NCBI RefSeq assembly: GCF_031624395.1
Contig: NZ_JAMQON010000005.1
Location: 248,001-312,000, forward strand
Reading direction: 5' to 3'
DNA: 64,000 bases
DNA from: Halomicroarcula saliterrae
GTDB lineage: Archaea > Halobacteriota > Halobacteria > Halobacteriales > Haloarculaceae
Part shown: positions 1 through 64,000 of the stretch, in pieces
How positions within the stretch are numbered: the stretch's first letter is position 1
How the letters are laid out: each line of letters starts with the position of its first letter
Notes under the pieces: generated by a model
What the model was told of the DNA's origin: nothing
Seen by the model: the letters and a program-made list of their open reading frames with translations, nothing else
Databases searched by the model: none
Program-made: the position numbers and the translations under genes

Positions 1-835
1 CGACTGTGAGCAGCCCGACGTAGAGATACGACGCCAGGTTGAACTGCTCTGCGACCGGGCTGCCGGCGTCGAACATTCGGGCGTACTCGGTGACCGGTGG
101 GAGAAGACCGCCGAGTACGTCCGGGAGGAAAGTCAGGGCCCCCCGATAGAACAGCCCGTTCATCATCACGACGAACATGGCCAGCGTGAACCCGACGGTA
201 AACAGTGCTCGGCTATCGGCGACGAACCCCGAGAGCGACATCGACGGCCGCTCGTCGGTCCCCCCGTCGACGCTGACCGCCGCCGTCTCGTCGAAATCGG
301 TCGCCAGCGCGTACAGGACGGCCACTACTGCGGGCACAACCAGCAGCCTCGTGACGACCCGCCAGTCGAAGTTCAGCAACAAGAGCGCAGTGAGCAACGG
401 GCCGAACGCGATTCCGAGGTTCCCCGCCATGCCGTGGTACGCGAAAGCCGTGCCTCGGTTCTCGACGCCGGTCGAGATGAGGGAGAGGCCCGACGGGTGA
501 TACACGCTCGCCGCGAGTCCCCACGCCGCGAGCGCGATTGCGATGGTCACGATGCCGCTGGCGACGCTCAAGAGCAGAAACGACAGCGCCATGCCGACGA
601 GACAGAACAGGATCAGGGTCCGGGAACCGTACCGGTCAGCCAACACGCCGCCGGGCAGTGCTCCGATACCGAACAGCGCGTACCCGAGAGCCACGACGAG
701 CCCGAGCATCGCTGTCGAGACGGAGAACTCGAGGAGCCAGATGACGACCAAAATCGGAATCGAGAGCTCGAACGTGTGAACTATCGCGTGAGAGACACTG
801 GTGAATAAGACGACTGAGCGTGCGTTTTCTTCCAT
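1..835 (-). CDS. MFS transporter, partial (C-terminus beyond window)
   Basis: The reverse strand reads open from an ATG at 835 to the window edge, giving about 278 residues of an integral membrane protein. Successive hydrophobic helices and the MFS loop 2-3 motif GGVLADRYGSR (near residue 58) identify a major facilitator superfamily transporter. An acidic cytoplasmic loop (around residue 195) separates the first six helices from the second half, as in 12-helix MFS proteins; the end is cut off by the window. It lies downstream of, and in the same direction as, the amidase ending at 1052, with 216 bases between them, so it may import the amide substrate or export a product. The substrate is unknown. 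Confidence 0.85.
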   Translation of the reverse strand, partial: MEENARSVVLFTSVSHAIVHTFELSIPILVVIWLLEFSVSTAMLGLVVALGYALFGIGALPGGVLADRYGSRTLILFCLVGMALSFLLLSVASGIVTIAIALAAWGLAASVYHPSGLSLISTGVENRGTAFAYHGMAGNLGIAFGPLLTALLLLNFDWRVVTRLLVVPAVVAVLYALATDFDETAAVSVDGGTDERPSMSLSGFVADSRALFTVGFTLAMFVVMMNGLFYRGALTFLPDVLGGLLPPVTEYARMFDAGSPVAEQFNLASYLYVGLLTV

Positions 836-1051
836 CACTGGGATACGCGATGCTACGAGTGTCGGCAGGCTTAGTCTTTTCTGCAACGGTAGATATGCCG
901 CGGCGAAGAGTCGCCGCGTGCTGTCACAGGGACACCGACCGGACGGCGACGCCGGTCCGACCCCATCGCGGCGAGCGGGGCGACACCGGAGGAACGTGCC
1001 CGAGGGGGGCTGAATCGCCCGTTCGTCGCTGCCAGTCCGCCGACGGTACCG

Positions 1052-2557
1052 TCAGTCGGGTCCAAGCGGCGGGGCCGTGGCGGGCGGGCGCCGCGTTTGA
1101 GCCCGACGCTCGTAGGCGGCGGCCATCCCGACGAGCGTCGCTTCGCTGTGGGGCGCGCCGAGTAGCTCGACGCCGACGGGGAGGCCGTCGTCGGTGAACC
1201 CTGCGGGCATCGAGATGCCTGGACAGGAGGACTGCGAGGAGATGACGGTGTTGACCGGGTAGTCCGCACGGGTCAGGTCGCCGCTCCGCAGCTCGGCGTG
1301 CCGGGGCGGGACGACCTGCACGTCCGGGAACACGAGGGCATCGAGGTCGCGGTCGGCCAGCAGATAGACGAGTGTCTCCCGAAGCGACTCCTGGGCGGCG
1401 ACCCTTTCCCAGTAGTCCGGGACCGTAGTCGGGTCCTCCGGGGCGGCGGCGATAGTCTCGAACAGCTCTAACCCCTCGTGGTACGCCCCCTTCCGGTGGA
1501 GTTCCGCGACGGAATCGACGGGAGGGCGCTCCAGACCGGCGAGAAACGCGTCGATATCACGCTTTGGCTGCAAAGCGTGCAGCGAACTGGTGTCGAGACG
1601 CTCCTGTAGCCCCGGGATACCGACCGGGTCGACCAGCTCGGCACCCGCCTCCGACATCGTCGACAGTGCCGTTTCGACGACCGACGTCACCGGCGCTGCA
1701 GTCGGGTCAGCGTCGCTCCCGAACACGTCACGAACGACGCCGAGTCGGGCCCCGTCGAGGCCGGTGCCATCGATGGCCGACACGCAGGACCCGGGGGAAC
1801 CGCCGAACCGCGCGGCCCCCGTCCGCTCGTCGCGTCTATCGAACCCGGCTATCACGTCCAGTACGCGGGCGAGGTCCTCGACTGTCCGTGCCATCGGTCC
1901 GGGGGTGTCCTGTCGCGTTACCAGCGGAGACAGCCCCGCGCGACTCACCAGCCCGGTCGTCGGCCGAAGGCCGTAGAGGTTACAGCACGATGCGGGGACG
2001 CGAATAGAGCCGCCAGTGTCCTCACCGATGCCGACCGCACCGAGGTTAGCAGCGACGCCGGCCCCGGTGCCTGCACTGGAGCCCCCCGAGTCTCGGTCTA
2101 GATCGTAGGGGTTCTTCGTCTGGCCGAGCACGGACGAGTATCCCACGAAGCCCGCGGCCCAGTCCGGGAGGTTCGTTTTCGCGAGGATAACCGCGCCGGC
2201 CTCTTTCAAGCGCCGGACGATAGTCGCGTCCTCGGCCGGGACGTAGTCGGCGAACGCTTCCGAGCCGAACGTCGTCACGAGGCCCGCCGTGGAGACCTGG
2301 TCCTTGACGAGAACGGGTATCCCGTGGAGCGGGCCACAGAGCCCGCTTTCGGCGAACCGCTGGTCGAGCTCCGCGGCCCGGTCCCTCGCTGCGGGGTTGA
2401 CCGTGACGACGCTGTTTATCCGCGGTCCGTCCCGGTCGTAGGCCCCGATTCGCTCGATGTACTGGTCGACGATACTCTCACTCGTGAGTTCACCGCGTCG
2501 CATCGCGGCGTGTAGCTCCCCGATAGTCGCCTCGACGATAGATGATGGATACGACAT
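1052..2557 (-). CDS. Amidase (amidase signature family)
   Basis: A 501-residue enzyme of the amidase signature family, which hydrolyses carboxylic amides to acid plus ammonia with a Ser-cisSer-Lys triad. Visible elements are Lys85 in LVKDQ, the glycine/serine stretch GGSSAGTGAG (158-167) carrying the cis-Ser, and the nucleophile Ser184 in TGGSIRVPA. The frame stays open 144 bases upstream, but the protein similarity begins at MSYPSS, so the ATG at 2557 is chosen. It is divergent from the EthD-like gene and is followed by a same-strand MFS transporter. Family members act on very diverse amides and the substrate here cannot be predicted. Two further amidases lie at 14.3-17.2 kb. Confidence 0.9.
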   Translation of the reverse strand: MSYPSSIVEATIGELHAAMRRGELTSESIVDQYIERIGAYDRDGPRINSVVTVNPAARDRAAELDQRFAESGLCGPLHGIPVLVKDQVSTAGLVTTFGSEAFADYVPAEDATIVRRLKEAGAVILAKTNLPDWAAGFVGYSSVLGQTKNPYDLDRDSGGSSAGTGAGVAANLGAVGIGEDTGGSIRVPASCCNLYGLRPTTGLVSRAGLSPLVTRQDTPGPMARTVEDLARVLDVIAGFDRRDERTGAARFGGSPGSCVSAIDGTGLDGARLGVVRDVFGSDADPTAAPVTSVVETALSTMSEAGAELVDPVGIPGLQERLDTSSLHALQPKRDIDAFLAGLERPPVDSVAELHRKGAYHEGLELFETIAAAPEDPTTVPDYWERVAAQESLRETLVYLLADRDLDALVFPDVQVVPPRHAELRSGDLTRADYPVNTVISSQSSCPGISMPAGFTDDGLPVGVELLGAPHSEATLVGMAAAYERRAQTRRPPATAPPLGPD

Positions 2558-2788
2558 TCTGTAATAGATTTCCCGTACTGTCACATATATCGGTGAAATG
2601 CGCCATATACGTTTGGAAATACAGGATATTTGTTCGAGAGTTCGTGCTGTCTCTGTCGCGTCCCGGTTCCGTCTGTCCCGCCCTACGGTGTCGGAGTGCA
2701 TACCGTGTCTCCCGGGATATCCGGTTGCGGCCAGAATTGAATAAACGTTCGAGTGTTATTGTAATAACGGACGTTTGTAACCCTAATC

Positions 2789-2796
2789 TATATATT
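2789..2796 (+). promoter_or_regulatory. TATA box of EthD-like gene
   Basis: TATATATT is centred 26 bases upstream of the GTG at 2818, the spacing expected for a leaderless haloarchaeal transcript. It therefore supports the GTG start. Confidence 0.6.
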
Positions 2797-2817
2797 GTGT
2801 GGGATTGACCAACTGCT

Positions 2818-3198
2818 GTGGTCAAACTAGTCCTGCTAAAGAAGCCGACGGAAGGTGTCAGCCGCGACGAACTCATCGAGTATCTTCGGACAGTCCACGG
2901 GCCGCACAACGCGAGCCTCCCCGGGAACGACTACTCGCTCTCGGTACAGGTCGACCCGGACGACGAGGACGCGATTCCGGACGATATGGAGTACTACGAC
3001 GAGAGCGAGACCATCCCGGTCGACCCGGAGGACACCGAGTACGACTCCCTGGAGATACACGAGTTCGAGACGGTCGAAGACCTCATCGAGGCCCATTCGA
3101 CCGAGAGCGCACAGGAGGCGGCCGACAAACTTGACGAAATGATTGACTTTGAAGAGGAGATCGCGTTCGTCGTCGACGACGAACAGATAGAGCTCTAG
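2818..3198 (+). CDS. EthD-domain-like small protein
   Basis: A 126-residue acidic protein whose first 45 residues (VKLVLLKKPTEGVSRDELIEYL, then a TVHGPHNASLP segment) match the pattern of EthD-type dimeric alpha-beta barrel proteins: a beta strand, a short helix with an E-L/F-x-x-Y/W core, then an HxP/HGP turn. EthD proteins are often found with catabolic gene sets but have no single agreed reaction. The GTG start is supported by a TATA box 26 bases upstream. The C-terminal half is very rich in Asp and Glu, as usual for halophiles. It sits between a divergent amidase and a deaminase gene, so it probably belongs to the amide-catabolism island. The function is not known. Confidence 0.7.
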   Translation: MVKLVLLKKPTEGVSRDELIEYLRTVHGPHNASLPGNDYSLSVQVDPDDEDAIPDDMEYYDESETIPVDPEDTEYDSLEIHEFETVEDLIEAHSTESAQEAADKLDEMIDFEEEIAFVVDDEQIEL

Positions 3199-3428
3199 GT
3201 CGCTTTCTCCCGCACGCAGACGGTGGTGGTCACCTGCCTCTGAGCCCGCGAACACAGCAGTCGGCATCCCAGACGGGGAAGACTCGTCACAGACGGTGTG
3301 TACCCTGCGGGTCACTGAGCCCACGACATCACCTGCCGGTGGCGCGACCGAAACGCGTCGGTGTGTTCGGGCAATATGGCCGCGAGCGAACACACTAAAC
3401 CAACGCTCACCGTGGAGTAGAGTGGACA

Positions 3429-3893
3429 ATGGTTGATATCGAGGCGTTAGACCACGAGAAGTTCACCGACCGCGCCTGTGACCTCGCCCGCATTGCCGGC
3501 GAGCGTGGCGACGGCCCGTACGGCTCACTGCTCGTCGTCGACGGCGAAATCATAATGGAAGAGACGAACCGCGAGGTGACTGACGACGACCTGTCGCTCC
3601 ATCCGGAGTTGACGCTCGCGAGACGAGCGGCGCAGGAACTCGACGAGGAGACGGCCAGAGAAGCCGTCATGTACACGAGCACCGAACCGTGCCCGATGTG
3701 TTCGACGGGGATGGCCTACGCCGGCCTCGGGGCTGTCGTCTACAGCGTCTCCGGCGAGCGTGCCTCGGAGCTCCGAGGCGGCGGCACCGGCGGGATTCCA
3801 TCCGACGAAGTGTTCGACAGGCTCGACGCCGATATAGAGGTTATCGGTCCCGTGCTGCAGACGGAAGGCGAAGCGGTTCACGAAGCGTTCTGA
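3429..3893 (+). CDS. CDA-fold nucleoside/nucleobase deaminase
   Basis: A 154-residue protein of the cytidine/deoxycytidylate deaminase superfamily, closest in layout to TadA/guanine-deaminase-like members. The zinc site is visible as HPE (in place of the usual HAE; residues 57-59) and the PCPMC motif near residue 84 preceded by TSTE. These enzymes replace an exocyclic amino group with oxygen using a zinc-bound water. The context of cytosine-deaminase-like hydrolases and a hydantoinase suggests a nucleobase or related cyclic amidine as substrate rather than tRNA, but this is inference. It converges on the codA-like gene ending at 3940 and is preceded by a 230-base gap in which no clear feature was seen. 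Confidence 0.82.
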   Translation: MVDIEALDHEKFTDRACDLARIAGERGDGPYGSLLVVDGEIIMEETNREVTDDDLSLHPELTLARRAAQELDEETAREAVMYTSTEPCPMCSTGMAYAGLGAVVYSVSGERASELRGGGTGGIPSDEVFDRLDADIEVIGPVLQTEGEAVHEAF

Positions 3894-3939
3894 CCGGGGC
3901 GAACAGACACTCGCCAAGGGCGGGCGAATCGACGAAGTG

Positions 3940-5247
3940 TCAACGACGGCCGAAGTCGACCGTCTTGTCCATCCCGTGCTCGTAGACAGTACTGGTGCGA
4001 CTTGACTCCGCGATGGGGTTGCCGTCCCGGAGCACCAGAGGTCGCACGGGCTGGGTTCGAAGCGCGTCGAACGGGTCGGTCGCGTCGTACACGACCAGCG
4101 AGCCCTCATTGCCGGCCTCGATACCGTAGTCGTTGACACCGAACACCGCCGCGTTCCCTTCGAGAAGCATGTTCCACAGCGTCGCGGTGTCTTCGTCCCC
4201 GTTCATGTGGGCGAGGTGGACGAGCACGAACGCGGCCTTCAGCGGGTCGCCGTCGCCGTAGCTGTGGAAGTGGTCGACGATGTCGTCCTGACCGATACCG
4301 ACGGCGACCCCCTGGTCCCGGAGGGCTTCGATTCGCGTGTGGCCGCGGCGACGGGGGAAGTCGTCGTAGCGGCCCTGCAGGACCGCGTTCGCCATCGGAT
4401 TCGTGACGACGTTCATCCCGCTCTCCCCGATAATCCGGACGAGCTTGTCGGCGTAGGCGTTCGCGTACGAATGCAAGGCCGTGGCGTGGCTGGCGGTCAC
4501 TCTCTCCCCGAGGCCGCGTTTCAGCGCCTCGCTGGCCAGGACGCCGGTGTAGCGGGACTGCGGGTCGTCGGTCTCGTCGATGTGGAGGTCGGCTTGCGCG
4601 TCGTATTTCTCAGCCGTGTCTAACACCGTCCTGACGTGTGCGTTGCCGTCTTCGGTGATGTGCTCTCTGTGGGGGATGCCGCCGACGATGTCGAGGCCGC
4701 GTTCCATCGCCGCTTCGAACCGCGTCAATTTCTCCTCGCCTCCCGTGTAGAGACAGCCCATCGGAAACGCCACAATCTGGATGTCGACGAAGCCGGCCAG
4801 TTCCTCCCTGACCTCCAGCATGGCTTCGAGACCGACCTCGGAGCGCTCGTCCGAGTTGACGTCGAGGTGGGTCCGAACACGCGTGACGCCGTTCGCCGCG
4901 AACCATCGAGCGACCTTCTTCGCGCGGTCTTTGTAATTCTGTTTCGTGAGGTCCTCTTTCGTGTCGTTCCAGAGCCGCCAGCCTTCCTCCAGCGTCCCGG
5001 TCCCGTTCCAGTTGGGGACGCCGGCAGTCAACGCGGCGTAGAGGTGCGTGTGCGATTCTATCAGCGGCGGGGTAACGAGACGCCCGGCGGCGTCGAATCG
5101 CTGGTCGTGGTCGAACGCGTCGGGGTCGCCGTCGCCGGCCCGGACGACCCTGTCGATACGTCCGTTCCGGATTTCGATATCGACGTTGTTCTCGCGCTCG
5201 CCAGAGGGACCGATCACGTTGGCGTCGGTGACGATGTATTCGGACAC
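3940..5247 (-). CDS. Cytosine-deaminase-like amidohydrolase (paralogue 1)
   Basis: A 435-residue metal-dependent hydrolase of the amidohydrolase superfamily, CodA-like subgroup. Metal ligands appear as SHTH (His66, His68), then HIDETDD with a His and the catalytic Glu as in CodA, a later ASHATALHS and the terminal GQDDIVD aspartate. CodA-like enzymes deaminate cytosine, isoguanine, creatinine or triazines, so the exact ring substrate is open. The frame extends to a TTG at 5256, but a GTG at 5247 aligns with its paralogue's start and has a TATA-like element 27 bases upstream. It is divergently placed against paralogue 2 across a 271-base intergenic region. It carries GQDD where the paralogue has GHDD. 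Confidence 0.85.
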   Translation of the reverse strand: MSEYIVTDANVIGPSGERENNVDIEIRNGRIDRVVRAGDGDPDAFDHDQRFDAAGRLVTPPLIESHTHLYAALTAGVPNWNGTGTLEEGWRLWNDTKEDLTKQNYKDRAKKVARWFAANGVTRVRTHLDVNSDERSEVGLEAMLEVREELAGFVDIQIVAFPMGCLYTGGEEKLTRFEAAMERGLDIVGGIPHREHITEDGNAHVRTVLDTAEKYDAQADLHIDETDDPQSRYTGVLASEALKRGLGERVTASHATALHSYANAYADKLVRIIGESGMNVVTNPMANAVLQGRYDDFPRRRGHTRIEALRDQGVAVGIGQDDIVDHFHSYGDGDPLKAAFVLVHLAHMNGDEDTATLWNMLLEGNAAVFGVNDYGIEAGNEGSLVVYDATDPFDALRTQPVRPLVLRDGNPIAESSRTSTVYEHGMDKTVDFGRR

Positions 5248-5270
5248 ACCGTACAACAGCTAAAGTGTAC

Positions 5271-5278
5271 AAAAATAA
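5271..5278 (-). promoter_or_regulatory. TATA box of codA-like paralogue 1
   Basis: On the reverse strand TTATTTTT is centred about 27 bases before the GTG at 5247. This favours the GTG over the upstream TTG as the start. Confidence 0.5.
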
Positions 5279-5487
5279 CCCGCTGAATACGCCAAATATT
5301 TCCCCAGTGCGCTAATTTATATTCGTATATTAAGGAATAGCCGCGAAAATTTGACTCCACTCACGGGCCGGAGCAGCGATGGGCACTCGGGCACACCACG
5401 GCGGAGTCGAGCCGGGAGGTGCGGCGGGCAGACACGAGCGATATCATCTTCACGTGATAATACCGGTTGCATTGCAGTAATCGTAGA

Positions 5488-5496
5488 TTATTTAAA
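5488..5496 (+). promoter_or_regulatory. TATA box of codA-like paralogue 2
   Basis: TTATTTAAA is centred 27 bases upstream of the ATG at 5519, indicating a leaderless transcript. A short dyad TATCA-N8-TGATA (5442-5459) lies just upstream and could be an operator. Confidence 0.6.
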
Positions 5497-5518
5497 CATT
5501 AGCCGTAATTGCTAGTTG

Positions 5519-6820
5519 ATGTCCGATTCTATACTTCAGAATTGTACAACTGTTGGTGGAGACTCGATAGATATCGAAATACAGGATGGCGTCATCGACA
5601 GGGTCGTCCCCGCCGGGGAAGGGGACGCGAGTGCATACGACCCAGCGGATAGATACGACGTCGACGGCAATCTGGTCACGCCGACCGTAACTGAGTCACA
5701 CACCCACCTGTTCAACGCGCTCTCGGAGGGGAATCCACACACGAACGACGTCGGGACGCTCGAACAGGCCTGGCAAACGGGCGAAAAGAACAGCGTTCAC
5801 CGGACGGAAGAGGTCGTGAAGAAGAACGCGCGACGGGTGCTGAACTGGTTTGTCTCCTACGGTGTGACCCGGGTCCGCAGTCACCTCTCGCTGACCGCCT
5901 CGAAAGAGGGGCCGTTCACAGCCGCGGAAGCGATGCTCGAAATCAAAGAAGAGTACAGCGATATCGTCGACCTCCAGCTCGTCGGGGTTCCGGATAGGGG
6001 GTACATACGGGACGAGGAGAAGTTCAGCCAGTTCGAGACGCTGCTAGATATGGGCATCGACGTCGTCGGAGGGTGGCCACACCGCGAGGACACCCGGGAG
6101 TACGGTGTCGAACACACCAGGGCCGCCCTGGACCTGGCGACGGAACACGACCTGCTTGTCGACCTCCACATCGACGAGACTGACGACCCCAACTCGAGGT
6201 ACACCGAGGTGCTGGCGACCGAAGCCATGGAGCGTGGCATCGGCGACCGAACGACGGCGAGTCACGTTACGGCGATGCACTCGTACCCGAACGCCTACGC
6301 GGATAAGCTCTCGCGGTTGTTGGCCGAAAGCGGTGTGAGCGTCATCACGAATCCGCTCTCGAATTCAGTCCTCCAGGGGCGATACGACGACTACCCCAAA
6401 CGCCGCGGCTTCACTCGTCTCGACGAACTGGCCGATGCAGGTGTGACCGTGGGTATCGGCCACGACGATATCGGGGATTCGGCGAACCCGTACGGGGACG
6501 GCGATCCCCTCAAGGTCCTGTACTTCCTGGCACACTTCGCTCACAAGAACCGGCTGGGCGACGAGACACAGCTCTGGAACATGCTCCTCCGGAACAACGC
6601 GGAAATCTTCGGCTTGAATCCCCGGGAATCGACGTTGACCGAAGGTACGGAAGGGTCCGTCGTCGTGTACGACTCGCCGTCCGCCTTCGACGCGATCCGA
6701 ACTATCGCACCGCGGACGCTCGTGATGAAAGACGGGCAGGTCATCGCCCGGACGAGCCGCGACGCCCAGATTCTGTCCAATGATATCGGAGCGGTCGATT
6801 TCAGCAAGGAAGACATCTGA
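5519..6820 (+). CDS. Cytosine-deaminase-like amidohydrolase (paralogue 2)
   Basis: A 433-residue paralogue of the divergent gene at 3940-5247, clearly alignable along its length. It has the CodA-type metal site: SHTH (His61, His63), HIDETDD, ASHVTAMHS and GHDDIGD. The predicted reaction is hydrolytic deamination of a small ring amidine such as cytosine or creatinine; the substrate is not resolvable here. The ATG at 5519 is chosen over a TTG directly before it because of the TATA spacing. A major facilitator transporter starts 13 bases after its stop, so the two are almost certainly co-transcribed as an uptake-plus-hydrolysis pair. Confidence 0.85.
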   Translation: MSDSILQNCTTVGGDSIDIEIQDGVIDRVVPAGEGDASAYDPADRYDVDGNLVTPTVTESHTHLFNALSEGNPHTNDVGTLEQAWQTGEKNSVHRTEEVVKKNARRVLNWFVSYGVTRVRSHLSLTASKEGPFTAAEAMLEIKEEYSDIVDLQLVGVPDRGYIRDEEKFSQFETLLDMGIDVVGGWPHREDTREYGVEHTRAALDLATEHDLLVDLHIDETDDPNSRYTEVLATEAMERGIGDRTTASHVTAMHSYPNAYADKLSRLLAESGVSVITNPLSNSVLQGRYDDYPKRRGFTRLDELADAGVTVGIGHDDIGDSANPYGDGDPLKVLYFLAHFAHKNRLGDETQLWNMLLRNNAEIFGLNPRESTLTEGTEGSVVVYDSPSAFDAIRTIAPRTLVMKDGQVIARTSRDAQILSNDIGAVDFSKEDI

Positions 6821-6833
6821 CCGGACCGCTCCG

Positions 6834-8018
6834 ATGGAAACCACGCAGGACACAGCCTCGCTTGTCGGTATCCTGACGGCCGCGTCGCTCGCAGGCGGCG
6901 CATCGAAATACGCTATCGGTCCGCTCGTGCCGGAGATAACCGCGAGTTTCGACGTGACGACTGCGACGGTCGGCATCGCACTGAGCGCGATGTGGTTCGC
7001 GTTCGCAGCCGTCCAGTTTATCGGCGGTGTGTTGGCCGACCTGGTCGGTGAGCGGTTCGTTCTGCTGGCATCGGTCTCGCTCATTTTCCTGGGGAGTTCG
7101 TTGCTGTTTGTTGCACCCACGTTTCCGATTTTCCTCGGTGCCCTTGTCGTTCTGGGTTCGGGGACCGGAGCGCTGTTGATATCCTCGGCGACCTACATCG
7201 GCAAGACCTTCGAGACGATGGGCGGCAAGCTCGGCGTGATAACGCTGGGGTCGTCGGCCGCTGGACTCCTCGCCCCGCTGCTTGCCGTCACGTTGGGAGC
7301 GCTCTACGGCTGGCGAATCGTCATGCTGTCCGGTGCGACGTTGGCCCTGCCGATCTTTGTCGGCATCTACGTCGAGGTCGATTCTGTCCCGCGGGTGAGT
7401 TCCGACGACCGTCGCAGCGATATCCGGGCCGGCCTCGAACAGGTACTCGCCGGCCGCGTGCTCTTGCTGACGCTGTTCGGGGCGTCGATGTACTTCGTCT
7501 TTCAGGCTATCGCGTCGTTTTTTCCGACGATGCTGCTCGGCACGACGGACGTCTCGCCGAGAACCGCGGCCGTCGCACTCAGCGCGTTTTTCGCTCTCAC
7601 TGCGGTATCCAATCCGGTGTTCGGTCGACTCTCCGAACGCCTCGGCCGAACGCCGGTGTTGAGTGCGTGTCTCGGCGTCTCTATCATCGGGTTCGCGCTG
7701 TTGTTCGTCTCGACCACCCCGCTACTCGTGTCGGTCGGCGTGGCGTTCGTCGGCGTCGGGTCCGGGTGGGGGTCGACGCTGACGTCGAAACTGATGGAGC
7801 TCTTTACGCGTGGCGAGCGGGGCACTGGCTATGGCGTCATGAACACGCTCGCGAACGTCCTCGGCTCATCAGGGAGTGCCGTCACCGGCGTGTTCGCCCT
7901 CAGATACGGGTGGCACCAGACTATCGGCCTGATAGCCGCGATACTGGTCTGTGCGCTCTCTCTGTTGCTCGTCGACTCGATACTTCCGAAGAACGGCGGC
8001 GTAGACCCGTCAGAGTGA
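6834..8018 (+). CDS. MFS transporter
   Basis: A 394-residue integral membrane protein with about 12 hydrophobic segments and the MFS motif GGVLADLVGER in the loop after the second helix. It is a full-length major facilitator transporter. The ATG at 6834 is selected because the upstream in-frame stretch overlaps the codA-like gene and is not membrane-like. It is in the same operon as codA-like paralogue 2 (13-base gap), which makes it the likely importer for that enzyme's substrate. It is a different MFS lineage from the partial gene at 1-835 as judged by its N-terminal sequence. The transported compound is unknown. Confidence 0.88.
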   Translation: METTQDTASLVGILTAASLAGGASKYAIGPLVPEITASFDVTTATVGIALSAMWFAFAAVQFIGGVLADLVGERFVLLASVSLIFLGSSLLFVAPTFPIFLGALVVLGSGTGALLISSATYIGKTFETMGGKLGVITLGSSAAGLLAPLLAVTLGALYGWRIVMLSGATLALPIFVGIYVEVDSVPRVSSDDRRSDIRAGLEQVLAGRVLLLTLFGASMYFVFQAIASFFPTMLLGTTDVSPRTAAVALSAFFALTAVSNPVFGRLSERLGRTPVLSACLGVSIIGFALLFVSTTPLLVSVGVAFVGVGSGWGSTLTSKLMELFTRGERGTGYGVMNTLANVLGSSGSAVTGVFALRYGWHQTIGLIAAILVCALSLLLVDSILPKNGGVDPSE

Positions 8019-8137
8019 GCACCCCGAACGACAGCGCTCCCGAGCGGACTAGTTCGACTGCTCTCCTTCGGTCCGCAGTCGTAGCGTCCAAGATTTATAG
8101 TAATACTTTTGCGAATGTGCATATATATCACGTATGA

Positions 8138-9697
8138 ATGGACGTATTAATTGAAAATTCGCGAATCGTTGATGGAACCGGCGCTCCGTGGTTTCGTGGA
8201 TGGGTCACGATGGAAGACGGGACGATAACCCAGGTCGGTCGGCAGTCACAGACGGCCCCGGATGCGACCGAAACTGTCGACGCCGACGGCTCGGTTCTCT
8301 GTCCGGGATTTATCGACACCCACTCGCACTCAGACCTCGAGGTGTTCGCCGACCCGGTGCTGGAACCGAAGGTCCGACAGGGTATTACGACCGAAATAGT
8401 CGGCCAGGACGGGTTCTCTGCTGGCCCGCTCTCCCGTGACAAGACGGGGGAGTGGGAAGACCACTTGAGCGGTATGAACGGGCGACTGGACGACGACTGG
8501 GAGTGGGGGTGCCTGGGAGCGTACCTGGACGCTATCGAGGCGAACAGCTGCGGCCCGAACGTCGCGACGCTTGTCGGTCATGGCACGGTCCGGTACGAGA
8601 CGCTGGGCATGACAGACCGGGAACCGACCCCGGCCGAACTCGAGGAGATGGCAGCCCTCGTCGCCGGTGCGCTCGAAGACGGGGCGATCGGGTTTTCCAC
8701 AGGGTTGGTGTATCCACCACAGGTACACGCGACCACTGGCGAGGTCCGACGGCTCGCCCGAGAGCTGGCTGCGTTCGACCGCCCGTTCGTCGCTCACATA
8801 CGGAACGAATCCGTGGATATCTGGGAGGCCCTCGAGGAGTTCATCCGGATAGGGTCCAGGGAATCGATTCCGCTCCACCTGTCGCACTTCAAGCTCGCTT
8901 TCGCACCACAGCACGGCAAAGCTCGGCGAGCGATCGGCGTGCTCAAGTCGGCCCGCGAGCGAGGCGTCGATATCACCGCCGATCAGTACCCGTACACGGC
9001 GGGGTCGACGAAGCTCGGAGAGGTGCTTCCCGCCTGGGTGCACGCGGACGGACCGGAGGGGGTAATCGAATCGCTCCAGACGGAGGCAGACCGTGCGAGA
9101 ATCCGAGCCCATCTCGAGGCGCGCCTCGATGACTGGGACCGCGTCGTCGTGACGAGCGTCGCGAGTACGCGGAACCAGGCCGCCATCGGCGAGACCATAG
9201 CCGCCATCGCACGCGAGCGCGGGACCACACCCGAGACGGCGATCATGGACCTCCTCGTCGAGGAACGGCTCGAAGTCGGAAAGATAACCTACATGTTACA
9301 CGAGGACGACGTTCGGTCCATTCTGCAGTACGGCGGCGCGTGTATCGCCACTGACGGACTGCTCGGTGGGAACCCGCATCCACGGACGTACGGCACCTAT
9401 CCACGAGTCCTCGGCCACTACGTCAGAGACGAAAATCTGCTCCCGCTGGAAGCTGCCGTCCAGATGATGACTGCGCTCCCGGCCCGAGCGATGGGGATGC
9501 AGACTAAAGGGCTCGTTCGGCCCGGGATGGACGCCGACCTCCTGGTGTTCGATCCGGTGGCGGTCCGTTCGAACGCGACGTTCGAACAGCCCCGACAGTA
9601 TCCCGATGGCATCGAACACGTACTGGTGAACGGCTCGTTCGTAGTCCGTGAGGAGGCCATCACCGGTTCGCTCCCGGGTTCGGTTATCCGCGCGTGA
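8138..9697 (+). CDS. N-acyl-D-amino-acid deacylase-like amidohydrolase
   Basis: A 519-residue amidohydrolase with the domain order of D-aminoacylase/N-acyl-D-glutamate deacylase: an N-terminal beta sandwich, the HSH metal motif (His62, His64), HIRNES, HLSHFK and a C-terminal ATDG aspartate. In characterised D-aminoacylases a zinc-binding Cys lies in a GNCG loop; here the equivalent loop reads GQDG with Asp91. The fold assignment is firm but the substrate is not, and a cyclic ureide or other N-acyl compound is possible. It lies 119 bases after the MFS gene on the same strand, with an AT-rich stretch GATTTATA at 8092-8099 that may be its own promoter. Confidence 0.82.
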   Translation: MDVLIENSRIVDGTGAPWFRGWVTMEDGTITQVGRQSQTAPDATETVDADGSVLCPGFIDTHSHSDLEVFADPVLEPKVRQGITTEIVGQDGFSAGPLSRDKTGEWEDHLSGMNGRLDDDWEWGCLGAYLDAIEANSCGPNVATLVGHGTVRYETLGMTDREPTPAELEEMAALVAGALEDGAIGFSTGLVYPPQVHATTGEVRRLARELAAFDRPFVAHIRNESVDIWEALEEFIRIGSRESIPLHLSHFKLAFAPQHGKARRAIGVLKSARERGVDITADQYPYTAGSTKLGEVLPAWVHADGPEGVIESLQTEADRARIRAHLEARLDDWDRVVVTSVASTRNQAAIGETIAAIARERGTTPETAIMDLLVEERLEVGKITYMLHEDDVRSILQYGGACIATDGLLGGNPHPRTYGTYPRVLGHYVRDENLLPLEAAVQMMTALPARAMGMQTKGLVRPGMDADLLVFDPVAVRSNATFEQPRQYPDGIEHVLVNGSFVVREEAITGSLPGSVIRA

Positions 9698-10006
9698 GTC
9701 TCTCGGTGTGGCTCCGCCCATCGAACCGGGGTACTGGCACTCACGAGTCACCAGTGTCGCCAGAGTGGCCCGGTGAGGTGCTAGCCGGCAATTCGACCGA
9801 CCCGGTACGGCGGTCGGAGTTGGATTAGCGGATAGAGTGTCAACTAGAATATAGCCGGCAAAGAAATGTGTGCAAACTCAGGTTTGCTGGCCAGAATCTG
9901 TACAAATATAGTGAACTAAGAGTAGGAGCAATACATTAACACACCTAGTACACGCTGGAGGCATATATATTAAAGTTATATAGTAGTCCACCTCGTTCGG
10001 GATGTT
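9698..10006. other. Intergenic region with ABC operon promoter
   Basis: This 309-base spacer is unusually AT-rich in its second half. It contains the promoter of the ABC transporter operon. No open reading frame of plausible composition and no RNA gene were recognised. Confidence 0.6.
9975..9983 (+). promoter_or_regulatory. TATA box of ABC importer operon
   Basis: GTTATATAG is centred about 28 bases before the GTG at 10007. A second AT-rich stretch (CATATATATTAAA) lies just upstream. Confidence 0.55.
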
Positions 10007-11128
10007 GTGAAACGCAGAGAGCTACTCGGTACTAGCGCAGCGGCATTGATCGGCGGAATAGCGGGTTGCGGTGGAGGCGGATCCGGAGCGAACTCCCTGA
10101 ACATCGCAGACATCGAAGAGTGGCCGCCGGCGGAGTACGAAAACGAGATCAACGTCTGGAACTGGTACACGGGATGGCGGGACGTCATCACCGAGCGGTT
10201 CATGGAGGAGTACCCCGGGGTAGAGAACGCGAACCTCGACTCTTACAACAATCCCGGGCAGTTCTACGCGCAGATCCAGAGCAGTCACTCGATCGACTCC
10301 ATCGGGTCCACGGGGGAGTACACCCAGCGGATGATGGCGAACGACCTCGCGGAACCGCTCCCGATAGACATGATGCCCAACTACGAAAACGTGGCAGACC
10401 AGTACAAGGAGGTGACCGAGAGTACGTACGCGGACGAGGGCGGTGTGTACGGGCTGCCAAACGTTATCGTCGCGATGCCGGTCATCGCCTACCGTGACGA
10501 CTACTTCGACAGCCCACCGAGCTCGTTCGATGTCTTCTGGGACGAAGACCTCGCCGGCAACATCCTCATGTGGGACCGGGATTACATCCTGATGCAGACC
10601 GCCGCGCTGTACACCGGCCAGGATCCGCACAACCCGTCCGACTGGGACGAACTGCGAGAGGTGCTCATCCAACAGAAGGACCTGAACGAGGCCTACTACC
10701 AGAACCACGACACGGCCCAACAGCTGCTCGCGAGCGAGAACGCAGTCGTCGGTGCGACGCCGACGAACTCCGCCCTGCAGGGTCACGATACGCACGACTC
10801 CGCGATACGATACACCGTTCCTGAGGAAGGGACGCTGTTCTCGATCGACCAGCAGGTCGTTCCGAAAGGGGCACCGAACCCGGTGGCGGGCGCGATGTTC
10901 ACCGACTTCTCCATGTCGCGAGAGAGTGTCGAGATACTGTGGAACGAGTCTTACGCGATCTCCTCGCACGCGGACGCGTTCGATATAATCGCGGATATCG
11001 AGGACGATCCGGAGCTCGCGGAACTGGCCCGATACGACGACGACTGGGAGTTGTCCGAACGGCGGCCGCTGTCGGAAGAAGTCCGACAGCGGACCAGTGA
11101 CCTGTACACCGAAGTGATGGGTGCATAA
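10007..11128 (+). CDS. ABC transporter substrate-binding lipoprotein (PotD-like)
   Basis: A 373-residue solute-binding protein. Its N-terminus has a twin-arginine signal (KRRELLG) followed by a hydrophobic stretch and the lipobox GIAGC with Cys21, so it is predicted to be a Tat-exported lipoprotein held in the membrane. The NVWNWYTGW segment resembles PotD/PotF-type binding proteins for spermidine/putrescine-like ligands. It starts with GTG at 10007. The ATPase and two permease genes follow in the order D-A-B-C with overlaps or short gaps, forming one operon. Because the operon is surrounded by amidohydrolases and amidases, its ligand may be a cationic or cyclic nitrogen compound other than a polyamine. 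Confidence 0.85.
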   Translation: MKRRELLGTSAAALIGGIAGCGGGGSGANSLNIADIEEWPPAEYENEINVWNWYTGWRDVITERFMEEYPGVENANLDSYNNPGQFYAQIQSSHSIDSIGSTGEYTQRMMANDLAEPLPIDMMPNYENVADQYKEVTESTYADEGGVYGLPNVIVAMPVIAYRDDYFDSPPSSFDVFWDEDLAGNILMWDRDYILMQTAALYTGQDPHNPSDWDELREVLIQQKDLNEAYYQNHDTAQQLLASENAVVGATPTNSALQGHDTHDSAIRYTVPEEGTLFSIDQQVVPKGAPNPVAGAMFTDFSMSRESVEILWNESYAISSHADAFDIIADIEDDPELAELARYDDDWELSERRPLSEEVRQRTSDLYTEVMGA

Positions 11129-11162
11129 GGAATCCATTGAACGCCTGTCTATCCAAGCCAAA

Positions 11163-12302
11163 ATGTCAAGCGAACTAGAAGACTCGGTAAACAACCGGAC
11201 GAATCGAACGAATCGAAAGACGACGTTAGAGGTGGACTCCCTAGTCAAGATCTATCAGGGAAAAGAGACAGTTCACGCTGTCGAAGGGGTGAACTTCGAG
11301 ATCAGAGAAGGGGAGTTCGTCTCTATTATCGGTCCAAGTGGCTCGGGGAAGTCGACGATCCTGCGGATGATAGCCGGGTTCGAAGAGCCGACCGAGGGAC
11401 AGGTTGTGCTTGACCGGATAGACATCACGAAGCGGCCGCCGTTCGACCGGGATACGAACATGATGTTTCAGGACCTGGCACTGTTCCCGAACTACACTGT
11501 CAGCGAGAACATCGAGTACGGCCCCAAACAGGACGGTGTGTCGAAAAAAGAGAGACAGGAGATGGCAGCGGAGATGCTCGACGTCGTCCAGCTCGAGGGT
11601 TACGGCGACCGCGCCATCGACGAACTGAGTGGCGGCGAACAACAGCGCGTCGCACTCGCGCGCTGTATGGTCAACAGACCGAGCGTGGTCCTCTTCGACG
11701 AGCCTCTCGCTTCACTCGACCGCCAGCTCCGCCGGCAGATGACGACCGAGCTGAGCGACATCCAGAATCGCACGGGCTCGACCTTTCTCTATGTCACCCA
11801 CAATCAGGAGGTCGCCCTGTCGGCGTCCGATCGGGTCATCGTGTTGAACGACGGGCAGATAGAACAGATCGGAACGCCCGACGAGCTGTACCACAGTCCG
11901 GAGACGGAGTTCGTCGCGAACTTCGTCGGTGACATGAACATGTTCAGCAGCGACGTCCGGGAAGGTAGCGCCCCCGACAACCCGGCTGAGATTCCCAGTG
12001 AGACGATCACGATGCCCCCGGGGACGGGGATAAGCGACGGAGCGACGTCGATGAAAGTCGGAATCCGTCCCCACGACACCGAACTGGTGACCGATAGAGA
12101 AGACGTGTCAGACTTCTACTTAGAGGGCACTGTGAGAGGAGTGATGTTCGCGGGCGAGGAGAAAATCGCCACGGTCGACACCGAACTGGGTGAATTCACC
12201 GCCGAAACGAACCTAGATACGGACAAAGGAGACACAGTGTTCCTGTCCTTCGGGCGCGAAGATGTCCACTTGTTCCCGACGGAGGTGAACAATGAGCACT
12301 AA
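11163..12302 (+). CDS. ABC transporter ATP-binding protein (PotA-like)
   Basis: A 379-residue ABC ATPase of the PotA/UgpC type. Walker A is GPSGSGKS (57-64), the signature is LSGGEQQR, Walker B is VVLFDEP, and the switch histidine is in VTHNQ. A C-terminal region beyond residue 240 has the TOBE-like regulatory domain seen in polyamine and sugar importers. An in-frame GTG at 11121 overlaps the previous gene; the ATG at 11163 is preferred. It powers the importer with the two permeases that follow and overlaps the first of them by 11 bases. Confidence 0.9.
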   Translation: MSSELEDSVNNRTNRTNRKTTLEVDSLVKIYQGKETVHAVEGVNFEIREGEFVSIIGPSGSGKSTILRMIAGFEEPTEGQVVLDRIDITKRPPFDRDTNMMFQDLALFPNYTVSENIEYGPKQDGVSKKERQEMAAEMLDVVQLEGYGDRAIDELSGGEQQRVALARCMVNRPSVVLFDEPLASLDRQLRRQMTTELSDIQNRTGSTFLYVTHNQEVALSASDRVIVLNDGQIEQIGTPDELYHSPETEFVANFVGDMNMFSSDVREGSAPDNPAEIPSETITMPPGTGISDGATSMKVGIRPHDTELVTDREDVSDFYLEGTVRGVMFAGEEKIATVDTELGEFTAETNLDTDKGDTVFLSFGREDVHLFPTEVNNEH

Positions 12303-13215
12303 GACCACCTGGTCACCGGAGTGGGTGGACGACGGGATAGAGAACGCGCTCGCGTTCTTGCGTGCTAACAAGCGGCTACAGCTGCCGCTGTTCATCGGCC
12401 CCATAATCCTGTTTACGTTCTTCGGGCTGATCGTCCCCGTGGCGTACATGGTCGCGATATCCTTCATGAGTGGGCTACCACCGGGTGCGGAGTTCACCCT
12501 CGAGAATTACCAGCGCTTCCTGGCGACCGATGTCTACCTGAACATCGGCATAGACACCATCGTGCTCACGGTGCAGACTACCTCACTGGTTGTCGTGCTG
12601 GGGTACCTGCTGGCGTACGGGATAGCGATGTTCGCAAAACGGCAGAAGCTGCTGCTGTTGCTCGTGATTCTCCCGTTCTGGACGAACTACCTGGTGCGCA
12701 ACTTCGCGCTCATCGCCATCTTCCAGAACGGCGGGCCCTTCGACCAGTTGGTCGACAACGTGCTCTTTTTCGTCGATAGCGCCTCTATCGGTGGCGATAT
12801 CCTGTTTACGAGAACGAGTGTGCTGATGGGGCTCGTCTACAGCTTCCTGCCCGTTGCAGTCTTGCCCATGTATGCGTCCATCTCGCGGATGGACAAGTCG
12901 CTGATCAGCGCGTCGAAAGACCTCGGCGCGGGGCCAATCAAGACATTTGTCTACGTCACGCTACCACAGACGAAAGACGGGATATTCGTGGGGACGCTGC
13001 TGGCGGCCGTCCCGACGTTCGGAGCGTTCGTCACTCCGGCGATGCTCGGCGGGCCGAACGACACCATGATCGGACGGCTCATCGAGCTCCAGTACATGCA
13101 GGTGTACGACGTTCCGTTCGGCTCGGCGCTTGGAACGGTGTTGAGCCTCTTCGTGATCGTCGTTCTGGGTATCAGCTTCATGAACAACGGCGTCCCGATA
13201 ATCGACAATGAGTAA
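12292..13215 (+). CDS. ABC transporter permease (PotB-like)
   Basis: A 307-residue membrane protein with six hydrophobic segments and a binding-protein-dependent permease loop (around SASKDLGAGPIKTFVYVTLP) that docks on the ATPase. The order and similarity place it as the PotB-type subunit. It overlaps the ATPase gene by 11 bases and the next permease by 8 bases, indicating translational coupling. Confidence 0.9.
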   Translation: MSTKTTWSPEWVDDGIENALAFLRANKRLQLPLFIGPIILFTFFGLIVPVAYMVAISFMSGLPPGAEFTLENYQRFLATDVYLNIGIDTIVLTVQTTSLVVVLGYLLAYGIAMFAKRQKLLLLLVILPFWTNYLVRNFALIAIFQNGGPFDQLVDNVLFFVDSASIGGDILFTRTSVLMGLVYSFLPVAVLPMYASISRMDKSLISASKDLGAGPIKTFVYVTLPQTKDGIFVGTLLAAVPTFGAFVTPAMLGGPNDTMIGRLIELQYMQVYDVPFGSALGTVLSLFVIVVLGISFMNNGVPIIDNE

Positions 13216-14035
13216 GGCAAAACTCGACAAGAAAGGATACGTCCACGGGCTACAGAGTCACGGCGGAAAAGTCATCAAGCTGCTTGCCACCGTGCTCCTG
13301 GTGATGATGTGGCTACCGATGGTGACGCTGGTTATCCTGTCGGTCTCTGCCGACGGGCTACTCGCGTTTCCACCGCAGAATCTGACGCTCGAGTGGTACG
13401 TCGACGTGTTGACAGACCCACAAGGCCAGAAGGCGATATACAATACCCTGAAGATCGGACTGGTCGCCACCCCGATATCGATTTCGGTCGCGACCTTGGC
13501 GGTAATCGGCATCGACCGCTACGAGTTCCGGGGCAAGCCCTGGGTGTTGTTACTCGCTATCGCGAAGCTACTGGTCCCGGGAATCGTCGGCGCTATCGCC
13601 GTCTTTCAGGCCGCGGAGACCGTCGGAATCAGCGGATACTGGCTCGTCGTGTTCGTACACATCATCGCGACGCTCCCGTTCTCGACGCTCGTGATGCTCG
13701 AGACGTTCTCGAATTTCGATGAGAGCCTCGAAGCGGCCGCTATGGACCTGGGCGCGAACGAACTGACGACGTTCCGGAGCGTGACGGTTCCGAACATGCT
13801 CACCGGGATCATCGCGACGTCGCTACTGACGTTTACGTTCTCGTTCAACGAGTTCATCTTCACGTATTTCGTCAGGGACAGCGGGAGCGTCACGCTGCCG
13901 GTGTACCTGTGGAACAACATCGTCTACGGACTGGACCCGTCGTTAAACGCGATAAGCGTCATCTTCCTCGGAGTGGCGACGAGTTTCCTGTTGCTCGCCG
14001 TGACCATTTCCGGCGTCAGGAAAGTCGCTATCTAG
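13208..14035 (+). CDS. ABC transporter permease (PotC-like)
   Basis: A 275-residue membrane protein, the second permease of the importer. Its EAA loop is AAAMDLGANELTTFRSVTVP, typical of PotC-type subunits, and six hydrophobic helices are visible. It closes the D-A-B-C operon. The 291 bases to the next gene contain no feature that I could recognise. Confidence 0.9.
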   Translation: MSKAKLDKKGYVHGLQSHGGKVIKLLATVLLVMMWLPMVTLVILSVSADGLLAFPPQNLTLEWYVDVLTDPQGQKAIYNTLKIGLVATPISISVATLAVIGIDRYEFRGKPWVLLLAIAKLLVPGIVGAIAVFQAAETVGISGYWLVVFVHIIATLPFSTLVMLETFSNFDESLEAAAMDLGANELTTFRSVTVPNMLTGIIATSLLTFTFSFNEFIFTYFVRDSGSVTLPVYLWNNIVYGLDPSLNAISVIFLGVATSFLLLAVTISGVRKVAI

Positions 14036-14326
14036 CGCCGTCCCGTCTCAGATGCTTTCGACCGGGCGAGTGGGCGGTCGGTGCGTTCTCTCACGGAAAC
14101 TGTCCCTGTAATGTCACACAAATAATACCAGCACGAGAACCCTTTTCGTGTCCCTCGGTGAACAGCCACCTGATATGTCGACGACTGTGTTCGCTCCGCG
14201 AGACGTGCTCGAGCTAGTTATATCACCCCGGTCGGTCACGCTGTCCGCCGCCGGATGGCACCACACCGAAGTCCGACGCCGGTCGCCAGAGCGTCGCCCC
14301 CGTGCTGATAGCGGGAGTCCGCCTCG

Positions 14327-15832
14327 ATGAGAAAGCCGTCGGTAGACGAGGTCGCAGCACTCGCGGATGAGCTCTCGATTACGCTCAACGACGAGGAGGC
14401 GGACGCGTACACGCAGGTCGTCCGTGAGACACTCGACGTGTTCTCCGAGGTGGAGAGCCGCCCGACCCCACGACACCCGCCTCGGGAGTACTCGTACCGT
14501 GGCCGGACTCCCGGCTATCAACCGACAGCGTCGGAGGACCCACACAACGCCTGGATAACCCGGTGTCGAGTCGAGGGAGCCGAGACCGGGCCGCTGACTG
14601 GAATGACTGTCGGTCTCAAGGACAACGTGAGCCTCGCCGGTATCGAACTGACGAACGGCTCGCGGGTGATGGAGGGGTACGTGCCCGCCTGCGACGCGAC
14701 GATAGTCACTCGACTGCTCGAAGCGGGTGCGACTATCACCGGAAAGACGAACCTCTGGAGCTTCTCGTCCGGCGCTCCGGAGTTCGGTCACGTGAGGAAC
14801 CCCCGAAACCCCGAGTACAGTGTCGGCCACTCGTCCTCGGGGAGCACGGCGGCTGTTGCAGCGGGCGAGGTCGACATCGGCATCGGAAGCGACCAGGGCG
14901 GTTCGGTCCGTATGCCGGCCTCGTTCGCGGGCGTCGTCGGACTGAAACCGACGTACGGGCTGATTCCCTACACCGGTATCTTCGGTGCCGATCCATCACT
15001 CGACCACGTCGGTCCGCTGACGAGAAGCGTCGAAGAGGCGGCACTGGTGACCGAGGTGCTCGCCGGTCGCGACGGCTTAGACCCCCGCCAACCCCGTGAC
15101 CTGTCCGTCCGGAACTACGTCGAGGCGCTGCAGTCGGAGGTCTCGGAGCTGACAGTCGCCGTCCTCTCGGAGGGGTTCGACGCGGGCGGCGGCGAATCTG
15201 ACGTCACCGCGGCTGTCGCCGATGCCGTCGAAACGCTCGCGGACTGTGGGGTCGAGATACAGGAGGTGTCCGTCCCGATGCACGACCGGGCCGGCGAGCT
15301 CTCGGTCGTCGTTGCGCTCTACGGGATGGGACAGTTGTTCAGACAGCACGGTCTCTCTCCGGGGTTCGACGGATGGTACGACACCGGAGCCATCGACTAC
15401 GTGAGCCGAGCACTCGCCGCTCGAAGCAGTGACCTGCCGGCGACGGTGACCCACGCGATACTCGTATCGGAGTTCCTGCGACGGAACTACGGCGGGTCGC
15501 TGTACGCGAAGGCGAAGAATCTCACCCTACAGCTGCGAGCGGCCTACGACGACGCGCTCGCGGACGCGGATGCACTGGTCATGCCCACCGTCCCCATGAA
15601 GCCCCCTGCGTTCGGGTCGAGTATGGACCTCGAAAAGATGCGGCGGACCGGCCCGGGCTTTGCGGAGACGGTGAACACGGAGCCGTTCAACCTCTCGCAC
15701 CATCCCGCGCTGTCGGTTCCGTGCGCAACAGTGGACGACGTGCCGGTCGGAGCGATGTTCGTGGCGAGCCACTTCGACGAGCCGACACTCTTTGCGCTCG
15801 GTGCCGCCCTCGAGCGACAGACAGAACAGTAG
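14327..15832 (+). CDS. Amidase (amidase signature family)
   Basis: A 501-residue amidase-signature enzyme. Lys98 (GLKDN), the Ser-rich stretch GHSSSGST (167-174) with the cis-Ser, and the nucleophile Ser193 (QGGSVRMPA) form the expected triad. The usual GGSS is GHSS here, a variation found in some nitrile-pathway-type and archaeal amidases. It has an N-terminal helical extension of about 80 residues before the catalytic core. It is convergent with the amidase at 15863-17170, with 30 bases between the stops, yet the two are only distantly related. Probable role: release of ammonia from an amide taken up by the upstream ABC importer. Confidence 0.88.
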   Translation: MRKPSVDEVAALADELSITLNDEEADAYTQVVRETLDVFSEVESRPTPRHPPREYSYRGRTPGYQPTASEDPHNAWITRCRVEGAETGPLTGMTVGLKDNVSLAGIELTNGSRVMEGYVPACDATIVTRLLEAGATITGKTNLWSFSSGAPEFGHVRNPRNPEYSVGHSSSGSTAAVAAGEVDIGIGSDQGGSVRMPASFAGVVGLKPTYGLIPYTGIFGADPSLDHVGPLTRSVEEAALVTEVLAGRDGLDPRQPRDLSVRNYVEALQSEVSELTVAVLSEGFDAGGGESDVTAAVADAVETLADCGVEIQEVSVPMHDRAGELSVVVALYGMGQLFRQHGLSPGFDGWYDTGAIDYVSRALAARSSDLPATVTHAILVSEFLRRNYGGSLYAKAKNLTLQLRAAYDDALADADALVMPTVPMKPPAFGSSMDLEKMRRTGPGFAETVNTEPFNLSHHPALSVPCATVDDVPVGAMFVASHFDEPTLFALGAALERQTEQ

Positions 15833-15862
15833 CGCCGCTCTCACCGGTAATCGAGCCGGAAG

Positions 15863-17170
15863 CTAGTCGGACGTGTCCCGGAACTGCTCGTCTATCGTTC
15901 GACTGTGTGAGAGCAGCCCCTCGTCCCGTCCGAACCGCCCGATACAGGCGATGCCGTACGGAAGCCCGGCGTCCGTCGACCCGACCGGAAGCGTCACAGT
16001 CGGGACCCCTGCGTGTGTCCACGGGAGGTTCATCACCGGGTCGCCGTCGTCGTCGAGTCCTTCCGGTGCGACACTCGGTGCCGGCGGCGCGACGATAACA
16101 TCGAGGTCCGCTGAAGCAAATGCCGACTCGACGCTGGCGCGTGTCCGTTTCATGCTGCGCTTTGCCCGCCCGAGCGTCTCGACGGAAACGTCGTCGCCGC
16201 GTGCGACGAGTTCGGCCATCTCCGCCGAATAGCGCGCGGGATATCGCGTGTACCACTCGGCGTGGACACCCGCCGCCTCGGCGGCGAGTAACGCGTCGTG
16301 AAGGGTGTTTATCTCCTGGATATCGTCGAAAAAACGCATCCGCTCGACCTCGAACCCCGCCGATTCGAGCGAGGAGACCTGTGCTCTGAACCGTCGTATC
16401 GCCGCCTGTGAAGCTTGGTCGAGATAGGGGCCGGTCGGGACGCCGATCGTCGGGAGCGAGCCGGGTCGCCGTCGGGTTGTCCAGTTCGTACACAGCAGGG
16501 AGGCGACCCGACGAACGCCCTCGAGGTCCTGTGTAAAGAGGCCCACGGTGTCCGCGGTCGGCGCCAGGGAAATCAGCCCCTCGGTCGGGAGCCGGCCGGT
16601 GGTCGGGCGAAACCCGACGACACCGCAGAACGCCGCTGGTCTGATGACCGAGCCAGTGGTTTCCGAGCCGAGAGCCAGGGGACACATCCCCGCCGCGACG
16701 GCCGCCGCGGAACCGCTGCTTGACCCCCCCGGCGTGTGGTCGACCGCGTGCGGGTTCCGGGTCTCGCCCGTCGGCAGGTGCGTAAATTCCGTCGTCACCG
16801 TTTTCCCCACGACGACCGCCCCAAGGTCACGTAATGCACGTACCACCGCCGATTCGGGTCCATCGAGCAGCTCAGTGGGGAGCGACGAGCCCGCTTTTGT
16901 CGGAAAGCCGTCGGCGCGAAAGACGTCTTTCAGAGCGACCGGAACGCCGTACAGCGGCGGTCGAAACTGCCTATCGCGCCGTTCGTTTTCGAGCCGAGCC
17001 AGCTGAGCCGAGATCCGCGTTTCGGCCACCGATTCGGCGACGAATGCGTGTATCTCGTCGTCCAGAGTCTCGATTCGGTCACACACCGATTCGTGATAGG
17101 TTCTAAGCGGAGTCTCGCCGAATCGCAATTCCGGCACAATTTCCCGGAGTCTCGACTCGTATGTGTTCAT
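15863..17170 (-). CDS. Amidase (amidase signature family)
   Basis: A 435-residue amidase-signature enzyme, shorter than its two relatives in the window. The triad is Lys81 (ALKDV), the cis-Ser within GGSSSGSAAA (148-157) and Ser174 (TTGSVIRPA). The compact size and start just before the first helix resemble AtzF/GatA-like and N-carbamoyl/ureide-acting amidases, but a specific substrate cannot be assigned. It reads towards the amidase at 14327 and away from the hydantoinase gene, sharing a 393-base divergent region with it. Confidence 0.88.
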   Translation of the reverse strand: MNTYESRLREIVPELRFGETPLRTYHESVCDRIETLDDEIHAFVAESVAETRISAQLARLENERRDRQFRPPLYGVPVALKDVFRADGFPTKAGSSLPTELLDGPESAVVRALRDLGAVVVGKTVTTEFTHLPTGETRNPHAVDHTPGGSSSGSAAAVAAGMCPLALGSETTGSVIRPAAFCGVVGFRPTTGRLPTEGLISLAPTADTVGLFTQDLEGVRRVASLLCTNWTTRRRPGSLPTIGVPTGPYLDQASQAAIRRFRAQVSSLESAGFEVERMRFFDDIQEINTLHDALLAAEAAGVHAEWYTRYPARYSAEMAELVARGDDVSVETLGRAKRSMKRTRASVESAFASADLDVIVAPPAPSVAPEGLDDDGDPVMNLPWTHAGVPTVTLPVGSTDAGLPYGIACIGRFGRDEGLLSHSRTIDEQFRDTSD

Positions 17171-17563
17171 AAACTCCCTTATTGCTGTCTGTTATTAGTT
17201 GTTTCTGGCGCGTTACTGCACGCGCTGTCAACTCTACAGGGAACGGTCTGCCGGTGATTTCCGGACAGTCCGTCGCGGGTCACCGCTTTCATATCGACTG
17301 TTGGCCCCCACCGTCCGCGCAGTTCTCCGCACCAGTCAGCAGGGGACCCGGGCTGCGCCGAAACTTCGAGACGGCAGCCGGCTGCCCCTCTGCGAGCTTT
17401 TCTCACTGGGCGTATATTTGCCTCAAAATAAAATAAGTATACGATTGCCCGCTAATCGTTCAAACGTTGAGCTAATGTACGACAATATCCTGAGTTTTGC
17501 AAAGCTGTTGCAAGTTCAGTTGCGGAGTTCTCGCCACCTCGGTGTTCGGGGTGCTGTCGATTC
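17171..17563. other. Divergent intergenic region
   Basis: A 393-base region between two outward-reading genes. An AT-rich stretch (CTCAAAATAAAATAAGTATAC, near 17423-17443) is the only promoter-like sequence seen; if used for the hydantoinase it would leave a leader of roughly 95 bases. No gene is apparent. Confidence 0.5.
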
Positions 17564-18943
17564 ATGAACGCCCAGCTGGTAGTCACGGACGGAACACTGG
17601 TCACGCCGGACAGGAAGGTTGCGGGCGACCTCCTCGTCGATGACGGCCGAATCACCGGAATCGTCTCGCCCGGGACGGTCGTCGACGCCGACACGACGGT
17701 CGATGCATCCGGTAAGCTGGTTCTACCCGGCGTGGTCGACCCGCACGTCCACGTGAACGGGCCGAACACGATTGACGGCTACGAGGCCGGAAGCCGGGCC
17801 GCAGCGCTGGGTGGCGTGACGAGCTTCATCACCTTTGCGTGGCAAGGGTGGGACAGCCCCGACTCGCAGTTCTCCAGTGACGGGACCCTCCACGAGGCTG
17901 TCGAGCGCCAGTACGACGCGGCCAGTTCGTCGCTCGTCGATTTCAGCGTCCACGCGACCCTCACGAGAGACGACCCGGCGGCGCTCGAAGAGATATCCGA
18001 TCTCGTCGACGGCGGAATCGTCTCGTTCAAAATCTTCACGACCTACGATTTCGGCCTCCGAAACGGGTTCATAGAACGGGTGTTCGAGGAGCTCGCGGAG
18101 ACGGGTGGGGTCGCCGTCCTCCACACCGAAGACGACGACGTCTGCAGTATGAGGGAATCGGTACTGCGTGCGGAAGGGCGCGGTGAACCGGCGTCGTATC
18201 CCGACTCGCGGCCCGACCACGCGGAGGCGATGGCGGCGGACGACGCGGTACGGATGGCCCAGAAGGCGGGCAACAAGTACTACGGCATACACACCTCCTG
18301 TCGAGCGGTCGCCGATATCATCGAGGCGGCACAGACGGACAAGTCCCAGATACGCGGTGAGACGTGTGTCCACTACACGACGCTCGACAGATCTGCGTAC
18401 GAAACCCAGGGGCTGCTCCCCATGATCGCCCCGCCGCTCAGGACGGGCGACGATGTCGACGCGATGTTCGAGCACCTGACGCGTGGAACGCTGGACGTCG
18501 TCTCCACCGACCACGTGGCGTTCACCGAGGCGAGCAAGCAGACGGACAACTGGTGGGAGTCGGAGTACGGCGCCAACAGCGTACAACACAGCCTCCCCGT
18601 CTTCCACGACGAGGCCGTCAACAAGCGTGGCATGTCGTATCCGAAGCTGGTCCGACTGATGTGTACGAACCCGGCCCGGATATTCGGACTGACCGACAAA
18701 GGGACGCTCGAACCCGGAACGGATGCCGACTTCGTCCTGTTCGACCCCGATGGGACACAGACTATCGACGCGACCGAGAACGAGTCGGAAGCGGACTACT
18801 CGATCTACGAGGGCCGAGAGGTCACCGGCAGCGTTACCGCTACCTATCTCCGCGGGGAGTGCATTGCCGCCGACGGCGAAATACTCGGGGAACCCGGTTA
18901 CGGCGAGTCGGTCGAGCGGGAGGCACCGAACTGGAACGAGTAG
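17564..18943 (+). CDS. Dihydropyrimidinase / hydantoinase family amidohydrolase
   Basis: A 459-residue cyclic amidohydrolase. The binuclear metal site is visible: HVH (His61, His63), a carboxylatable Lys156 in VSFKIFTTYD, His187 (VLHTE), a later GIHTS histidine and the STDH aspartate. Members open dihydrouracil, hydantoin, allantoin or related rings to N-carbamoyl acids. Together with the CodA-like deaminases and amidases this gives the chemistry for stepwise opening of a cyclic ureide. Length and motif spacing are normal for the family. It stands alone on the plus strand, upstream of and convergent with the giant protease gene. Confidence 0.88.
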   Translation: MNAQLVVTDGTLVTPDRKVAGDLLVDDGRITGIVSPGTVVDADTTVDASGKLVLPGVVDPHVHVNGPNTIDGYEAGSRAAALGGVTSFITFAWQGWDSPDSQFSSDGTLHEAVERQYDAASSSLVDFSVHATLTRDDPAALEEISDLVDGGIVSFKIFTTYDFGLRNGFIERVFEELAETGGVAVLHTEDDDVCSMRESVLRAEGRGEPASYPDSRPDHAEAMAADDAVRMAQKAGNKYYGIHTSCRAVADIIEAAQTDKSQIRGETCVHYTTLDRSAYETQGLLPMIAPPLRTGDDVDAMFEHLTRGTLDVVSTDHVAFTEASKQTDNWWESEYGANSVQHSLPVFHDEAVNKRGMSYPKLVRLMCTNPARIFGLTDKGTLEPGTDADFVLFDPDGTQTIDATENESEADYSIYEGREVTGSVTATYLRGECIAADGEILGEPGYGESVEREAPNWNE

Positions 18944-19180
18944 CTACCCGCCAGGGCGGACGAGCGGTCACTGGTGGCCGCTGGCACCGAGCTATCGACA
19001 CTACGAGTGGCCCGGTCGCCCGTACCTGAATCTGAATCAGCTGGATTCGGTTTGTAGAGCAGATTAGTCAGTTTTTAAAATTTGTTTCGGATTTTGTGAC
19101 CCAAATCTGCCGTGAGCGGCGTCCGTCAGATCGGTAGTCAGGTCGCGTGGTCAGTCGATGCACTCGACAGCGATGATTGT

Positions 19181-22100
19181 TCACGGCCCGACAGACAGGC
19201 CGACCGCCGAGAACCCCAGCCCGCTCGATCTAGCACGCTGCAGGCCAAAGTATCCACGTGGCTCTGTGGTGTTTGGGTAGACGAGGCGATACGAACCGCC
19301 GATGTAGTCGGCTTCGACACTGAGGTAGTACGTGCCTGACTCTCTGGCTTCGTGGCTGATCTGTCGGTACTCGGGGTCGACCGCGTCAAGATGCGACCCG
19401 TCGGCGTCGGTCAGTGTCACTTCCAGATTGCTCTCGCCAGACGGCACGACCCTGGGATCGACCAACTCGCCCTCGCTGACGTTGAACGCGAAATAGTCCG
19501 GGTCGCTGTCAGAGACAGTGAGATTATCGTAGCTATCCCCACGAGAGACGGTCGTCGCTCTGCTTCGTCGGTCATCTCCTTCCAGACGGTCACCGGTCGT
19601 GTTCCCGTAGACGAACTCGTAGGAACCCGACCCCGCGGTCTCGACCCGCAGGTAGAAAGTACCGTTCTGCTCGACATCGTAGGTTAGCTGGTCGTGGTCG
19701 AGGTCGGCCCTGGCGACGGTCTGCCCACCGGGTCCGACCAGTTCCGCGGACGGACTGTCGATACCGTCGCCGAACGTGAACCGTGGGTCTATCAATTCGC
19801 CCTCGCTAACGTTGAACGCGAAGTAATCTGGGTCGTTCCGCTCGATAGTGAGATTGTCGTAGCTGTCCCCCGGCGAGACGACCGTGGCCCTCGTCTCTCT
19901 GTCGTCGGGCTCCAGCTGGTCACCGGTCACGTTGCCGTAGACTATGTCGTACGATGCTGATTCGTCAGTGTCGGCAGTCACGCGGATATAGTAGGTCCCC
20001 GCGGTAGCAACCTCGTAATCGAGCTCTTCATCCGCGAGGTCCACACTAGTCAGGACTGCGCCGCCCTGCCCGAGCAGCTTCGCCCGCGGCGTGTCGACAC
20101 TGTCACCGAACGAGAACCGCGGGTCGATACGTGCGGTCCTCGAATCGGCCCCGTAGCCGCCGAACTGGTACTGCGGACCGGACCAGCCACCTGAGATATA
20201 CGTGTCAGCCAGTGATGGCTGCCAGCCGTTGAGATCTCGCTTGCTAACGTTGACTTTGAAATAATCGGGGTCGCCGTCGCTGACGGTGAGGTTCTCGTAG
20301 CTGTCACCCGGCGAGACGGACGTTGCTCTCGTCGTTCTGTCGTCGGGTTCGAGCCGGTCGCCGGTCGAATTCCCGTACACCAGGTCGTAGGACGCTAACT
20401 CGTCGGTGTCGGCAGTCACTCGGAGATAGTACGTCCCGTCTCGCCGGACCTCGTAGCTAAGCTGTTCACGCGCCGGGGCCACGGTGGTGACGGCCCTGCC
20501 GGTGGGGCCGATCAGCTCCAGTCTCGCGCCGGTCGCGTCGTCGCCGAACGATAGTCGCGGGTCGAGCAGTTCACCGGCGCTGGCGGTGAACGCGAAGTAG
20601 TCCGGGTCCCCGTCGCTGACAGAGAGATTCTCGTAGCTGTCACCGAGGGAGACGGGTGTGGCTCTCGCAGTTTGGTCGTCGGGTTCGAGCCTGTCACCCG
20701 TCGTATCTCCGTACTGGACAGTGTAGTTCGACTGGTCGCTGTTGTCGACCCGCAGACGGAGATGATAGGTACCGGTCTGCTCGGCCTCGTAGTAGAGCTC
20801 ACCGTAGTCGAGGTTCGTACTGGTCACGGAGGACCCGTTCGGACCGAGCAGTTCCACCCGCGGGTCGGACGCGTCGCCATCGAACGAGAACGATGGGTCT
20901 ATGACTCCGTTCTCGTCGACAGTGACCGCGAAGGAGTCCGGGTCCCCGTCGCTGATTGTCAGGTTCGCGTAGCTGTCGCCAAGCGAGAGGTTCGTTGCGC
21001 GACTGGGCCAGTCGTCCGGTTCGAGCCGGTCGCCTGTCGAATTCCCGTAGACGAGGTCGTACGCGACCGGTTCGTCGGCGTCGATCGAGAGCCCCACGTA
21101 GTATGTTCCGGCACTGTTGACCTCGTATGCGAGCTGTTCGTAGTCGAGGTCCGCGCTGGTCATGGACGATCCGTCCGGCCCGAGCAGTTGCGCTTGCGGA
21201 TTGTCTGCATACCTGTCGAACGAGAACGACGGGTCTATCACTCCGTTCTCATCGACAGTGACCGCGAAGTAGTCCGGGTCCCCGTCGCTGACAGTGAGAT
21301 TGTCGTACCTGTCCCCGAGTGAGACGTTCGTCGCACGGGTCCGCCAGTCGTCGGGTTCGAGTCTGTCTCCGGTCGAGTTGCCGTATACCAGGTCGTACGC
21401 GACCGGGTCGTCCGCGGCGACCGAGAGCTTCACGTAGTACGTACCGTTCTGTTCGACCTCGTATTCGAGCCGTTCGTAGTTGAGGTCCACACTGGTCACA
21501 GACGACCCGTCCGAGCGAACCAGCTCTGCCGACGGATAGTCGGCCCCGTCAAGACGTATCTCGGGATCTATCAGCTCGCCCTCTGTCGCGTTGAAGGCGA
21601 AGTAGTCCGGGTCCCCGTCGCTGACGGTGAGGTTCTGGTAGCTGTCCCCGACGGAGACGTTCGTGGCGCGACTGGGCCAATCGTCCGGTTCGAGCCGGTC
21701 GCCGGACGAACTCCCGTACTCGAAGTCGTAAGAAACCAGCTCGTCGTCCTCGACCGAGAGTTCTAGATAGTACGTCCCGGCTTGGTCGACCTCGTATTCG
21801 AGCTGGTCATCGTCGAGGTTCGCGCTGGTCTCAGACGGTCCCTCCGGACCGAGCAGTTCCACCCGCGGGTCGGAAGCGTCATCGTCGAACGAGAACGAAG
21901 GGTCTATGACTTCGTTCTCCTCGACAGTGACAGCGAAGTAGTCCGGGTCCCCGTCGCTGATGGTGAGATTCTGGTAGCTGTCCCCGAAGGAGACGTTCGT
22001 CGCACGGGTCCGCCAGTCGTCGGGTTCGAGTCTGTCTCCGGTCGAGTTGCCGTATACCAGGTCGTACGCGACCGGGTCGTCCGCGGCGACCGAGAGCTTC

Positions 22101-25100
22101 ACGTAATAAGTGCCACCCTGTTCGACCTCGTAGCTGAGCGACCGGTAGTCGAGGTTCCTACTGGTCACGGACGAGCCGTCGGAGCGGACCAGCTCTGCCG
22201 ACGGGTGGTCAGCCCCGTCGAAGCGTATCTCTGGATCTATCAGCTCGCCATCGCTCGCGTTGAACGCGAAGTAGTCGGGGTCCCCGTCGCTGATAGTGAG
22301 GTTCTGGTAGCTGTCCCCGATGGAGACGTTCGTCGCCCGAGTGCGCCAGTCGTCCGGTTCGAGGCGGTCGCCGGAGGCATTTCCGTACTGGAGATCATAG
22401 AAGCCTGGCTCTTGGTTTTCGACCGAGAGCTTCACGTAGTACGTGCCGCCATGTTCGACCTCGTATTCGAGCTGGTCGTAGTTGAGGTCCACACTGGTCA
22501 CAGACGACCCGTCCGGGCGAACCAGCTCTGCCGACGGGTAGTCGGCGCCGTCGAAGCGTATCTCTGGATCTATCAGCTCGCCCCCGGTCGCGTTGAACGC
22601 GAAGTAGTCCGGATCCCCGTCGCTGATGGTGAGATTCTGGTAGCTGTCCCCGAGGGAGACGTTCGTGGCTCGGGTCCGCCAGTCGTCCGGTTCGAGGCGG
22701 TCGCCCGTCGAGTTACCGTAAAGCAAGTCATAGGTAGTCGTCCCCGCACCGTAGGTCCACAGCCGGAGGTAGTACGTGGTGTTCTGTTCGGCTTCGTAGC
22801 TGAGCTGCTCGTAGTCGAGATTCGCACTCGAGACAGACGAGCCGTCCCCGGTCGTCAGTTCGGCGCGGAGGCCATCGTCGGCCTCGATCTCGGGGTCTAT
22901 CAGCTCGCCCTTGCTGACATCGAAGGCGAAGTAGTCTGAGTCCCAGTCGCTGACGGTGAGGTTCTCGTAGCTATCTCCAAGCGATACGGGCGTAGCTCTC
23001 GTCCTGTGGTCGTTGGGTTCAAGACGATCACCGGTGGCGTTCCCGTAGCGCAGGTCGTAGGAACTCGTCTCGTCCACGTTTAATTGCGAGATCTGCAGGT
23101 AGTAGGTGCCGTTTTGCGGAGCCTGGTAGCTGAGCTGCTCGTGGTTGGGACTTGCACTGGCCACCGGCGTACCGTCCTCGGTCAGCAGTTCGGCGCGTAT
23201 ATCTGTGGCGCTCTGATGGGGCGTGATTTCGGGATCGATCAGGTCGCCCTTCTCGACATCGAAGGCGAAGTAGTCGTCGTCCGCCCACCCGACAGTGAGG
23301 TTCTCGTAGCTATCGCCGAACGAGACGGTCGTGGCACGGCTCCCCCGGTCGTCGGGTTCGAGTCGGTCGCCAGTCGTGTTCCCGTACTGGAAGTCGTAGA
23401 GGGCCCCGTTACCGTCACCGCTGGCGACTCGTAGGTAGTACGACCCGGACCGACTAACCTCGTAGTCGATGGTTTCGACATCGGTATCGGACTCCGACGT
23501 TTCGACGACCGTTCCGTTGGAGCTCGTCAAGGTCGCATTGACATCAGCCATGTCGTGGTCGAAGGAGATCCGCGGGTCGATCAGGTCGCCCTCGCTTACG
23601 TTAAACACGAAGTAGTCCTGCTCCATCCGGCCGAGGACGAGCCCGGCGTAGCTGTCGGTGACGGCGACATCGGTGGCGTTCCGACGCCGGTCGTTGGGTT
23701 CGAGCGGGTCGGACACCGGCTCGCTCACGTTCACCTGTAAATCGTACTCGGTAGACATGTACCTATCCGAGTTGACGACGGCGATACGATGGGTTCCGGA
23801 CCTGTTCGTAAGTGCTCGGATCTGTTCGGTGCCTCCATACGTGGTCGTTTGCGCCATTTCCGTGCCGTTTGGCCCGTACAATAGTATCTGTCCCTCACTG
23901 GCGTAGTTGTCGAACGAGACGTTCAGGCTGAGTATGGTGCTATCGCTGGCAGTCACCGCGAAGCGATCGGTGTCTCCCTCGGTGAGAGTCAGATTCCGGC
24001 GGCGGGCGTCAGCCGGTACTCGCGTCGCGTTTCCGGGGTTATCGTTGGGCTCCAGTCGGTCCCGACCCGGGCTGGTCCGCGTCTCGATATCGTAGTTGGC
24101 ACCGGGTCCGTCGGCTGCGGACACGCGAACGTAGTACGTCCCGGCGGATACAGTCTCATGAGTGAGCTGTTCCTGCTGTCCTGCCGAGGACGCGGAGGCG
24201 ACGACGGCACCGTTCGGTGCTATCAGTTCCGGGTCCAGGTCCGTCCCACGCTGTGCTGTCGTGATGCTCGCCTCGAACGTCGCGGCCGCACGCAACTCGA
24301 TCGCGAAATAGTCCTCGTCATCCCCTCCGACCGAGAGATGATTGTACTCGTCGTCCGGTTGCATCGGTGTTGCCGTTGCGGTCCCGTCGTTCGATTCGAA
24401 CCTGTCGACTGGTTCGACGACGTCGGCAGAGAGGTTGTAGTGGTGCCACCGGTCGCTGGCAGTGAACACGCGAACGTAGTAGGTACCCGACTGCTGTGCT
24501 TCGTGCTCAACGTGTTCGTCAGTTGCGGCCGAATCCGCGCGGGTCAGGACAGTGCCGTTCGGAGCCAGCAACTCCATGTCGACATCGCCGGCGCGCTGGT
24601 CGAGGTCCGCGCTGGAGGTGATAACCTCGCTAGAATCGGCCTCGACAGCAAAGTAGTCCTCGTCATCGGGCCGAAGCGTCGTGCTCGTCACTTCCTCGCC
24701 GGCCTGCAACTGTGTCGCGGTCGATCGAGCGTCGTTGTCCTCGAACTCGTCGGGTTCGGTCACGTCAACGCTGACGTTGTAGCCGACCAGTTCTTCCAGG
24801 TCTGTCGCCATCCGGATGTAGTACGCGCCGGACTGATCAGCAGTGTGTCTGAGCCGGTCACGACCAGACAGGGCGGTGTGGACGACCGATCCGTCCGGTG
24901 CGATGAGATCAACATCGAGACCAGTCTCGCCATCGATTCTGGTCGTCACCTGCTCACCTTGGTCCAGAGTAATCTCGAAGTAGTCAGGGTTGTCGGCTGC
25001 TGTGACGTTCAGCCTCTCGTAGCTGTCACCCGCAGTGAGTTCGGTCGCACTGTCTCGGTTGTCGTCTGGTTCGAAGCGACCCTCGTGCTCGGTAATAGCT

Positions 25101-28100
25101 ACGTCGAACTCGTATGGTATCGACGTGAACACACTGGAACTGACGTTGATATAGTAGGTTCCGGATCGTTGGACCTGGTGACTGATATGGTCATCGGAGC
25201 TGCCGGACTTCGTGGCGACCACCGTGCCGTTATCGTCAACCAGTTTGACGGTGAGGTTCTGTTGCTCGTATCTGGTGTTCGTCTGCGGAGCGATAGTGTC
25301 TCCGGCGTCGGCCTGAACCGCGTAGTAGTCGACATCTCTCCCGGGGAGCGTGAGCCCTTCATAATCGGAGCCAGGCTGGACTGCTGATGCACTGGCTCGC
25401 CTGTCGTTGGATTCGAACCCGTCCGGTGCTCGTTGTATGACGCTTGGGACGTCGACCATGTACTCCATACTGTACCCAACAGTTGCACCGTTGCTCCCAT
25501 CGGGTGAGCCGTTCTCCAGACGCAGGTAGTAGGACCCAGTTTGGTCCGCCTCGTATCGGATTGAGCGCAACTCTCTGGGCGAGTCCCACCGTTTCAGCGT
25601 CGTGCCACTCGAATCGAGCAGCTGCGCATCCATGTCGGTATTGCTCTGTGACTGCGAGATGGACACGCTAATCGTCTCGCCCTCGAAAGCGTGGAGTTCG
25701 TAGTAATCCGCTTCATCGGGGTGGAGCTCCAGGCGCTCGTAGCTGCGGCTACTGGAGACGAGGGCCGTTGCAGTGCTGCGTTTGTCGTTCGGTTCCCCTC
25801 TGCCGTCGTTTTTGAAAGCGGCCCCGGTCGGATTCAGCGCGATGTCGTACTGTGTTTCTCCTGACGGCGGTCCATCAACTTTTATTTTGTATCGGCCCGT
25901 TTTGCCGACTTGGATCTGACGGTCGATCCGCTCTTCAGAGGTCGACAAAACCGTAAAACCGTCTGGGTCGACCAGCGACACTTCTTTTAGCTCCCCGTTG
26001 CGCGGTACGACCTCGGTCGAGAGGTTCCGGCCGGCCCGAAGCGGTATGACGTAGGTGTGAGTGGCTTGCGCCCCTATCGACCGACCTTCGATCTTGTCGC
26101 CGGTCAACGGGACCTCCGTTGCTTGGTTCCCACTATCGGCGTCCGCGGACCCATCGCCGTTGGAATCCGACCCTCGGATGTCGATATCGAGGTTGTACCG
26201 CTCCGGGACATCAGCCAGTGTGTAATCCTTATCTACACCGATGCGGTAGAGTCCCCCCTCGTCGGCGGTGTACGAAATCGTGTTGAAGCGTGTGCGTTTG
26301 TTCGTGCCTCCGGGGCCGTTTAGCGTGAGCGAAGCAGCAACATCGTCTTCGCCGTCTGGGGCATCGACGCTCGCTGTCAGGGTTTCCCCTGGTCGGACGT
26401 CGACCAGATAGTAGTCATAGGCATAGGTCCCGACAGACACGTCCTCCCAGTACCCCTGGGAAACGAGCCGCGCTTGATCTTCCTCATCGTTTGGCTCCAG
26501 CCGGTCGCTGGGAGACGACACCTCAGTGTGTAGCTCGTAGGGTAGCGGTGGATCGCGCGCGATTCCATCGATTTTGATGTAGTACGTCCCCGACATACCC
26601 GCTTCGTGGCTAAATTTCGCGGTACCGCCGCGGTTCTCGTCCCACTCGACGGATTTTCCGCTCGGATCGAGCAATCTCGCGCCCAAGGCTCCCTCGCCCC
26701 AAGTCTCGCGACGCACGGTGATCTCCTCCCCGGCACGCAGTTCGACTGCGAAGTAGTCCTCGTCGTCATCACTGAGGTTCAGCTGCTGGTAGGTCTCGCC
26801 GGGAACTATCTCTCTAGAATTTGATATTTTATCGTTGGGTTCGAAGGGCTCTGTGCCGGGGGGGACCGGATTACGCAGTCCGACCCGGAAATCGTACGAC
26901 CCGGTTGCCCCCTGAGCCTGAACTCGCAGATAGTACGTCCCCGACCGTCTGGCCTTGTGGCGAATCCCCTCACCGCCGGAGGTCAACCTGCCGTGTTTGA
27001 TTTTGGATTTATCGGGTCCAAACAGATCCAGCTCCAGATCTGAGTCCCCGGTGTCGAAGTCAATCTCGGACGTAATCGTCTCACTGTGGTTTACATCGAT
27101 TGCGAAGTAATCCACGTCCTCGACACCGTTTTTATCTTCGATCGCGAGTCCCTGGTAGTTGTCGCCCGGCTCGACCGGTGTCGCATCCTCCGGTCTGTCG
27201 TTTATTTCGAGCGAATCGCCGGATGACATCTTCTCGAGACTGAGGTCGTATTTCGTGCTCGCATTATACACCCAAATGTAGTGTGTCTGGTCAAATGCGG
27301 CAGTGAACTCGATGTCTTTCGGACTGGTGGTCCCCTGGAAGCCTTTGTACAACGAGGGACCATCCACTATCAGCCTCGGATCGCCAGACACGTCGTCAAA
27401 CGATGCCGTGACCGTGTATTCCACCCCTTTTTTTGCATTGAATGCGTAATAATCTTCGAATTCAGTGTTGTCGTTGCCGTCGTACAGCGTGAGTCCGTCG
27501 AAGTCGGCGCCGCTAGAGATCTCGGTCGCGTTCCTCCTTCGATCGTTCGGCTCGAATCTGTCTCCCGAGGAGGTCCCGTCCTCGTCTTCGGCGGCGTCGT
27601 ACTTCATCTTCAGGTCGTAGTCAGCAGTACCACCGAACGGGGAGTAGACCTGAACATAGTATTCACCTGATTCCGGAACCTCGTACGTGAGCGAGTCGCT
27701 GTTACCGTCGGTCGTCGCCGACTCAACCGTCCCTCCCGACTCGTTGAGCAGGGTCATGTCGAGTTCCCCGTCACCGCCGGTAATCGACAGTTCCGGTTTG
27801 AGCGTCGCTCCGGACCGTGCGGTGACGCTGAAGTAGTCTACGTCATCGTCGATGGTCCCACTCACCTGGTCGCCGGGCGAGACTGCCGTCGCGTCGTACC
27901 GGTTGTCGGCGTGTCGGTCGCCGGAGCCACCGATATCTATAGAGAGGTTGTACGTCGATACGTCTGTCCCCACGTTGTCTACGTTGATGTAATAGGTGCC
28001 CCCACTTGGGGTCTCGTGGACGACTTTCTCGCCGTCGATCACCGGTTCCTCGCGACCGACAGGCCACCCATCCGAATCCTCCAGATCGAGCGACAGGGAA

Positions 28101-28680
28101 GTTTCGCTCGCATCGAACGAGATCTCTACTTCGATGTTCGTCGCCGACGAAACCTGCAGTTTGTACCAATCCTGGTCTTTGACTTCCAGATTCTCGTACG
28201 AGCCGGCGGCGATATCGCTCGCGTTCCCCCGAGCGTCGTTGTCCTCAAACTGGTCGCTGGCATCTTGCTCCTCACTGCCGTCGTCACTCGTCTCGTCGAC
28301 CGAGAGGTCGTACGTTACGGCCGACTCGCTGTTCGTGGTCAGTTTAAGATAGTACGACCCGTCCTCGTCGGCTGTGTATGTGATCGTTTCTGAATCCCTG
28401 ATCGAATCGACAGTGGTTATCGTCCCGCTAGGACCGATCAGTTCCGCGTCCAGGGCGGGATCAGTCGCGCTCTTCGATCGGGTGGAGTCAGATTGCTGGA
28501 GCGATGTCTTGGCGCTTGCGAGCGAGATCGTCGTCGATAGTTCCCCGCCACTGTCGTCCTCCAGCTCGTAGAAGTCCGTGTCTTCGTCCCGGATCTTGAG
28601 CCCCTGGACGTTCTCTCCCGGTTCCACGGCATCGGCGTCGTCCTTGTCGTCGTTTGGCTCGGCGATGTTGTCGATGTAAG
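19181..28680 (-). repeat. 27 tandem PPC-type coding repeats
   Basis: Tandem coding repeats of about 345 bases each within the giant protease gene. The twelve units nearest the 3' end of the gene (low coordinates) share long near-identical blocks encoding GDRLEPDD and GDSY-x-NLT-x-SDGDPDYFA, whereas the units next to the protease domain keep only the core pattern. This points to recent amplification or gene conversion at the distal end. Confidence 0.85.
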
Positions 28681-30037
28681 GCCTGCCGGTAATCGAGTAG
28701 TAGGCCCGAACCCGACCGGAGCCGTACTTGTCGTCTCGCCCCTGGTCGCCCAGATCGAGTGCAGTGTCTGTCAGTTGGTCCCGAACGTCAGCATCGGAAA
28801 GGTCACGGTTCCCATCGGCGAGGTCACTGGCCATAATAAGGGCAGCCGTCCCCGCGACGTGAGGGGACGCCATCGACGTTCCCGACCCTGTCCGGTATAT
28901 CGCGTTCCCGAACATATGCTCGTTTGGGACGGTCGAGCGGATGTTCACGCCCGGTGCAGCGATCTCGACGGCCGGTCCTTCGGCGCTTTTGCTCCACCTT
29001 TCGTCATCTCTGTCAGTCGCTGCGACGCCCATCACCTCACTGTAGCGGGCGGGATACATCACTTCCTTGGGGCTGGAGGACCCGCCGCCGCTATTGCCCA
29101 CTGGAGCCACGAGTAGAGCGTGATTCGCGGCGTACTCGATGGCATCCTCCAGTTTTGGTAAGTCCTTCGAGCTGTTTATTCCCATCAGGATGATCTCGGG
29201 GTCGTCATCGGTGTTTAGGGTGTCGTCGGGGCCTCGGGCGGCCATTCGAATGCCGGTGTTGATCCAGTCCGCATCCGTCTGTAGCTTGTTCGTCTGGCGA
29301 CTCTTGTTGAGGACCTGTACCGAGTACAGGTCGACGTTCGGAGCGACGCCGACGACACCCTTGCTGTTGTTTTCAGCGGCGACGATACCCGCCAGATGAG
29401 TCCCATGGTATTTGACATCGTCGGCCGCCTGGATACCCTCTCGAACGGTTCCGTTGGTGGTATCGACCCCCCATTCGAGATTGTTTACCAGGTCGGGATG
29501 GTCGGCGTCGATACCCGTATCGACGACCGCAACGTCGACCTCGGACTCGGCCGAGTCGGGAATATCGCTTGCAGCCTCCGTCGCGTTGATACGAGCCACG
29601 CCATCCGGAACCATCTGACCCCTCGCTTTGGACGCTACCGTTCCGGTTGCAGTTCCGTTCTCCCCGGATTTGGAGCGGTTTTCGTCCGCTTCCGACGAGG
29701 CCGGGTCGTCATTGGACTCTTGCTGCTGTGCACCGGTCTCAGCGCTTCGGTTCGCTGCAGTACCGTTGCTTCGTGACGAGTTCGTCTCATTGCCCGCACT
29801 TTCTTCAGACTCGTTCGGCGTCGCGGTGTCGTTCTGTGTCGACGGTTCAGTCGGCGTCGTGGTCGACTCGTTGCCAGCGCCAGCTACCGGCCCAGTGACC
29901 GATATCGCACCGACAATCGGCGCCGTAGTCAACATGACCGCGACGGCAAGCACTGCGATGAGTCGTCCCGGTACCGATTGTCCACTGTTCCACCCTGACG
30001 TAGACCGCTGCCGATGGGAGCCCCGCACAGATGTCAC
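19181..30037 (-). CDS. Giant secreted subtilisin-like protease with 27 PPC-type repeats
   Basis: About 3,618 residues. The N-terminus has a Sec-like hydrophobic signal (residues about 25-50), then a Ser/Thr/Asn-rich acidic linker to about 140 and an S8 peptidase domain with Asp173 (VVDTG), His211 (HGTH), the oxyanion Asn in VGNSGG, and Ser388 (GTSMASPHVAG). From about residue 465 to the end there are 27 tandem units of roughly 115 residues, each opening with a D-x-L/F-E-x-N/D-D pattern, then GDSY-x-N-L and DPDYFA, and ending with TYYL/Y-D-L-like strands: PPC-type beta domains. Units 16-27 are close copies; units 1-15 diverge. Unit 25 has an extra insertion of about 30 residues. No C-terminal membrane anchor or PGF-type signal was seen, so it is probably released or held non-covalently. 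The frame runs to a TTG at 30049; the GTG at 30037 suits the promoter better. Confidence 0.9.
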   Translation of the reverse strand: MTSVRGSHRQRSTSGWNSGQSVPGRLIAVLAVAVMLTTAPIVGAISVTGPVAGAGNESTTTPTEPSTQNDTATPNESEESAGNETNSSRSNGTAANRSAETGAQQQESNDDPASSEADENRSKSGENGTATGTVASKARGQMVPDGVARINATEAASDIPDSAESEVDVAVVDTGIDADHPDLVNNLEWGVDTTNGTVREGIQAADDVKYHGTHLAGIVAAENNSKGVVGVAPNVDLYSVQVLNKSRQTNKLQTDADWINTGIRMAARGPDDTLNTDDDPEIILMGINSSKDLPKLEDAIEYAANHALLVAPVGNSGGGSSSPKEVMYPARYSEVMGVAATDRDDERWSKSAEGPAVEIAAPGVNIRSTVPNEHMFGNAIYRTGSGTSMASPHVAGTAALIMASDLADGNRDLSDADVRDQLTDTALDLGDQGRDDKYGSGRVRAYYSITGRPYIDNIAEPNDDKDDADAVEPGENVQGLKIRDEDTDFYELEDDSGGELSTTISLASAKTSLQQSDSTRSKSATDPALDAELIGPSGTITTVDSIRDSETITYTADEDGSYYLKLTTNSESAVTYDLSVDETSDDGSEEQDASDQFEDNDARGNASDIAAGSYENLEVKDQDWYKLQVSSATNIEVEISFDASETSLSLDLEDSDGWPVGREEPVIDGEKVVHETPSGGTYYINVDNVGTDVSTYNLSIDIGGSGDRHADNRYDATAVSPGDQVSGTIDDDVDYFSVTARSGATLKPELSITGGDGELDMTLLNESGGTVESATTDGNSDSLTYEVPESGEYYVQVYSPFGGTADYDLKMKYDAAEDEDGTSSGDRFEPNDRRRNATEISSGADFDGLTLYDGNDNTEFEDYYAFNAKKGVEYTVTASFDDVSGDPRLIVDGPSLYKGFQGTTSPKDIEFTAAFDQTHYIWVYNASTKYDLSLEKMSSGDSLEINDRPEDATPVEPGDNYQGLAIEDKNGVEDVDYFAIDVNHSETITSEIDFDTGDSDLELDLFGPDKSKIKHGRLTSGGEGIRHKARRSGTYYLRVQAQGATGSYDFRVGLRNPVPPGTEPFEPNDKISNSREIVPGETYQQLNLSDDDEDYFAVELRAGEEITVRRETWGEGALGARLLDPSGKSVEWDENRGGTAKFSHEAGMSGTYYIKIDGIARDPPLPYELHTEVSSPSDRLEPNDEEDQARLVSQGYWEDVSVGTYAYDYYLVDVRPGETLTASVDAPDGEDDVAASLTLNGPGGTNKRTRFNTISYTADEGGLYRIGVDKDYTLADVPERYNLDIDIRGSDSNGDGSADADSGNQATEVPLTGDKIEGRSIGAQATHTYVIPLRAGRNLSTEVVPRNGELKEVSLVDPDGFTVLSTSEERIDRQIQVGKTGRYKIKVDGPPSGETQYDIALNPTGAAFKNDGRGEPNDKRSTATALVSSSRSYERLELHPDEADYYELHAFEGETISVSISQSQSNTDMDAQLLDSSGTTLKRWDSPRELRSIRYEADQTGSYYLRLENGSPDGSNGATVGYSMEYMVDVPSVIQRAPDGFESNDRRASASAVQPGSDYEGLTLPGRDVDYYAVQADAGDTIAPQTNTRYEQQNLTVKLVDDNGTVVATKSGSSDDHISHQVQRSGTYYINVSSSVFTSIPYEFDVAITEHEGRFEPDDNRDSATELTAGDSYERLNVTAADNPDYFEITLDQGEQVTTRIDGETGLDVDLIAPDGSVVHTALSGRDRLRHTADQSGAYYIRMATDLEELVGYNVSVDVTEPDEFEDNDARSTATQLQAGEEVTSTTLRPDDEDYFAVEADSSEVITSSADLDQRAGDVDMELLAPNGTVLTRADSAATDEHVEHEAQQSGTYYVRVFTASDRWHHYNLSADVVEPVDRFESNDGTATATPMQPDDEYNHLSVGGDDEDYFAIELRAAATFEASITTAQRGTDLDPELIAPNGAVVASASSAGQQEQLTHETVSAGTYYVRVSAADGPGANYDIETRTSPGRDRLEPNDNPGNATRVPADARRRNLTLTEGDTDRFAVTASDSTILSLNVSFDNYASEGQILLYGPNGTEMAQTTTYGGTEQIRALTNRSGTHRIAVVNSDRYMSTEYDLQVNVSEPVSDPLEPNDRRRNATDVAVTDSYAGLVLGRMEQDYFVFNVSEGDLIDPRISFDHDMADVNATLTSSNGTVVETSESDTDVETIDYEVSRSGSYYLRVASGDGNGALYDFQYGNTTGDRLEPDDRGSRATTVSFGDSYENLTVGWADDDYFAFDVEKGDLIDPEITPHQSATDIRAELLTEDGTPVASASPNHEQLSYQAPQNGTYYLQISQLNVDETSSYDLRYGNATGDRLEPNDHRTRATPVSLGDSYENLTVSDWDSDYFAFDVSKGELIDPEIEADDGLRAELTTGDGSSVSSANLDYEQLSYEAEQNTTYYLRLWTYGAGTTTYDLLYGNSTGDRLEPDDWRTRATNVSLGDSYQNLTISDGDPDYFAFNATGGELIDPEIRFDGADYPSAELVRPDGSSVTSVDLNYDQLEYEVEHGGTYYVKLSVENQEPGFYDLQYGNASGDRLEPDDWRTRATNVSIGDSYQNLTISDGDPDYFAFNASDGELIDPEIRFDGADHPSAELVRSDGSSVTSRNLDYRSLSYEVEQGGTYYVKLSVAADDPVAYDLVYGNSTGDRLEPDDWRTRATNVSFGDSYQNLTISDGDPDYFAVTVEENEVIDPSFSFDDDASDPRVELLGPEGPSETSANLDDDQLEYEVDQAGTYYLELSVEDDELVSYDFEYGSSSGDRLEPDDWPSRATNVSVGDSYQNLTVSDGDPDYFAFNATEGELIDPEIRLDGADYPSAELVRSDGSSVTSVDLNYERLEYEVEQNGTYYVKLSVAADDPVAYDLVYGNSTGDRLEPDDWRTRATNVSLGDRYDNLTVSDGDPDYFAVTVDENGVIDPSFSFDRYADNPQAQLLGPDGSSMTSADLDYEQLAYEVNSAGTYYVGLSIDADEPVAYDLVYGNSTGDRLEPDDWPSRATNLSLGDSYANLTISDGDPDSFAVTVDENGVIDPSFSFDGDASDPRVELLGPNGSSVTSTNLDYGELYYEAEQTGTYHLRLRVDNSDQSNYTVQYGDTTGDRLEPDDQTARATPVSLGDSYENLSVSDGDPDYFAFTASAGELLDPRLSFGDDATGARLELIGPTGRAVTTVAPAREQLSYEVRRDGTYYLRVTADTDELASYDLVYGNSTGDRLEPDDRTTRATSVSPGDSYENLTVSDGDPDYFKVNVSKRDLNGWQPSLADTYISGGWSGPQYQFGGYGADSRTARIDPRFSFGDSVDTPRAKLLGQGGAVLTSVDLADEELDYEVATAGTYYIRVTADTDESASYDIVYGNVTGDQLEPDDRETRATVVSPGDSYDNLTIERNDPDYFAFNVSEGELIDPRFTFGDGIDSPSAELVGPGGQTVARADLDHDQLTYDVEQNGTFYLRVETAGSGSYEFVYGNTTGDRLEGDDRRSRATTVSRGDSYDNLTVSDSDPDYFAFNVSEGELVDPRVVPSGESNLEVTLTDADGSHLDAVDPEYRQISHEARESGTYYLSVEADYIGGSYRLVYPNTTEPRGYFGLQRARSSGLGFSAVGLSVGP

Positions 30038-30065
30038 CTGATGGGACAATCTTCAAGTAGTTTGT

Positions 30066-30075
30066 ACTTAATAAT
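30066..30075 (-). promoter_or_regulatory. Probable promoter of giant protease gene
   Basis: On the reverse strand ATTATTAAGT lies about 33 bases before the GTG at 30037 and only about 21 before the TTG at 30049. The spacing favours the GTG. Confidence 0.4.
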
Positions 30076-30597
30076 TTTCTAGATTTATATTATATATTGA
30101 TAAATAAAGGCCTCCACAGTGGTATCAGTACCTGACGAGAGGTTCTACTGAATCACCCGACACCCCCAGATTCTGCGATGAGTGCGGACCTGCGGATATC
30201 TCGAGGGGCAGGGACACACAGTGATTCCTGGTGGTTCAATCTGAATCAGCCGAAATCAGAACGTTCAGAGATAATATTTTCTATATTATGTTTCTGTTGG
30301 ACTTTTTGACTACCAGAGTCTCCACATCCAACAGCGAGAGATGCATACAGAGCATAAAATTGGATAAATCACATAGCGCTATATAGAATGTGCTGCGTCC
30401 CAGAGAGCACAGTTTCGGAGAATGATCCAGTTTCGGGTCTAATCTCTGTCGGTTCGGGAGCCATATCCCGACGAAGCGCTCGGTTACTGCCCATCTTGAA
30501 CGAGATAATCGAATGCACATGGGATATTGCGCGGATTTTGTTGCTATTACAGAGCGTTGCCACTCCTAAGCGGCGAACCCGGTGGGGAATCGGTCGC
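30076..30597. other. AT-richer intergenic region
   Basis: About 520 bases between the protease promoter and the transposase remnant, clearly AT-richer than the surroundings. Short reading frames exist but none has halophile-like acidic composition. It may include one end of the decayed insertion element, but no terminal inverted repeat could be matched. Confidence 0.5.
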
Positions 30598-32201
30598 TCA
30601 GTCAGGCGGAATCAATGCCGAAACGATCATCTCGACACATTCTCCCGCAGTCAAGACGGGGGCATAATCCATCTCGCCATCGACGCCCGCTTTCAGCAGA
30701 AAGTCCGTGAGCCGCCAGATATTGTACAGCAGCACCGCGAACACGACGTAAAACAAGCGGACGCGGTAATCCTTCGAGACGTCTTCGCGAGAAAATCACC
30801 CTTGATGGACTTGTACTCGTTCTCGATTTGCCACCGGCGACTGTAGCGCCGACAGAACGTCTCGGCCTCATCCGGTCCGACGCGGAGATTCGTCGCGAAG
30901 ACAGTTGTTCCCTCACCGCTCGTCGACGGTACGTACAGGAATCGAAGTAGATGCGAACCCGACTCAACGTGGACAGATGCCGATTCGACGGCGACCTCCG
31001 GGTCGTCCTCGTCCATCTGCTTGATCACCTCACGTTCGGAACTCGTGATCCGCTTGGGAATGAGGTAGTTGACAGCGAGATTCGAGAGTGTCTGAAACAC
31101 CCGCATCGAATCGAATTCGCGATCGCACAGCACCGTCTCGATGGGGACGTGTTCTTTCGCCCGCTGGACGAGGCGACGGACGACACGGTGGATCTGATTC
31201 GACGGGTTCTCGTCCCACGATGAACTCTCACGGACAGGCTCGACAGCCAAGACAAGCGGGATGTTCTGGCCAATGATCGAGAGGGTTGCAAACTTGAATG
31301 CTCTACCCTCGCCGTCTTTCGTGCCGCTGACCATCGGCATTTCTTCCACATCGACGTAGTACGGGACAGTCGTGATATCGATCGCCGCCGTGACTGGCCG
31401 CCGGAACGATGCCTCGGACTCAAGTATCGAGAGAAGCCGGTCCGTCGCCTCGTCAAATCCATCTACGAGTGCCGCAGGCTCAAACTGTTTGACTGCTCTC
31501 AGGTGAGTATCGCCGTGTGGTCCGTTTTCTGACCCACGTCGAAACTGGAACCGGGTCGCCCCTTGCGGGGTTCCACAGCCGACCATTCCCATGAACGTCT
31601 GGAGCTCGAAAAACTGCGTGTCCTCGTAGGAGGCATTTGCTGCACGGCCTGAATCGAAGCCCTCGAAGCCGTTGGCGCGGGCGAGGCGTATCGTCCGGTG
31701 TATCTGCTCGTCTGTGAAGTCCTTGCCACACTTGGTCTCGTCCGTCTCAGAGAACTCACCGGAATCTTTCCGTGGTGTGATAGTCTCTTCTTTGGGGCGG
31801 ACTGCCGGGACAGATGGGCCATAGTCGTGGATCTCTTTGACGACGTAGTGGGCTGCGGTGGTGATGAACTCACGACTCGCATCGTCGAATCGCTTTCTCC
31901 AGGTACGCGAAAGAACCGATTCATCCGGGATGCGGTCGAGGCCGAATGCGTCCGCAAGTTCTGGCTACTGCCCGAGTGTTCGGTAGCTCTTGCCCGTGAT
32001 CTCCCGATAGAGAAACAAGCGAACCATCCCGTGGAACGAATAGGGAGCTGGATGCCAGGCGGGATACCGATCGTCGAGTGTGTCAAATGGGCCGTCCAGT
32101 GATGCAACGGCACGAGTGAGCGACGACCCATCGCGGAGGTGTTCCCGAAGGGTGATGCCAACGCTATAGGCATCGGTGAGACGGCGCTGGCGACTCGTCA
32201 T
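30598..32201 (-). pseudogene. IS4-family transposase, inactivated
   Basis: A DDE transposase of about 535 codons when reconstructed. The N-terminal part (MTSRQRRLTDAYSVGITL) runs from 32201 to an in-frame TAG at 31965-31967, after which the same frame continues with PELADAFGLDRIP. The catalytic region has AIDITTV, CDREFDS and YSRRWQIENEYKSIK, which fits the IS4 signature Y-(2)-R-(3)-E-(6)-K exactly. Near 30772-30785 one base is missing: the last 58 or so codons (KDYRVRLFYVVFAV onward) continue in another frame to a TGA at 30598-30600. The stop and frameshift indicate a dead copy. Element ends were not identified. Confidence 0.85.
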
Positions 32202-32331
32202 ACAGTGGACTCACTTGATCACCCACTTGGGTGTATTTCTCCGCTGCCCATACCAGAAATGCACTTACAGGCTATCCATGATTGTGGTCAGTATAGACAA
32301 GATACTTGCTTCTTGAGAGGACATCGCGAAC

Positions 32332-32766
32332 ATGGATCGCCGCCCGTTCCTCCTTGGGACAACCGGTGTACTGGCCAGCTGTGCCGGTTGCTCGGCCCTC
32401 TCCTCTCAGCCAGTCATGCTCGGTCTCGTCGTGTTCAACCACACTGACAGCCTGTACACCGTTCAGTTCGACCTGCTTCGGACCGACGGGAAGTCGTCTC
32501 AATCGGAGGGGCCGGCTAATCCGAAAGCAAGAGTACACAGCGAACGGATAGACATCGAGCCACGGGAGGACGGTGTGAACAGGCCGTCAATGACACGACG
32601 GGAAGACGTTGCCGAGACAAGACAGTACGTTGTCCGATATGAAGTGTGGAAGAACAACAACTCTTCGACCGACGAAGGCCACGTCCACTTCTTCCCGACG
32701 GGTGACGGTGACGCAGACTACGTAGTGTTCGATATCTACTCTGAAGGGACGTTGGAACGAAGGTGA
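32332..32766 (+). CDS. Small Tat lipoprotein of unknown function
   Basis: A 144-residue protein with a twin-arginine start (DRRPFLLG), a short hydrophobic stretch and a lipobox ending at Cys20 (ASCAGC), so it should be exported folded and lipid-anchored. The mature part is beta-rich; VVFNHTDSLYTVQFDL resembles a small beta-sandwich of the kind found in many haloarchaeal lipoproteins. No specific family was recognised. It begins about 130 bases beyond the transposase remnant and is not obviously in an operon. Confidence 0.65.
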   Translation: MDRRPFLLGTTGVLASCAGCSALSSQPVMLGLVVFNHTDSLYTVQFDLLRTDGKSSQSEGPANPKARVHSERIDIEPREDGVNRPSMTRREDVAETRQYVVRYEVWKNNNSSTDEGHVHFFPTGDGDADYVVFDIYSEGTLERR

Positions 32767-33201
32767 AGGCTTCGCAGGCACAGTGAGCAGACAATTCGGC
32801 CATCCCCCTCGTCGAAGAAAGGCACGCATCAATTTCCATCCTCCGAGGTTGTGCAGAGAGCGGCTGTATCGAAAGAACTCAGCGACCGTGGCCCCACTCA
32901 CCGGGGAGTTCGGTGGCGTCGTCGACCTGTTCGTCTCCCCACCGCAGTCGAGCGACAGCCCAGAGGCTGGACAGCCCGCTGCAGGTGGTGCGCGAGCCAC
33001 GCCAGGGAGTAGTTCTACGACACCGAGGCAATCGAGTACGAAAAGCGGCTCACGCCCCAACAGGCTATCCTGCGCCACGGAAAAAGCCCGACACCGCCGG
33101 ACTGCGGTCGCTCAGGACAGGTAAACACTATTGTACGGGCGGGGTCTATTCCGAGTAAGAATCACACGGGCGCCGACCGCCGCCCGCCCGCGCACTCATC
33201 A
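32767..33201. other. Intergenic region, possible gene remnant
   Basis: A 435-base spacer. One plus-strand stretch near 33020-33110 reads FYDTEAIEYEKRLTPQQAIL, which is halophile-like in composition but has no start and is closed upstream by a TAG. It may be the tail of a decayed gene. Nothing else was identified. Confidence 0.35.
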
Positions 33202-33858
33202 ATGTCCGTTACAGCGACGATACACATCGAACACGAACGGCTTGCACTCGTTCCCACACTGCGAACATTAGATGACATCGACATACGTGTCATCACGCAG
33301 GGCACGACCGCTCCGGGCGCGACCAACTTCCCGTTTCTCATCAAGTACGACGACCGGGAAGAACTCGAAGCACGACTCGCTGAAGACCCGACCGTCGAGG
33401 GGTACGAGCTCGTCGACTGGTCGGACGGTACCGGTATCTACTACATCACACACACGTCGGAAACTCTGCTCATCAGCACCGTCGTCACTGACGTCAACGG
33501 TTTCCTCGCCGACACGGAGACGAAAGGCAACGGCTGGCTCGCCCGGTTGCTACTCCCGGAACGGGAAGCACTCAGCGAGATCTGGGAGTTCGCCAGGGAG
33601 AACGACATCTCTCTCGACATCATCGAGATATACGGGAACGACGACACGGAGGCCGGGGAATCCTACGGACTGACCGACGAACAGACCGCGGCACTGCGGA
33701 CGGCGTACGAGGAGGGGTACTTCGGGGAGCCACGGGAGATATCACTCGACGGGGTCGCTTCGTCGATGGACCTCTCCTCGACGGCGGTGAGCGGCCGACT
33801 CCGCCGAGGGATGCGAAACCTCATCGCGGCGACTATCGCCGAAGTCGACGATGAGTGA
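33202..33858 (+). CDS. HTH_10-type (bacterio-opsin-activator-like) transcriptional regulator
   Basis: A 218-residue protein with the two-part layout of haloarchaeal Bat-like regulators: an N-terminal sensor-like domain (1-155) and a C-terminal helix-turn-helix region starting near LTDEQTAALRTAYEEGYF and ending SSTAVSGRLRRGMRNLI. This C-terminal segment is the HTH_10 hallmark. No PAS or GAF signal precedes it. It stands alone between the lipoprotein gene and a small membrane protein gene; its targets are unknown, though the catabolic clusters on either side have no other clear HTH_10 regulator. Confidence 0.85.
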   Translation: MSVTATIHIEHERLALVPTLRTLDDIDIRVITQGTTAPGATNFPFLIKYDDREELEARLAEDPTVEGYELVDWSDGTGIYYITHTSETLLISTVVTDVNGFLADTETKGNGWLARLLLPEREALSEIWEFARENDISLDIIEIYGNDDTEAGESYGLTDEQTAALRTAYEEGYFGEPREISLDGVASSMDLSSTAVSGRLRRGMRNLIAATIAEVDDE

Positions 33859-33965
33859 GAGTCACGATTGTAGCGTCGCTGAGGGCGAACACACGGTTCT
33901 GATGGAAGGCGGAGTCGACGACGGTTTCCGCGATACCGCCGGACAGCTCCAGTTAGTTGGGCCTC

Positions 33966-34220
33966 TCAGTTCCGTTTGTACACTGGCCGGAGTGCGGTAG
34001 CGTCCTTACTGTACCCGAGCCAGACGCTGAGGGCAGCAGCGACGAAGACGAGGTACACCGGAAACAGGAGGAGGAGCGCGTATCCGGCCAGCAACAGCTC
34101 GATAATCCCGAACCAGTAGAGCGTGCCAATCAGGCCGACGCCGAAGATCGCACCCGCACGGAGACCGAGCCGAAAAGCGTGGGCGGCGTCGGGACCGGGT
34201 GTTTTCGAGGCTACGGTCAT
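33966..34220 (-). CDS. Small membrane protein, hypothetical
   Basis: An 84-residue protein with two hydrophobic helices (about 22-42 and 46-66) joined by a short turn. It is not recognised. A TATA-like TTTATTC is centred 26 bases upstream of the ATG at 34220, which supports it as a real leaderless gene. It is convergent with the HTH_10 regulator. Confidence 0.6.
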   Translation of the reverse strand: MTVASKTPGPDAAHAFRLGLRAGAIFGVGLIGTLYWFGIIELLLAGYALLLLFPVYLVFVAAALSVWLGYSKDATALRPVYKRN

Positions 34221-34242
34221 ACGTTCTCTAGCGCGCGAAAGC

Positions 34243-34249
34243 GAATAAA
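34243..34249 (-). promoter_or_regulatory. TATA box of small membrane protein gene
   Basis: TTTATTC on the reverse strand, 26 bases before the ATG at 34220. Confidence 0.45.
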
Positions 34250-34576
34250 CAGACCGAATTCGCGTCCGTTCGCACCGTTTTATGACGAGAATAATCGTGA
34301 TGATCGTCGGTTTGTATCTATATTTTTCGATTCACGCCAGTATAACGTGGTTCCAGATATATCCCGCTCGTAATTCGGCCGTTTACGTTCAATCTAACAC
34401 TATTTACAGCTCGATGTGGTATTTTCTCGGGGTAGTACCCTGATTGTATCGATTCAGGCTGTCCGTGAGAGTGGTTACGATTCGTCGTGCTCCTGTCGAC
34501 GGTCCCCGAACCGCTCGGTGCGCTGTCCAGAGGGGGGCGAAAGACTGACACGGGGCGAGAGTCCATCTACCACGTG
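34250..34576. other. Intergenic region upstream of folA
   Basis: About 330 AT-richer bases containing several TATA-like stretches (for example near 34316-34327 and 34399-34406). No gene was identified and the folA promoter could not be fixed. Confidence 0.45.
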
Positions 34577-35065
34577 ATGCGACTCTCGCTCGTGGCTGCC
34601 GTCGCCGCAAACGGGGTCATCGGTGCCGATCGGGAGATGCCGTGGCACTATCCCGAAGACCTCGCGCACTTCCGGGAGACGACCGTCGGCCACCCGGTCG
34701 TCATGGGACGGCGGACCTTCGAATCCATCGCGGCGGACCTCGGCGGTCCACTCCCGGACCGGCAGAGTATCGTGCTGACCAGTCGACCGGAGAGCCTGTC
34801 CGACACCGTAACCGCTGTCTCCTCCCTGTCGGAGGCGCTGGAGGCGGTCCGGGCACACGACGCGGAGACCGCCTACGTCGTCGGCGGCGGGTCGGTCTAC
34901 CGCCAGTTCCTCCCCGAGGCCGACGAACTCGTCTTGACGGAACTGGACGAGCCCTACGAGGGCGACACCACCTTCCCGACCGTAGACTGGGACCGGTGGC
35001 GGGTGGCCGAGCGCGAGCGGTACGACCTGTTCGACATCGTCAGATACGTGCCCAATCAGGGATAA
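34577..35065 (+). CDS. folA: Dihydrofolate reductase
   Basis: A 162-residue DHFR, which reduces dihydrofolate to tetrahydrofolate with NADPH. Family landmarks are AVAANGVIG at the start, the [12 protein letters not shown] substrate segment, [14 protein letters not shown] for cofactor binding, and [18 protein letters not shown] near the end. Upstream in-frame sequence lacks homology, so the ATG at 34577 is used. It opens a run of folate and one-carbon genes and is followed by a DmdA-like THF-dependent methyltransferase 106 bases downstream. In this locus it would keep the THF pool reduced. Confidence 0.93.
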
Positions 35066-35140
35066 GCACAGACTACTCACGGCGTCACGGGCCCGCATTG
35101 GGACCCTGTGAAAAAGGGGAGTCGTTATCCGGGCTATCAT

Positions 35141-35148
35141 TTATTAAA
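35141..35148 (+). promoter_or_regulatory. TATA box of DmdA-like gene
   Basis: TTATTAAA is centred 27 bases before the ATG at 35172, indicating a leaderless transcript separate from folA. Confidence 0.6.
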
Positions 35149-35171
35149 GACTGTTGATATTATTTACAAGT

Positions 35172-36551
35172 ATGTCAGGGAACGAGGAACATCCCAACCA
35201 CCCCAGTATCGATCAGTCTGACCGGACGGTGCCACGCAACCTGCGCCAGACCGGCGACCCGGGCATCGAGATGCTCGTCTCGACTCGCGTCCGAAAGTCA
35301 CCGTTCTTCCACAAGTCGTTCAACGAGGAGGGAGCGTGGCGCGCCACCGTCTACAACCGACTCTACCACCCCCGCGGTCTCATCGAACCAGAGGACGGCG
35401 GCGTGATGAAGGAGTACGACGCGTTGACCAACGCCGTCACGCTCTGGGACGTCGCCGTCGAGCGCCAGATCCGCGTGAAGGGCCCCGACGCCGAGGCGCT
35501 GACGAACTACGTCGTCACCCGCGACGTGACAGGTATGGACGCGATGGACGGGAAGTACGTCATCCTCTGCAACGAGGACGGCGGCGTGCTCAACGACCCA
35601 GTCCTGCTGCGTCCCGAGGAGGACGAGTTCTGGTTCTCCATCTCCGACTCGACGCTGATGCAGTGGCTTCAGGGCGTCAACGTCGACAACGACTTCGACG
35701 TCGAAATCGACGAAATCGACGTCGCGCCGATGCAGATTCAGGGGCCGAAGGCGCTGGACGTGATGGTCGACGTCGTCGGCGAAGAGGTCGAAGACATCCC
35801 CTACTACGGCCTGATGGAGGCAGAGATCGACGGCGTCGACGTGCTCATCAGCCAGACCGGCTTCTCCGGCGAGGAGGGCTTCGAGATCTACGTCGAGGAA
35901 GCCTCGAAGTACGCCGAGCGTGTCTGGGACCCCGTCATGGCGAGCGTCAAGGACCATGGCGGCCGCCAGATCGCGCCGGGTCACCACCGCCGCATCGCCG
36001 CCGGTATCATGTCCTGGGGGCAAGACCTGGACCACGAGACCTCCCCGTTCCAGGTCAACCTCGGTTATCAGGTGCCCGACGACAAGGAAGCCGACTACAT
36101 CGGCGAGGAGGCGCTCGAAGAGCAGAAAGAGCAGATCGAGAACGGCAACTACCCGTTCGAGCGCAAGCTCATCGGCCTGAAGATGGCCGGCGAGCCGATC
36201 CGGGACTACGCGCCGGACTTCTGGATCATCTCCGACCCCGACACGGGCGAGGAGTGTGGCTACCTCACCTCGCCGTGGTGGAACCCCGACCTGGAGACCA
36301 ACATCGGCATGGGCTTCGTCCCGGCCGACAAGATCCAGGAAGTGACGGACACGCCGCTCAACGACGAGATCTACGACGAAGAACTCGACCTGGAGTTTCA
36401 GGTCCACCTCCCCGACGAGTACGCCGAAGAGGAAGGCGAGCCGGTGTTCGCGACGGTCGCGAAGGTGCCGTTCAAGGAGTCCGTCAACCCGAGCGCCCGC
36501 GAGCAGGCGAAGCTCAACGCCAGGCGGGAGGCCGAGAGCAGTAGCGACTGA
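35172..36551 (+). CDS. DmdA-like THF-dependent demethylase (GcvT family)
   Basis: A 459-residue GcvT/aminomethyltransferase-family protein. The start RVRKSPFF...TVYN, the LWDVAVERQI segment (91-100) and the LNDPV motif (140-144) recall DMSP demethylase DmdA, whereas glycine-cleavage T proteins have GGI-x-DD at that position. DmdA moves the S-methyl of dimethylsulfoniopropionate to THF, giving 5-methyl-THF. The protein is longer than bacterial DmdA (about 370 residues), with an acidic N-terminal tail of about 30 residues and extra sequence after 320. The neighbours folA, glyA, metF and a BCCT transporter support a C1 role. A different methylated substrate (for example betaine-derived) is possible. 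The downstream steps DmdB-D are not in the window. Confidence 0.78.
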   Translation: MSGNEEHPNHPSIDQSDRTVPRNLRQTGDPGIEMLVSTRVRKSPFFHKSFNEEGAWRATVYNRLYHPRGLIEPEDGGVMKEYDALTNAVTLWDVAVERQIRVKGPDAEALTNYVVTRDVTGMDAMDGKYVILCNEDGGVLNDPVLLRPEEDEFWFSISDSTLMQWLQGVNVDNDFDVEIDEIDVAPMQIQGPKALDVMVDVVGEEVEDIPYYGLMEAEIDGVDVLISQTGFSGEEGFEIYVEEASKYAERVWDPVMASVKDHGGRQIAPGHHRRIAAGIMSWGQDLDHETSPFQVNLGYQVPDDKEADYIGEEALEEQKEQIENGNYPFERKLIGLKMAGEPIRDYAPDFWIISDPDTGEECGYLTSPWWNPDLETNIGMGFVPADKIQEVTDTPLNDEIYDEELDLEFQVHLPDEYAEEEGEPVFATVAKVPFKESVNPSAREQAKLNARREAESSSD

Positions 36552-36655
36552 GGACGTTCGGCCGAACCGGTCACTCATGCGGTCTCCGTCACGCCCGTGA
36601 CGATTCTTTCTGCGCGCCCCCCAGAACCAAGTCACTCGACGGTCACCTGTCGCGT

Positions 36656-37036
36656 GTGACCGACAGCTTCGCCGTCGTCGACCCGACGACAGTCCGGCCC
36701 GAGGAGTTCCAGACCTGCGAGACGGCCGTCCGAAAACTGACCGAGCGCCTCGGCTGTACCGAGATGCGCGTAAACCAGGTGCTCGTCGAACCGGACGAGG
36801 TGACGACGCCACACACCCACGAGGGGCAAGAGGAAGTGTTCGCCGCGCTGACGGACGGCCAGATTTCCATCGAGGGCGACGTCCACGACGTCCCGGCCGG
36901 CGGCGTCGTCCGCGTCCACCCGGACACGGTGCGGAACCTCTGCAACCACACCGACGACCGCCACGTCTGGCTGGCGTTCGGTGCCCCGCCGGTCGGCAGC
37001 GTCGAAGATTTCGGGTCGTACGTGGTCGAAGAATGA
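36656..37036 (+). CDS. Cupin-domain metal-binding protein
   Basis: A 126-residue single-domain cupin with GTG start. Metal ligands are visible as PHTH (His53, His55), Glu59 or Glu60, and His88 after PAGG. Small cupins include DMSP lyases (DddK/DddW type), dioxygenases and isomerases, as well as plain sensors; the sequence here does not settle this. It lies 104 bases after the DmdA-like gene on the same strand and converges with glyA. The association with a demethylase is suggestive but not proof of a shared substrate. Confidence 0.75.
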   Translation: MTDSFAVVDPTTVRPEEFQTCETAVRKLTERLGCTEMRVNQVLVEPDEVTTPHTHEGQEEVFAALTDGQISIEGDVHDVPAGGVVRVHPDTVRNLCNHTDDRHVWLAFGAPPVGSVEDFGSYVVEE

Positions 37037-37069
37037 GTCAGCGGAAGCGAGGGCCGCGTCGAGACCCGG

Positions 37070-38317
37070 TCAGTCGTAGAGGGCGAACTCGTCGGTCAGC
37101 CGGTCCACGCGGTCGGCGACGCCCTCGACGACGTCCTCGTCGTGGGGCGCTTCGACGACCTCGTAGATGCAGTCGGCGACCTCGCGACAGGCGTCCTCGT
37201 CGAAGCCCCGCGTCGTGAGTGCGGGCGTGCCGGCGCGGATGCCCGAGGGGTTGAACGCCGAGCGGGTCTCGCCGGGGACGGTGTTGGCGTTCAGCACGAT
37301 GCCCGCCGCTTCGAGCCCCTCCTCGACGTCCTTACCGGTGGTATCGGGGTGGGACGGCCGGAGGTCGACGAGCACGAGGTGGTTGTCGGTGCCGCCCGAG
37401 ACCAGGTCGAGGCCGTGCTCCTGTAGACGGTCACCCAGCGCGACGGCGTTGTCGACGGTCTGTCGAGCATAGGCCTCGAACTCGGGTTCGAGGGCCTCCT
37501 TGAAGCCGACGGCCTTGCCGGCGACGTTGTGCATCAGGGGACCGCCCTGTGCCCCGGGGAAGACGGCCGAGTCGATGTCGTCGGCGTACTCGTCGTCGCA
37601 CATGATGATGCCGCCCCGACCGGCGCGGATCGTCTTGTGGGTCGAACCGGTGACGAAGTCCGCGACGCCGACCGGTGACTCGTGGACGCCCGCTGCCACC
37701 AGCCCGGTTATGTGAGCGATGTCGGCGAGGTGGTAGGCGCCGGCGGCGTCGGCGGCCGCCTGAATCCGCTCGAAGTCGACTTCCCGGGGGTACGCCGAGT
37801 AGCCCGAGACGACGATGTCTGGCTCGTACTGCTCGGCGTGCTTGCGAAGTCCCTCGTAGTCGACGTAGCCGGTCGCCGGGTCGACCTCGTACTGCTCGAC
37901 CTCGTACACCTGCCCGGCGAAGTTCGCCGGGTGCCCGTGCGAGAGGTGGCCGCCGTGGGTCAGGTCCAGCGAGAGTATCTTATCGCCCGGCTCCAGCATC
38001 GCCAGATAGACACCCATGTTGGCCTGTGAGCCCGAGTGGGGCTGGACGTTGACGTGGTCGGCGCCCCACAGCTCAGTGGCGCGCTCGATAGCGACACGTT
38101 CGACCGCGTCGGCGTACTCACAGCCGCCGTAGTAGCGTTCGCCAGGGTAGCCCTCGGCGTACTTGTTCGTGAGTTCGGAGCTCTGGGCCTCCATAACCGC
38201 CTCGGAGACGTGGTTCTCCGAGGCGATCATCGCCAGCGTGTCGTTCTGGCGCGCTCGCTCGCCGTCGAGTGCGTCGGCGATCGCCGGGTCGACCTCGCGG
38301 ATGCGCTCGTACCTCAT
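37070..38317 (-). CDS. glyA: Serine hydroxymethyltransferase
   Basis: A 415-residue PLP enzyme that interconverts glycine plus 5,10-methylene-THF with serine plus THF. Motifs are ASENHVS, YAEGYPGERYYGGC, the PLP lysine Lys228 in STHKTIRAGRGG, and SAFNPSGIRAGTPALTTRG. The ATG at 38317 is preceded by a TATA-like element at about -29 and a striking dyad just beyond. In the locus it would join the glycine left by sarcosine demethylation to the methylene-THF made by the oxidases, giving serine for the ammonia-lyase downstream. It also serves normal biosynthesis. Confidence 0.95.
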   Translation of the reverse strand: MRYERIREVDPAIADALDGERARQNDTLAMIASENHVSEAVMEAQSSELTNKYAEGYPGERYYGGCEYADAVERVAIERATELWGADHVNVQPHSGSQANMGVYLAMLEPGDKILSLDLTHGGHLSHGHPANFAGQVYEVEQYEVDPATGYVDYEGLRKHAEQYEPDIVVSGYSAYPREVDFERIQAAADAAGAYHLADIAHITGLVAAGVHESPVGVADFVTGSTHKTIRAGRGGIIMCDDEYADDIDSAVFPGAQGGPLMHNVAGKAVGFKEALEPEFEAYARQTVDNAVALGDRLQEHGLDLVSGGTDNHLVLVDLRPSHPDTTGKDVEEGLEAAGIVLNANTVPGETRSAFNPSGIRAGTPALTTRGFDEDACREVADCIYEVVEAPHDEDVVEGVADRVDRLTDEFALYD

Positions 38318-38341
38318 ACTCGCTAGCCCGAAGCGAAGACG

Positions 38342-38350
38342 GAATAATTT
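38342..38350 (-). promoter_or_regulatory. TATA box of glyA
   Basis: AAATTATTC on the reverse strand, centred about 29 bases before the ATG at 38317; a leaderless transcript is likely. Confidence 0.5.
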
Positions 38351-38360
38351 GGCCGTCGGC

Positions 38361-38388
38361 ACAAGATATAGATGATTCTATATGTTGT
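38361..38388. promoter_or_regulatory. 28-bp dyad, candidate operator upstream of glyA
   Basis: A near-perfect palindrome: outer arms ACAA/TTGT and inner arms ATATAGA/TCTATAT around TGAT, with 11 of 14 pairs matching. It sits immediately upstream of the glyA TATA box, where an activator or repressor dimer could act. Confidence 0.5.
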
Positions 38389-38860
38389 GTCGGTCCGGGC
38401 GTCGCGAACGGACAGGCCAGACAGTCGGCTCGACGGAGATGCTCTCCCCGGACGCTGAAATCGGCCGTAGTGAGACAGCCGGCAGGCCCTGTCGAAATCT
38501 TCAGCGGTTACTGCGAACTGCCTGCTACGTACAGCAGATGTAGTCAGCGGGGCTGCCCAGAGTATCCGCTATTCTCCAGCCGAATCATTGGCCGCTTCTC
38601 TTCGTCCAAATCCACCGAGACGCGGGACACGGGCGAGACAGATAGAGTCACGACAGTCGCTCGGCGAAAGACTATTATCAATTTGCCAACAAGATTGCCT
38701 ATGGTCTGTGTTAACAAGCATCTCCGGACTCGCCCAGCCAGCACGGGTAGCCGTTCGGACCAGTCGACGACACTCGATACCGGGGACGGAGTCCGCAGTC
38801 GACGCGACCCGGGTAGACGAGAGTGTTCTGGGCGACAATTCGCTCCGGAGAAACGGGTCG
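38389..38860. other. Intergenic region and leader of first BCCT gene
   Basis: About 470 bases. ACTATTATC at 38671-38679 is the best promoter candidate for the BCCT gene and would leave a leader near 160 bases. GGAG at 38847-38850 is a possible ribosome binding site 10 bases before the ATG. The in-frame open sequence upstream of 38861 is not protein-like. Confidence 0.45.
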
Positions 38861-40609
<1,749 letters not shown>

Positions 40610-40725
40610 CACACCTCCGGCTTCTCATCGCTCGATGTGCCGACTATCGATGGGAGCGCAGGAACGAGCAGGATAAGTGGTCTGCGACAGCCACGGTGGT
40701 TCGGAAACCGGGAGACGAAGAGCGG

Positions 40726-41139
40726 CTACCCATCGGTATCGGTATCTGTGTCAGTACCGTCCGTATCCGAATCAGTGTCAGTACCGTCCGTATCCGAATC
40801 TGTGTCTCCGTCATCACTGTCTGAATCAGTGTCCCCGTTATCGCTATCCGAGTCGCCACCAGAACCGCTGTGCGAGCCCGTGTCAGAGCCGGCACTGGCG
40901 GCGATCAGGTCAGGTTGCTTCGAGTCTGTCCCGACGTCAGTGCCGAAGACGTACAGAACAATCGGCGGGAAGATATACGAGCCAATCGCCAGGACTGCAA
41001 ATATCGGGTCGATAAAGATAAGCAACCCAAAGATGGTAAGCGCCGCCGCTGCAGCGGCATGGACTGCGGAACGGGTGTATCCCCGGTAATACTCCCAGAA
41101 ACCGCGCAACCACTGCATTGCTATCGGTACTGGTGCCAT
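40726..41139 (-). CDS. Membrane protein with Asp/Ser/Thr repeat tail
   Basis: A 137-residue protein with an N-terminal helix pair (about residues 24-68) and a C-terminal tail made almost wholly of Asp, Ser, Thr and Gly in runs such as DSDTDGTD. The reading frame continues upstream, but that part is Arg/Pro-rich and not membrane-like, so the ATG at 41139 is used (41118 is an alternative). No family was recognised. It is convergent with the BCCT gene and lies downstream of metF on the same strand, across 238 bases. The tail probably acts as a flexible acidic spacer. Confidence 0.6.
   Translation of the reverse strand: MAPVPIAMQWLRGFWEYYRGYTRSAVHAAAAAALTIFGLLIFIDPIFAVLAIGSYIFPPIVLYVFGTDVGTDSKQPDLIAASAGSDTGSHSGSGGDSDSDNGDTDSDSDDGDTDSDTDGTDTDSDTDGTDTDTDTDG
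40741..40860 (-). repeat. Short tandem coding repeats, 27-bp unit
   Basis: Two near-identical 27-base units (40749-40775 and 40776-40802) flanked by degenerate copies encode the D/S/T-rich tail. This is a coding low-complexity repeat, not a CRISPR array. Confidence 0.6.
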
Positions 41140-41377
41140 ACACGGTGTAGACACTGACACGCAATAATCACCGCCCCGCCGAGCGGGTCGAGGGGCACGG
41201 CGCTGCGGGCGGCCTGCTACGCCTGCAACAGTCGCGCCGTCGACGACGAGACCGACTGGCCGGTACAGGTCTTCGAGCCACGGTGAACACCTCGCCGGTG
41301 GCCGGTTCACGCCTGTATCCATCACGCCCGCCGGGATCTCTCGGTAGGTTTGGGTCGCACCAGGGCCAGCCGGCAGT

Positions 41378-42238
41378 TCAGGATGGCAGACGGCCGCGCC
41401 GCCAGCTCTCGGTATCGGGCGTCTGATTGAACGTGTAGATGTGGATGCCGCGGATGCCGTACGCCTCGTCGTCGGCGTAGGGGCCCAACCCGTCGACGAG
41501 GTCGTCGGGCTCGTAGGACCCTCTGGAGCCGATGAGTTGCTTGACGAACCCGAGGATACCGGTCGTCTTCTTCAGGAACTTGACGGAGTCACCGACGCCG
41601 ACCTTCTGGGATATCTGCATCAACCGCTGGTACTTCATCACGCCGGGGATGCCGATTTCGACGGGGAGGTCGACGCCACGCGCCCGGATGTCCTCGATCC
41701 ACTCCAGGACGGCCTCGGGGTCGTAGCACAGTTGCGTGACGATGTAGGTCGCGTAGGGCTCTTTCTTCCGCATGGACTCCGCGAGCGTCTCTTCGTCGAG
41801 GAACTCGTGGCCCTCGGGGTAGCCAGTGATACCGACGTCCTCGAACTCGTACTCCATCTCGTCGAGCGTCGTGAGGAAGTCGTACGCCGACTCGAACTCC
41901 CCGACCGGTTCCTCGCGGTCGCCGCCCGGGACGAAGATGTCGGTGACGCCGGCCTCGGTGAGCCGCCGGGCGATCTCTTCGAGGTGTTCCCGGTCCTCGA
42001 CGTACCGGGCGGCGACGTGGGGAACGACCTCGAAGCCCTCCTCGATGGCCAACTCGGTCTTCTCGACGGTCCGCTCGATACCCAGCTGCGGGGACGTCGT
42101 TATCGCGATGGTCGCGTCCGCCGGGAGGTGCTCGATTTCCTCGTCGAAGCTGTCGAACGGCATCAGTTCGAACCGCGCGTTCCTGAGGAGCGTCTCGACG
42201 CCCTCCTGGTCCCCGGAGATGCGTGATTTCAGAGACAT
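41378..42238 (-). CDS. metF: Methylenetetrahydrofolate reductase family protein
   Basis: A 286-residue TIM-barrel flavoprotein of the MTHFR family. The start is compact (MSLKSRISG), and TSPQLGIERT, VPHVAARYV, DIFVPGGDRE and the YIVTQLCYDPE segment correspond to MetF folate and FAD elements. MetF reduces methylene-THF to 5-methyl-THF, or in catabolic settings runs the other way to oxidise methyl groups. With a DmdA-like methyl donor pathway nearby, reverse flow from 5-methyl-THF is plausible. It precedes the Asp/Ser-tail membrane protein and lies 59 bases after the HTH-like hypothetical gene, on the same strand. Confidence 0.87.
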   Translation of the reverse strand: MSLKSRISGDQEGVETLLRNARFELMPFDSFDEEIEHLPADATIAITTSPQLGIERTVEKTELAIEEGFEVVPHVAARYVEDREHLEEIARRLTEAGVTDIFVPGGDREEPVGEFESAYDFLTTLDEMEYEFEDVGITGYPEGHEFLDEETLAESMRKKEPYATYIVTQLCYDPEAVLEWIEDIRARGVDLPVEIGIPGVMKYQRLMQISQKVGVGDSVKFLKKTTGILGFVKQLIGSRGSYEPDDLVDGLGPYADDEAYGIRGIHIYTFNQTPDTESWRRGRLPS

Positions 42239-42297
42239 TTATGACAGAACGATGGCAGTGGAACCACTTTTGTTTGTGGGTGGGACTGGTCACCCGT

Positions 42298-43473
42298 TTA
42301 TGTGGGGGAGGGGCAGGCAGCCCCGGCATCACACTGCCGGATTCGCTGGACGACGTCGTCCTTCGAAACCCCGTGTGGTCGGTCGTCGATGCGGTGTAAC
42401 ACGAGGTCGAGGACGTTGAGCTGTCTGAGGAGGTCGCGAGTCTGCCCGTGGCCGAGACCGAGCGAGCGCTGGACCTCGTAGACGGCCGTCGCATCGACGA
42501 CAGCGTCGACGATGTCTTCCACGGTCACCCCGTCCGGCAAGCCGATACCGTCCGTGACGAACTGCTCCTCCGGGATGTCCTCGGTGGCGGTCGGCGACGG
42601 TCCGGAACCGGCTCCCTCGAACGCCGCCTCCGAGTCGCCAGCAACCGAACTGGTGTCGTCGTCGCAGTCGTCGTGAGCGGTCGTGTCGTAGGACTTGGGA
42701 CTGTGGATGTCGGCCTCGATCATGTAGCGTCGCACCGTCTCCGCGGCGACGTCCATCTCGATTCGGTCGCTCATATCGGTAAACGTGCCACACGACTCGT
42801 AGAGGAGCCGGAGGTAGTCGGTGTCTTCGTAGGCCGGCACGTCGTCCGTTCGAACCGCCGCGAGACGGGCAGTCAGGCCGTCATCGCCGCTGTCGTCTCT
42901 CGGTTCTGCGTCCTCGCCGCTGGCGTCACGCGACTGCTCGTCGTCGAGCGCGACGTTGTCGGCTGACACGTCGTCCGCCCGGGCTGCCAGGAGTCGGGCG
43001 GCCAGCGTGTCGCTGTTCTCACCCGCGGCTGCATCCGTGCCCGCACCACTCGGGTCACGAGACTGCTCCTCGTCGGGTGCCCCGTCGCCGGTAGTTGTCG
43101 CTGCCGCCGCCGACGAGTCGGGAGCAATACGGAATCCGACTGTCACGAGCAGGTCCCCGTCGTCGACGTGAACGCCCTGTTCGTCGATGTCGCTGACCGT
43201 CTCGGCCGTCGATAGCTCGGGAAGCAGGTCTGTGGCGGACAAAGTGACGGTGATACCGCCGCTCTCGGACAGAGAGGCACGTTCTAGCGTGAACGACGAG
43301 TCGAGCGTCCCGTTCGAGGCCGCACAGAGCGAGACCGGCATCGTCATACTGACGGCCAGCGCGCCAGCGGTATCCGAGTCGGTGGTGGCCTCTACGTCAC
43401 GGACCGACCGGCCCCGGCGTTCGACCTGTTCGACGACCTGTGAGAGAACACCGAACGCGTGTTGTAATCCCAT
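42298..43473 (-). CDS. Hypothetical protein with HTH-like segments and internal duplication
   Basis: A 391-residue acidic protein. An N-terminal part (1-120) of alternating strands is followed by two similar segments (134-173 and 177-215), each with EQSRD-x-SG and ending AAR/AVR-x-DDV, then a helix-turn-helix-like region (220-265: YLRLLYESCGTF, ETVRRYMIEADI) and a second helical region at the C-terminus (about 325-380). It resembles haloarchaeal proteins of unknown role; DNA binding is an inference from the helical pattern. The frame is open far upstream but that extension is Arg-rich and antisense-like, so the ATG at 43473 is chosen. It probably shares a transcript with metF. Confidence 0.65.
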   Translation of the reverse strand: MGLQHAFGVLSQVVEQVERRGRSVRDVEATTDSDTAGALAVSMTMPVSLCAASNGTLDSSFTLERASLSESGGITVTLSATDLLPELSTAETVSDIDEQGVHVDDGDLLVTVGFRIAPDSSAAAATTTGDGAPDEEQSRDPSGAGTDAAAGENSDTLAARLLAARADDVSADNVALDDEQSRDASGEDAEPRDDSGDDGLTARLAAVRTDDVPAYEDTDYLRLLYESCGTFTDMSDRIEMDVAAETVRRYMIEADIHSPKSYDTTAHDDCDDDTSSVAGDSEAAFEGAGSGPSPTATEDIPEEQFVTDGIGLPDGVTVEDIVDAVVDATAVYEVQRSLGLGHGQTRDLLRQLNVLDLVLHRIDDRPHGVSKDDVVQRIRQCDAGAACPSPT

Positions 43474-43631
43474 AGTAATGTTTATTGATGACACAGAACG
43501 GCCGGATAGGGGTGTGTGAGGTATACTCAACCCATTCAAAAGTGCGGCCGCTCGGCGGGAGCTGCGTCGATTGTAGCCGGATAGCGGCGGCTCGAAATCG
43601 GTGTGGCCCGGGACTCCCGACGCAGTGCCAC

Positions 43632-44582
43632 TCAGACGGGGCGGGCGACGCTGACGAGGGGCTCGCCTGCCACCACTACGGCTTCGCGGCTCACCGAATA
43701 GGCGACGCCACCGTCGACCGCCGTGACGGTCTGGCGCCGCTCGAACGTCGACGGGTTGTACACAGCCCCCAGTTCGTCGCCGCTCTCGACGTGGTCGCCG
43801 ACCCCGATGTCGGGGTGGAGCTCGAACAGCCCAGCGGCGGTTGCGACGGTCGCCTCCGAGTCGTCGTAGAGGCGGGTCTGGTCCGGCGAGTGAGTCGGCC
43901 GACCCTGCAGAACGTCCACCTCGCGGAGTACGTCCAGAATCCCCTCGACACCCACCGTGACGGCTTCGGGGGCGATCTGTCGGCTGTTGGCGAGTTCCGC
44001 TGTGATTGCCGGGATGCCCTCGCGTGCCGCCGCAGCCCGGAACGTCCCGCTCGGCGTCCCGTCGTCCTCGGGGTCGTCGCTCAGAAGGTAGTCGGTACCG
44101 AACGCTTCGCCGAGTCGTCGGGCCGCCGGCCGGTCGGCACGGTATCGTACGTGTTCGAGCATGTCCGCCGTGCCGGTGTGGAGGTCGACGACCGCGTCGG
44201 CCTCGGCCACGAGCGGCCAGAGCGCCGCGGCCAGTCGCTCCTGCAGGCTGCCCTCGTCGTCGCCCGGCCAGACCCGATTCAGGTTCGGATTCGTCGCGTC
44301 GTACTCCGGTGGCGTCATGTACGTCCGCTGGTCGAACGCCAGCGGGTTCACGACTGGGACGACGACGACGGTCCCCGCGATTGCGGCGTCGACCAGTCGG
44401 CCGTGGAGGCGTCGGAGCGCCGCCGGACCGTTGAGTTCGATGCCGTGCTGGGCGGCCTGGACGTACACGGTCGGGCCGGGTCCGCCAGCGTACCGGTGGA
44501 CGGTGACGGTGACGTCGCCACCCGACGGCAGACGGCCGAGGGTGCGGTCGGTCGCCGTGTGCGTGACCTCCTCGTACTCCAT
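43632..44582 (-). CDS. AstE/AspA-type zinc carboxypeptidase-like deacylase
   Basis: A 316-residue protein of the succinylglutamate desuccinylase/aspartoacylase family. The zinc motif HGIE near residue 41, PVVNPLAF, NLNRVWPG and DLHTG are the family markers. These enzymes cleave an N-acyl amino acid to the acid and amino acid; DoeB of ectoine breakdown belongs here too. The start ATG at 44582 begins the homology; the upstream open frame is Arg-rich and rejected. It lies 158 bases upstream of the HTH-like gene on the same strand. A role in osmolyte (ectoine-type) deacylation is possible but unproven. Confidence 0.8.
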   Translation of the reverse strand: MEYEEVTHTATDRTLGRLPSGGDVTVTVHRYAGGPGPTVYVQAAQHGIELNGPAALRRLHGRLVDAAIAGTVVVVPVVNPLAFDQRTYMTPPEYDATNPNLNRVWPGDDEGSLQERLAAALWPLVAEADAVVDLHTGTADMLEHVRYRADRPAARRLGEAFGTDYLLSDDPEDDGTPSGTFRAAAAREGIPAITAELANSRQIAPEAVTVGVEGILDVLREVDVLQGRPTHSPDQTRLYDDSEATVATAAGLFELHPDIGVGDHVESGDELGAVYNPSTFERRQTVTAVDGGVAYSVSREAVVVAGEPLVSVARPV

Positions 44583-44782
44583 ATCTGGTTCCGGTTCGCC
44601 GACGGCAAAAAGGCCCGGAAGAGGACCTATCGGCCGCGGCGTCGACGCCGAGGAGGACATGGGCCACGGTGGGCCACTGGAGACGGCGCTGCTAGACATC
44701 GTCGCCGAGCGGGAGCCGGGCCCGAGAGCAGCGTAGCCTGCCGATTTGCGGGACGAACGCTCGCCTCGCGGAGCAGTGAGCG

Positions 44783-45202
44783 TCAATCGGTCAGTTCGTG
44801 CCAGCGCTCGACGCCGGCCTCGGCGACCTCGCGGTCCTGTTCGACGGCGCCACCCGAGACCCCGATGGTCCCGACGATCTCTCCGTCGCGTTCGAGCGGA
44901 TAGCCACCGCCGAAGATGACGATGCGGCCTTCGTCGGTCGTCTGGAGTCCGTACAGCGAGTTCCCGGGCTTCGAGGGCTCGGCGAGTTCGTGTGTGGGCA
45001 TCTCCAGAGCAGCCGCCGTGTACGCCTTGTTTCGGGAGATGCTGACAGAAGCGAGCCACGCGCCGTCCATGCGGTGCTGCGCCACGAGGTTCCCTTCGCT
45101 GTTCGCGACCGTGATGACCATCGGATTGTCGATGTCCTCGGCCTTCGACTCGGCGGCATCGACGAGTTCCGTAGCTGTCTGGAGTTGAATGGATCGAACC
45201 AT
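44783..45202 (-). CDS. GlcG/HbpS family protein
   Basis: A 139-residue protein of the GlcG/HbpS (DUF336) family: LVDAAESKAEDI, NPMVITVANSEGNLVAQHRMDGA, SRNKAYTAA, and VIFGGGYPLERDGEIVGTIGVSGG. Members bind haem or small molecules and often sit next to catabolic oxidoreductases, but their function is mostly unknown. A GTG at 45220 is possible, but the TATA box centred at 45230 is 28 bases from the ATG at 45202, which decides the start. It is divergent from the first dimethylglycine-oxidase-like gene. Confidence 0.85.
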   Translation of the reverse strand: MVRSIQLQTATELVDAAESKAEDIDNPMVITVANSEGNLVAQHRMDGAWLASVSISRNKAYTAAALEMPTHELAEPSKPGNSLYGLQTTDEGRIVIFGGGYPLERDGEIVGTIGVSGGAVEQDREVAEAGVERWHELTD

Positions 45203-45224
45203 CTGGGTCGTCGGACTCACGTCA

Positions 45225-45235
45225 AATATATATTA
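45225..45235 (-). promoter_or_regulatory. TATA box of GlcG-like gene
   Basis: AATATATATTT on the reverse strand, 28 bases before the ATG at 45202. It would be too close to the alternative GTG at 45220. Confidence 0.6.
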
Positions 45236-45377
45236 TTTTCCCGGTAGTTCGCGGTTTCTGGCTGTTGGCCCTCGTAAGTGACGGTCAGTCGTTTTGGTTC
45301 ACACCACTAGCTCTGTTATCCCAAACTCTAACTGACATTTGTATTGCATTTCGAGACAGTACGTCAGTACAGGCGAT

Positions 45378-45385
45378 ACTTATTT
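45378..45385 (+). promoter_or_regulatory. Promoter element of DMGO-like gene 1
   Basis: ACTTATTT, centred 35 bases before the ATG at 45417; a leader of about 8 bases would result. Confidence 0.4.
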
Positions 45386-45416
45386 GGGGCCGCCAGAGCG
45401 ATTTCGACGCATACTC

Positions 45417-48095
45417 ATGGAGACAACCGATAGCGTGCCGAATCAGGCCGATACGGTCATCGTCGGCGCTGGTATCGTCGGCTGCAACCTCGCGTATCAG
45501 CTGACGCAACTGGGGCGCGAGGACGTGGTCGTCGTCGACCAGGGGCCGATGCCGACGACCGGCGGGTCGTCGACCCACGCGCCGGGCATCATGTTCCAGA
45601 CGGCGGAGCCGAAAGAACTCAGCCAGTTCGCGGACTACAGCCGGAAGCTCTACTCCGAACTCGAGGGAGCCGACGGGCAGCAGGCCTACAACGAAGTCGG
45701 GGGTATCGAGGTCGCCCGCAGCGAGGAGCGGATGGCGTTTCTCCAGCGCAGGGTCGAACACGCGAACGCCTGGGGCATCGAGGACCCGCAACTGCTCTCA
45801 CCCGAAGAGGTCACCGACCACCTGCCGCTCGTCGACGAGAGCCGGATTCTCGGAGGGTACTACTCGCCGACGGACGGTCAGGTATCCGGCGTCGTCGCCT
45901 GTGACGCGCTGGCTCGCGAGGCGATGGAAAGAGGCGCCGAGTTCGTCCCGCACACGCGCACCGAAGACGTCGAAGTCGAGGACGCTTCGGTCCGGGCGGT
46001 CGTCACCGAGAACGGGACCATCGACTGTGAGGAGGTCGTCGTCGCGACGAACATCTGGGCGCGACAGCTCGGCGAGAAACTGGACGTCCACCTCCCGGTG
46101 ACACCGGTGGAACACCAGTACACGATGACAGAATCGCTCTCGGAGATGGAAGACAGCGCGGTCGATATCACCGACCACCCGCTGTTCGAGAACTACGAGA
46201 ACGTCTCCGGAGAGAAGGCGAAACGGTTGCTCGTCGGTCCCGACCGCCCCATCCTCCGTGACCAGGACAACGCCATGTACTACCGGACCCACGGGGACTC
46301 CTACGGCATCGGCTCGTACAACCACGAGCCCATCGTCCCCGACCCGAAGGAACTCGGCGGCAACGACCCGGACGGCGAGCAGGGGTCGATCCACGAGTTC
46401 ACCGACGTCCACATGGACACCGCGACGCACCCGGACCGCCCGCACAAGGCCCCGCGACGGGCCAGCGACGAACTCGTCCCCGCCACCGAGGGCGCCGAAC
46501 TCGAACACAAGTACAACGGGATGTTCGCCGAGTCGCCCAACGGTCTGCCCGTGATGGGGCCCGTCCGCAAATGCGAGGGGCTCTGGACGGCTGCGGCCAT
46601 CTGGGTGACCCACGCCGGCGGCGCGATGAAGGCGATGGCCGAGTGGATGGAGAACGGCGTTCCGCGGCTGGAGGACGGCCCCATCGACGTCTCCCAGTGT
46701 AACGTCAACCGGTTCGACGAACACGAGGGGTCGTGGGACTTCGCCCGAGATATCGGCGCCGAAGAGTACCGTATCGTCTACAACATCATGCACCCGAAGT
46801 GGGTGTGGGAGGACATGCAGCGGGACATCCGGCGGACGCCGATGTACCACACCCACAGGGAGCACGACGCCGAGATGTGGGCGTCTGCCGGCTGGGAGGA
46901 GCCCCAGTGGTTCGAGAGCAACGCCGACCTGCTGGAGGAGTACGGCGACCGGATTCCGGACCGTGACGGCTGGGAGGGCGTCTACTGGTCGCCCCTCGAA
47001 GGCGCGGAGGCGCTCCACGTCCGGAACAAGGTCGGCCTGCACGATATGACTTCGTTCAACAAGATGGAGGTCGTCGGCAGCGAGGCCGGCGAGTTCGTCC
47101 AGCGGCTCTGTACGAACGATATGGACCTCGACGTGGGCGACGTTCGCTACACGCTGATGTGTAACGAGGGCGGCGGCGTCCGCGCGGACATCACGGTGAC
47201 CCGCACGGACGAGGGCCGCTACCTGCTGCTGACGACCGGCCGCGAAGTCGGGAACAACCACGTCGCGTGGGTCCGGCATCAGTCCCCCGACAGCGTGGTG
47301 GTCAACGACGTGACCTCCAGCCTCGCGGCGATGGTCTGTACCGGCCCCGACGCCCGGAACGTCCTCTCGAAGGTGACCGACGTCGACCTCTCGGACGACG
47401 CGTTCCCGTTCTTTACGAGCCAGCAGTTCTTCGTGAAGAACGTCCCCGTCACGGCGCTGCGCGTCTCCTACGCCGGCGAACTGGGGTGGGAGCTGTACAC
47501 TCCCTCCGAGTACGGCGAACGGCTCTGGGAGCACGTTCTGGACGCCGGCGCCGAGTACGACATCCGCCCGTACGGCAACGGCGCGCTGGACTCCCTGCGG
47601 ATCGAGAAAGGGTTCCGGCTGTGGGGCGAGGACCTCCACACGGAGCACACCCCCTTCGAGGCCGGCCTCGGCTGGGCGGTCGACATGGACACGGAGTTCA
47701 TCGGCAAAGCGGCGCTGCAGGCAGCCCGGGAGGAGACGGCGGCGGCCGCCGACGGTGGTGAGCGATCCGACGGACCGCGAGCCTCGTCGGACGAGCAGCG
47801 CGCGTCCGACGGCGGGGCGCGAGCAGACGACAGCGTCTACACCGACCAGCAGGTCGCCTGCCTGACGCTCGACGACGGGGACGCGACCATCCTCGACGAC
47901 CGGCCCGTCTTCGCTCCGGGCGGGGACGAGTCGCTCGGATACGTCCACAGCGCCGAATACGGCTACACTGCGGGCGCTTGCGTCGCCTACACCTACCTCC
48001 CGTCGGAGTACGCCGAGCCGGGGACCGACGTGGAAGTCCTCTTCGAGGGCGAGCGCTACGCCGCGACCGTGCGCGAGGAACCGCTGGTGGCCTGA
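45417..48095 (+). CDS. Dimethylglycine oxidase/sarcosine dehydrogenase-like flavoprotein 1
   Basis: An 892-residue two-part enzyme. Residues 1-420 form a DAO-type FAD domain (VIVGAGIVG at 14-22); GGSSTHAPG (49-57) contains His54 at the position where dimethylglycine oxidase and dehydrogenase attach FAD covalently. Residues about 440-890 are the FAO_M/GcvT-type folate region with NEGGGVRAD, where Asp591 matches the catalytic Asp of GcvT-like domains. Such enzymes oxidise dimethylglycine or sarcosine and pass the methyl carbon to THF as 5,10-methylene-THF. An Ala/Asp/Ser-rich insert (about 772-808) interrupts the C-terminal barrel domain. It is followed by a second copy 240 bases downstream. 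Confidence 0.88.
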   Translation: METTDSVPNQADTVIVGAGIVGCNLAYQLTQLGREDVVVVDQGPMPTTGGSSTHAPGIMFQTAEPKELSQFADYSRKLYSELEGADGQQAYNEVGGIEVARSEERMAFLQRRVEHANAWGIEDPQLLSPEEVTDHLPLVDESRILGGYYSPTDGQVSGVVACDALAREAMERGAEFVPHTRTEDVEVEDASVRAVVTENGTIDCEEVVVATNIWARQLGEKLDVHLPVTPVEHQYTMTESLSEMEDSAVDITDHPLFENYENVSGEKAKRLLVGPDRPILRDQDNAMYYRTHGDSYGIGSYNHEPIVPDPKELGGNDPDGEQGSIHEFTDVHMDTATHPDRPHKAPRRASDELVPATEGAELEHKYNGMFAESPNGLPVMGPVRKCEGLWTAAAIWVTHAGGAMKAMAEWMENGVPRLEDGPIDVSQCNVNRFDEHEGSWDFARDIGAEEYRIVYNIMHPKWVWEDMQRDIRRTPMYHTHREHDAEMWASAGWEEPQWFESNADLLEEYGDRIPDRDGWEGVYWSPLEGAEALHVRNKVGLHDMTSFNKMEVVGSEAGEFVQRLCTNDMDLDVGDVRYTLMCNEGGGVRADITVTRTDEGRYLLLTTGREVGNNHVAWVRHQSPDSVVVNDVTSSLAAMVCTGPDARNVLSKVTDVDLSDDAFPFFTSQQFFVKNVPVTALRVSYAGELGWELYTPSEYGERLWEHVLDAGAEYDIRPYGNGALDSLRIEKGFRLWGEDLHTEHTPFEAGLGWAVDMDTEFIGKAALQAAREETAAAADGGERSDGPRASSDEQRASDGGARADDSVYTDQQVACLTLDDGDATILDDRPVFAPGGDESLGYVHSAEYGYTAGACVAYTYLPSEYAEPGTDVEVLFEGERYAATVREEPLVA

Positions 48096-48294
48096 CCGGT
48101 ACCTGCAACGCGGCGCCGAAAGGGCTGGCCAGAGCCGACCCGGTTCTGTATTTTGTTTGATATTTTGTGGTTCGGTCCGTGACTGTCACTCTCGCGGTGT
48201 GTGTTTCAGACAGCGGCTCGTGCGAAAAGGCGATATAACCCGCCATAAGGCCCTCTACCGGCGGTCAAACTGCAACACTCTTCGGTCCCACCGG

Positions 48295-48304
48295 TGTATT
48301 TAAC
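48295..48304 (+). promoter_or_regulatory. Promoter element of DMGO-like gene 2
   Basis: GTATTTAACA, centred about 37 bases before the ATG at 48336. The second oxidase gene thus has its own promoter. Confidence 0.45.
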
Positions 48305-48335
48305 ATCGTATCGGGAGGATTCTGACACGAGAACT

Positions 48336-50933
48336 ATGAGCACAGAGGCTCTCCCATCACGAGCGGATACTGTCGTCATCGGTGCCGGTGCCGTCGGATG
48401 TAGCGTCGCGTACCATCTGACGGAACTGGGCGCGGAGGACGTCACGGTCATCGACCAGGGGCCGCTGCCGGTCACTGGCGGGTCGTCCGTCCACGCGCCG
48501 GGCATCATGTTTCAGACGTCGCCCTCGAAGATACAGACCAAAGCCGCCCACTACACGAGCCGGCTCCTCTCTGATGCGGGCGTCTACGACGAGGTGGGCG
48601 GCATCGAGCTCGCCCGCAGCGAGGAGCGCATGGACTTCCTCCGGCGCCGGGTCGAGTGGGCCACCGCCTACGGGCTGCCCGGACCGGAGCTACTCGCTCC
48701 CGAGGAGGTGACTGAGAGTCTCCCGATGGTGGACGCCGAAGAGATTCTGGGCGGCTACTACTCGCCGACCGACGGCCGCGTCGACGGTATCGCCGCCTTG
48801 CAGTGGTACATGGAGGAGTCGACCGCCGACTTCTACGGCGAGACGGAGGTGACAGACCTCGATGTGGCGGGCGGCGAGATACAGGCTGTCGTCACCGACC
48901 GGGGCCGAATCGACTGTGACCGCTGCGTGATGGCGACGAACAACTGGGGGTACCAGACCGGCCGGCTGGCGGGCCTCGACCTCCCGATCGCGCCCGTCGA
49001 GCACCAGTACGTCGTCACCGAGCCGATGGCGGAACTGGCCGACGAAGGGAGCTCCGTCGGCGACAACACGACCGGGCTGGACGTGCCCGGCGACCGCGAT
49101 ATCGCGGAGTACATGAGTGAGGGGCCCACCCAGCCGGTGGGTCGCGACCAGGACCACTCGCTGTACTTCCGGAACCACGGCGACGCGATGGGGATGGGGT
49201 CGTACAACCACGAGACGCTCTCGGTCGACCCCGAAGAGATGGGGACGAACAGCGAGGAGCGACAGGCCTCGGTCCGTGGGTTCACCGAGGAACACTGGAC
49301 GACGCCGACCCACCGAAACCGCGACAAGTCGGCGAAGCAGGCCTTCGACGAGCTGCTGCCGGCCACCGAGGACCGAGAGTACGCCGTCACGGAGAACGGT
49401 ATCTTCGTCTTCACGCCAGACGGGATGCCGGCGGTCGGCCCGACGGCCGCCGTCGACGGGCTCTGGAGCGGGCTGGCCATCTGGTGGACGCACTCGGGCG
49501 GCTACGGCCGTATCCTCGCGGAGTGGATGGAAAAGGGCGTCCCGCGCCTGCCGTCCGGGCCGGTCGAGACGGGTGGCATCCACGTCCAGCGGTTCGAGCC
49601 ACACGCCGGCGAGAAGGAGTTCTTCGTCGACAGAGGCGCCACGCGCTACCAGCAGGTCTACAGCATCGTCGAGCCCCGCTGGCAGCCCGACGACCACCGC
49701 AGGCTCCGGACGAGCCCGTTCTACCACCAGCAGACGGAACTGGGCGCCGAGTTCTACCAGAGCGGCGGCTGGGAGTCCCCGCAGTACTACGAGTACAACG
49801 CCGACCTCGTCGAGCGCTACGACGACCGGATTCCGGAGCAGGACGGCTGGCAAGGGGTCAACCGCTCGCCCATCGAGGCGGCCGAACATCTCCACACGCG
49901 CGAGAACGTCTCGATGTTCGACATGACCACCTTTTCCTCCATCATGGTCGAGGGGGCCGATGCCGAGTCGTTCCTCCAGCGGGTCTGCAGCAACGACGTG
50001 GAGATAGACGTCGGGCAGGTGCGGTACTCGCTACTCCTGAACGAGGGCGGCGGCATCCTCGCGGACGTCACCGTCGTCCGACTGGACGACGACGAGTTCA
50101 TGGTCACCACCGGCGGCGGCAACTCCCCGCAGATTCACGGCAACTGGCTACGGAAACACGCCCCCGAGACCGTCGCGGTCACCGTCGAGGAGGGCGGCAA
50201 AACGACCATCGGGCTCTGGGGACCGAAATCGCGGCTCCTGCTCCAGCGCTGTACGGACGCGGACATCACCAACAGCGACTTCCCGTACTTCCGGGCCAAG
50301 CAGATATACGTCGGCGAAGTGCCGGTCGTCGCCCTGCGGGTGTCCTACGTCGGCGAACTGGGCTGGGAGCTGTGGGCTCCCGTCGAGTACGGACAGAAGC
50401 TCTGGGACACCCTCTGGGAGGAAGGCCGGGACCTCGACGTGCGGCCGATGGGCGGCGGCGCGCTGAGTTCGATGCGGTTGGAGAAAGGGTACCGGCTCTG
50501 GGGCACCGACATCGACACGGACTCGAACCCGCTGGAGGCCGGTCTCCCCTTCGCCGTCGACATGGACACGGAGTTCATCGGCAAGGAGGCGCTACAGGAG
50601 GCCGAGGCCGATGGCATCGACGACCGCATCACGCCGCTGACCCTGGACGACTCGATGGACATCGTACTGAGTGGTCGCCCCGTGTTGAAAGACACCGCGG
50701 AGCAGAGCTCCGCGAGCAGTGCGGCGGAGCCACACGACGGCGAGGCCATCGGCTACGTGCAGGCCGCCGACTTCGGCTACTCTATCGGCGAGTCAATCGC
50801 CTACACGTACGTTCCAAGCGAGTACGCCGAGGCCGGCACGTCGGTACAGGTCCAGTGTGAGGGCGAGACCTACGACGCGACTATCCGGGACGAACCGCTG
50901 TTCGACCCCGGCCGGGACAAGATAATCAGATGA
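48336..50933 (+). CDS. Dimethylglycine oxidase/sarcosine dehydrogenase-like flavoprotein 2
   Basis: An 865-residue paralogue of the preceding gene with the same architecture: FAD-binding VIGAGAVGC (14-22), GGSSVHAPG with His53 as the probable covalent FAD site, and NEGGGILAD with Asp577 in the folate domain. The sequence differs clearly from copy 1 (LPIAPVEHQYVVTEP versus LPVTPVEHQYTMTES, for example), so one may act on dimethylglycine and the other on sarcosine. It lacks the long insert of copy 1, with only a short Ser/Ala stretch near 790. The ammonia-lyase gene follows after 51 bases and may be co-transcribed. Confidence 0.88.
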   Translation: MSTEALPSRADTVVIGAGAVGCSVAYHLTELGAEDVTVIDQGPLPVTGGSSVHAPGIMFQTSPSKIQTKAAHYTSRLLSDAGVYDEVGGIELARSEERMDFLRRRVEWATAYGLPGPELLAPEEVTESLPMVDAEEILGGYYSPTDGRVDGIAALQWYMEESTADFYGETEVTDLDVAGGEIQAVVTDRGRIDCDRCVMATNNWGYQTGRLAGLDLPIAPVEHQYVVTEPMAELADEGSSVGDNTTGLDVPGDRDIAEYMSEGPTQPVGRDQDHSLYFRNHGDAMGMGSYNHETLSVDPEEMGTNSEERQASVRGFTEEHWTTPTHRNRDKSAKQAFDELLPATEDREYAVTENGIFVFTPDGMPAVGPTAAVDGLWSGLAIWWTHSGGYGRILAEWMEKGVPRLPSGPVETGGIHVQRFEPHAGEKEFFVDRGATRYQQVYSIVEPRWQPDDHRRLRTSPFYHQQTELGAEFYQSGGWESPQYYEYNADLVERYDDRIPEQDGWQGVNRSPIEAAEHLHTRENVSMFDMTTFSSIMVEGADAESFLQRVCSNDVEIDVGQVRYSLLLNEGGGILADVTVVRLDDDEFMVTTGGGNSPQIHGNWLRKHAPETVAVTVEEGGKTTIGLWGPKSRLLLQRCTDADITNSDFPYFRAKQIYVGEVPVVALRVSYVGELGWELWAPVEYGQKLWDTLWEEGRDLDVRPMGGGALSSMRLEKGYRLWGTDIDTDSNPLEAGLPFAVDMDTEFIGKEALQEAEADGIDDRITPLTLDDSMDIVLSGRPVLKDTAEQSSASSAAEPHDGEAIGYVQAADFGYSIGESIAYTYVPSEYAEAGTSVQVQCEGETYDATIRDEPLFDPGRDKIIR

Positions 50934-50984
50934 GCAGTCGGCACAGCCAGCCTATCGAACGCGGTTGAAAAGCGACCCAGACAC

Positions 50985-52235
50985 ATGAATACGAGCGACT
51001 CACAAGAACTGCCCGTCACGTACGCCGACATCGAACGCGCGCGAGAACGACTCGACGACGACTCCGTCGTCAAGCAGACGCCCGTCGAGCGGAGTTCGTC
51101 ACTCGACGAGTTCGTCGGCGGCGAGGTGTACCTCAAGATGGAACACCTCCAGTGGACGGGGTCGTTCAAGACCAGAGGGGCCTACAACAAGATCCGACAG
51201 GACGTCGACCGCGGCGTCGGCGAGTTCATCGCCGCCAGTGCCGGCAACCACGCCCAGGGCGTCGCGCTCGCCGCGTCGAAGTGCGGGGCCGAGTCGACCA
51301 TCTTCATGCCGAGGGACGCGCCACAGGCGAAGGTCGAAGCCACCCGTGGCTACGGCGCGACCGTCGAACTCGTCGGCAAGGACTTCCAGGAGACGATGGG
51401 CCGGGCCAAGGCGGCCGCCGAGGACACCGACGCCGAGTTCGTCCACGCCTACGACGACCACGATATCATCGCGGGGCAGGGGACGCTGGGCACGGAGATG
51501 TACCACGACAACCCCGACGTGGACACCGTGGTCGTCCCCATCGGGGGCGGCGGCCTGATGAGCGGCGTCTCGACCGCGCTCAAGCACCTCTCGCCGGAGA
51601 CCCGTATCGTCGGTGTCCAAGCCACCGGGGCGGAAACGATGCACAAGAGCCTCGACAAGGGGATACCGGTGACGCTGGACGACGTGGATACGATCGCCGA
51701 CGGCATCGCGACGGGCGGCATCTCCGAGACGACGCTGCGAATCATGCAGGCCAACGTCGACGAGGTCGTGACCGTCACGGACACCGAGATAGCGCGGGCG
51801 ATCCTCCTCCTGATGGAGCGGGCCAAACAGGTGGTCGAGGGGGCCGGCGCGGCGTCCGTCGCCGCGATTCTCAGCGACGACCTCGACGTGACCGGTGAGA
51901 CGGTGATGCCGCTGCTGTGCGGGGGGAACCTCGATATGAGCCGGCTCCGGGAGGTGCTCATCCACGCGATGACCGAGCGCCAGCAGCTCCTCAGCCTGCG
52001 GGTCCGCATCGACGACCACCCGGGCGTGATGGAGGAGATATCGGGTATCATCGCCAGCCACGGCGCGAACATCCACGACGTCCGCCACGAGCGCTCCGTC
52101 GACGACCTCGATATCGGCGAGGCCTACCTCGTGTTCAACGTCGAGACGAGTGGTGCCGACCACGCCCGGTCCATTATCGACGCCGTCCGCGCGGCCGAGT
52201 ACCCCGTCGAGAAAACTGCCCGGGTGCCCGGGTAA
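50985..52235 (+). CDS. ilvA: Threonine/serine ammonia-lyase with ACT domain
   Basis: A 416-residue PLP enzyme. Lys62 in GSFKTRGAYNK is the Schiff-base lysine; SAGNHAQG binds the substrate, and GGGGLMSG the phosphate. Residues about 330-405 form a C-terminal ACT domain (LRVRIDDHPGVMEEI). It deaminates threonine to 2-oxobutyrate or serine to pyruvate. Placed 51 bases after the two demethylating oxidases and near glyA, the serine reaction would complete glycine to pyruvate conversion. A biosynthetic isoleucine role cannot be excluded from sequence alone. Confidence 0.88.
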   Translation: MNTSDSQELPVTYADIERARERLDDDSVVKQTPVERSSSLDEFVGGEVYLKMEHLQWTGSFKTRGAYNKIRQDVDRGVGEFIAASAGNHAQGVALAASKCGAESTIFMPRDAPQAKVEATRGYGATVELVGKDFQETMGRAKAAAEDTDAEFVHAYDDHDIIAGQGTLGTEMYHDNPDVDTVVVPIGGGGLMSGVSTALKHLSPETRIVGVQATGAETMHKSLDKGIPVTLDDVDTIADGIATGGISETTLRIMQANVDEVVTVTDTEIARAILLLMERAKQVVEGAGAASVAAILSDDLDVTGETVMPLLCGGNLDMSRLREVLIHAMTERQQLLSLRVRIDDHPGVMEEISGIIASHGANIHDVRHERSVDDLDIGEAYLVFNVETSGADHARSIIDAVRAAEYPVEKTARVPG

Positions 52236-52322
52236 CATCGGGCGCTCGACCGTCCGAGGTCGCCCGGAACGCGGGGAAAACTATTTGACTACTTTCCGTG
52301 AAGTTCGTGTGTATTGTCCATC

Positions 52323-52763
52323 ATGTACGAGCAGATGCTAATTCCGTACGACGGGAGCAAGGAAGCGAAGAGAGGTGCGACACACGGTATCGCGCTCGCG
52401 GCGGAACTGGGCGCTACGGTCCACGGACTCTACGTCATCGACCTTCCGGGCGTTCCACGGGCGATGGCGCTCCGCGACGACGAGGAAGACTTGCGGGAAG
52501 ACTACAGAGACTACGGCGAGCGGGAGTTACAGGCGTTACGGGAGATTGCAACCGACCACGGCGTCGGGTTCGAGAGCCACATGCGGACCGGCTCACCCAG
52601 CGAGGAAATCGTCGACTTCGCGAGGTCGGAAGAGATGGACGTGGTCGTGATGGGGTCGGCCTACCGGGGCAAGGTCGGGAACCTGCTCGGGGGGACCACC
52701 GACCGCGTCGTGCGCTCGTCGACTGTCCCGGTCATCACGCACCGCATGAGTGGTGAGGACTAG
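52323..52763 (+). CDS. Universal stress protein (UspA family)
   Basis: A 146-residue UspA-fold protein. It begins MLIPYDGSKEAKRG and ends with the nucleotide-binding loop VMGSAYRGKVGNLLGGTTDRVVRSSTVPV, which fits the ATP-binding subclass. The ATG at 52323 is preferred to a TTG at 52314. Usp genes often sit beside transporters in haloarchaea, and a BCCT carrier follows here after 328 bases. Confidence 0.9.
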   Translation: MYEQMLIPYDGSKEAKRGATHGIALAAELGATVHGLYVIDLPGVPRAMALRDDEEDLREDYRDYGERELQALREIATDHGVGFESHMRTGSPSEEIVDFARSEEMDVVVMGSAYRGKVGNLLGGTTDRVVRSSTVPVITHRMSGED

Positions 52764-53091
52764 TGCGGCGAGCCGCCGAAACGAGACACCTTTGGAATCT
52801 AATACGTTAGGCGAAATCGCGTGCGAAACGTGGATTTAGCGGGGTTCGGGCCGAAAGCCGAGGAAATGTTTAATATAGGTGGCCCAGAAGCATTGAGTGA
52901 GTTTGTGTAACACGGTTGAGAGGACCGGCACAACTCAGCAACGTCGAGGCGCACCACGTCGTCGCACAGCGCGAGAAACGAGGCCGGTGCAGCCACGCTC
53001 ACCGACGGAGTGAGGAGCGCATCGGTACCGGAGCCAACACCAATGAAACGACGCGGACACTCAGCACGCTATCGGTCGAAAGGAGAATCAC
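52764..53091. other. Leader and promoter region of second BCCT gene
   Basis: A 328-base spacer. TTTAATATA at 52869-52877 is a good TATA candidate, which would give a leader of about 190 bases. No coding sequence was recognised in it. Confidence 0.5.
53082..53085 (+). promoter_or_regulatory. Shine-Dalgarno of second BCCT gene
   Basis: GGAG lies six bases before the ATG at 53092. This is one of few clear ribosome binding sites in a window dominated by leaderless starts, consistent with a long leader. Confidence 0.6.
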
Positions 53092-54861
53092 ATGTCAGGA
53101 AGTGACGAAACCACCGGCGAGATGTCGGACGGGCTCCAGGTGGAGCTGTTCCACCCGGAGTCCGACAGAGAGCCGGGCGACACGAACTGGCAGAAGTACG
53201 GGTTCGACGTCCACCCCGTCGTGTTCCCGGTCGCACTGGCGATTATCGCACTGTTCATCGCAGTCACAGTCCTCCTCGGCGACACAGCGTCGCAGGCGTA
53301 CACGTGGCTGTTCGACACTATCGGTAGCACGTTCGGCTGGTTCTACCTGCTGGCGGTGAACGTCTTCATCGTCGTCTTGCTGTTCTTCGCGTTCAGCAAG
53401 TACGGGAAGATCAAGATCGGTGGCGTGGAGGCCGAAAAGGAGTTCAGTGACTTCTCGTGGATGGCGATGCTGTTCAGCGCGGGCATGGGCATCGGGCTCA
53501 TGTTCTTCAGCGTCACCGAGCCGATGTTCTACTTCAACACCCCACCGAGCTTCTTCGGGGCCGAAGCCGGAACCGGGGCCGCTGCGGCGGCCGCGATGGC
53601 CCAGACGTTCTTCCACTGGGGGCTCCACCCGTGGGCCGTCTACGGCCTCGTCGGCCTCGGCCTGGCGTTCTTCTCGTTCAACCGCGGCCTGCCGCTGACC
53701 TTCCGGTCGATATTCTGGCCCCTGCTGGGCGAGCGCATCTACGGCTGGCCGGGCCATATCATCGACCTCGTGACGGTGTTCGCGACCCTGTTCGGGCTGT
53801 CGACCTCGCTCGGACTCGGCGTCGCACAGGTCAACAGCGGGCTCAGCTTCGTCTTCGGCAGCGGCATGCTCGGCGTCGCCGACATTCCGACCGGGACGGG
53901 ACCGCAGGTGGTGCTCATCGCGGCCATCACCCTCATCGCGACCGCGTCGGTCGCGGCCGGCCTGGAGGGCGGCGTCAAGCGGCTGAGCACCATCAACCTG
54001 TACCTGATGTTCGCGCTGCTCGGGTTCCTCCTGCTGGTGGGCCCGACCGTGTTCATCCTGGGCGCGTGGGTCGAGGGGCTCGGTGCCTACCTGCAGAACA
54101 TCCTCGGTCTCGGCTTCTTCACCGGCACTCTCGGCGCCGCCGAGAACGGAACCGTGACCGCGTGGACGGTGTTCTACTGGGGCTGGTGGATCGCGTGGTC
54201 GCCGTTCGTCGGGATGTTCATCGCGCGCATCTCGAAGGGGCGGTCCGTCCGGGAGTTCGTCCTTGGCGTACTCTTCCTCCCGGCGCTGTTCTCGACGCTC
54301 TGGCTGTCGACCTTCGGCGGCAGCGCGCTGAACAGCGCGCTGGCCGGAGGGGCGGTCCAGCAGCAGTACACCGAACTGGGCTACGGGGCCTTCGAGACGC
54401 TGGGGATGTTCATCACGCTGAACCAGTACCCGCTCGGTGTCGTGTCGGGGCTGCTGGCGACGCTTCTCGTCATCACCTTCTTCGTCACGTCGTCGGACTC
54501 GGGGTCACTGGTCATCGACCACTTGACCTCCGGGGGCAAACACGACGTGCCGAAGACCCAGCGTATCTTCTGGGCGGTGACTGAGGGCGCCGTCGCTTCC
54601 ATCCTCCTCATCGGTGGCGGCCTGACGGCGCTGCAGACGGCGGCCATCACCACCGGGTTACCGTTCGCGGTCATCCTCACACTGATGTGTTACACCGTGT
54701 ATCTGGGCCTCAGTAACGAGTACCAGATACTGGAGTCCGAGGAGTTCGCGGAGACGATACAGGACCTCTCGGAGCGGGACGACGTCGACGTGGTCACGTC
54801 GGGCAGCGATATGGTGACGGACATCAGCGACCGTGACGAATCCGCGACCGGTAGCGACTAG
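53092..54861 (+). CDS. BCCT-family osmolyte transporter 2
   Basis: A 589-residue BCCT transporter, paralogous to the one at 38861-40609. Shared blocks include GMGIGLMFFSVTEPM, FFHWGLHPWAVYGL and WWIAWSPFVGMFIARISKG, with 12 predicted helices and acidic termini. It should import a betaine-, choline- or DMSP-like compound with a cation. It differs mainly in the loop between helices 3-4 (Ala/Gly-rich GAEAGTGAAAAAAM) and in the region around 330. The strong Shine-Dalgarno and long leader suggest control at the RNA or translation level. It follows the oxidases, ammonia-lyase and usp genes on the same strand. Confidence 0.93.
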   Translation: MSGSDETTGEMSDGLQVELFHPESDREPGDTNWQKYGFDVHPVVFPVALAIIALFIAVTVLLGDTASQAYTWLFDTIGSTFGWFYLLAVNVFIVVLLFFAFSKYGKIKIGGVEAEKEFSDFSWMAMLFSAGMGIGLMFFSVTEPMFYFNTPPSFFGAEAGTGAAAAAAMAQTFFHWGLHPWAVYGLVGLGLAFFSFNRGLPLTFRSIFWPLLGERIYGWPGHIIDLVTVFATLFGLSTSLGLGVAQVNSGLSFVFGSGMLGVADIPTGTGPQVVLIAAITLIATASVAAGLEGGVKRLSTINLYLMFALLGFLLLVGPTVFILGAWVEGLGAYLQNILGLGFFTGTLGAAENGTVTAWTVFYWGWWIAWSPFVGMFIARISKGRSVREFVLGVLFLPALFSTLWLSTFGGSALNSALAGGAVQQQYTELGYGAFETLGMFITLNQYPLGVVSGLLATLLVITFFVTSSDSGSLVIDHLTSGGKHDVPKTQRIFWAVTEGAVASILLIGGGLTALQTAAITTGLPFAVILTLMCYTVYLGLSNEYQILESEEFAETIQDLSERDDVDVVTSGSDMVTDISDRDESATGSD

Positions 54862-54941
54862 CCCTACGCGGGGCTATCGTCTTTTCCGGATGTCTCGCCG
54901 CACAGCCGCTGCTATCGCCGGTACTGGCGGTCCGAGAGTGC

Positions 54942-55532
54942 CTAGTCGGCTCGCTCCGTCTCCACGGTGCGTTCTGCGTGGACCCACAGCCGGACCGCAC
55001 CGCCGAGCCCGAACGCAGCCACCAGCACCCAGACCGCGAGTCCGCCCGCCGGGGGCAACAGCAACCATCCGATGGCGCTGAGCGCAGCCCCGACCACGAG
55101 TCCGTAGGTCGGCTCGCGCCGCCCGTGTACGTCGGTGGCGAGGGTCCCGACGACGAGAAAGCCGAACGCGGTCAGTGAGACGAACACACCGCCCAGCAGG
55201 AGGGCGACGAGGAGACCGAGGAACGTGCCGGCCACGCCGACCCGGCCCAGCTGGCTGAACCCGTACAGCCCCACCGCGAGGGCGACGGCGTACGCGACCA
55301 GTCCGTACGGGACGGCGCTGTACGGTCGCTCCCGGAGCGCCTCCAGCGAGCGAAGGACCCGGGCCTCCGACCGGCGGAGTATGACGCCGCCGAACAGCAC
55401 CACGAGCAGGAACGACCCGATGGCCTGCAGATACCCCGGGAGGCCACCGATCGCGGTGACGTCGACCGACTGCACCACTGCCGGCTCCGGCGGCGTCGTA
55501 CCGACCGACCGGTGGATGCCGACAACGGTCAT
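54942..55532 (-). CDS. Membrane protein, hypothetical
   Basis: A 196-residue protein with about five hydrophobic helices: around 32-52, 72-95, 100-125, 140-158 and 162-180. It resembles general haloarchaeal membrane proteins; no catalytic motif is visible. Longer open sequence upstream of the ATG at 55532 is not membrane-like and was excluded. It is convergent with the BCCT gene and divergent from the zinc-ribbon gene. Confidence 0.7.
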   Translation of the reverse strand: MTVVGIHRSVGTTPPEPAVVQSVDVTAIGGLPGYLQAIGSFLLVVLFGGVILRRSEARVLRSLEALRERPYSAVPYGLVAYAVALAVGLYGFSQLGRVGVAGTFLGLLVALLLGGVFVSLTAFGFLVVGTLATDVHGRREPTYGLVVGAALSAIGWLLLPPAGGLAVWVLVAAFGLGGAVRLWVHAERTVETERAD

Positions 55533-55580
55533 AGGCGATTTTTCGCCGGAAGCGGGGAAAAAGTGTCGGCAGGTAATAAT

Positions 55581-56051
55581 ATGCCAGTGTCCCGCAGACA
55601 TAAACAGACGGGATACGTAGAGCGTGCCGTGACAGGGCGACTCAGACGCCTTCTGACGAAGCTCAAGTGGGTGGGTGAGAAGGTGATGGGTCCCCTCAGG
55701 CGCAGCGACGGGCCAAACAAGTTCCGACTGTCGAGCATGGACACGGCGACGACCACCTACGAAGGCGACTGCGGGTGGGCGAAACGACCGCCAGCGACGG
55801 TGTCGTGTGTCCGATGCGGGGCCGAGATATTCCAGCACAGCGCCATGGACGACATCGACTGCCCGCGGTGTGTCGCCGAGTACGACCCGGACGAGTTCGG
55901 GACGCTGGCGTTGGTCCAGATGACCTGTCCGGTCTGCCGGAGTCGCATGCTGCACGGGAAGCGCCACCCCGAACAGTTCGACGTTCCGGAGTGGGCTACC
56001 TGCACGCAGTGTCGGTACCACTGGGAATTCCAGCACTCCTACGGCGACTGA
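55581..56051 (+). CDS. Zinc-ribbon protein, hypothetical
   Basis: A 156-residue protein with a basic N-terminal third (RRHKQ, RLRRLLTKLKW) and four CxxC motifs in the second half (CVRC, CPRC, CPVC, CTQC), enough for two zinc ribbons. The basic tail and ribbons suggest nucleic-acid or protein binding, but no family was recognised. It begins with ATG at 55581. Confidence 0.65.
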   Translation: MPVSRRHKQTGYVERAVTGRLRRLLTKLKWVGEKVMGPLRRSDGPNKFRLSSMDTATTTYEGDCGWAKRPPATVSCVRCGAEIFQHSAMDDIDCPRCVAEYDPDEFGTLALVQMTCPVCRSRMLHGKRHPEQFDVPEWATCTQCRYHWEFQHSYGD

Positions 56052-56182
56052 CAGGGTGTGTCGACGAGGTGCGCAGCGGCGGACGAACCCCGACTCGCGC
56101 CGCTCGGGACCCGACCCACGAGTTCCCGATAGGAACGATGCACAAATTATTGCACGTGGGAGTCGTCTTCCCGGACGAGTCT

Positions 56183-56350
56183 ATGGTCGAACTGATTCCG
56201 ACCGCCCTGGCCGTCGTGGCCGCCGGCCTCGTCGGTGCTGCACTGCTCGCCATGACAGTCGGGAGTCTGCGGGCCGCCGGCTTCTGCTTTCTGTGTGCGA
56301 GTCTCGTCATCTACTTCCGGGAGACGCGGTACGCCGGGGGACGACCGTGA
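56183..56350 (+). CDS. Small membrane protein upstream of fchA
   Basis: A 55-residue, mostly hydrophobic protein (MVELIPTALAVVAAGLVGAAL and a second helix around 31-47). Its TGA overlaps the GTG of fchA by four bases, so translation is probably coupled. A TATA-like AAATTATTG about 40 bases upstream excludes the earlier ATG at 56138. The function is unknown. Confidence 0.6.
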   Translation: MVELIPTALAVVAAGLVGAALLAMTVGSLRAAGFCFLCASLVIYFRETRYAGGRP

Positions 56351-56928
56351 CCTTCGCCGAGCGGACAGTCGAGGGGTTTCTCTCGGACGTGGCGTCGTCA
56401 CAGGTCGCCCCGAGCGCGGGAGCCACCGCCGCGCTCACCGGGTCCCTGGCGGCGGCACTCTGTGAGATGGTCTGTCTCCATACGAGCGAGACGGAGCGCT
56501 CGGAGCGTCTCGTCGACGCAGCGGCGAAGTTACGGGACCGGCGTGACCAGTTGCTAGCGCTGGCCGACGCGGACGCCGCGGCGGTCGACGAGGTACAGAC
56601 GGCCTTCGAAGCGGACACTGACGACAGTCACGAGCAGGCGGCCCTCCGGACGGCCACCGAAATCCCGGTGCAGATAGCCGAGGCGGCCCGGGACGTCGCG
56701 ACCAGTGCGACCGTCGTCGCTGTAGACGGGACGCCGAACGCCCGAACCGACGCAGTTGTCGGAGCGATTATCGCGCGGGCCACGGTCGCGTCGGCGGCAA
56801 CGATCGTCCGGGCTAACGTCGGGTTGCTCGACGACGACGGGTTCGTGAGCGATGTGCGAAGCCGCGTCGAATCCGCGGAGGCGGACGCGAACGCCGCCGT
56901 CGCCGCGGTCACCGACCAGGACGAGTAA
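56347..56928 (+). CDS. fchA: Methenyltetrahydrofolate cyclohydrolase (FchA/cyclodeaminase family)
   Basis: A 193-residue protein of the formiminotransferase-cyclodeaminase/FchA family: TVEGFLSDVASSQVAPSAGATAAL near the start, then long helices through SATVVAVDGTPNARTDAVVGAII. FchA hydrolyses 5,10-methenyl-THF to 10-formyl-THF; the related cyclodeaminase acts on formimino-THF. With a formate-THF ligase 4 kb away, the C1 oxidation role is preferred. Its GTG start overlaps the stop of the small membrane protein gene. No monofunctional methylene-THF dehydrogenase lies beside it. Confidence 0.82.
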   Translation: MTFAERTVEGFLSDVASSQVAPSAGATAALTGSLAAALCEMVCLHTSETERSERLVDAAAKLRDRRDQLLALADADAAAVDEVQTAFEADTDDSHEQAALRTATEIPVQIAEAARDVATSATVVAVDGTPNARTDAVVGAIIARATVASAATIVRANVGLLDDDGFVSDVRSRVESAEADANAAVAAVTDQDE

Positions 56929-57009
56929 CGGCCCACAGAGACCGGTGGAAGTCGTTTCCGGGACGTACCGCGAGGGCTGATGCCATCGGAAAAGTACGCA
57001 GCACCCCTC

Positions 57010-57231
57010 TCAGTGATACTTCCACTCGTCGTCGTCGTCGGATCGACTGACACCGTCCTGCTCTTCGTCCGACCGCTCGTCGGGCCACTCGACGCCGCCG
57101 TTGTAGCTCTTGTAGGCGAAGCTACCGAGCGCTACGAGCACGAGCAACAGGACGACCGCGCCGGCTCCGACCACGACCTGTGAGAACGCCTCCGTGAGTC
57201 CGCCGAGCTGGAGCCACTGGAACGCGTCCAT
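57010..57231 (-). CDS. Small membrane protein, hypothetical
   Basis: A 73-residue protein with one strong transmembrane helix (about 19-41) and a C-terminal tail rich in Asp, Glu and Ser. It starts 36 bases after the folC-folP stop on the same strand and may be in its operon. It is not recognised. Confidence 0.55.
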   Translation of the reverse strand: MDAFQWLQLGGLTEAFSQVVVGAGAVVLLLVLVALGSFAYKSYNGGVEWPDERSDEEQDGVSRSDDDDEWKYH

Positions 57232-57267
57232 ACCGAACCTTGCGGCGCCAGCGTGAAAGGAGTACGC

Positions 57268-59640
57268 CTACGGCTCTCGCGTCGCGTCGACGCTCCGGAG
57301 GACCGCAGCGTTCTCGACGACGTCGTGGACCCGGACCACGTCGACGCCGCGTTCGGCCGCCATCGCGGTAACGGCCAGAGTCGGCGGGAGCCGGTCGTCG
57401 CTCGGCCCGGTTACGTCCGCGAACATCGACTTCTGTGAGTGACCGACCATCGTCCCACAGCCCAGCGCCTCGAACTCGGCGAGGCGGTCGACCAGCTCGA
57501 ACGATTCGTCGGCATCCTTCCCGAAGCCACAACCGGGGTCGACCAGTATCTGCTCGCGCTCGATACCGGCCCGCTGGGCGAGCAACACCTGCTCGGAGAG
57601 GTCCCGGAGCACGTCTTCGACGACGTCGTCGTACTCCCGCGTGCAGTCCGGGTCGACGGGGGCCGACAGGCTGTGCATGAGGACGAGCGTGGCGTCGTGG
57701 TCCGCGACGACGAAGCGCATCTCGGGGTCGGAGAGGCCCGAGACGTCGTTGACGATGTCTGCCCCCGCATCGAGGGCCGGCTCCGCGACGGCGGCCTTTC
57801 GCGTGTCGACCGAGATGGCCGCGTCGAGGTCCCCGAGCGCCTCGATGACCGGGACGACGCGGTCGATTTCCTCCGGGACAGAGACGGGGTCGGCGCCCGG
57901 ACGCGTGCTCTCGCCGCCGACGTCAATCACGTCGGCGCCCGCCGCGACCATCGCCCTCGCGTGTTCGACCGCGGCGGCGACCTCGTCGTACTCGCCGCCG
58001 TCGTGGAAGCTATCGGGCGTGACGTTCAGGATACCCATCACGGCTGTGTCGTCCGTCCCGAGCGGGTCGGGTGGCCCGTCGATAGCTCGACGGATTCGCC
58101 CCGCGACGTTCGAGAGCCCGTGCCCCTCCGTCTCGATGGCGTCGGCCAGCGACGACAGCTGACGCTCGGTCCCGCTGAGCACTGTCGTGACGAACTCGCC
58201 CGGCGCACCGGTCGTCGATTGGTGGCAGTCGCCGCCGAGAACGTCGAGTGCTCCGGCGATGTGGGCGGCCTGGTCCGGACGGAGATACGTCGTCAAGACG
58301 CGGTAGTCGATCTCCTCGGGGAACGACGCGGTGCCGGAGACGTGCTCGCCGGGTGTTCGGCCGCTGTCCCTGGGTACGAGGAGGCGTGTCCAGCGGTCGC
58401 GGGCCTCGGCAACGGCGTAGAGCGAGCCGGTGACGAGGACGAAGTCGTCCGGGTCGGCGGCCGAGAGCGCCCGCTCGGTGGCCTCTGGGACGGACGGGAC
58501 GCGTGTCACCTCGTCCGCGTTACCGTCGAACGCAGCCACAAGCGTGTCGAGGTCCGCGGCTCGGGCCAGGTCCGGCCTGGTGACGAACGCGGTTCCGACC
58601 GGGGGGAGCTCGTCGACCATCGAGTCGTGGTCCTTGTCGGACATCACACCGAACACCACGTGGAGGTCGTCGTACTCGAAGCGGGCAAGCACCGACGCGA
58701 GTGTCACCATCGCGCCGGGGTTGTGCGAGCCGTCTAGCACCGCCGTCGGGTCGCTGTCGAGAATCTCGAACCGGCCGGGGAGCGTCGCCTGCCGGAGGCC
58801 GGCCGCGATATCCCCCGTGTCGACGTCGGCGACCTGTCTAGCGAGTGTCGCGGCGACGCCGGCGTTTTCGGCCTGGTGCTGGCCCAGCAGCTGGAGGTTC
58901 GTCTCCAGCGCCCAGTCGGGACCGGTGATGGCCACCTCGCTCTCGATGGCACAGCGCATCCCGCTCTCGACGGCGACGACGTCCGCGTCGTCCGGGCCGA
59001 CAGTCACGACGTCTGTCTCCGTCCGGATGGCCGCCAGCGCGTCACCGCAGGCCCCGGTGACGAGCGGCGTGTCGGTCGGCGCGACCTGAGCCTTGTCACG
59101 GGCGATTTCCTCGACAGTGTCGCCCAGCAGATCCGTGTGTTCGAGACTGACGCTGGTGACGGCGCTCGCGACCGGGTCGACGGCGCTGGTCGCGTCGTAC
59201 CGGCCGCCGATGCCCACCTCCAGAATGGCGACATCGACGCCCGCTCGGCCGAAGTGGTCGACGGCGAGGGCAGTCAGGACCTCGAAGTGGGTCGGCATGT
59301 CGCCGTCGGCCGCGAGACGGTCGAGACACGGGTCGATGCGCTCGACGAAGTCGGTGACCCGAGCTTTCGGAACGGCGGTCCCGTTGATCCGGACCTGCTC
59401 CCGGAAGTCGTTGAGTCCGGGCGAAGTGAACACGCCCACGTCCAGACCAGCGGCCCTGAGCGCGTGTTCCAGCAGCCGGGAGGTGCTCCCCTTCCCGTTC
59501 GACCCGGCCACCTGGACGACATCGACGCCCGTCTGGGGCTCCCCGAGGTGCGAGAGCATCCGCGCCGTCGTCTCGGTCCCCAACTTGGGCCGACGCCGCT
59601 GTAGGGACTCCAGATAGTCGGCGGCTTCGTGGTACTGCAT
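57268..59640 (-). CDS. folCP: Fused folylpolyglutamate synthase - dihydropteroate synthase (FolC-FolP)
   Basis: A 790-residue bifunctional protein. Residues 1 to about 420 are the Mur-ligase-type FolC part with P-loop GSNGKGS (46-52), EVGIGGRYDATS and LDGSHNPGA. Residues about 430-530 form a linker domain (LRPDQAAHIAGALDVLGGD). From about 533 the FolP part has VMGILNVTPDSFHDGG, DVGGESTRPGA, NDVSG and DPGCGFGKD. FolP joins p-aminobenzoate to the pterin, and FolC adds glutamate. The fusion is known from haloarchaea. The frame continues upstream of 59640, but that sequence overlaps the alaX-like gene and is not homologous. It supplies THF for the whole locus. Confidence 0.93.
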   Translation of the reverse strand: MQYHEAADYLESLQRRRPKLGTETTARMLSHLGEPQTGVDVVQVAGSNGKGSTSRLLEHALRAAGLDVGVFTSPGLNDFREQVRINGTAVPKARVTDFVERIDPCLDRLAADGDMPTHFEVLTALAVDHFGRAGVDVAILEVGIGGRYDATSAVDPVASAVTSVSLEHTDLLGDTVEEIARDKAQVAPTDTPLVTGACGDALAAIRTETDVVTVGPDDADVVAVESGMRCAIESEVAITGPDWALETNLQLLGQHQAENAGVAATLARQVADVDTGDIAAGLRQATLPGRFEILDSDPTAVLDGSHNPGAMVTLASVLARFEYDDLHVVFGVMSDKDHDSMVDELPPVGTAFVTRPDLARAADLDTLVAAFDGNADEVTRVPSVPEATERALSAADPDDFVLVTGSLYAVAEARDRWTRLLVPRDSGRTPGEHVSGTASFPEEIDYRVLTTYLRPDQAAHIAGALDVLGGDCHQSTTGAPGEFVTTVLSGTERQLSSLADAIETEGHGLSNVAGRIRRAIDGPPDPLGTDDTAVMGILNVTPDSFHDGGEYDEVAAAVEHARAMVAAGADVIDVGGESTRPGADPVSVPEEIDRVVPVIEALGDLDAAISVDTRKAAVAEPALDAGADIVNDVSGLSDPEMRFVVADHDATLVLMHSLSAPVDPDCTREYDDVVEDVLRDLSEQVLLAQRAGIEREQILVDPGCGFGKDADESFELVDRLAEFEALGCGTMVGHSQKSMFADVTGPSDDRLPPTLAVTAMAAERGVDVVRVHDVVENAAVLRSVDATREP

Positions 59641-59736
59641 ACCAAATATCGCCGGCGCGCACCTGATTAAGCTATCGCCGGGTGTGGAGCTGCAGGCGGC
59701 GCGGGATTTATCTGGGTCCGAAACCACGCGGAACAC

Positions 59737-60933
59737 ATGTCTGAGGAGCCAACGAACCGCTCGGCCGAGGAACCGTACGTGACGGCGTTCGATACGACGG
59801 TCCGTTCGGTCGACGGCCGAGACGTGACGCTCGACGAGACGTACTTCTACGCCGAGGGCGGCGGGCAACCGGCCGACAGCGGGACACTCGGCGGTCACGA
59901 AGTGGTGGACGTCCAGAAGCGCGGTGGCGTCACCGTCCACACACTCAGCGACGCCCCCGACTTCGAGGCGGGCGAGACCGTGACGGGCGACGTCGACGAC
60001 GACGCCCGGACCTACAGTATGCGGGCGCACACTGCCAGTCACGTCGTCTACGGTGCGGGCCGGAAACTGTTCGGCGAACACGGCTACGGCGGATTCGACA
60101 TCGGCGACGACAGCGTCCGCCTGGACTTCGCAGTCGACGGCGACGCCGACGAGGTCAGTGCGCTCAGCGTCCAGCGCCTCGCCAACGAGGCCGTCTGGGA
60201 CGACCGGCGCGTCGAGTGGGACGAGATGGACGCCGACGAGGCCGAGGCCGACGACGACATCGTGTTCAATCTCAGGGCCGACGCGGACCCGGCGGAGACA
60301 GTCCGTATCGTGGATATCGACGGGTGGGACGTCGCCGCCTGTGGCGGCACGCACGTCGCCCGGACCAGTGAGATAGGCCCGATCAAAGTACTCGACGTTT
60401 CGAACCCCGGCGCGGGCCTCGTCCGGGTGGAGTACGCCGTCGGTCCGGCGGCCATCCAGCGGCAAGTCGACGAGACGCGCGCCGCGACTCGCGCGGCGGA
60501 GACACTGGACACGAGCGTACAGGGGCTCCCACAGCGGGCCCGGGGGCTGCTGTCGGAGAACAGGGAGCTAGAAACGGAACTGGACGAACTACGGGGGGAA
60601 CTGCTGGAGGCTCGCCTCGACAGTGTCGTAGACGACACGGTCGACCGTGACGGCGAGGAGTGGGTGGTGGGGACCGTCGACGGTGTCGGGCCGAACACCG
60701 TCTCGGATCGCATCGCTGACCGGAACATAGACGCCGACGTGCTGGTCCTGACCGGCAGCGACGGCCCGACGTTCGTCGTCGTCGCCACCGACGGCGAGAC
60801 AGACGCGAACGATGTCGTCGGCGAGGTCACCGCCGAGTTCGGTGGCGGCGGTGGCGGCCAACCGACGCTGGCTCAGGGCGGCGGCCTCGAAGCCGAGCCG
60901 CAGGCGGTCGTCGACTACCTCCGTCCGGAGTGA
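59737..60933 (+). CDS. AlaX-type alanyl-tRNA editing protein (long form with DHHA1-like domain)
   Basis: A 398-residue protein related to the editing half of alanyl-tRNA synthetase. Zinc ligands are visible as HTASH (near 94-98) and C-x-GTH (CGGTH near 208). Residues 250-290 are coiled, and the end has a Gly-rich GGGGGGQP loop as in DHHA1 domains, so it matches the longer AlaX class. It removes serine or glycine wrongly attached to tRNA-Ala. It is divergent from folCP and has no evident link to C1 metabolism, though high glycine and serine flux could raise demand for editing. Confidence 0.87.
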   Translation: MSEEPTNRSAEEPYVTAFDTTVRSVDGRDVTLDETYFYAEGGGQPADSGTLGGHEVVDVQKRGGVTVHTLSDAPDFEAGETVTGDVDDDARTYSMRAHTASHVVYGAGRKLFGEHGYGGFDIGDDSVRLDFAVDGDADEVSALSVQRLANEAVWDDRRVEWDEMDADEAEADDDIVFNLRADADPAETVRIVDIDGWDVAACGGTHVARTSEIGPIKVLDVSNPGAGLVRVEYAVGPAAIQRQVDETRAATRAAETLDTSVQGLPQRARGLLSENRELETELDELRGELLEARLDSVVDDTVDRDGEEWVVGTVDGVGPNTVSDRIADRNIDADVLVLTGSDGPTFVVVATDGETDANDVVGEVTAEFGGGGGGQPTLAQGGGLEAEPQAVVDYLRPE

Positions 60934-61070
60934 GTCCGCACTCCACGACGTGACAGAATTCTGGTGTATCGAGCACCGTTGGCGGGTCGGCGGCGGTCAG
61001 AACATATCGCATACGGGAAGTGTCATCTTAGCGAATCTTCTTGAGGAGCGGTCAGGAACGTTCGAACGAG

Positions 61071-62798
61071 ATGGCATCATTCGACGAGACACAAGAGCCG
61101 ATTCCGACGGACTACGATATCGCGCAATCGACCGACATGGAACCGATCTGGGAGCTGGTCGAACCGTGGGGACTGGGCCTCGACGACCTCCAGTACCACG
61201 GGGAGTACACCGCGAAGGTCAAGCACCACGCTATCGACCGCCTGCGGGACCGGGCCGAGGACAACGAGGGGAACCTCGTCCTCGTGACCGGGATGACGCC
61301 GACGCCGAAGGGCGAGGGCAAGACCGTGACGACGGTGGGGCTCGGCCAGACGCTGAACCACCTCGGCGAGGACACGATGATAGCCATTCGTGAACCGTCG
61401 CTTGGCCCGGTGTTCGGGGTCAAGGGTGGAGCGGCCGGCGGCGGTCGCTCGCAGGTACTGCCGATGGAGGACATCAACCTCCACTTCACGGGCGACATCC
61501 ACGCGCTCACGTCGGCCCACAACCTCATCGCGGCGATGCTGGACGCCCGGCTCTCGCAGGGCAACGACCTCGACATCAACGTCAACGACGTCGCCTGGAA
61601 ACGCGCGATGGACATGAACGACCGCGCGCTCCGGCAGACAGTCGTCGGCCTCGGCGGGGATTCCGGCGGAACGCCCCGGGAAGGCGGGTTCAAGCTCACC
61701 GCCGCCTCCGAGCTGATGGCCGTCCTCTGTCTCGCCCAGGACCTCGAGGACCTCAAAGAGCGAATCGCCCGCATCATCGTGGCCTACAACCGCGACGGCG
61801 AGCCCATCACCGTCGGCGATATCGAAGCCACGGGGCCCGCGACGATGCTGCTCCGTGACGCGCTGAAACCGAACATCGTCCAGACCATCGAGGGGACGCC
61901 CGCGTTCGTCCACGGCGGCCCGTTCGCGAACATCGCCCACGGGACCAACTCCCTCATCGCCGACAAGGCGGCGTTCGGCATGGGGGACTACCTCGTCACG
62001 GAGGCCGGGTTCGGTTCCGACCTCGGGGCCGAGAAGTTCATGAACATCGTCTGCCGGCTGGGCGACATGACGCCCAACGCCGTCGTGCTGGTCGCCTCGG
62101 TCCGGGCACTGCAGTACCACGGGCTGGACCAGTGGCCGGTCGACTACGACGAGATAGACGAGTCCGGCGTCGACGCGGTGGAGGCCGGCTTCGAGAATCT
62201 CGACCGCCACGTCGCGAACCTCCAGCAGTTCGGCGTCCCGGTCGTGGTCGCGCTCAACCGATTCCCGGACGACACCGAAGCGGAGGTACAGACAGTGCTC
62301 GACCACTGCCGCGAGGACCTCGGTGTGCGGGTCGCCGAGTCCGAGGTCTTCGAGGACGGCAGCGAGGGCGGCGAGGCGCTGGGCGAACACGTCATCGACG
62401 CCGTCGAGGAGAGCGACGAAGACGAGTTCGAGTACCTCTACGAGGAGGCGGCGCCCATCAAGGAGAAGATCCGGACCGTCGCGACCGAGATATACGGAGC
62501 CGACGGCGTGAAGTTCACCGGCAGTGCGCTCGACGACATCGACCGGATGGAGGACCTCGGCTTCGGGGACGTCCCGGTCTGTATGTCGAAGACGTTCCAC
62601 TCCTTCAGCGACGACGCGAGCAAGAAGGGCGCGCCCGAGGGCTGGGAACTGGAGATAAGCGAGGTGTACCCTTCGGCCGGCGCCGGCTTCGTCGTCGCGC
62701 TCACCGCGGACGCGCTGACGATGCCCGGGCTGCCCGCCCGCCCGGCAGCCGCCGACATGGACATCGACGAGGACGGCAATATCAGCGGGCTGTTCTGA
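61071..62798 (+). CDS. fhs: Formate--tetrahydrofolate ligase
   Basis: A 575-residue Fhs, which links formate, ATP and THF with 10-formyl-THF, ADP and phosphate. The P-loop is TPKGEGKT (78-85); EPSLGPVFGVKGGAAGGG and FHGGPFANIAHG-like (AFVHGGPFANIAHG) segments follow, and EGAGFG is present as EAGFGSDLGAEKF. The ATG at 61071 begins the homologous sequence. In the catabolic direction the enzyme would release formate and gain ATP from methyl groups stripped from osmolytes. It ends in a region with a long inverted repeat shared with the convergent ridA gene. Confidence 0.94.
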   Translation: MASFDETQEPIPTDYDIAQSTDMEPIWELVEPWGLGLDDLQYHGEYTAKVKHHAIDRLRDRAEDNEGNLVLVTGMTPTPKGEGKTVTTVGLGQTLNHLGEDTMIAIREPSLGPVFGVKGGAAGGGRSQVLPMEDINLHFTGDIHALTSAHNLIAAMLDARLSQGNDLDINVNDVAWKRAMDMNDRALRQTVVGLGGDSGGTPREGGFKLTAASELMAVLCLAQDLEDLKERIARIIVAYNRDGEPITVGDIEATGPATMLLRDALKPNIVQTIEGTPAFVHGGPFANIAHGTNSLIADKAAFGMGDYLVTEAGFGSDLGAEKFMNIVCRLGDMTPNAVVLVASVRALQYHGLDQWPVDYDEIDESGVDAVEAGFENLDRHVANLQQFGVPVVVALNRFPDDTEAEVQTVLDHCREDLGVRVAESEVFEDGSEGGEALGEHVIDAVEESDEDEFEYLYEEAAPIKEKIRTVATEIYGADGVKFTGSALDDIDRMEDLGFGDVPVCMSKTFHSFSDDASKKGAPEGWELEISEVYPSAGAGFVVALTADALTMPGLPARPAAADMDIDEDGNISGLF

Positions 62799-62986
62799 GC
62801 GGCGCGGCTCACCGCCTTCGGGGTTCTGTCGTTCGCAGCCATCGACGGCGCTGACCCTGTCCGCGCCACCGAATCACCCGTCACGGAAGCGGGTGGTCCG
62901 AGAGTTACTAACAGCTCTAAAGCTGTGAAAATAAGTTCAGTTGCAGTGACAGGTAGGCGGGTACCACGCCGCCCCGCCGCTGCTTC

Positions 62987-63066
62987 ATACTGCCGGCTGT
63001 AACAAACTGAAGGAATTCACCACCCCGGGGCGGCGAATATCTTTACGAACTTACAGCCGGCAGTAT
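62987..63066. repeat. 16-bp perfect inverted repeat between fhs and ridA
   Basis: ATACTGCCGGCTGTAA (62987-63002) and its exact reverse complement TTACAGCCGGCAGTAT (63051-63066) are separated by 48 bases. The distal arm ends on the first base of the ridA stop codon. It could be a bidirectional terminator or a dispersed palindromic element. Confidence 0.7.
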
Positions 63067-63446
63067 CATTCGGTGGTCGCGATGGCCTCTATCTCGACAG
63101 CCGCGCCCTTCGGAACGTCGCCGGCGCCGACGGCGCTACGAGCCGGCGGGTTCGCCCCGAAGAACTCGCCGTAGGCCTCGTTGAACGCATCGAAGTCGTC
63201 GATGTCGTCGAGGAAGACGGTCGTCTTGAGCAGGTCGTCGAGCGAGCACCCCTCGGCTTCGAGGACGGCCTCGACGTTGCGCATGCACTGGCGGGTCTGG
63301 TCGCCGACCGATTCGGTGTTCAGGAGCTCGCCGTCGGTGGTCAGTGGCAGCTGTCCGGACGTGATGAGGAGACTCCCGTTCGTCGTCGCCTGACTGTACG
63401 CGCCCACCGCTGCCGGCGCGTCGTCGGTACTGATGGTCCGTTTCAC
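63066..63446 (-). CDS. ridA: RidA family imine/enamine deaminase
   Basis: A 126-residue RidA/YjgF protein: AVGAYSQA, SGQLPLTTDGEL, QTRQCMRNVEAVLEAEGCSLDD, and the conserved Arg in PPARSAVGA. RidA hydrolyses reactive 2-aminoacrylate and other imines released by PLP ammonia-lyases such as the one at 50985, and by imine-producing oxidases. The GTG start at 63446 is supported by a TATA box 28 bases upstream. It is convergent with fhs and lies downstream of the EamA gene, with its own promoter. Confidence 0.9.
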   Translation of the reverse strand: MKRTISTDDAPAAVGAYSQATTNGSLLITSGQLPLTTDGELLNTESVGDQTRQCMRNVEAVLEAEGCSLDDLLKTTVFLDDIDDFDAFNEAYGEFFGANPPARSAVGAGDVPKGAAVEIEAIATTE

Positions 63447-63470
63447 GGACGAGCGTTCATCTGGCAGCAG

Positions 63471-63480
63471 TATAAATCCC
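63471..63480 (-). promoter_or_regulatory. TATA box of ridA
   Basis: GGGATTTATA on the reverse strand, centred 28 bases before the GTG at 63446. Confidence 0.6.
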
Positions 63481-63541
63481 GGCACGGAGCGGCCCCGGAC
63501 ACGAGTGGTTGCTTTCCTTACACGTCGTGGAACGGACGGCG

Positions 63542-63955
63542 CTACTGGTTGATGACCACGATGGCGGCCACGGCCAGCCCGATGCCGACCACCTTGTTCA
63601 GCGAGAGCGGCTGGCCCAGTGCGACGGTGCTGATGAGCGCCGCCGTCACGAAGTACATCCCGCCGATAGTCGAGACGACAGCGGTCGGTCCGACGCTGAC
63701 GCCGATGAACGTCGAGACGACGCCGATAGCGGCGGCGACGCCGGCGACGGCGGCGAACAACACGCCCCGGTTCGTGACCGCGAGAGAGGCGTCAGTGACG
63801 ACGACGAACAGACCAGTCACGACGGCCGCGGTAGCGTAGGAGATGAACGCCGCGGTCTTCGGGTCGATGCTGTTCGAGGCCACGTCGCCGAAGACGATCC
63901 AGAACCCCCAGGCTATCATCGTCCCCAGACCGAACACGACAGCGGAGTTGTTCAC
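63542..63955 (-). CDS. EamA-type (DMT superfamily) half-size transporter
   Basis: A 137-residue protein with five hydrophobic helices and a single EamA unit (WGFWIVFGDVASNS, SVGPTAVVSTIGGMYFVTAALIS). Half-size DMT proteins usually act as dimers exporting metabolites. The substrate is unknown. It is complete in the window and starts 45 bases from its end. Confidence 0.82.
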   Translation of the reverse strand: MNNSAVVFGLGTMIAWGFWIVFGDVASNSIDPKTAAFISYATAAVVTGLFVVVTDASLAVTNRGVLFAAVAGVAAAIGVVSTFIGVSVGPTAVVSTIGGMYFVTAALISTVALGQPLSLNKVVGIGLAVAAIVVINQ

Positions 63956-64000
63956 CGCTGCCCCTCCGTTCGTGGGTAGTTCAACGCTGGTCCGGGTGGT

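Follow-up and report, generated by a model that had tools for sequence, protein, structure and literature searches.

The analysed stretch of DNA, a window of 64,000 nt from contig NZ_JAMQON010000005.1 of Halomicroarcula saliterrae to which all positions below refer, contains a single giant gene on its reverse strand at 19181..30049. This gene, here called the S8-PPC27 gene, consists of one uninterrupted frame of 3,622 codons with a TTG start; alternative GTG starts are located at 30037 and 30028. An earlier inspection of the letters alone (the sequence-only reading) had given 19181-30037 as its coordinates; the frame was right, but the end at 30037 is the GTG four codons inside the TTG at 30049. 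The mature part of the encoded protein has a calculated mass of ~388 kDa and a pI of ~4.05, and it is free of cysteine. Directly upstream, an AT-rich stretch at 30050..30110 on the same strand is the presumed promoter, as predicted from the sequence.

The left flank of the gene carries amidohydrolases, amidases and MFS and ABC transporters. In the right flank, two overlapping frames at 30693-32173 (reverse strand) encode a probably decayed DDE transposase, of which a 75% identical copy exists on contig C8, followed by an HTH_10 regulator and then by a folate/serine/betaine cluster. This C1 cluster at 36900-61000 comprises SHMT, MTHFR, BCCT, GCV_T/DAO fusions, FTHFS and a pterin-binding/Mur ligase fusion. 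It is also present on plasmids of ~300-560 kb in Haloarcula and other haloarchaea, with the best match in Haloarcula marina. The left flank gave no such plasmid match, and no relatives of the repeats were found on plasmids by tblastn. The giant gene is solitary at this junction, in DNA that looks accessory. A second SHMT of this genome sits on contig C1. For the SHMT at 37070-38362 (reverse strand), the match extends upstream through one TGA near the N-terminal end in many relatives; this stretch is probably a leader sequence ahead of the true start, because matches starting at residue 9-16 are mostly without the TGA.

All features of the giant gene described in the following lie on the reverse strand. 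Hydropathy and translation place the hydrophobic core of a signal peptide at residues 28-48 (29906..29968), which reads as Sec-type and lacks a twin arginine. It is followed by a low-complexity linker of 94 residues rich in S, T, A, E and N (residues 49-142; 29624..29905), which occupies the place of the propeptide of relatives. In Pfam, no propeptide family matched the giant protein at E ≤ 1, and a comparison of the linker with the N-terminus or propeptide of L122 showed no credible similarity. L122 and L121 are the nearest relatives, and in both a propeptide is visible by eye.

At the other end, the C-terminal tail of 26 residues (19184..19261) contains neither an anchor nor a dockerin. Outside the signal peptide, every stretch of 19 residues averages ≤1.05 in hydropathy and no C-terminal anchor was found. 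Since the protein has no cysteine, it also has no lipobox; with respect to the archaeosortase/lipid-anchored class, neither a C-terminal hydrophobic anchor nor a lipobox cysteine was found. An anchor hidden by a frameshift was considered and rejected, as all three downstream frames were read and none contains one. Hydropathy, the lack of cysteine and the downstream frames agree with the sequence-only reading, which had seen no anchoring signal.

The head of the protein is a subtilase (S8) catalytic domain at residues 143-453 (28691..29623; PF00082, E = 5e-43). Its closest PDB sequence is Tk-subtilisin (E = 2.8e-41), on which the AlphaFold model superimposes with a Z of 44.6 and 1.9 Å across 293 residues. 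Judged by sequence and model, the head has the S8 fold and belongs to peptidase family S8. The catalytic triad of Asp177 (29519..29521), His215 (29405..29407) and Ser392 (28874..28876, within GTSMASPHVAG) was correctly called intact before, and the oxyanion-hole Asn319 (29093..29095) is intact as well.

The substrate-binding strand differs from that of 33 relatives compared, reading Gly290-Ile-Asn-Ser293 (29171..29182) instead of the usual Ser-Leu-Gly-Gly. Subtilisin position 125 is Ser in 33/33 relatives and Gly in the giant protein, and position 127 is Gly in 29 of the 33 and Asn here. Furthermore, Lys354 (28988..28990) corresponds to subtilisin position 189, which is aromatic in all 33. The changes at positions 125-127, which line the substrate cleft in subtilisins, suggest that the specificity of the S8 domain has probably changed, and a loss of activity is possible, too. 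Given the unusual cleft residues and the lack of a visible propeptide, proteolysis may be weak, narrow in range or absent.

An iterative HMM built from the repeats returned exactly 27 PPC domains of ~113 residues each, arranged almost end to end over residues 461-3596. They make up 86.6% of the protein and thereby confirm the 27 domains and the 87% counted initially behind the S8 domain. Pfam alone recognized 14 significant stretches (PF04151, E = 2.2e-76; 253 bits versus a curated cut-off of 25.9). PPC domains 1-14 (23717..28669) are diverged, with mostly 20-40% mutual identity, while domains 15-27 (19262..23710) form a more uniform block with ~40-86% identity. Within the latter, domains 18-23 (20696..22702) constitute the youngest amplification, in which domains 19-20 and 21-22 look as if a unit of two domains had been duplicated (87% and 81.5% DNA identity). 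The closest, recent copies show dN/dS ratios of ~0.25-0.5. From the sequence comparison, the array grew by tandem duplication and its recent copies are under purifying selection. Domain 25 alone carries an insertion of 34 Gly/aromatic-rich residues in the HMM domain map (20129..20230), a candidate for a special binding loop.

The genome is a draft of 20 contigs and the stretch 20586-22720 contains repeats up to 87% identical, as would be expected if the array had been falsely expanded during assembly or if the gene were decaying. We consider this very unlikely, because the longest exact internal DNA repeat has only 116 bp, most repeats are just 20-60% identical to each other at the protein level and purifying selection acts on the recent copies; moreover, the frame stays open over 10.9 kb. 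Within the array, the exact copy number is least secure across domains 18-23.

A model of three PPC domains (pLDDT 90.8, pTM 0.70) had its best match in a clostridial collagen-binding domain (CBD), that of ColH (3jqw; Z 14.2, 2.2 Å, 107 residues), and the repeat profile matched the tandem CBDs of ColG (E = 4e-11). According to the model, the repeats share the jelly-roll fold of the CBD structures. At the repeat start the motif E-x-N/D-D is found, with E in 25/27, N/D in 25/27 and D in all 27 repeats. It resembles the calcium-binding linker of clostridial CBDs; by this analogy, the chain is probably stiffened by calcium at the motif.

Sequons are in excess along the array, with 67 observed versus 23 expected (1,000 shuffles, maximum 37). 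This excess is inflated in domains 15-27 because the repeats share ancestry. In the diverged half, 22 sequons were counted versus 12 expected, a number reached in 2 of 1,000 shuffles. The genome encodes AglB (E = 4.3e-251), by which the PPC chain is probably N-glycosylated.

In case of E495, single PPC domains bind protein, for which residues D26, D28, Y30 and Y/W65 were found to be required by experiment (PMC3327674). The C-terminal extension (CTE) of SptA binds insoluble substrate and collagen at 3 M NaCl and boosts activity on protein (PMC3158780). Assigned by motif matching and not by alignment to the E495 sequence, the counterpart of D26 is Asp in 21 of the 27 repeats, that of D28 is Asp in 26, and that of Y30 is Phe or Tyr in all 27. 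The two tyrosines of a GTYY motif are present in 24 and 23 of the 27 repeats.

A PPC match was detected in 142 of 391 haloarchaeal genomes sampled across the class. Among the matches listed, the giant frame is the longest PPC-bearing frame, followed by frames of 2,874 aa (16 PPC domains, without S8), 2,311 aa and 2,086 aa. In the family (146 genomes, own genus included), no comparable array was found elsewhere among the matches listed. A bacterial survey covered one phylum, to which the Hyalangium genome G500 belongs (195 genomes), and 20 genomes reached by loci. Among the best matches listed, with a capped number of candidates per genome, its longest PPC frames had 2,862 and 1,709 aa; each has fewer PPC matches than the giant protein. 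At order level (392 genomes), no relative of the S8 domain exceeded 52% identity, and in the nearest S8 domains (43-52% identical) no PPC repeats were found with the repeat HMM. The 2,874-aa protein of genome G133 (locus L115, 4840-13461, forward strand) belongs to another family and has a T/S/P-rich N-terminus and blocks of PPC domains, at least 16 in all.

Halolysins are Tat substrates with an N-terminal propeptide (PMC6085418). Like the halolysins SptA, Nep, R4 and 172P1, the giant protein has the features of a secreted haloarchaeal S8 protease with a substrate-binding C-terminal jelly-roll domain; a subtilisin-like catalytic domain and a C-terminal extension are both present. In contrast to them, it lacks a Tat signal, a propeptide and cysteine, its substrate cleft is altered, and the extension consists of 27 PPC domains instead of a single CTE. 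No RR was found in its N-terminus, whereas the three halolysin-like loci L109, L110 and L113 carry this pair. With 3,622 aa it is indeed, as had been noted, far larger than the ordinary halolysin-like proteins of the class, which have 530-550 aa and one CTE. Because the twin-arginine signal and the propeptide are absent, the giant protein is not a halolysin by the features compared, though it may well work like one.

The bacterial and archaeal proteases of the Subt-PPC and Subt-PPC-PPC types combine the identical two domain families in the identical order, but with one or two PPC copies in the respective survey (PMC2605481) and 27 here. With the clostridial collagenases ColG and ColH (CBD s3), the giant protein shares the PPC fold, the E-x-N/D-D motif and tandem domains behind a protease; these enzymes, however, have an M9 catalytic domain and one or two CBDs, and collagen is an unlikely natural target of the giant protein. 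The G133 protein is likewise giant, secreted and rich in PPC domains, but has no detected S8 domain, other domains between its PPC blocks and, by eye, a dockerin-like C-terminus. Halomucin of Haloquadratum, another giant secreted haloarchaeal protein of 9,159 aa that is mucin-like by BLAST (PMC4378361), was set beside it by description and not by alignment. All parts of the giant protein are already known. What sets it apart is the copy number, the changed cleft and the loss of two halolysin-defining elements, the propeptide and the Tat signal; the last two points, cleft and lost elements, go beyond the sequence-only reading.

In the best reading, which we hold with moderate confidence, the S8-PPC27 gene encodes a secreted protease whose multivalent PPC chain keeps it attached to the target. 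The protein would be exported via the general (Sec) pathway, with the S8 domain as its working head. Behind it, the 27 PPC domains would line up like beads, each a beta-sandwich that grips protein, into a long chain stiffened by calcium at E-x-N/D-D and glycosylated by AglB. At ~4 nm per bead by our own estimate, this chain would reach a length near 100 nm. By attaching at multiple sites to matrix, or to protein that is insoluble or salted out, it would hold the protease at the target. The architecture, the PPC and subtilisin folds, the triad, the conservation of the binding residues, the sequon excess and the tandem growth of the array are taken from the sequence and the models; we infer that the protein is secreted and active, that its chain binds multivalently, is stiffened by calcium and glycosylated, and that it has the stated length. 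A role in protein or matrix degradation fits the biochemistry of PPC domains, and the long fibre suggested by the sequence-only reading is plausible.

In many proteases, PPC domains are removed during maturation (PMC3327674), and the tail of the giant protein therefore may not stay attached. It could then be an aid for export or folding that is trimmed after secretion, leaving S8 with few or no PPC domains as the working enzyme, just as M4 proteases such as MCP-02 lose their PPC domains and stable mature forms of E495 retain none or one (PMC3327674). Recent tandem growth under purifying selection is hard to square with discarded copies, and the binding residues are conserved throughout the array, which makes this possibility quite improbable.

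Alternatively, the protein could be a structural or adhesive surface fibre in which S8 is vestigial or serves only self-processing. The loss of the propeptide and the replacement of Ser125, Gly127 and the aromatic residue at position 189 point in this direction, as does an array that accounts for 87% of the protein and is still expanding. Haloarchaeal PPC arrays without a protease occur (the G133 protein of 2,874 aa with 16 PPC domains), and haloarchaea possess giant secreted non-enzymatic proteins (halomucin, PMC4378361). Nevertheless, the triad, the oxyanion Asn and GTSMASPHVAG are fully retained, which is unusual for a decayed protease, and we regard such a fibre as an unlikely, if serious, contender. 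In a more speculative and rather improbable variant, the protein would represent a new type of fibre of the archaeal surface or matrix: a rod of ~100 nm, glycosylated and stiffened by calcium, with a tethered protease at its tip that is processing and not digestive. The tip would lack a propeptide and have its cleft retuned to one target class, e.g. acidic residues facing Lys354.

Toxin-like contact killing was suggested solely by the sequence-only reading. A haloarchaeal halolysin can free an antimicrobial peptide from its precursor, but it does so as a free protease (PMC12893001). No credible toxin domain was found in Pfam and NCBIfam and no match in PADLOC; the C-terminus consists of a PPC domain plus the 26 residues, and the gene is surrounded by amidohydrolases, amidases, a transporter and the decayed transposase. 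Neither a C-terminal toxin domain nor an immunity gene, as in polymorphic or contact-dependent toxins, was found, and we consider such a function extremely improbable. Matches to Ntox23 (E = 0.054), EMP24/GOLD and Por_Secre_tail lie inside the PPC repeats and were taken as cross-matches. A role in phage defence was rejected as well, having no support in the Pfam, NCBIfam and PADLOC scans.

With a single PPC domain, protein is bound with higher affinity; in one case, from a haloarchaeon, this was at high salt. If the protein is a protease held by its chain, its 27 copies would be an extreme among natural examples of secreted enzymes that grip their substrate multivalently. The gene would also illustrate the growth of repeat arrays in archaea, and it raises the question of how a subtilase folds when it lacks the propeptide typical of the group and does not take the Tat route of halolysins. 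Smaller PPC proteins exist in the own genus: at loci L118, L132 and L134, frames of 761-1,221 aa contain 2 to 6 PPC domains preceding a presumed metalloprotease domain of the HELTH type, a domain order that is the reverse of that in the giant gene.
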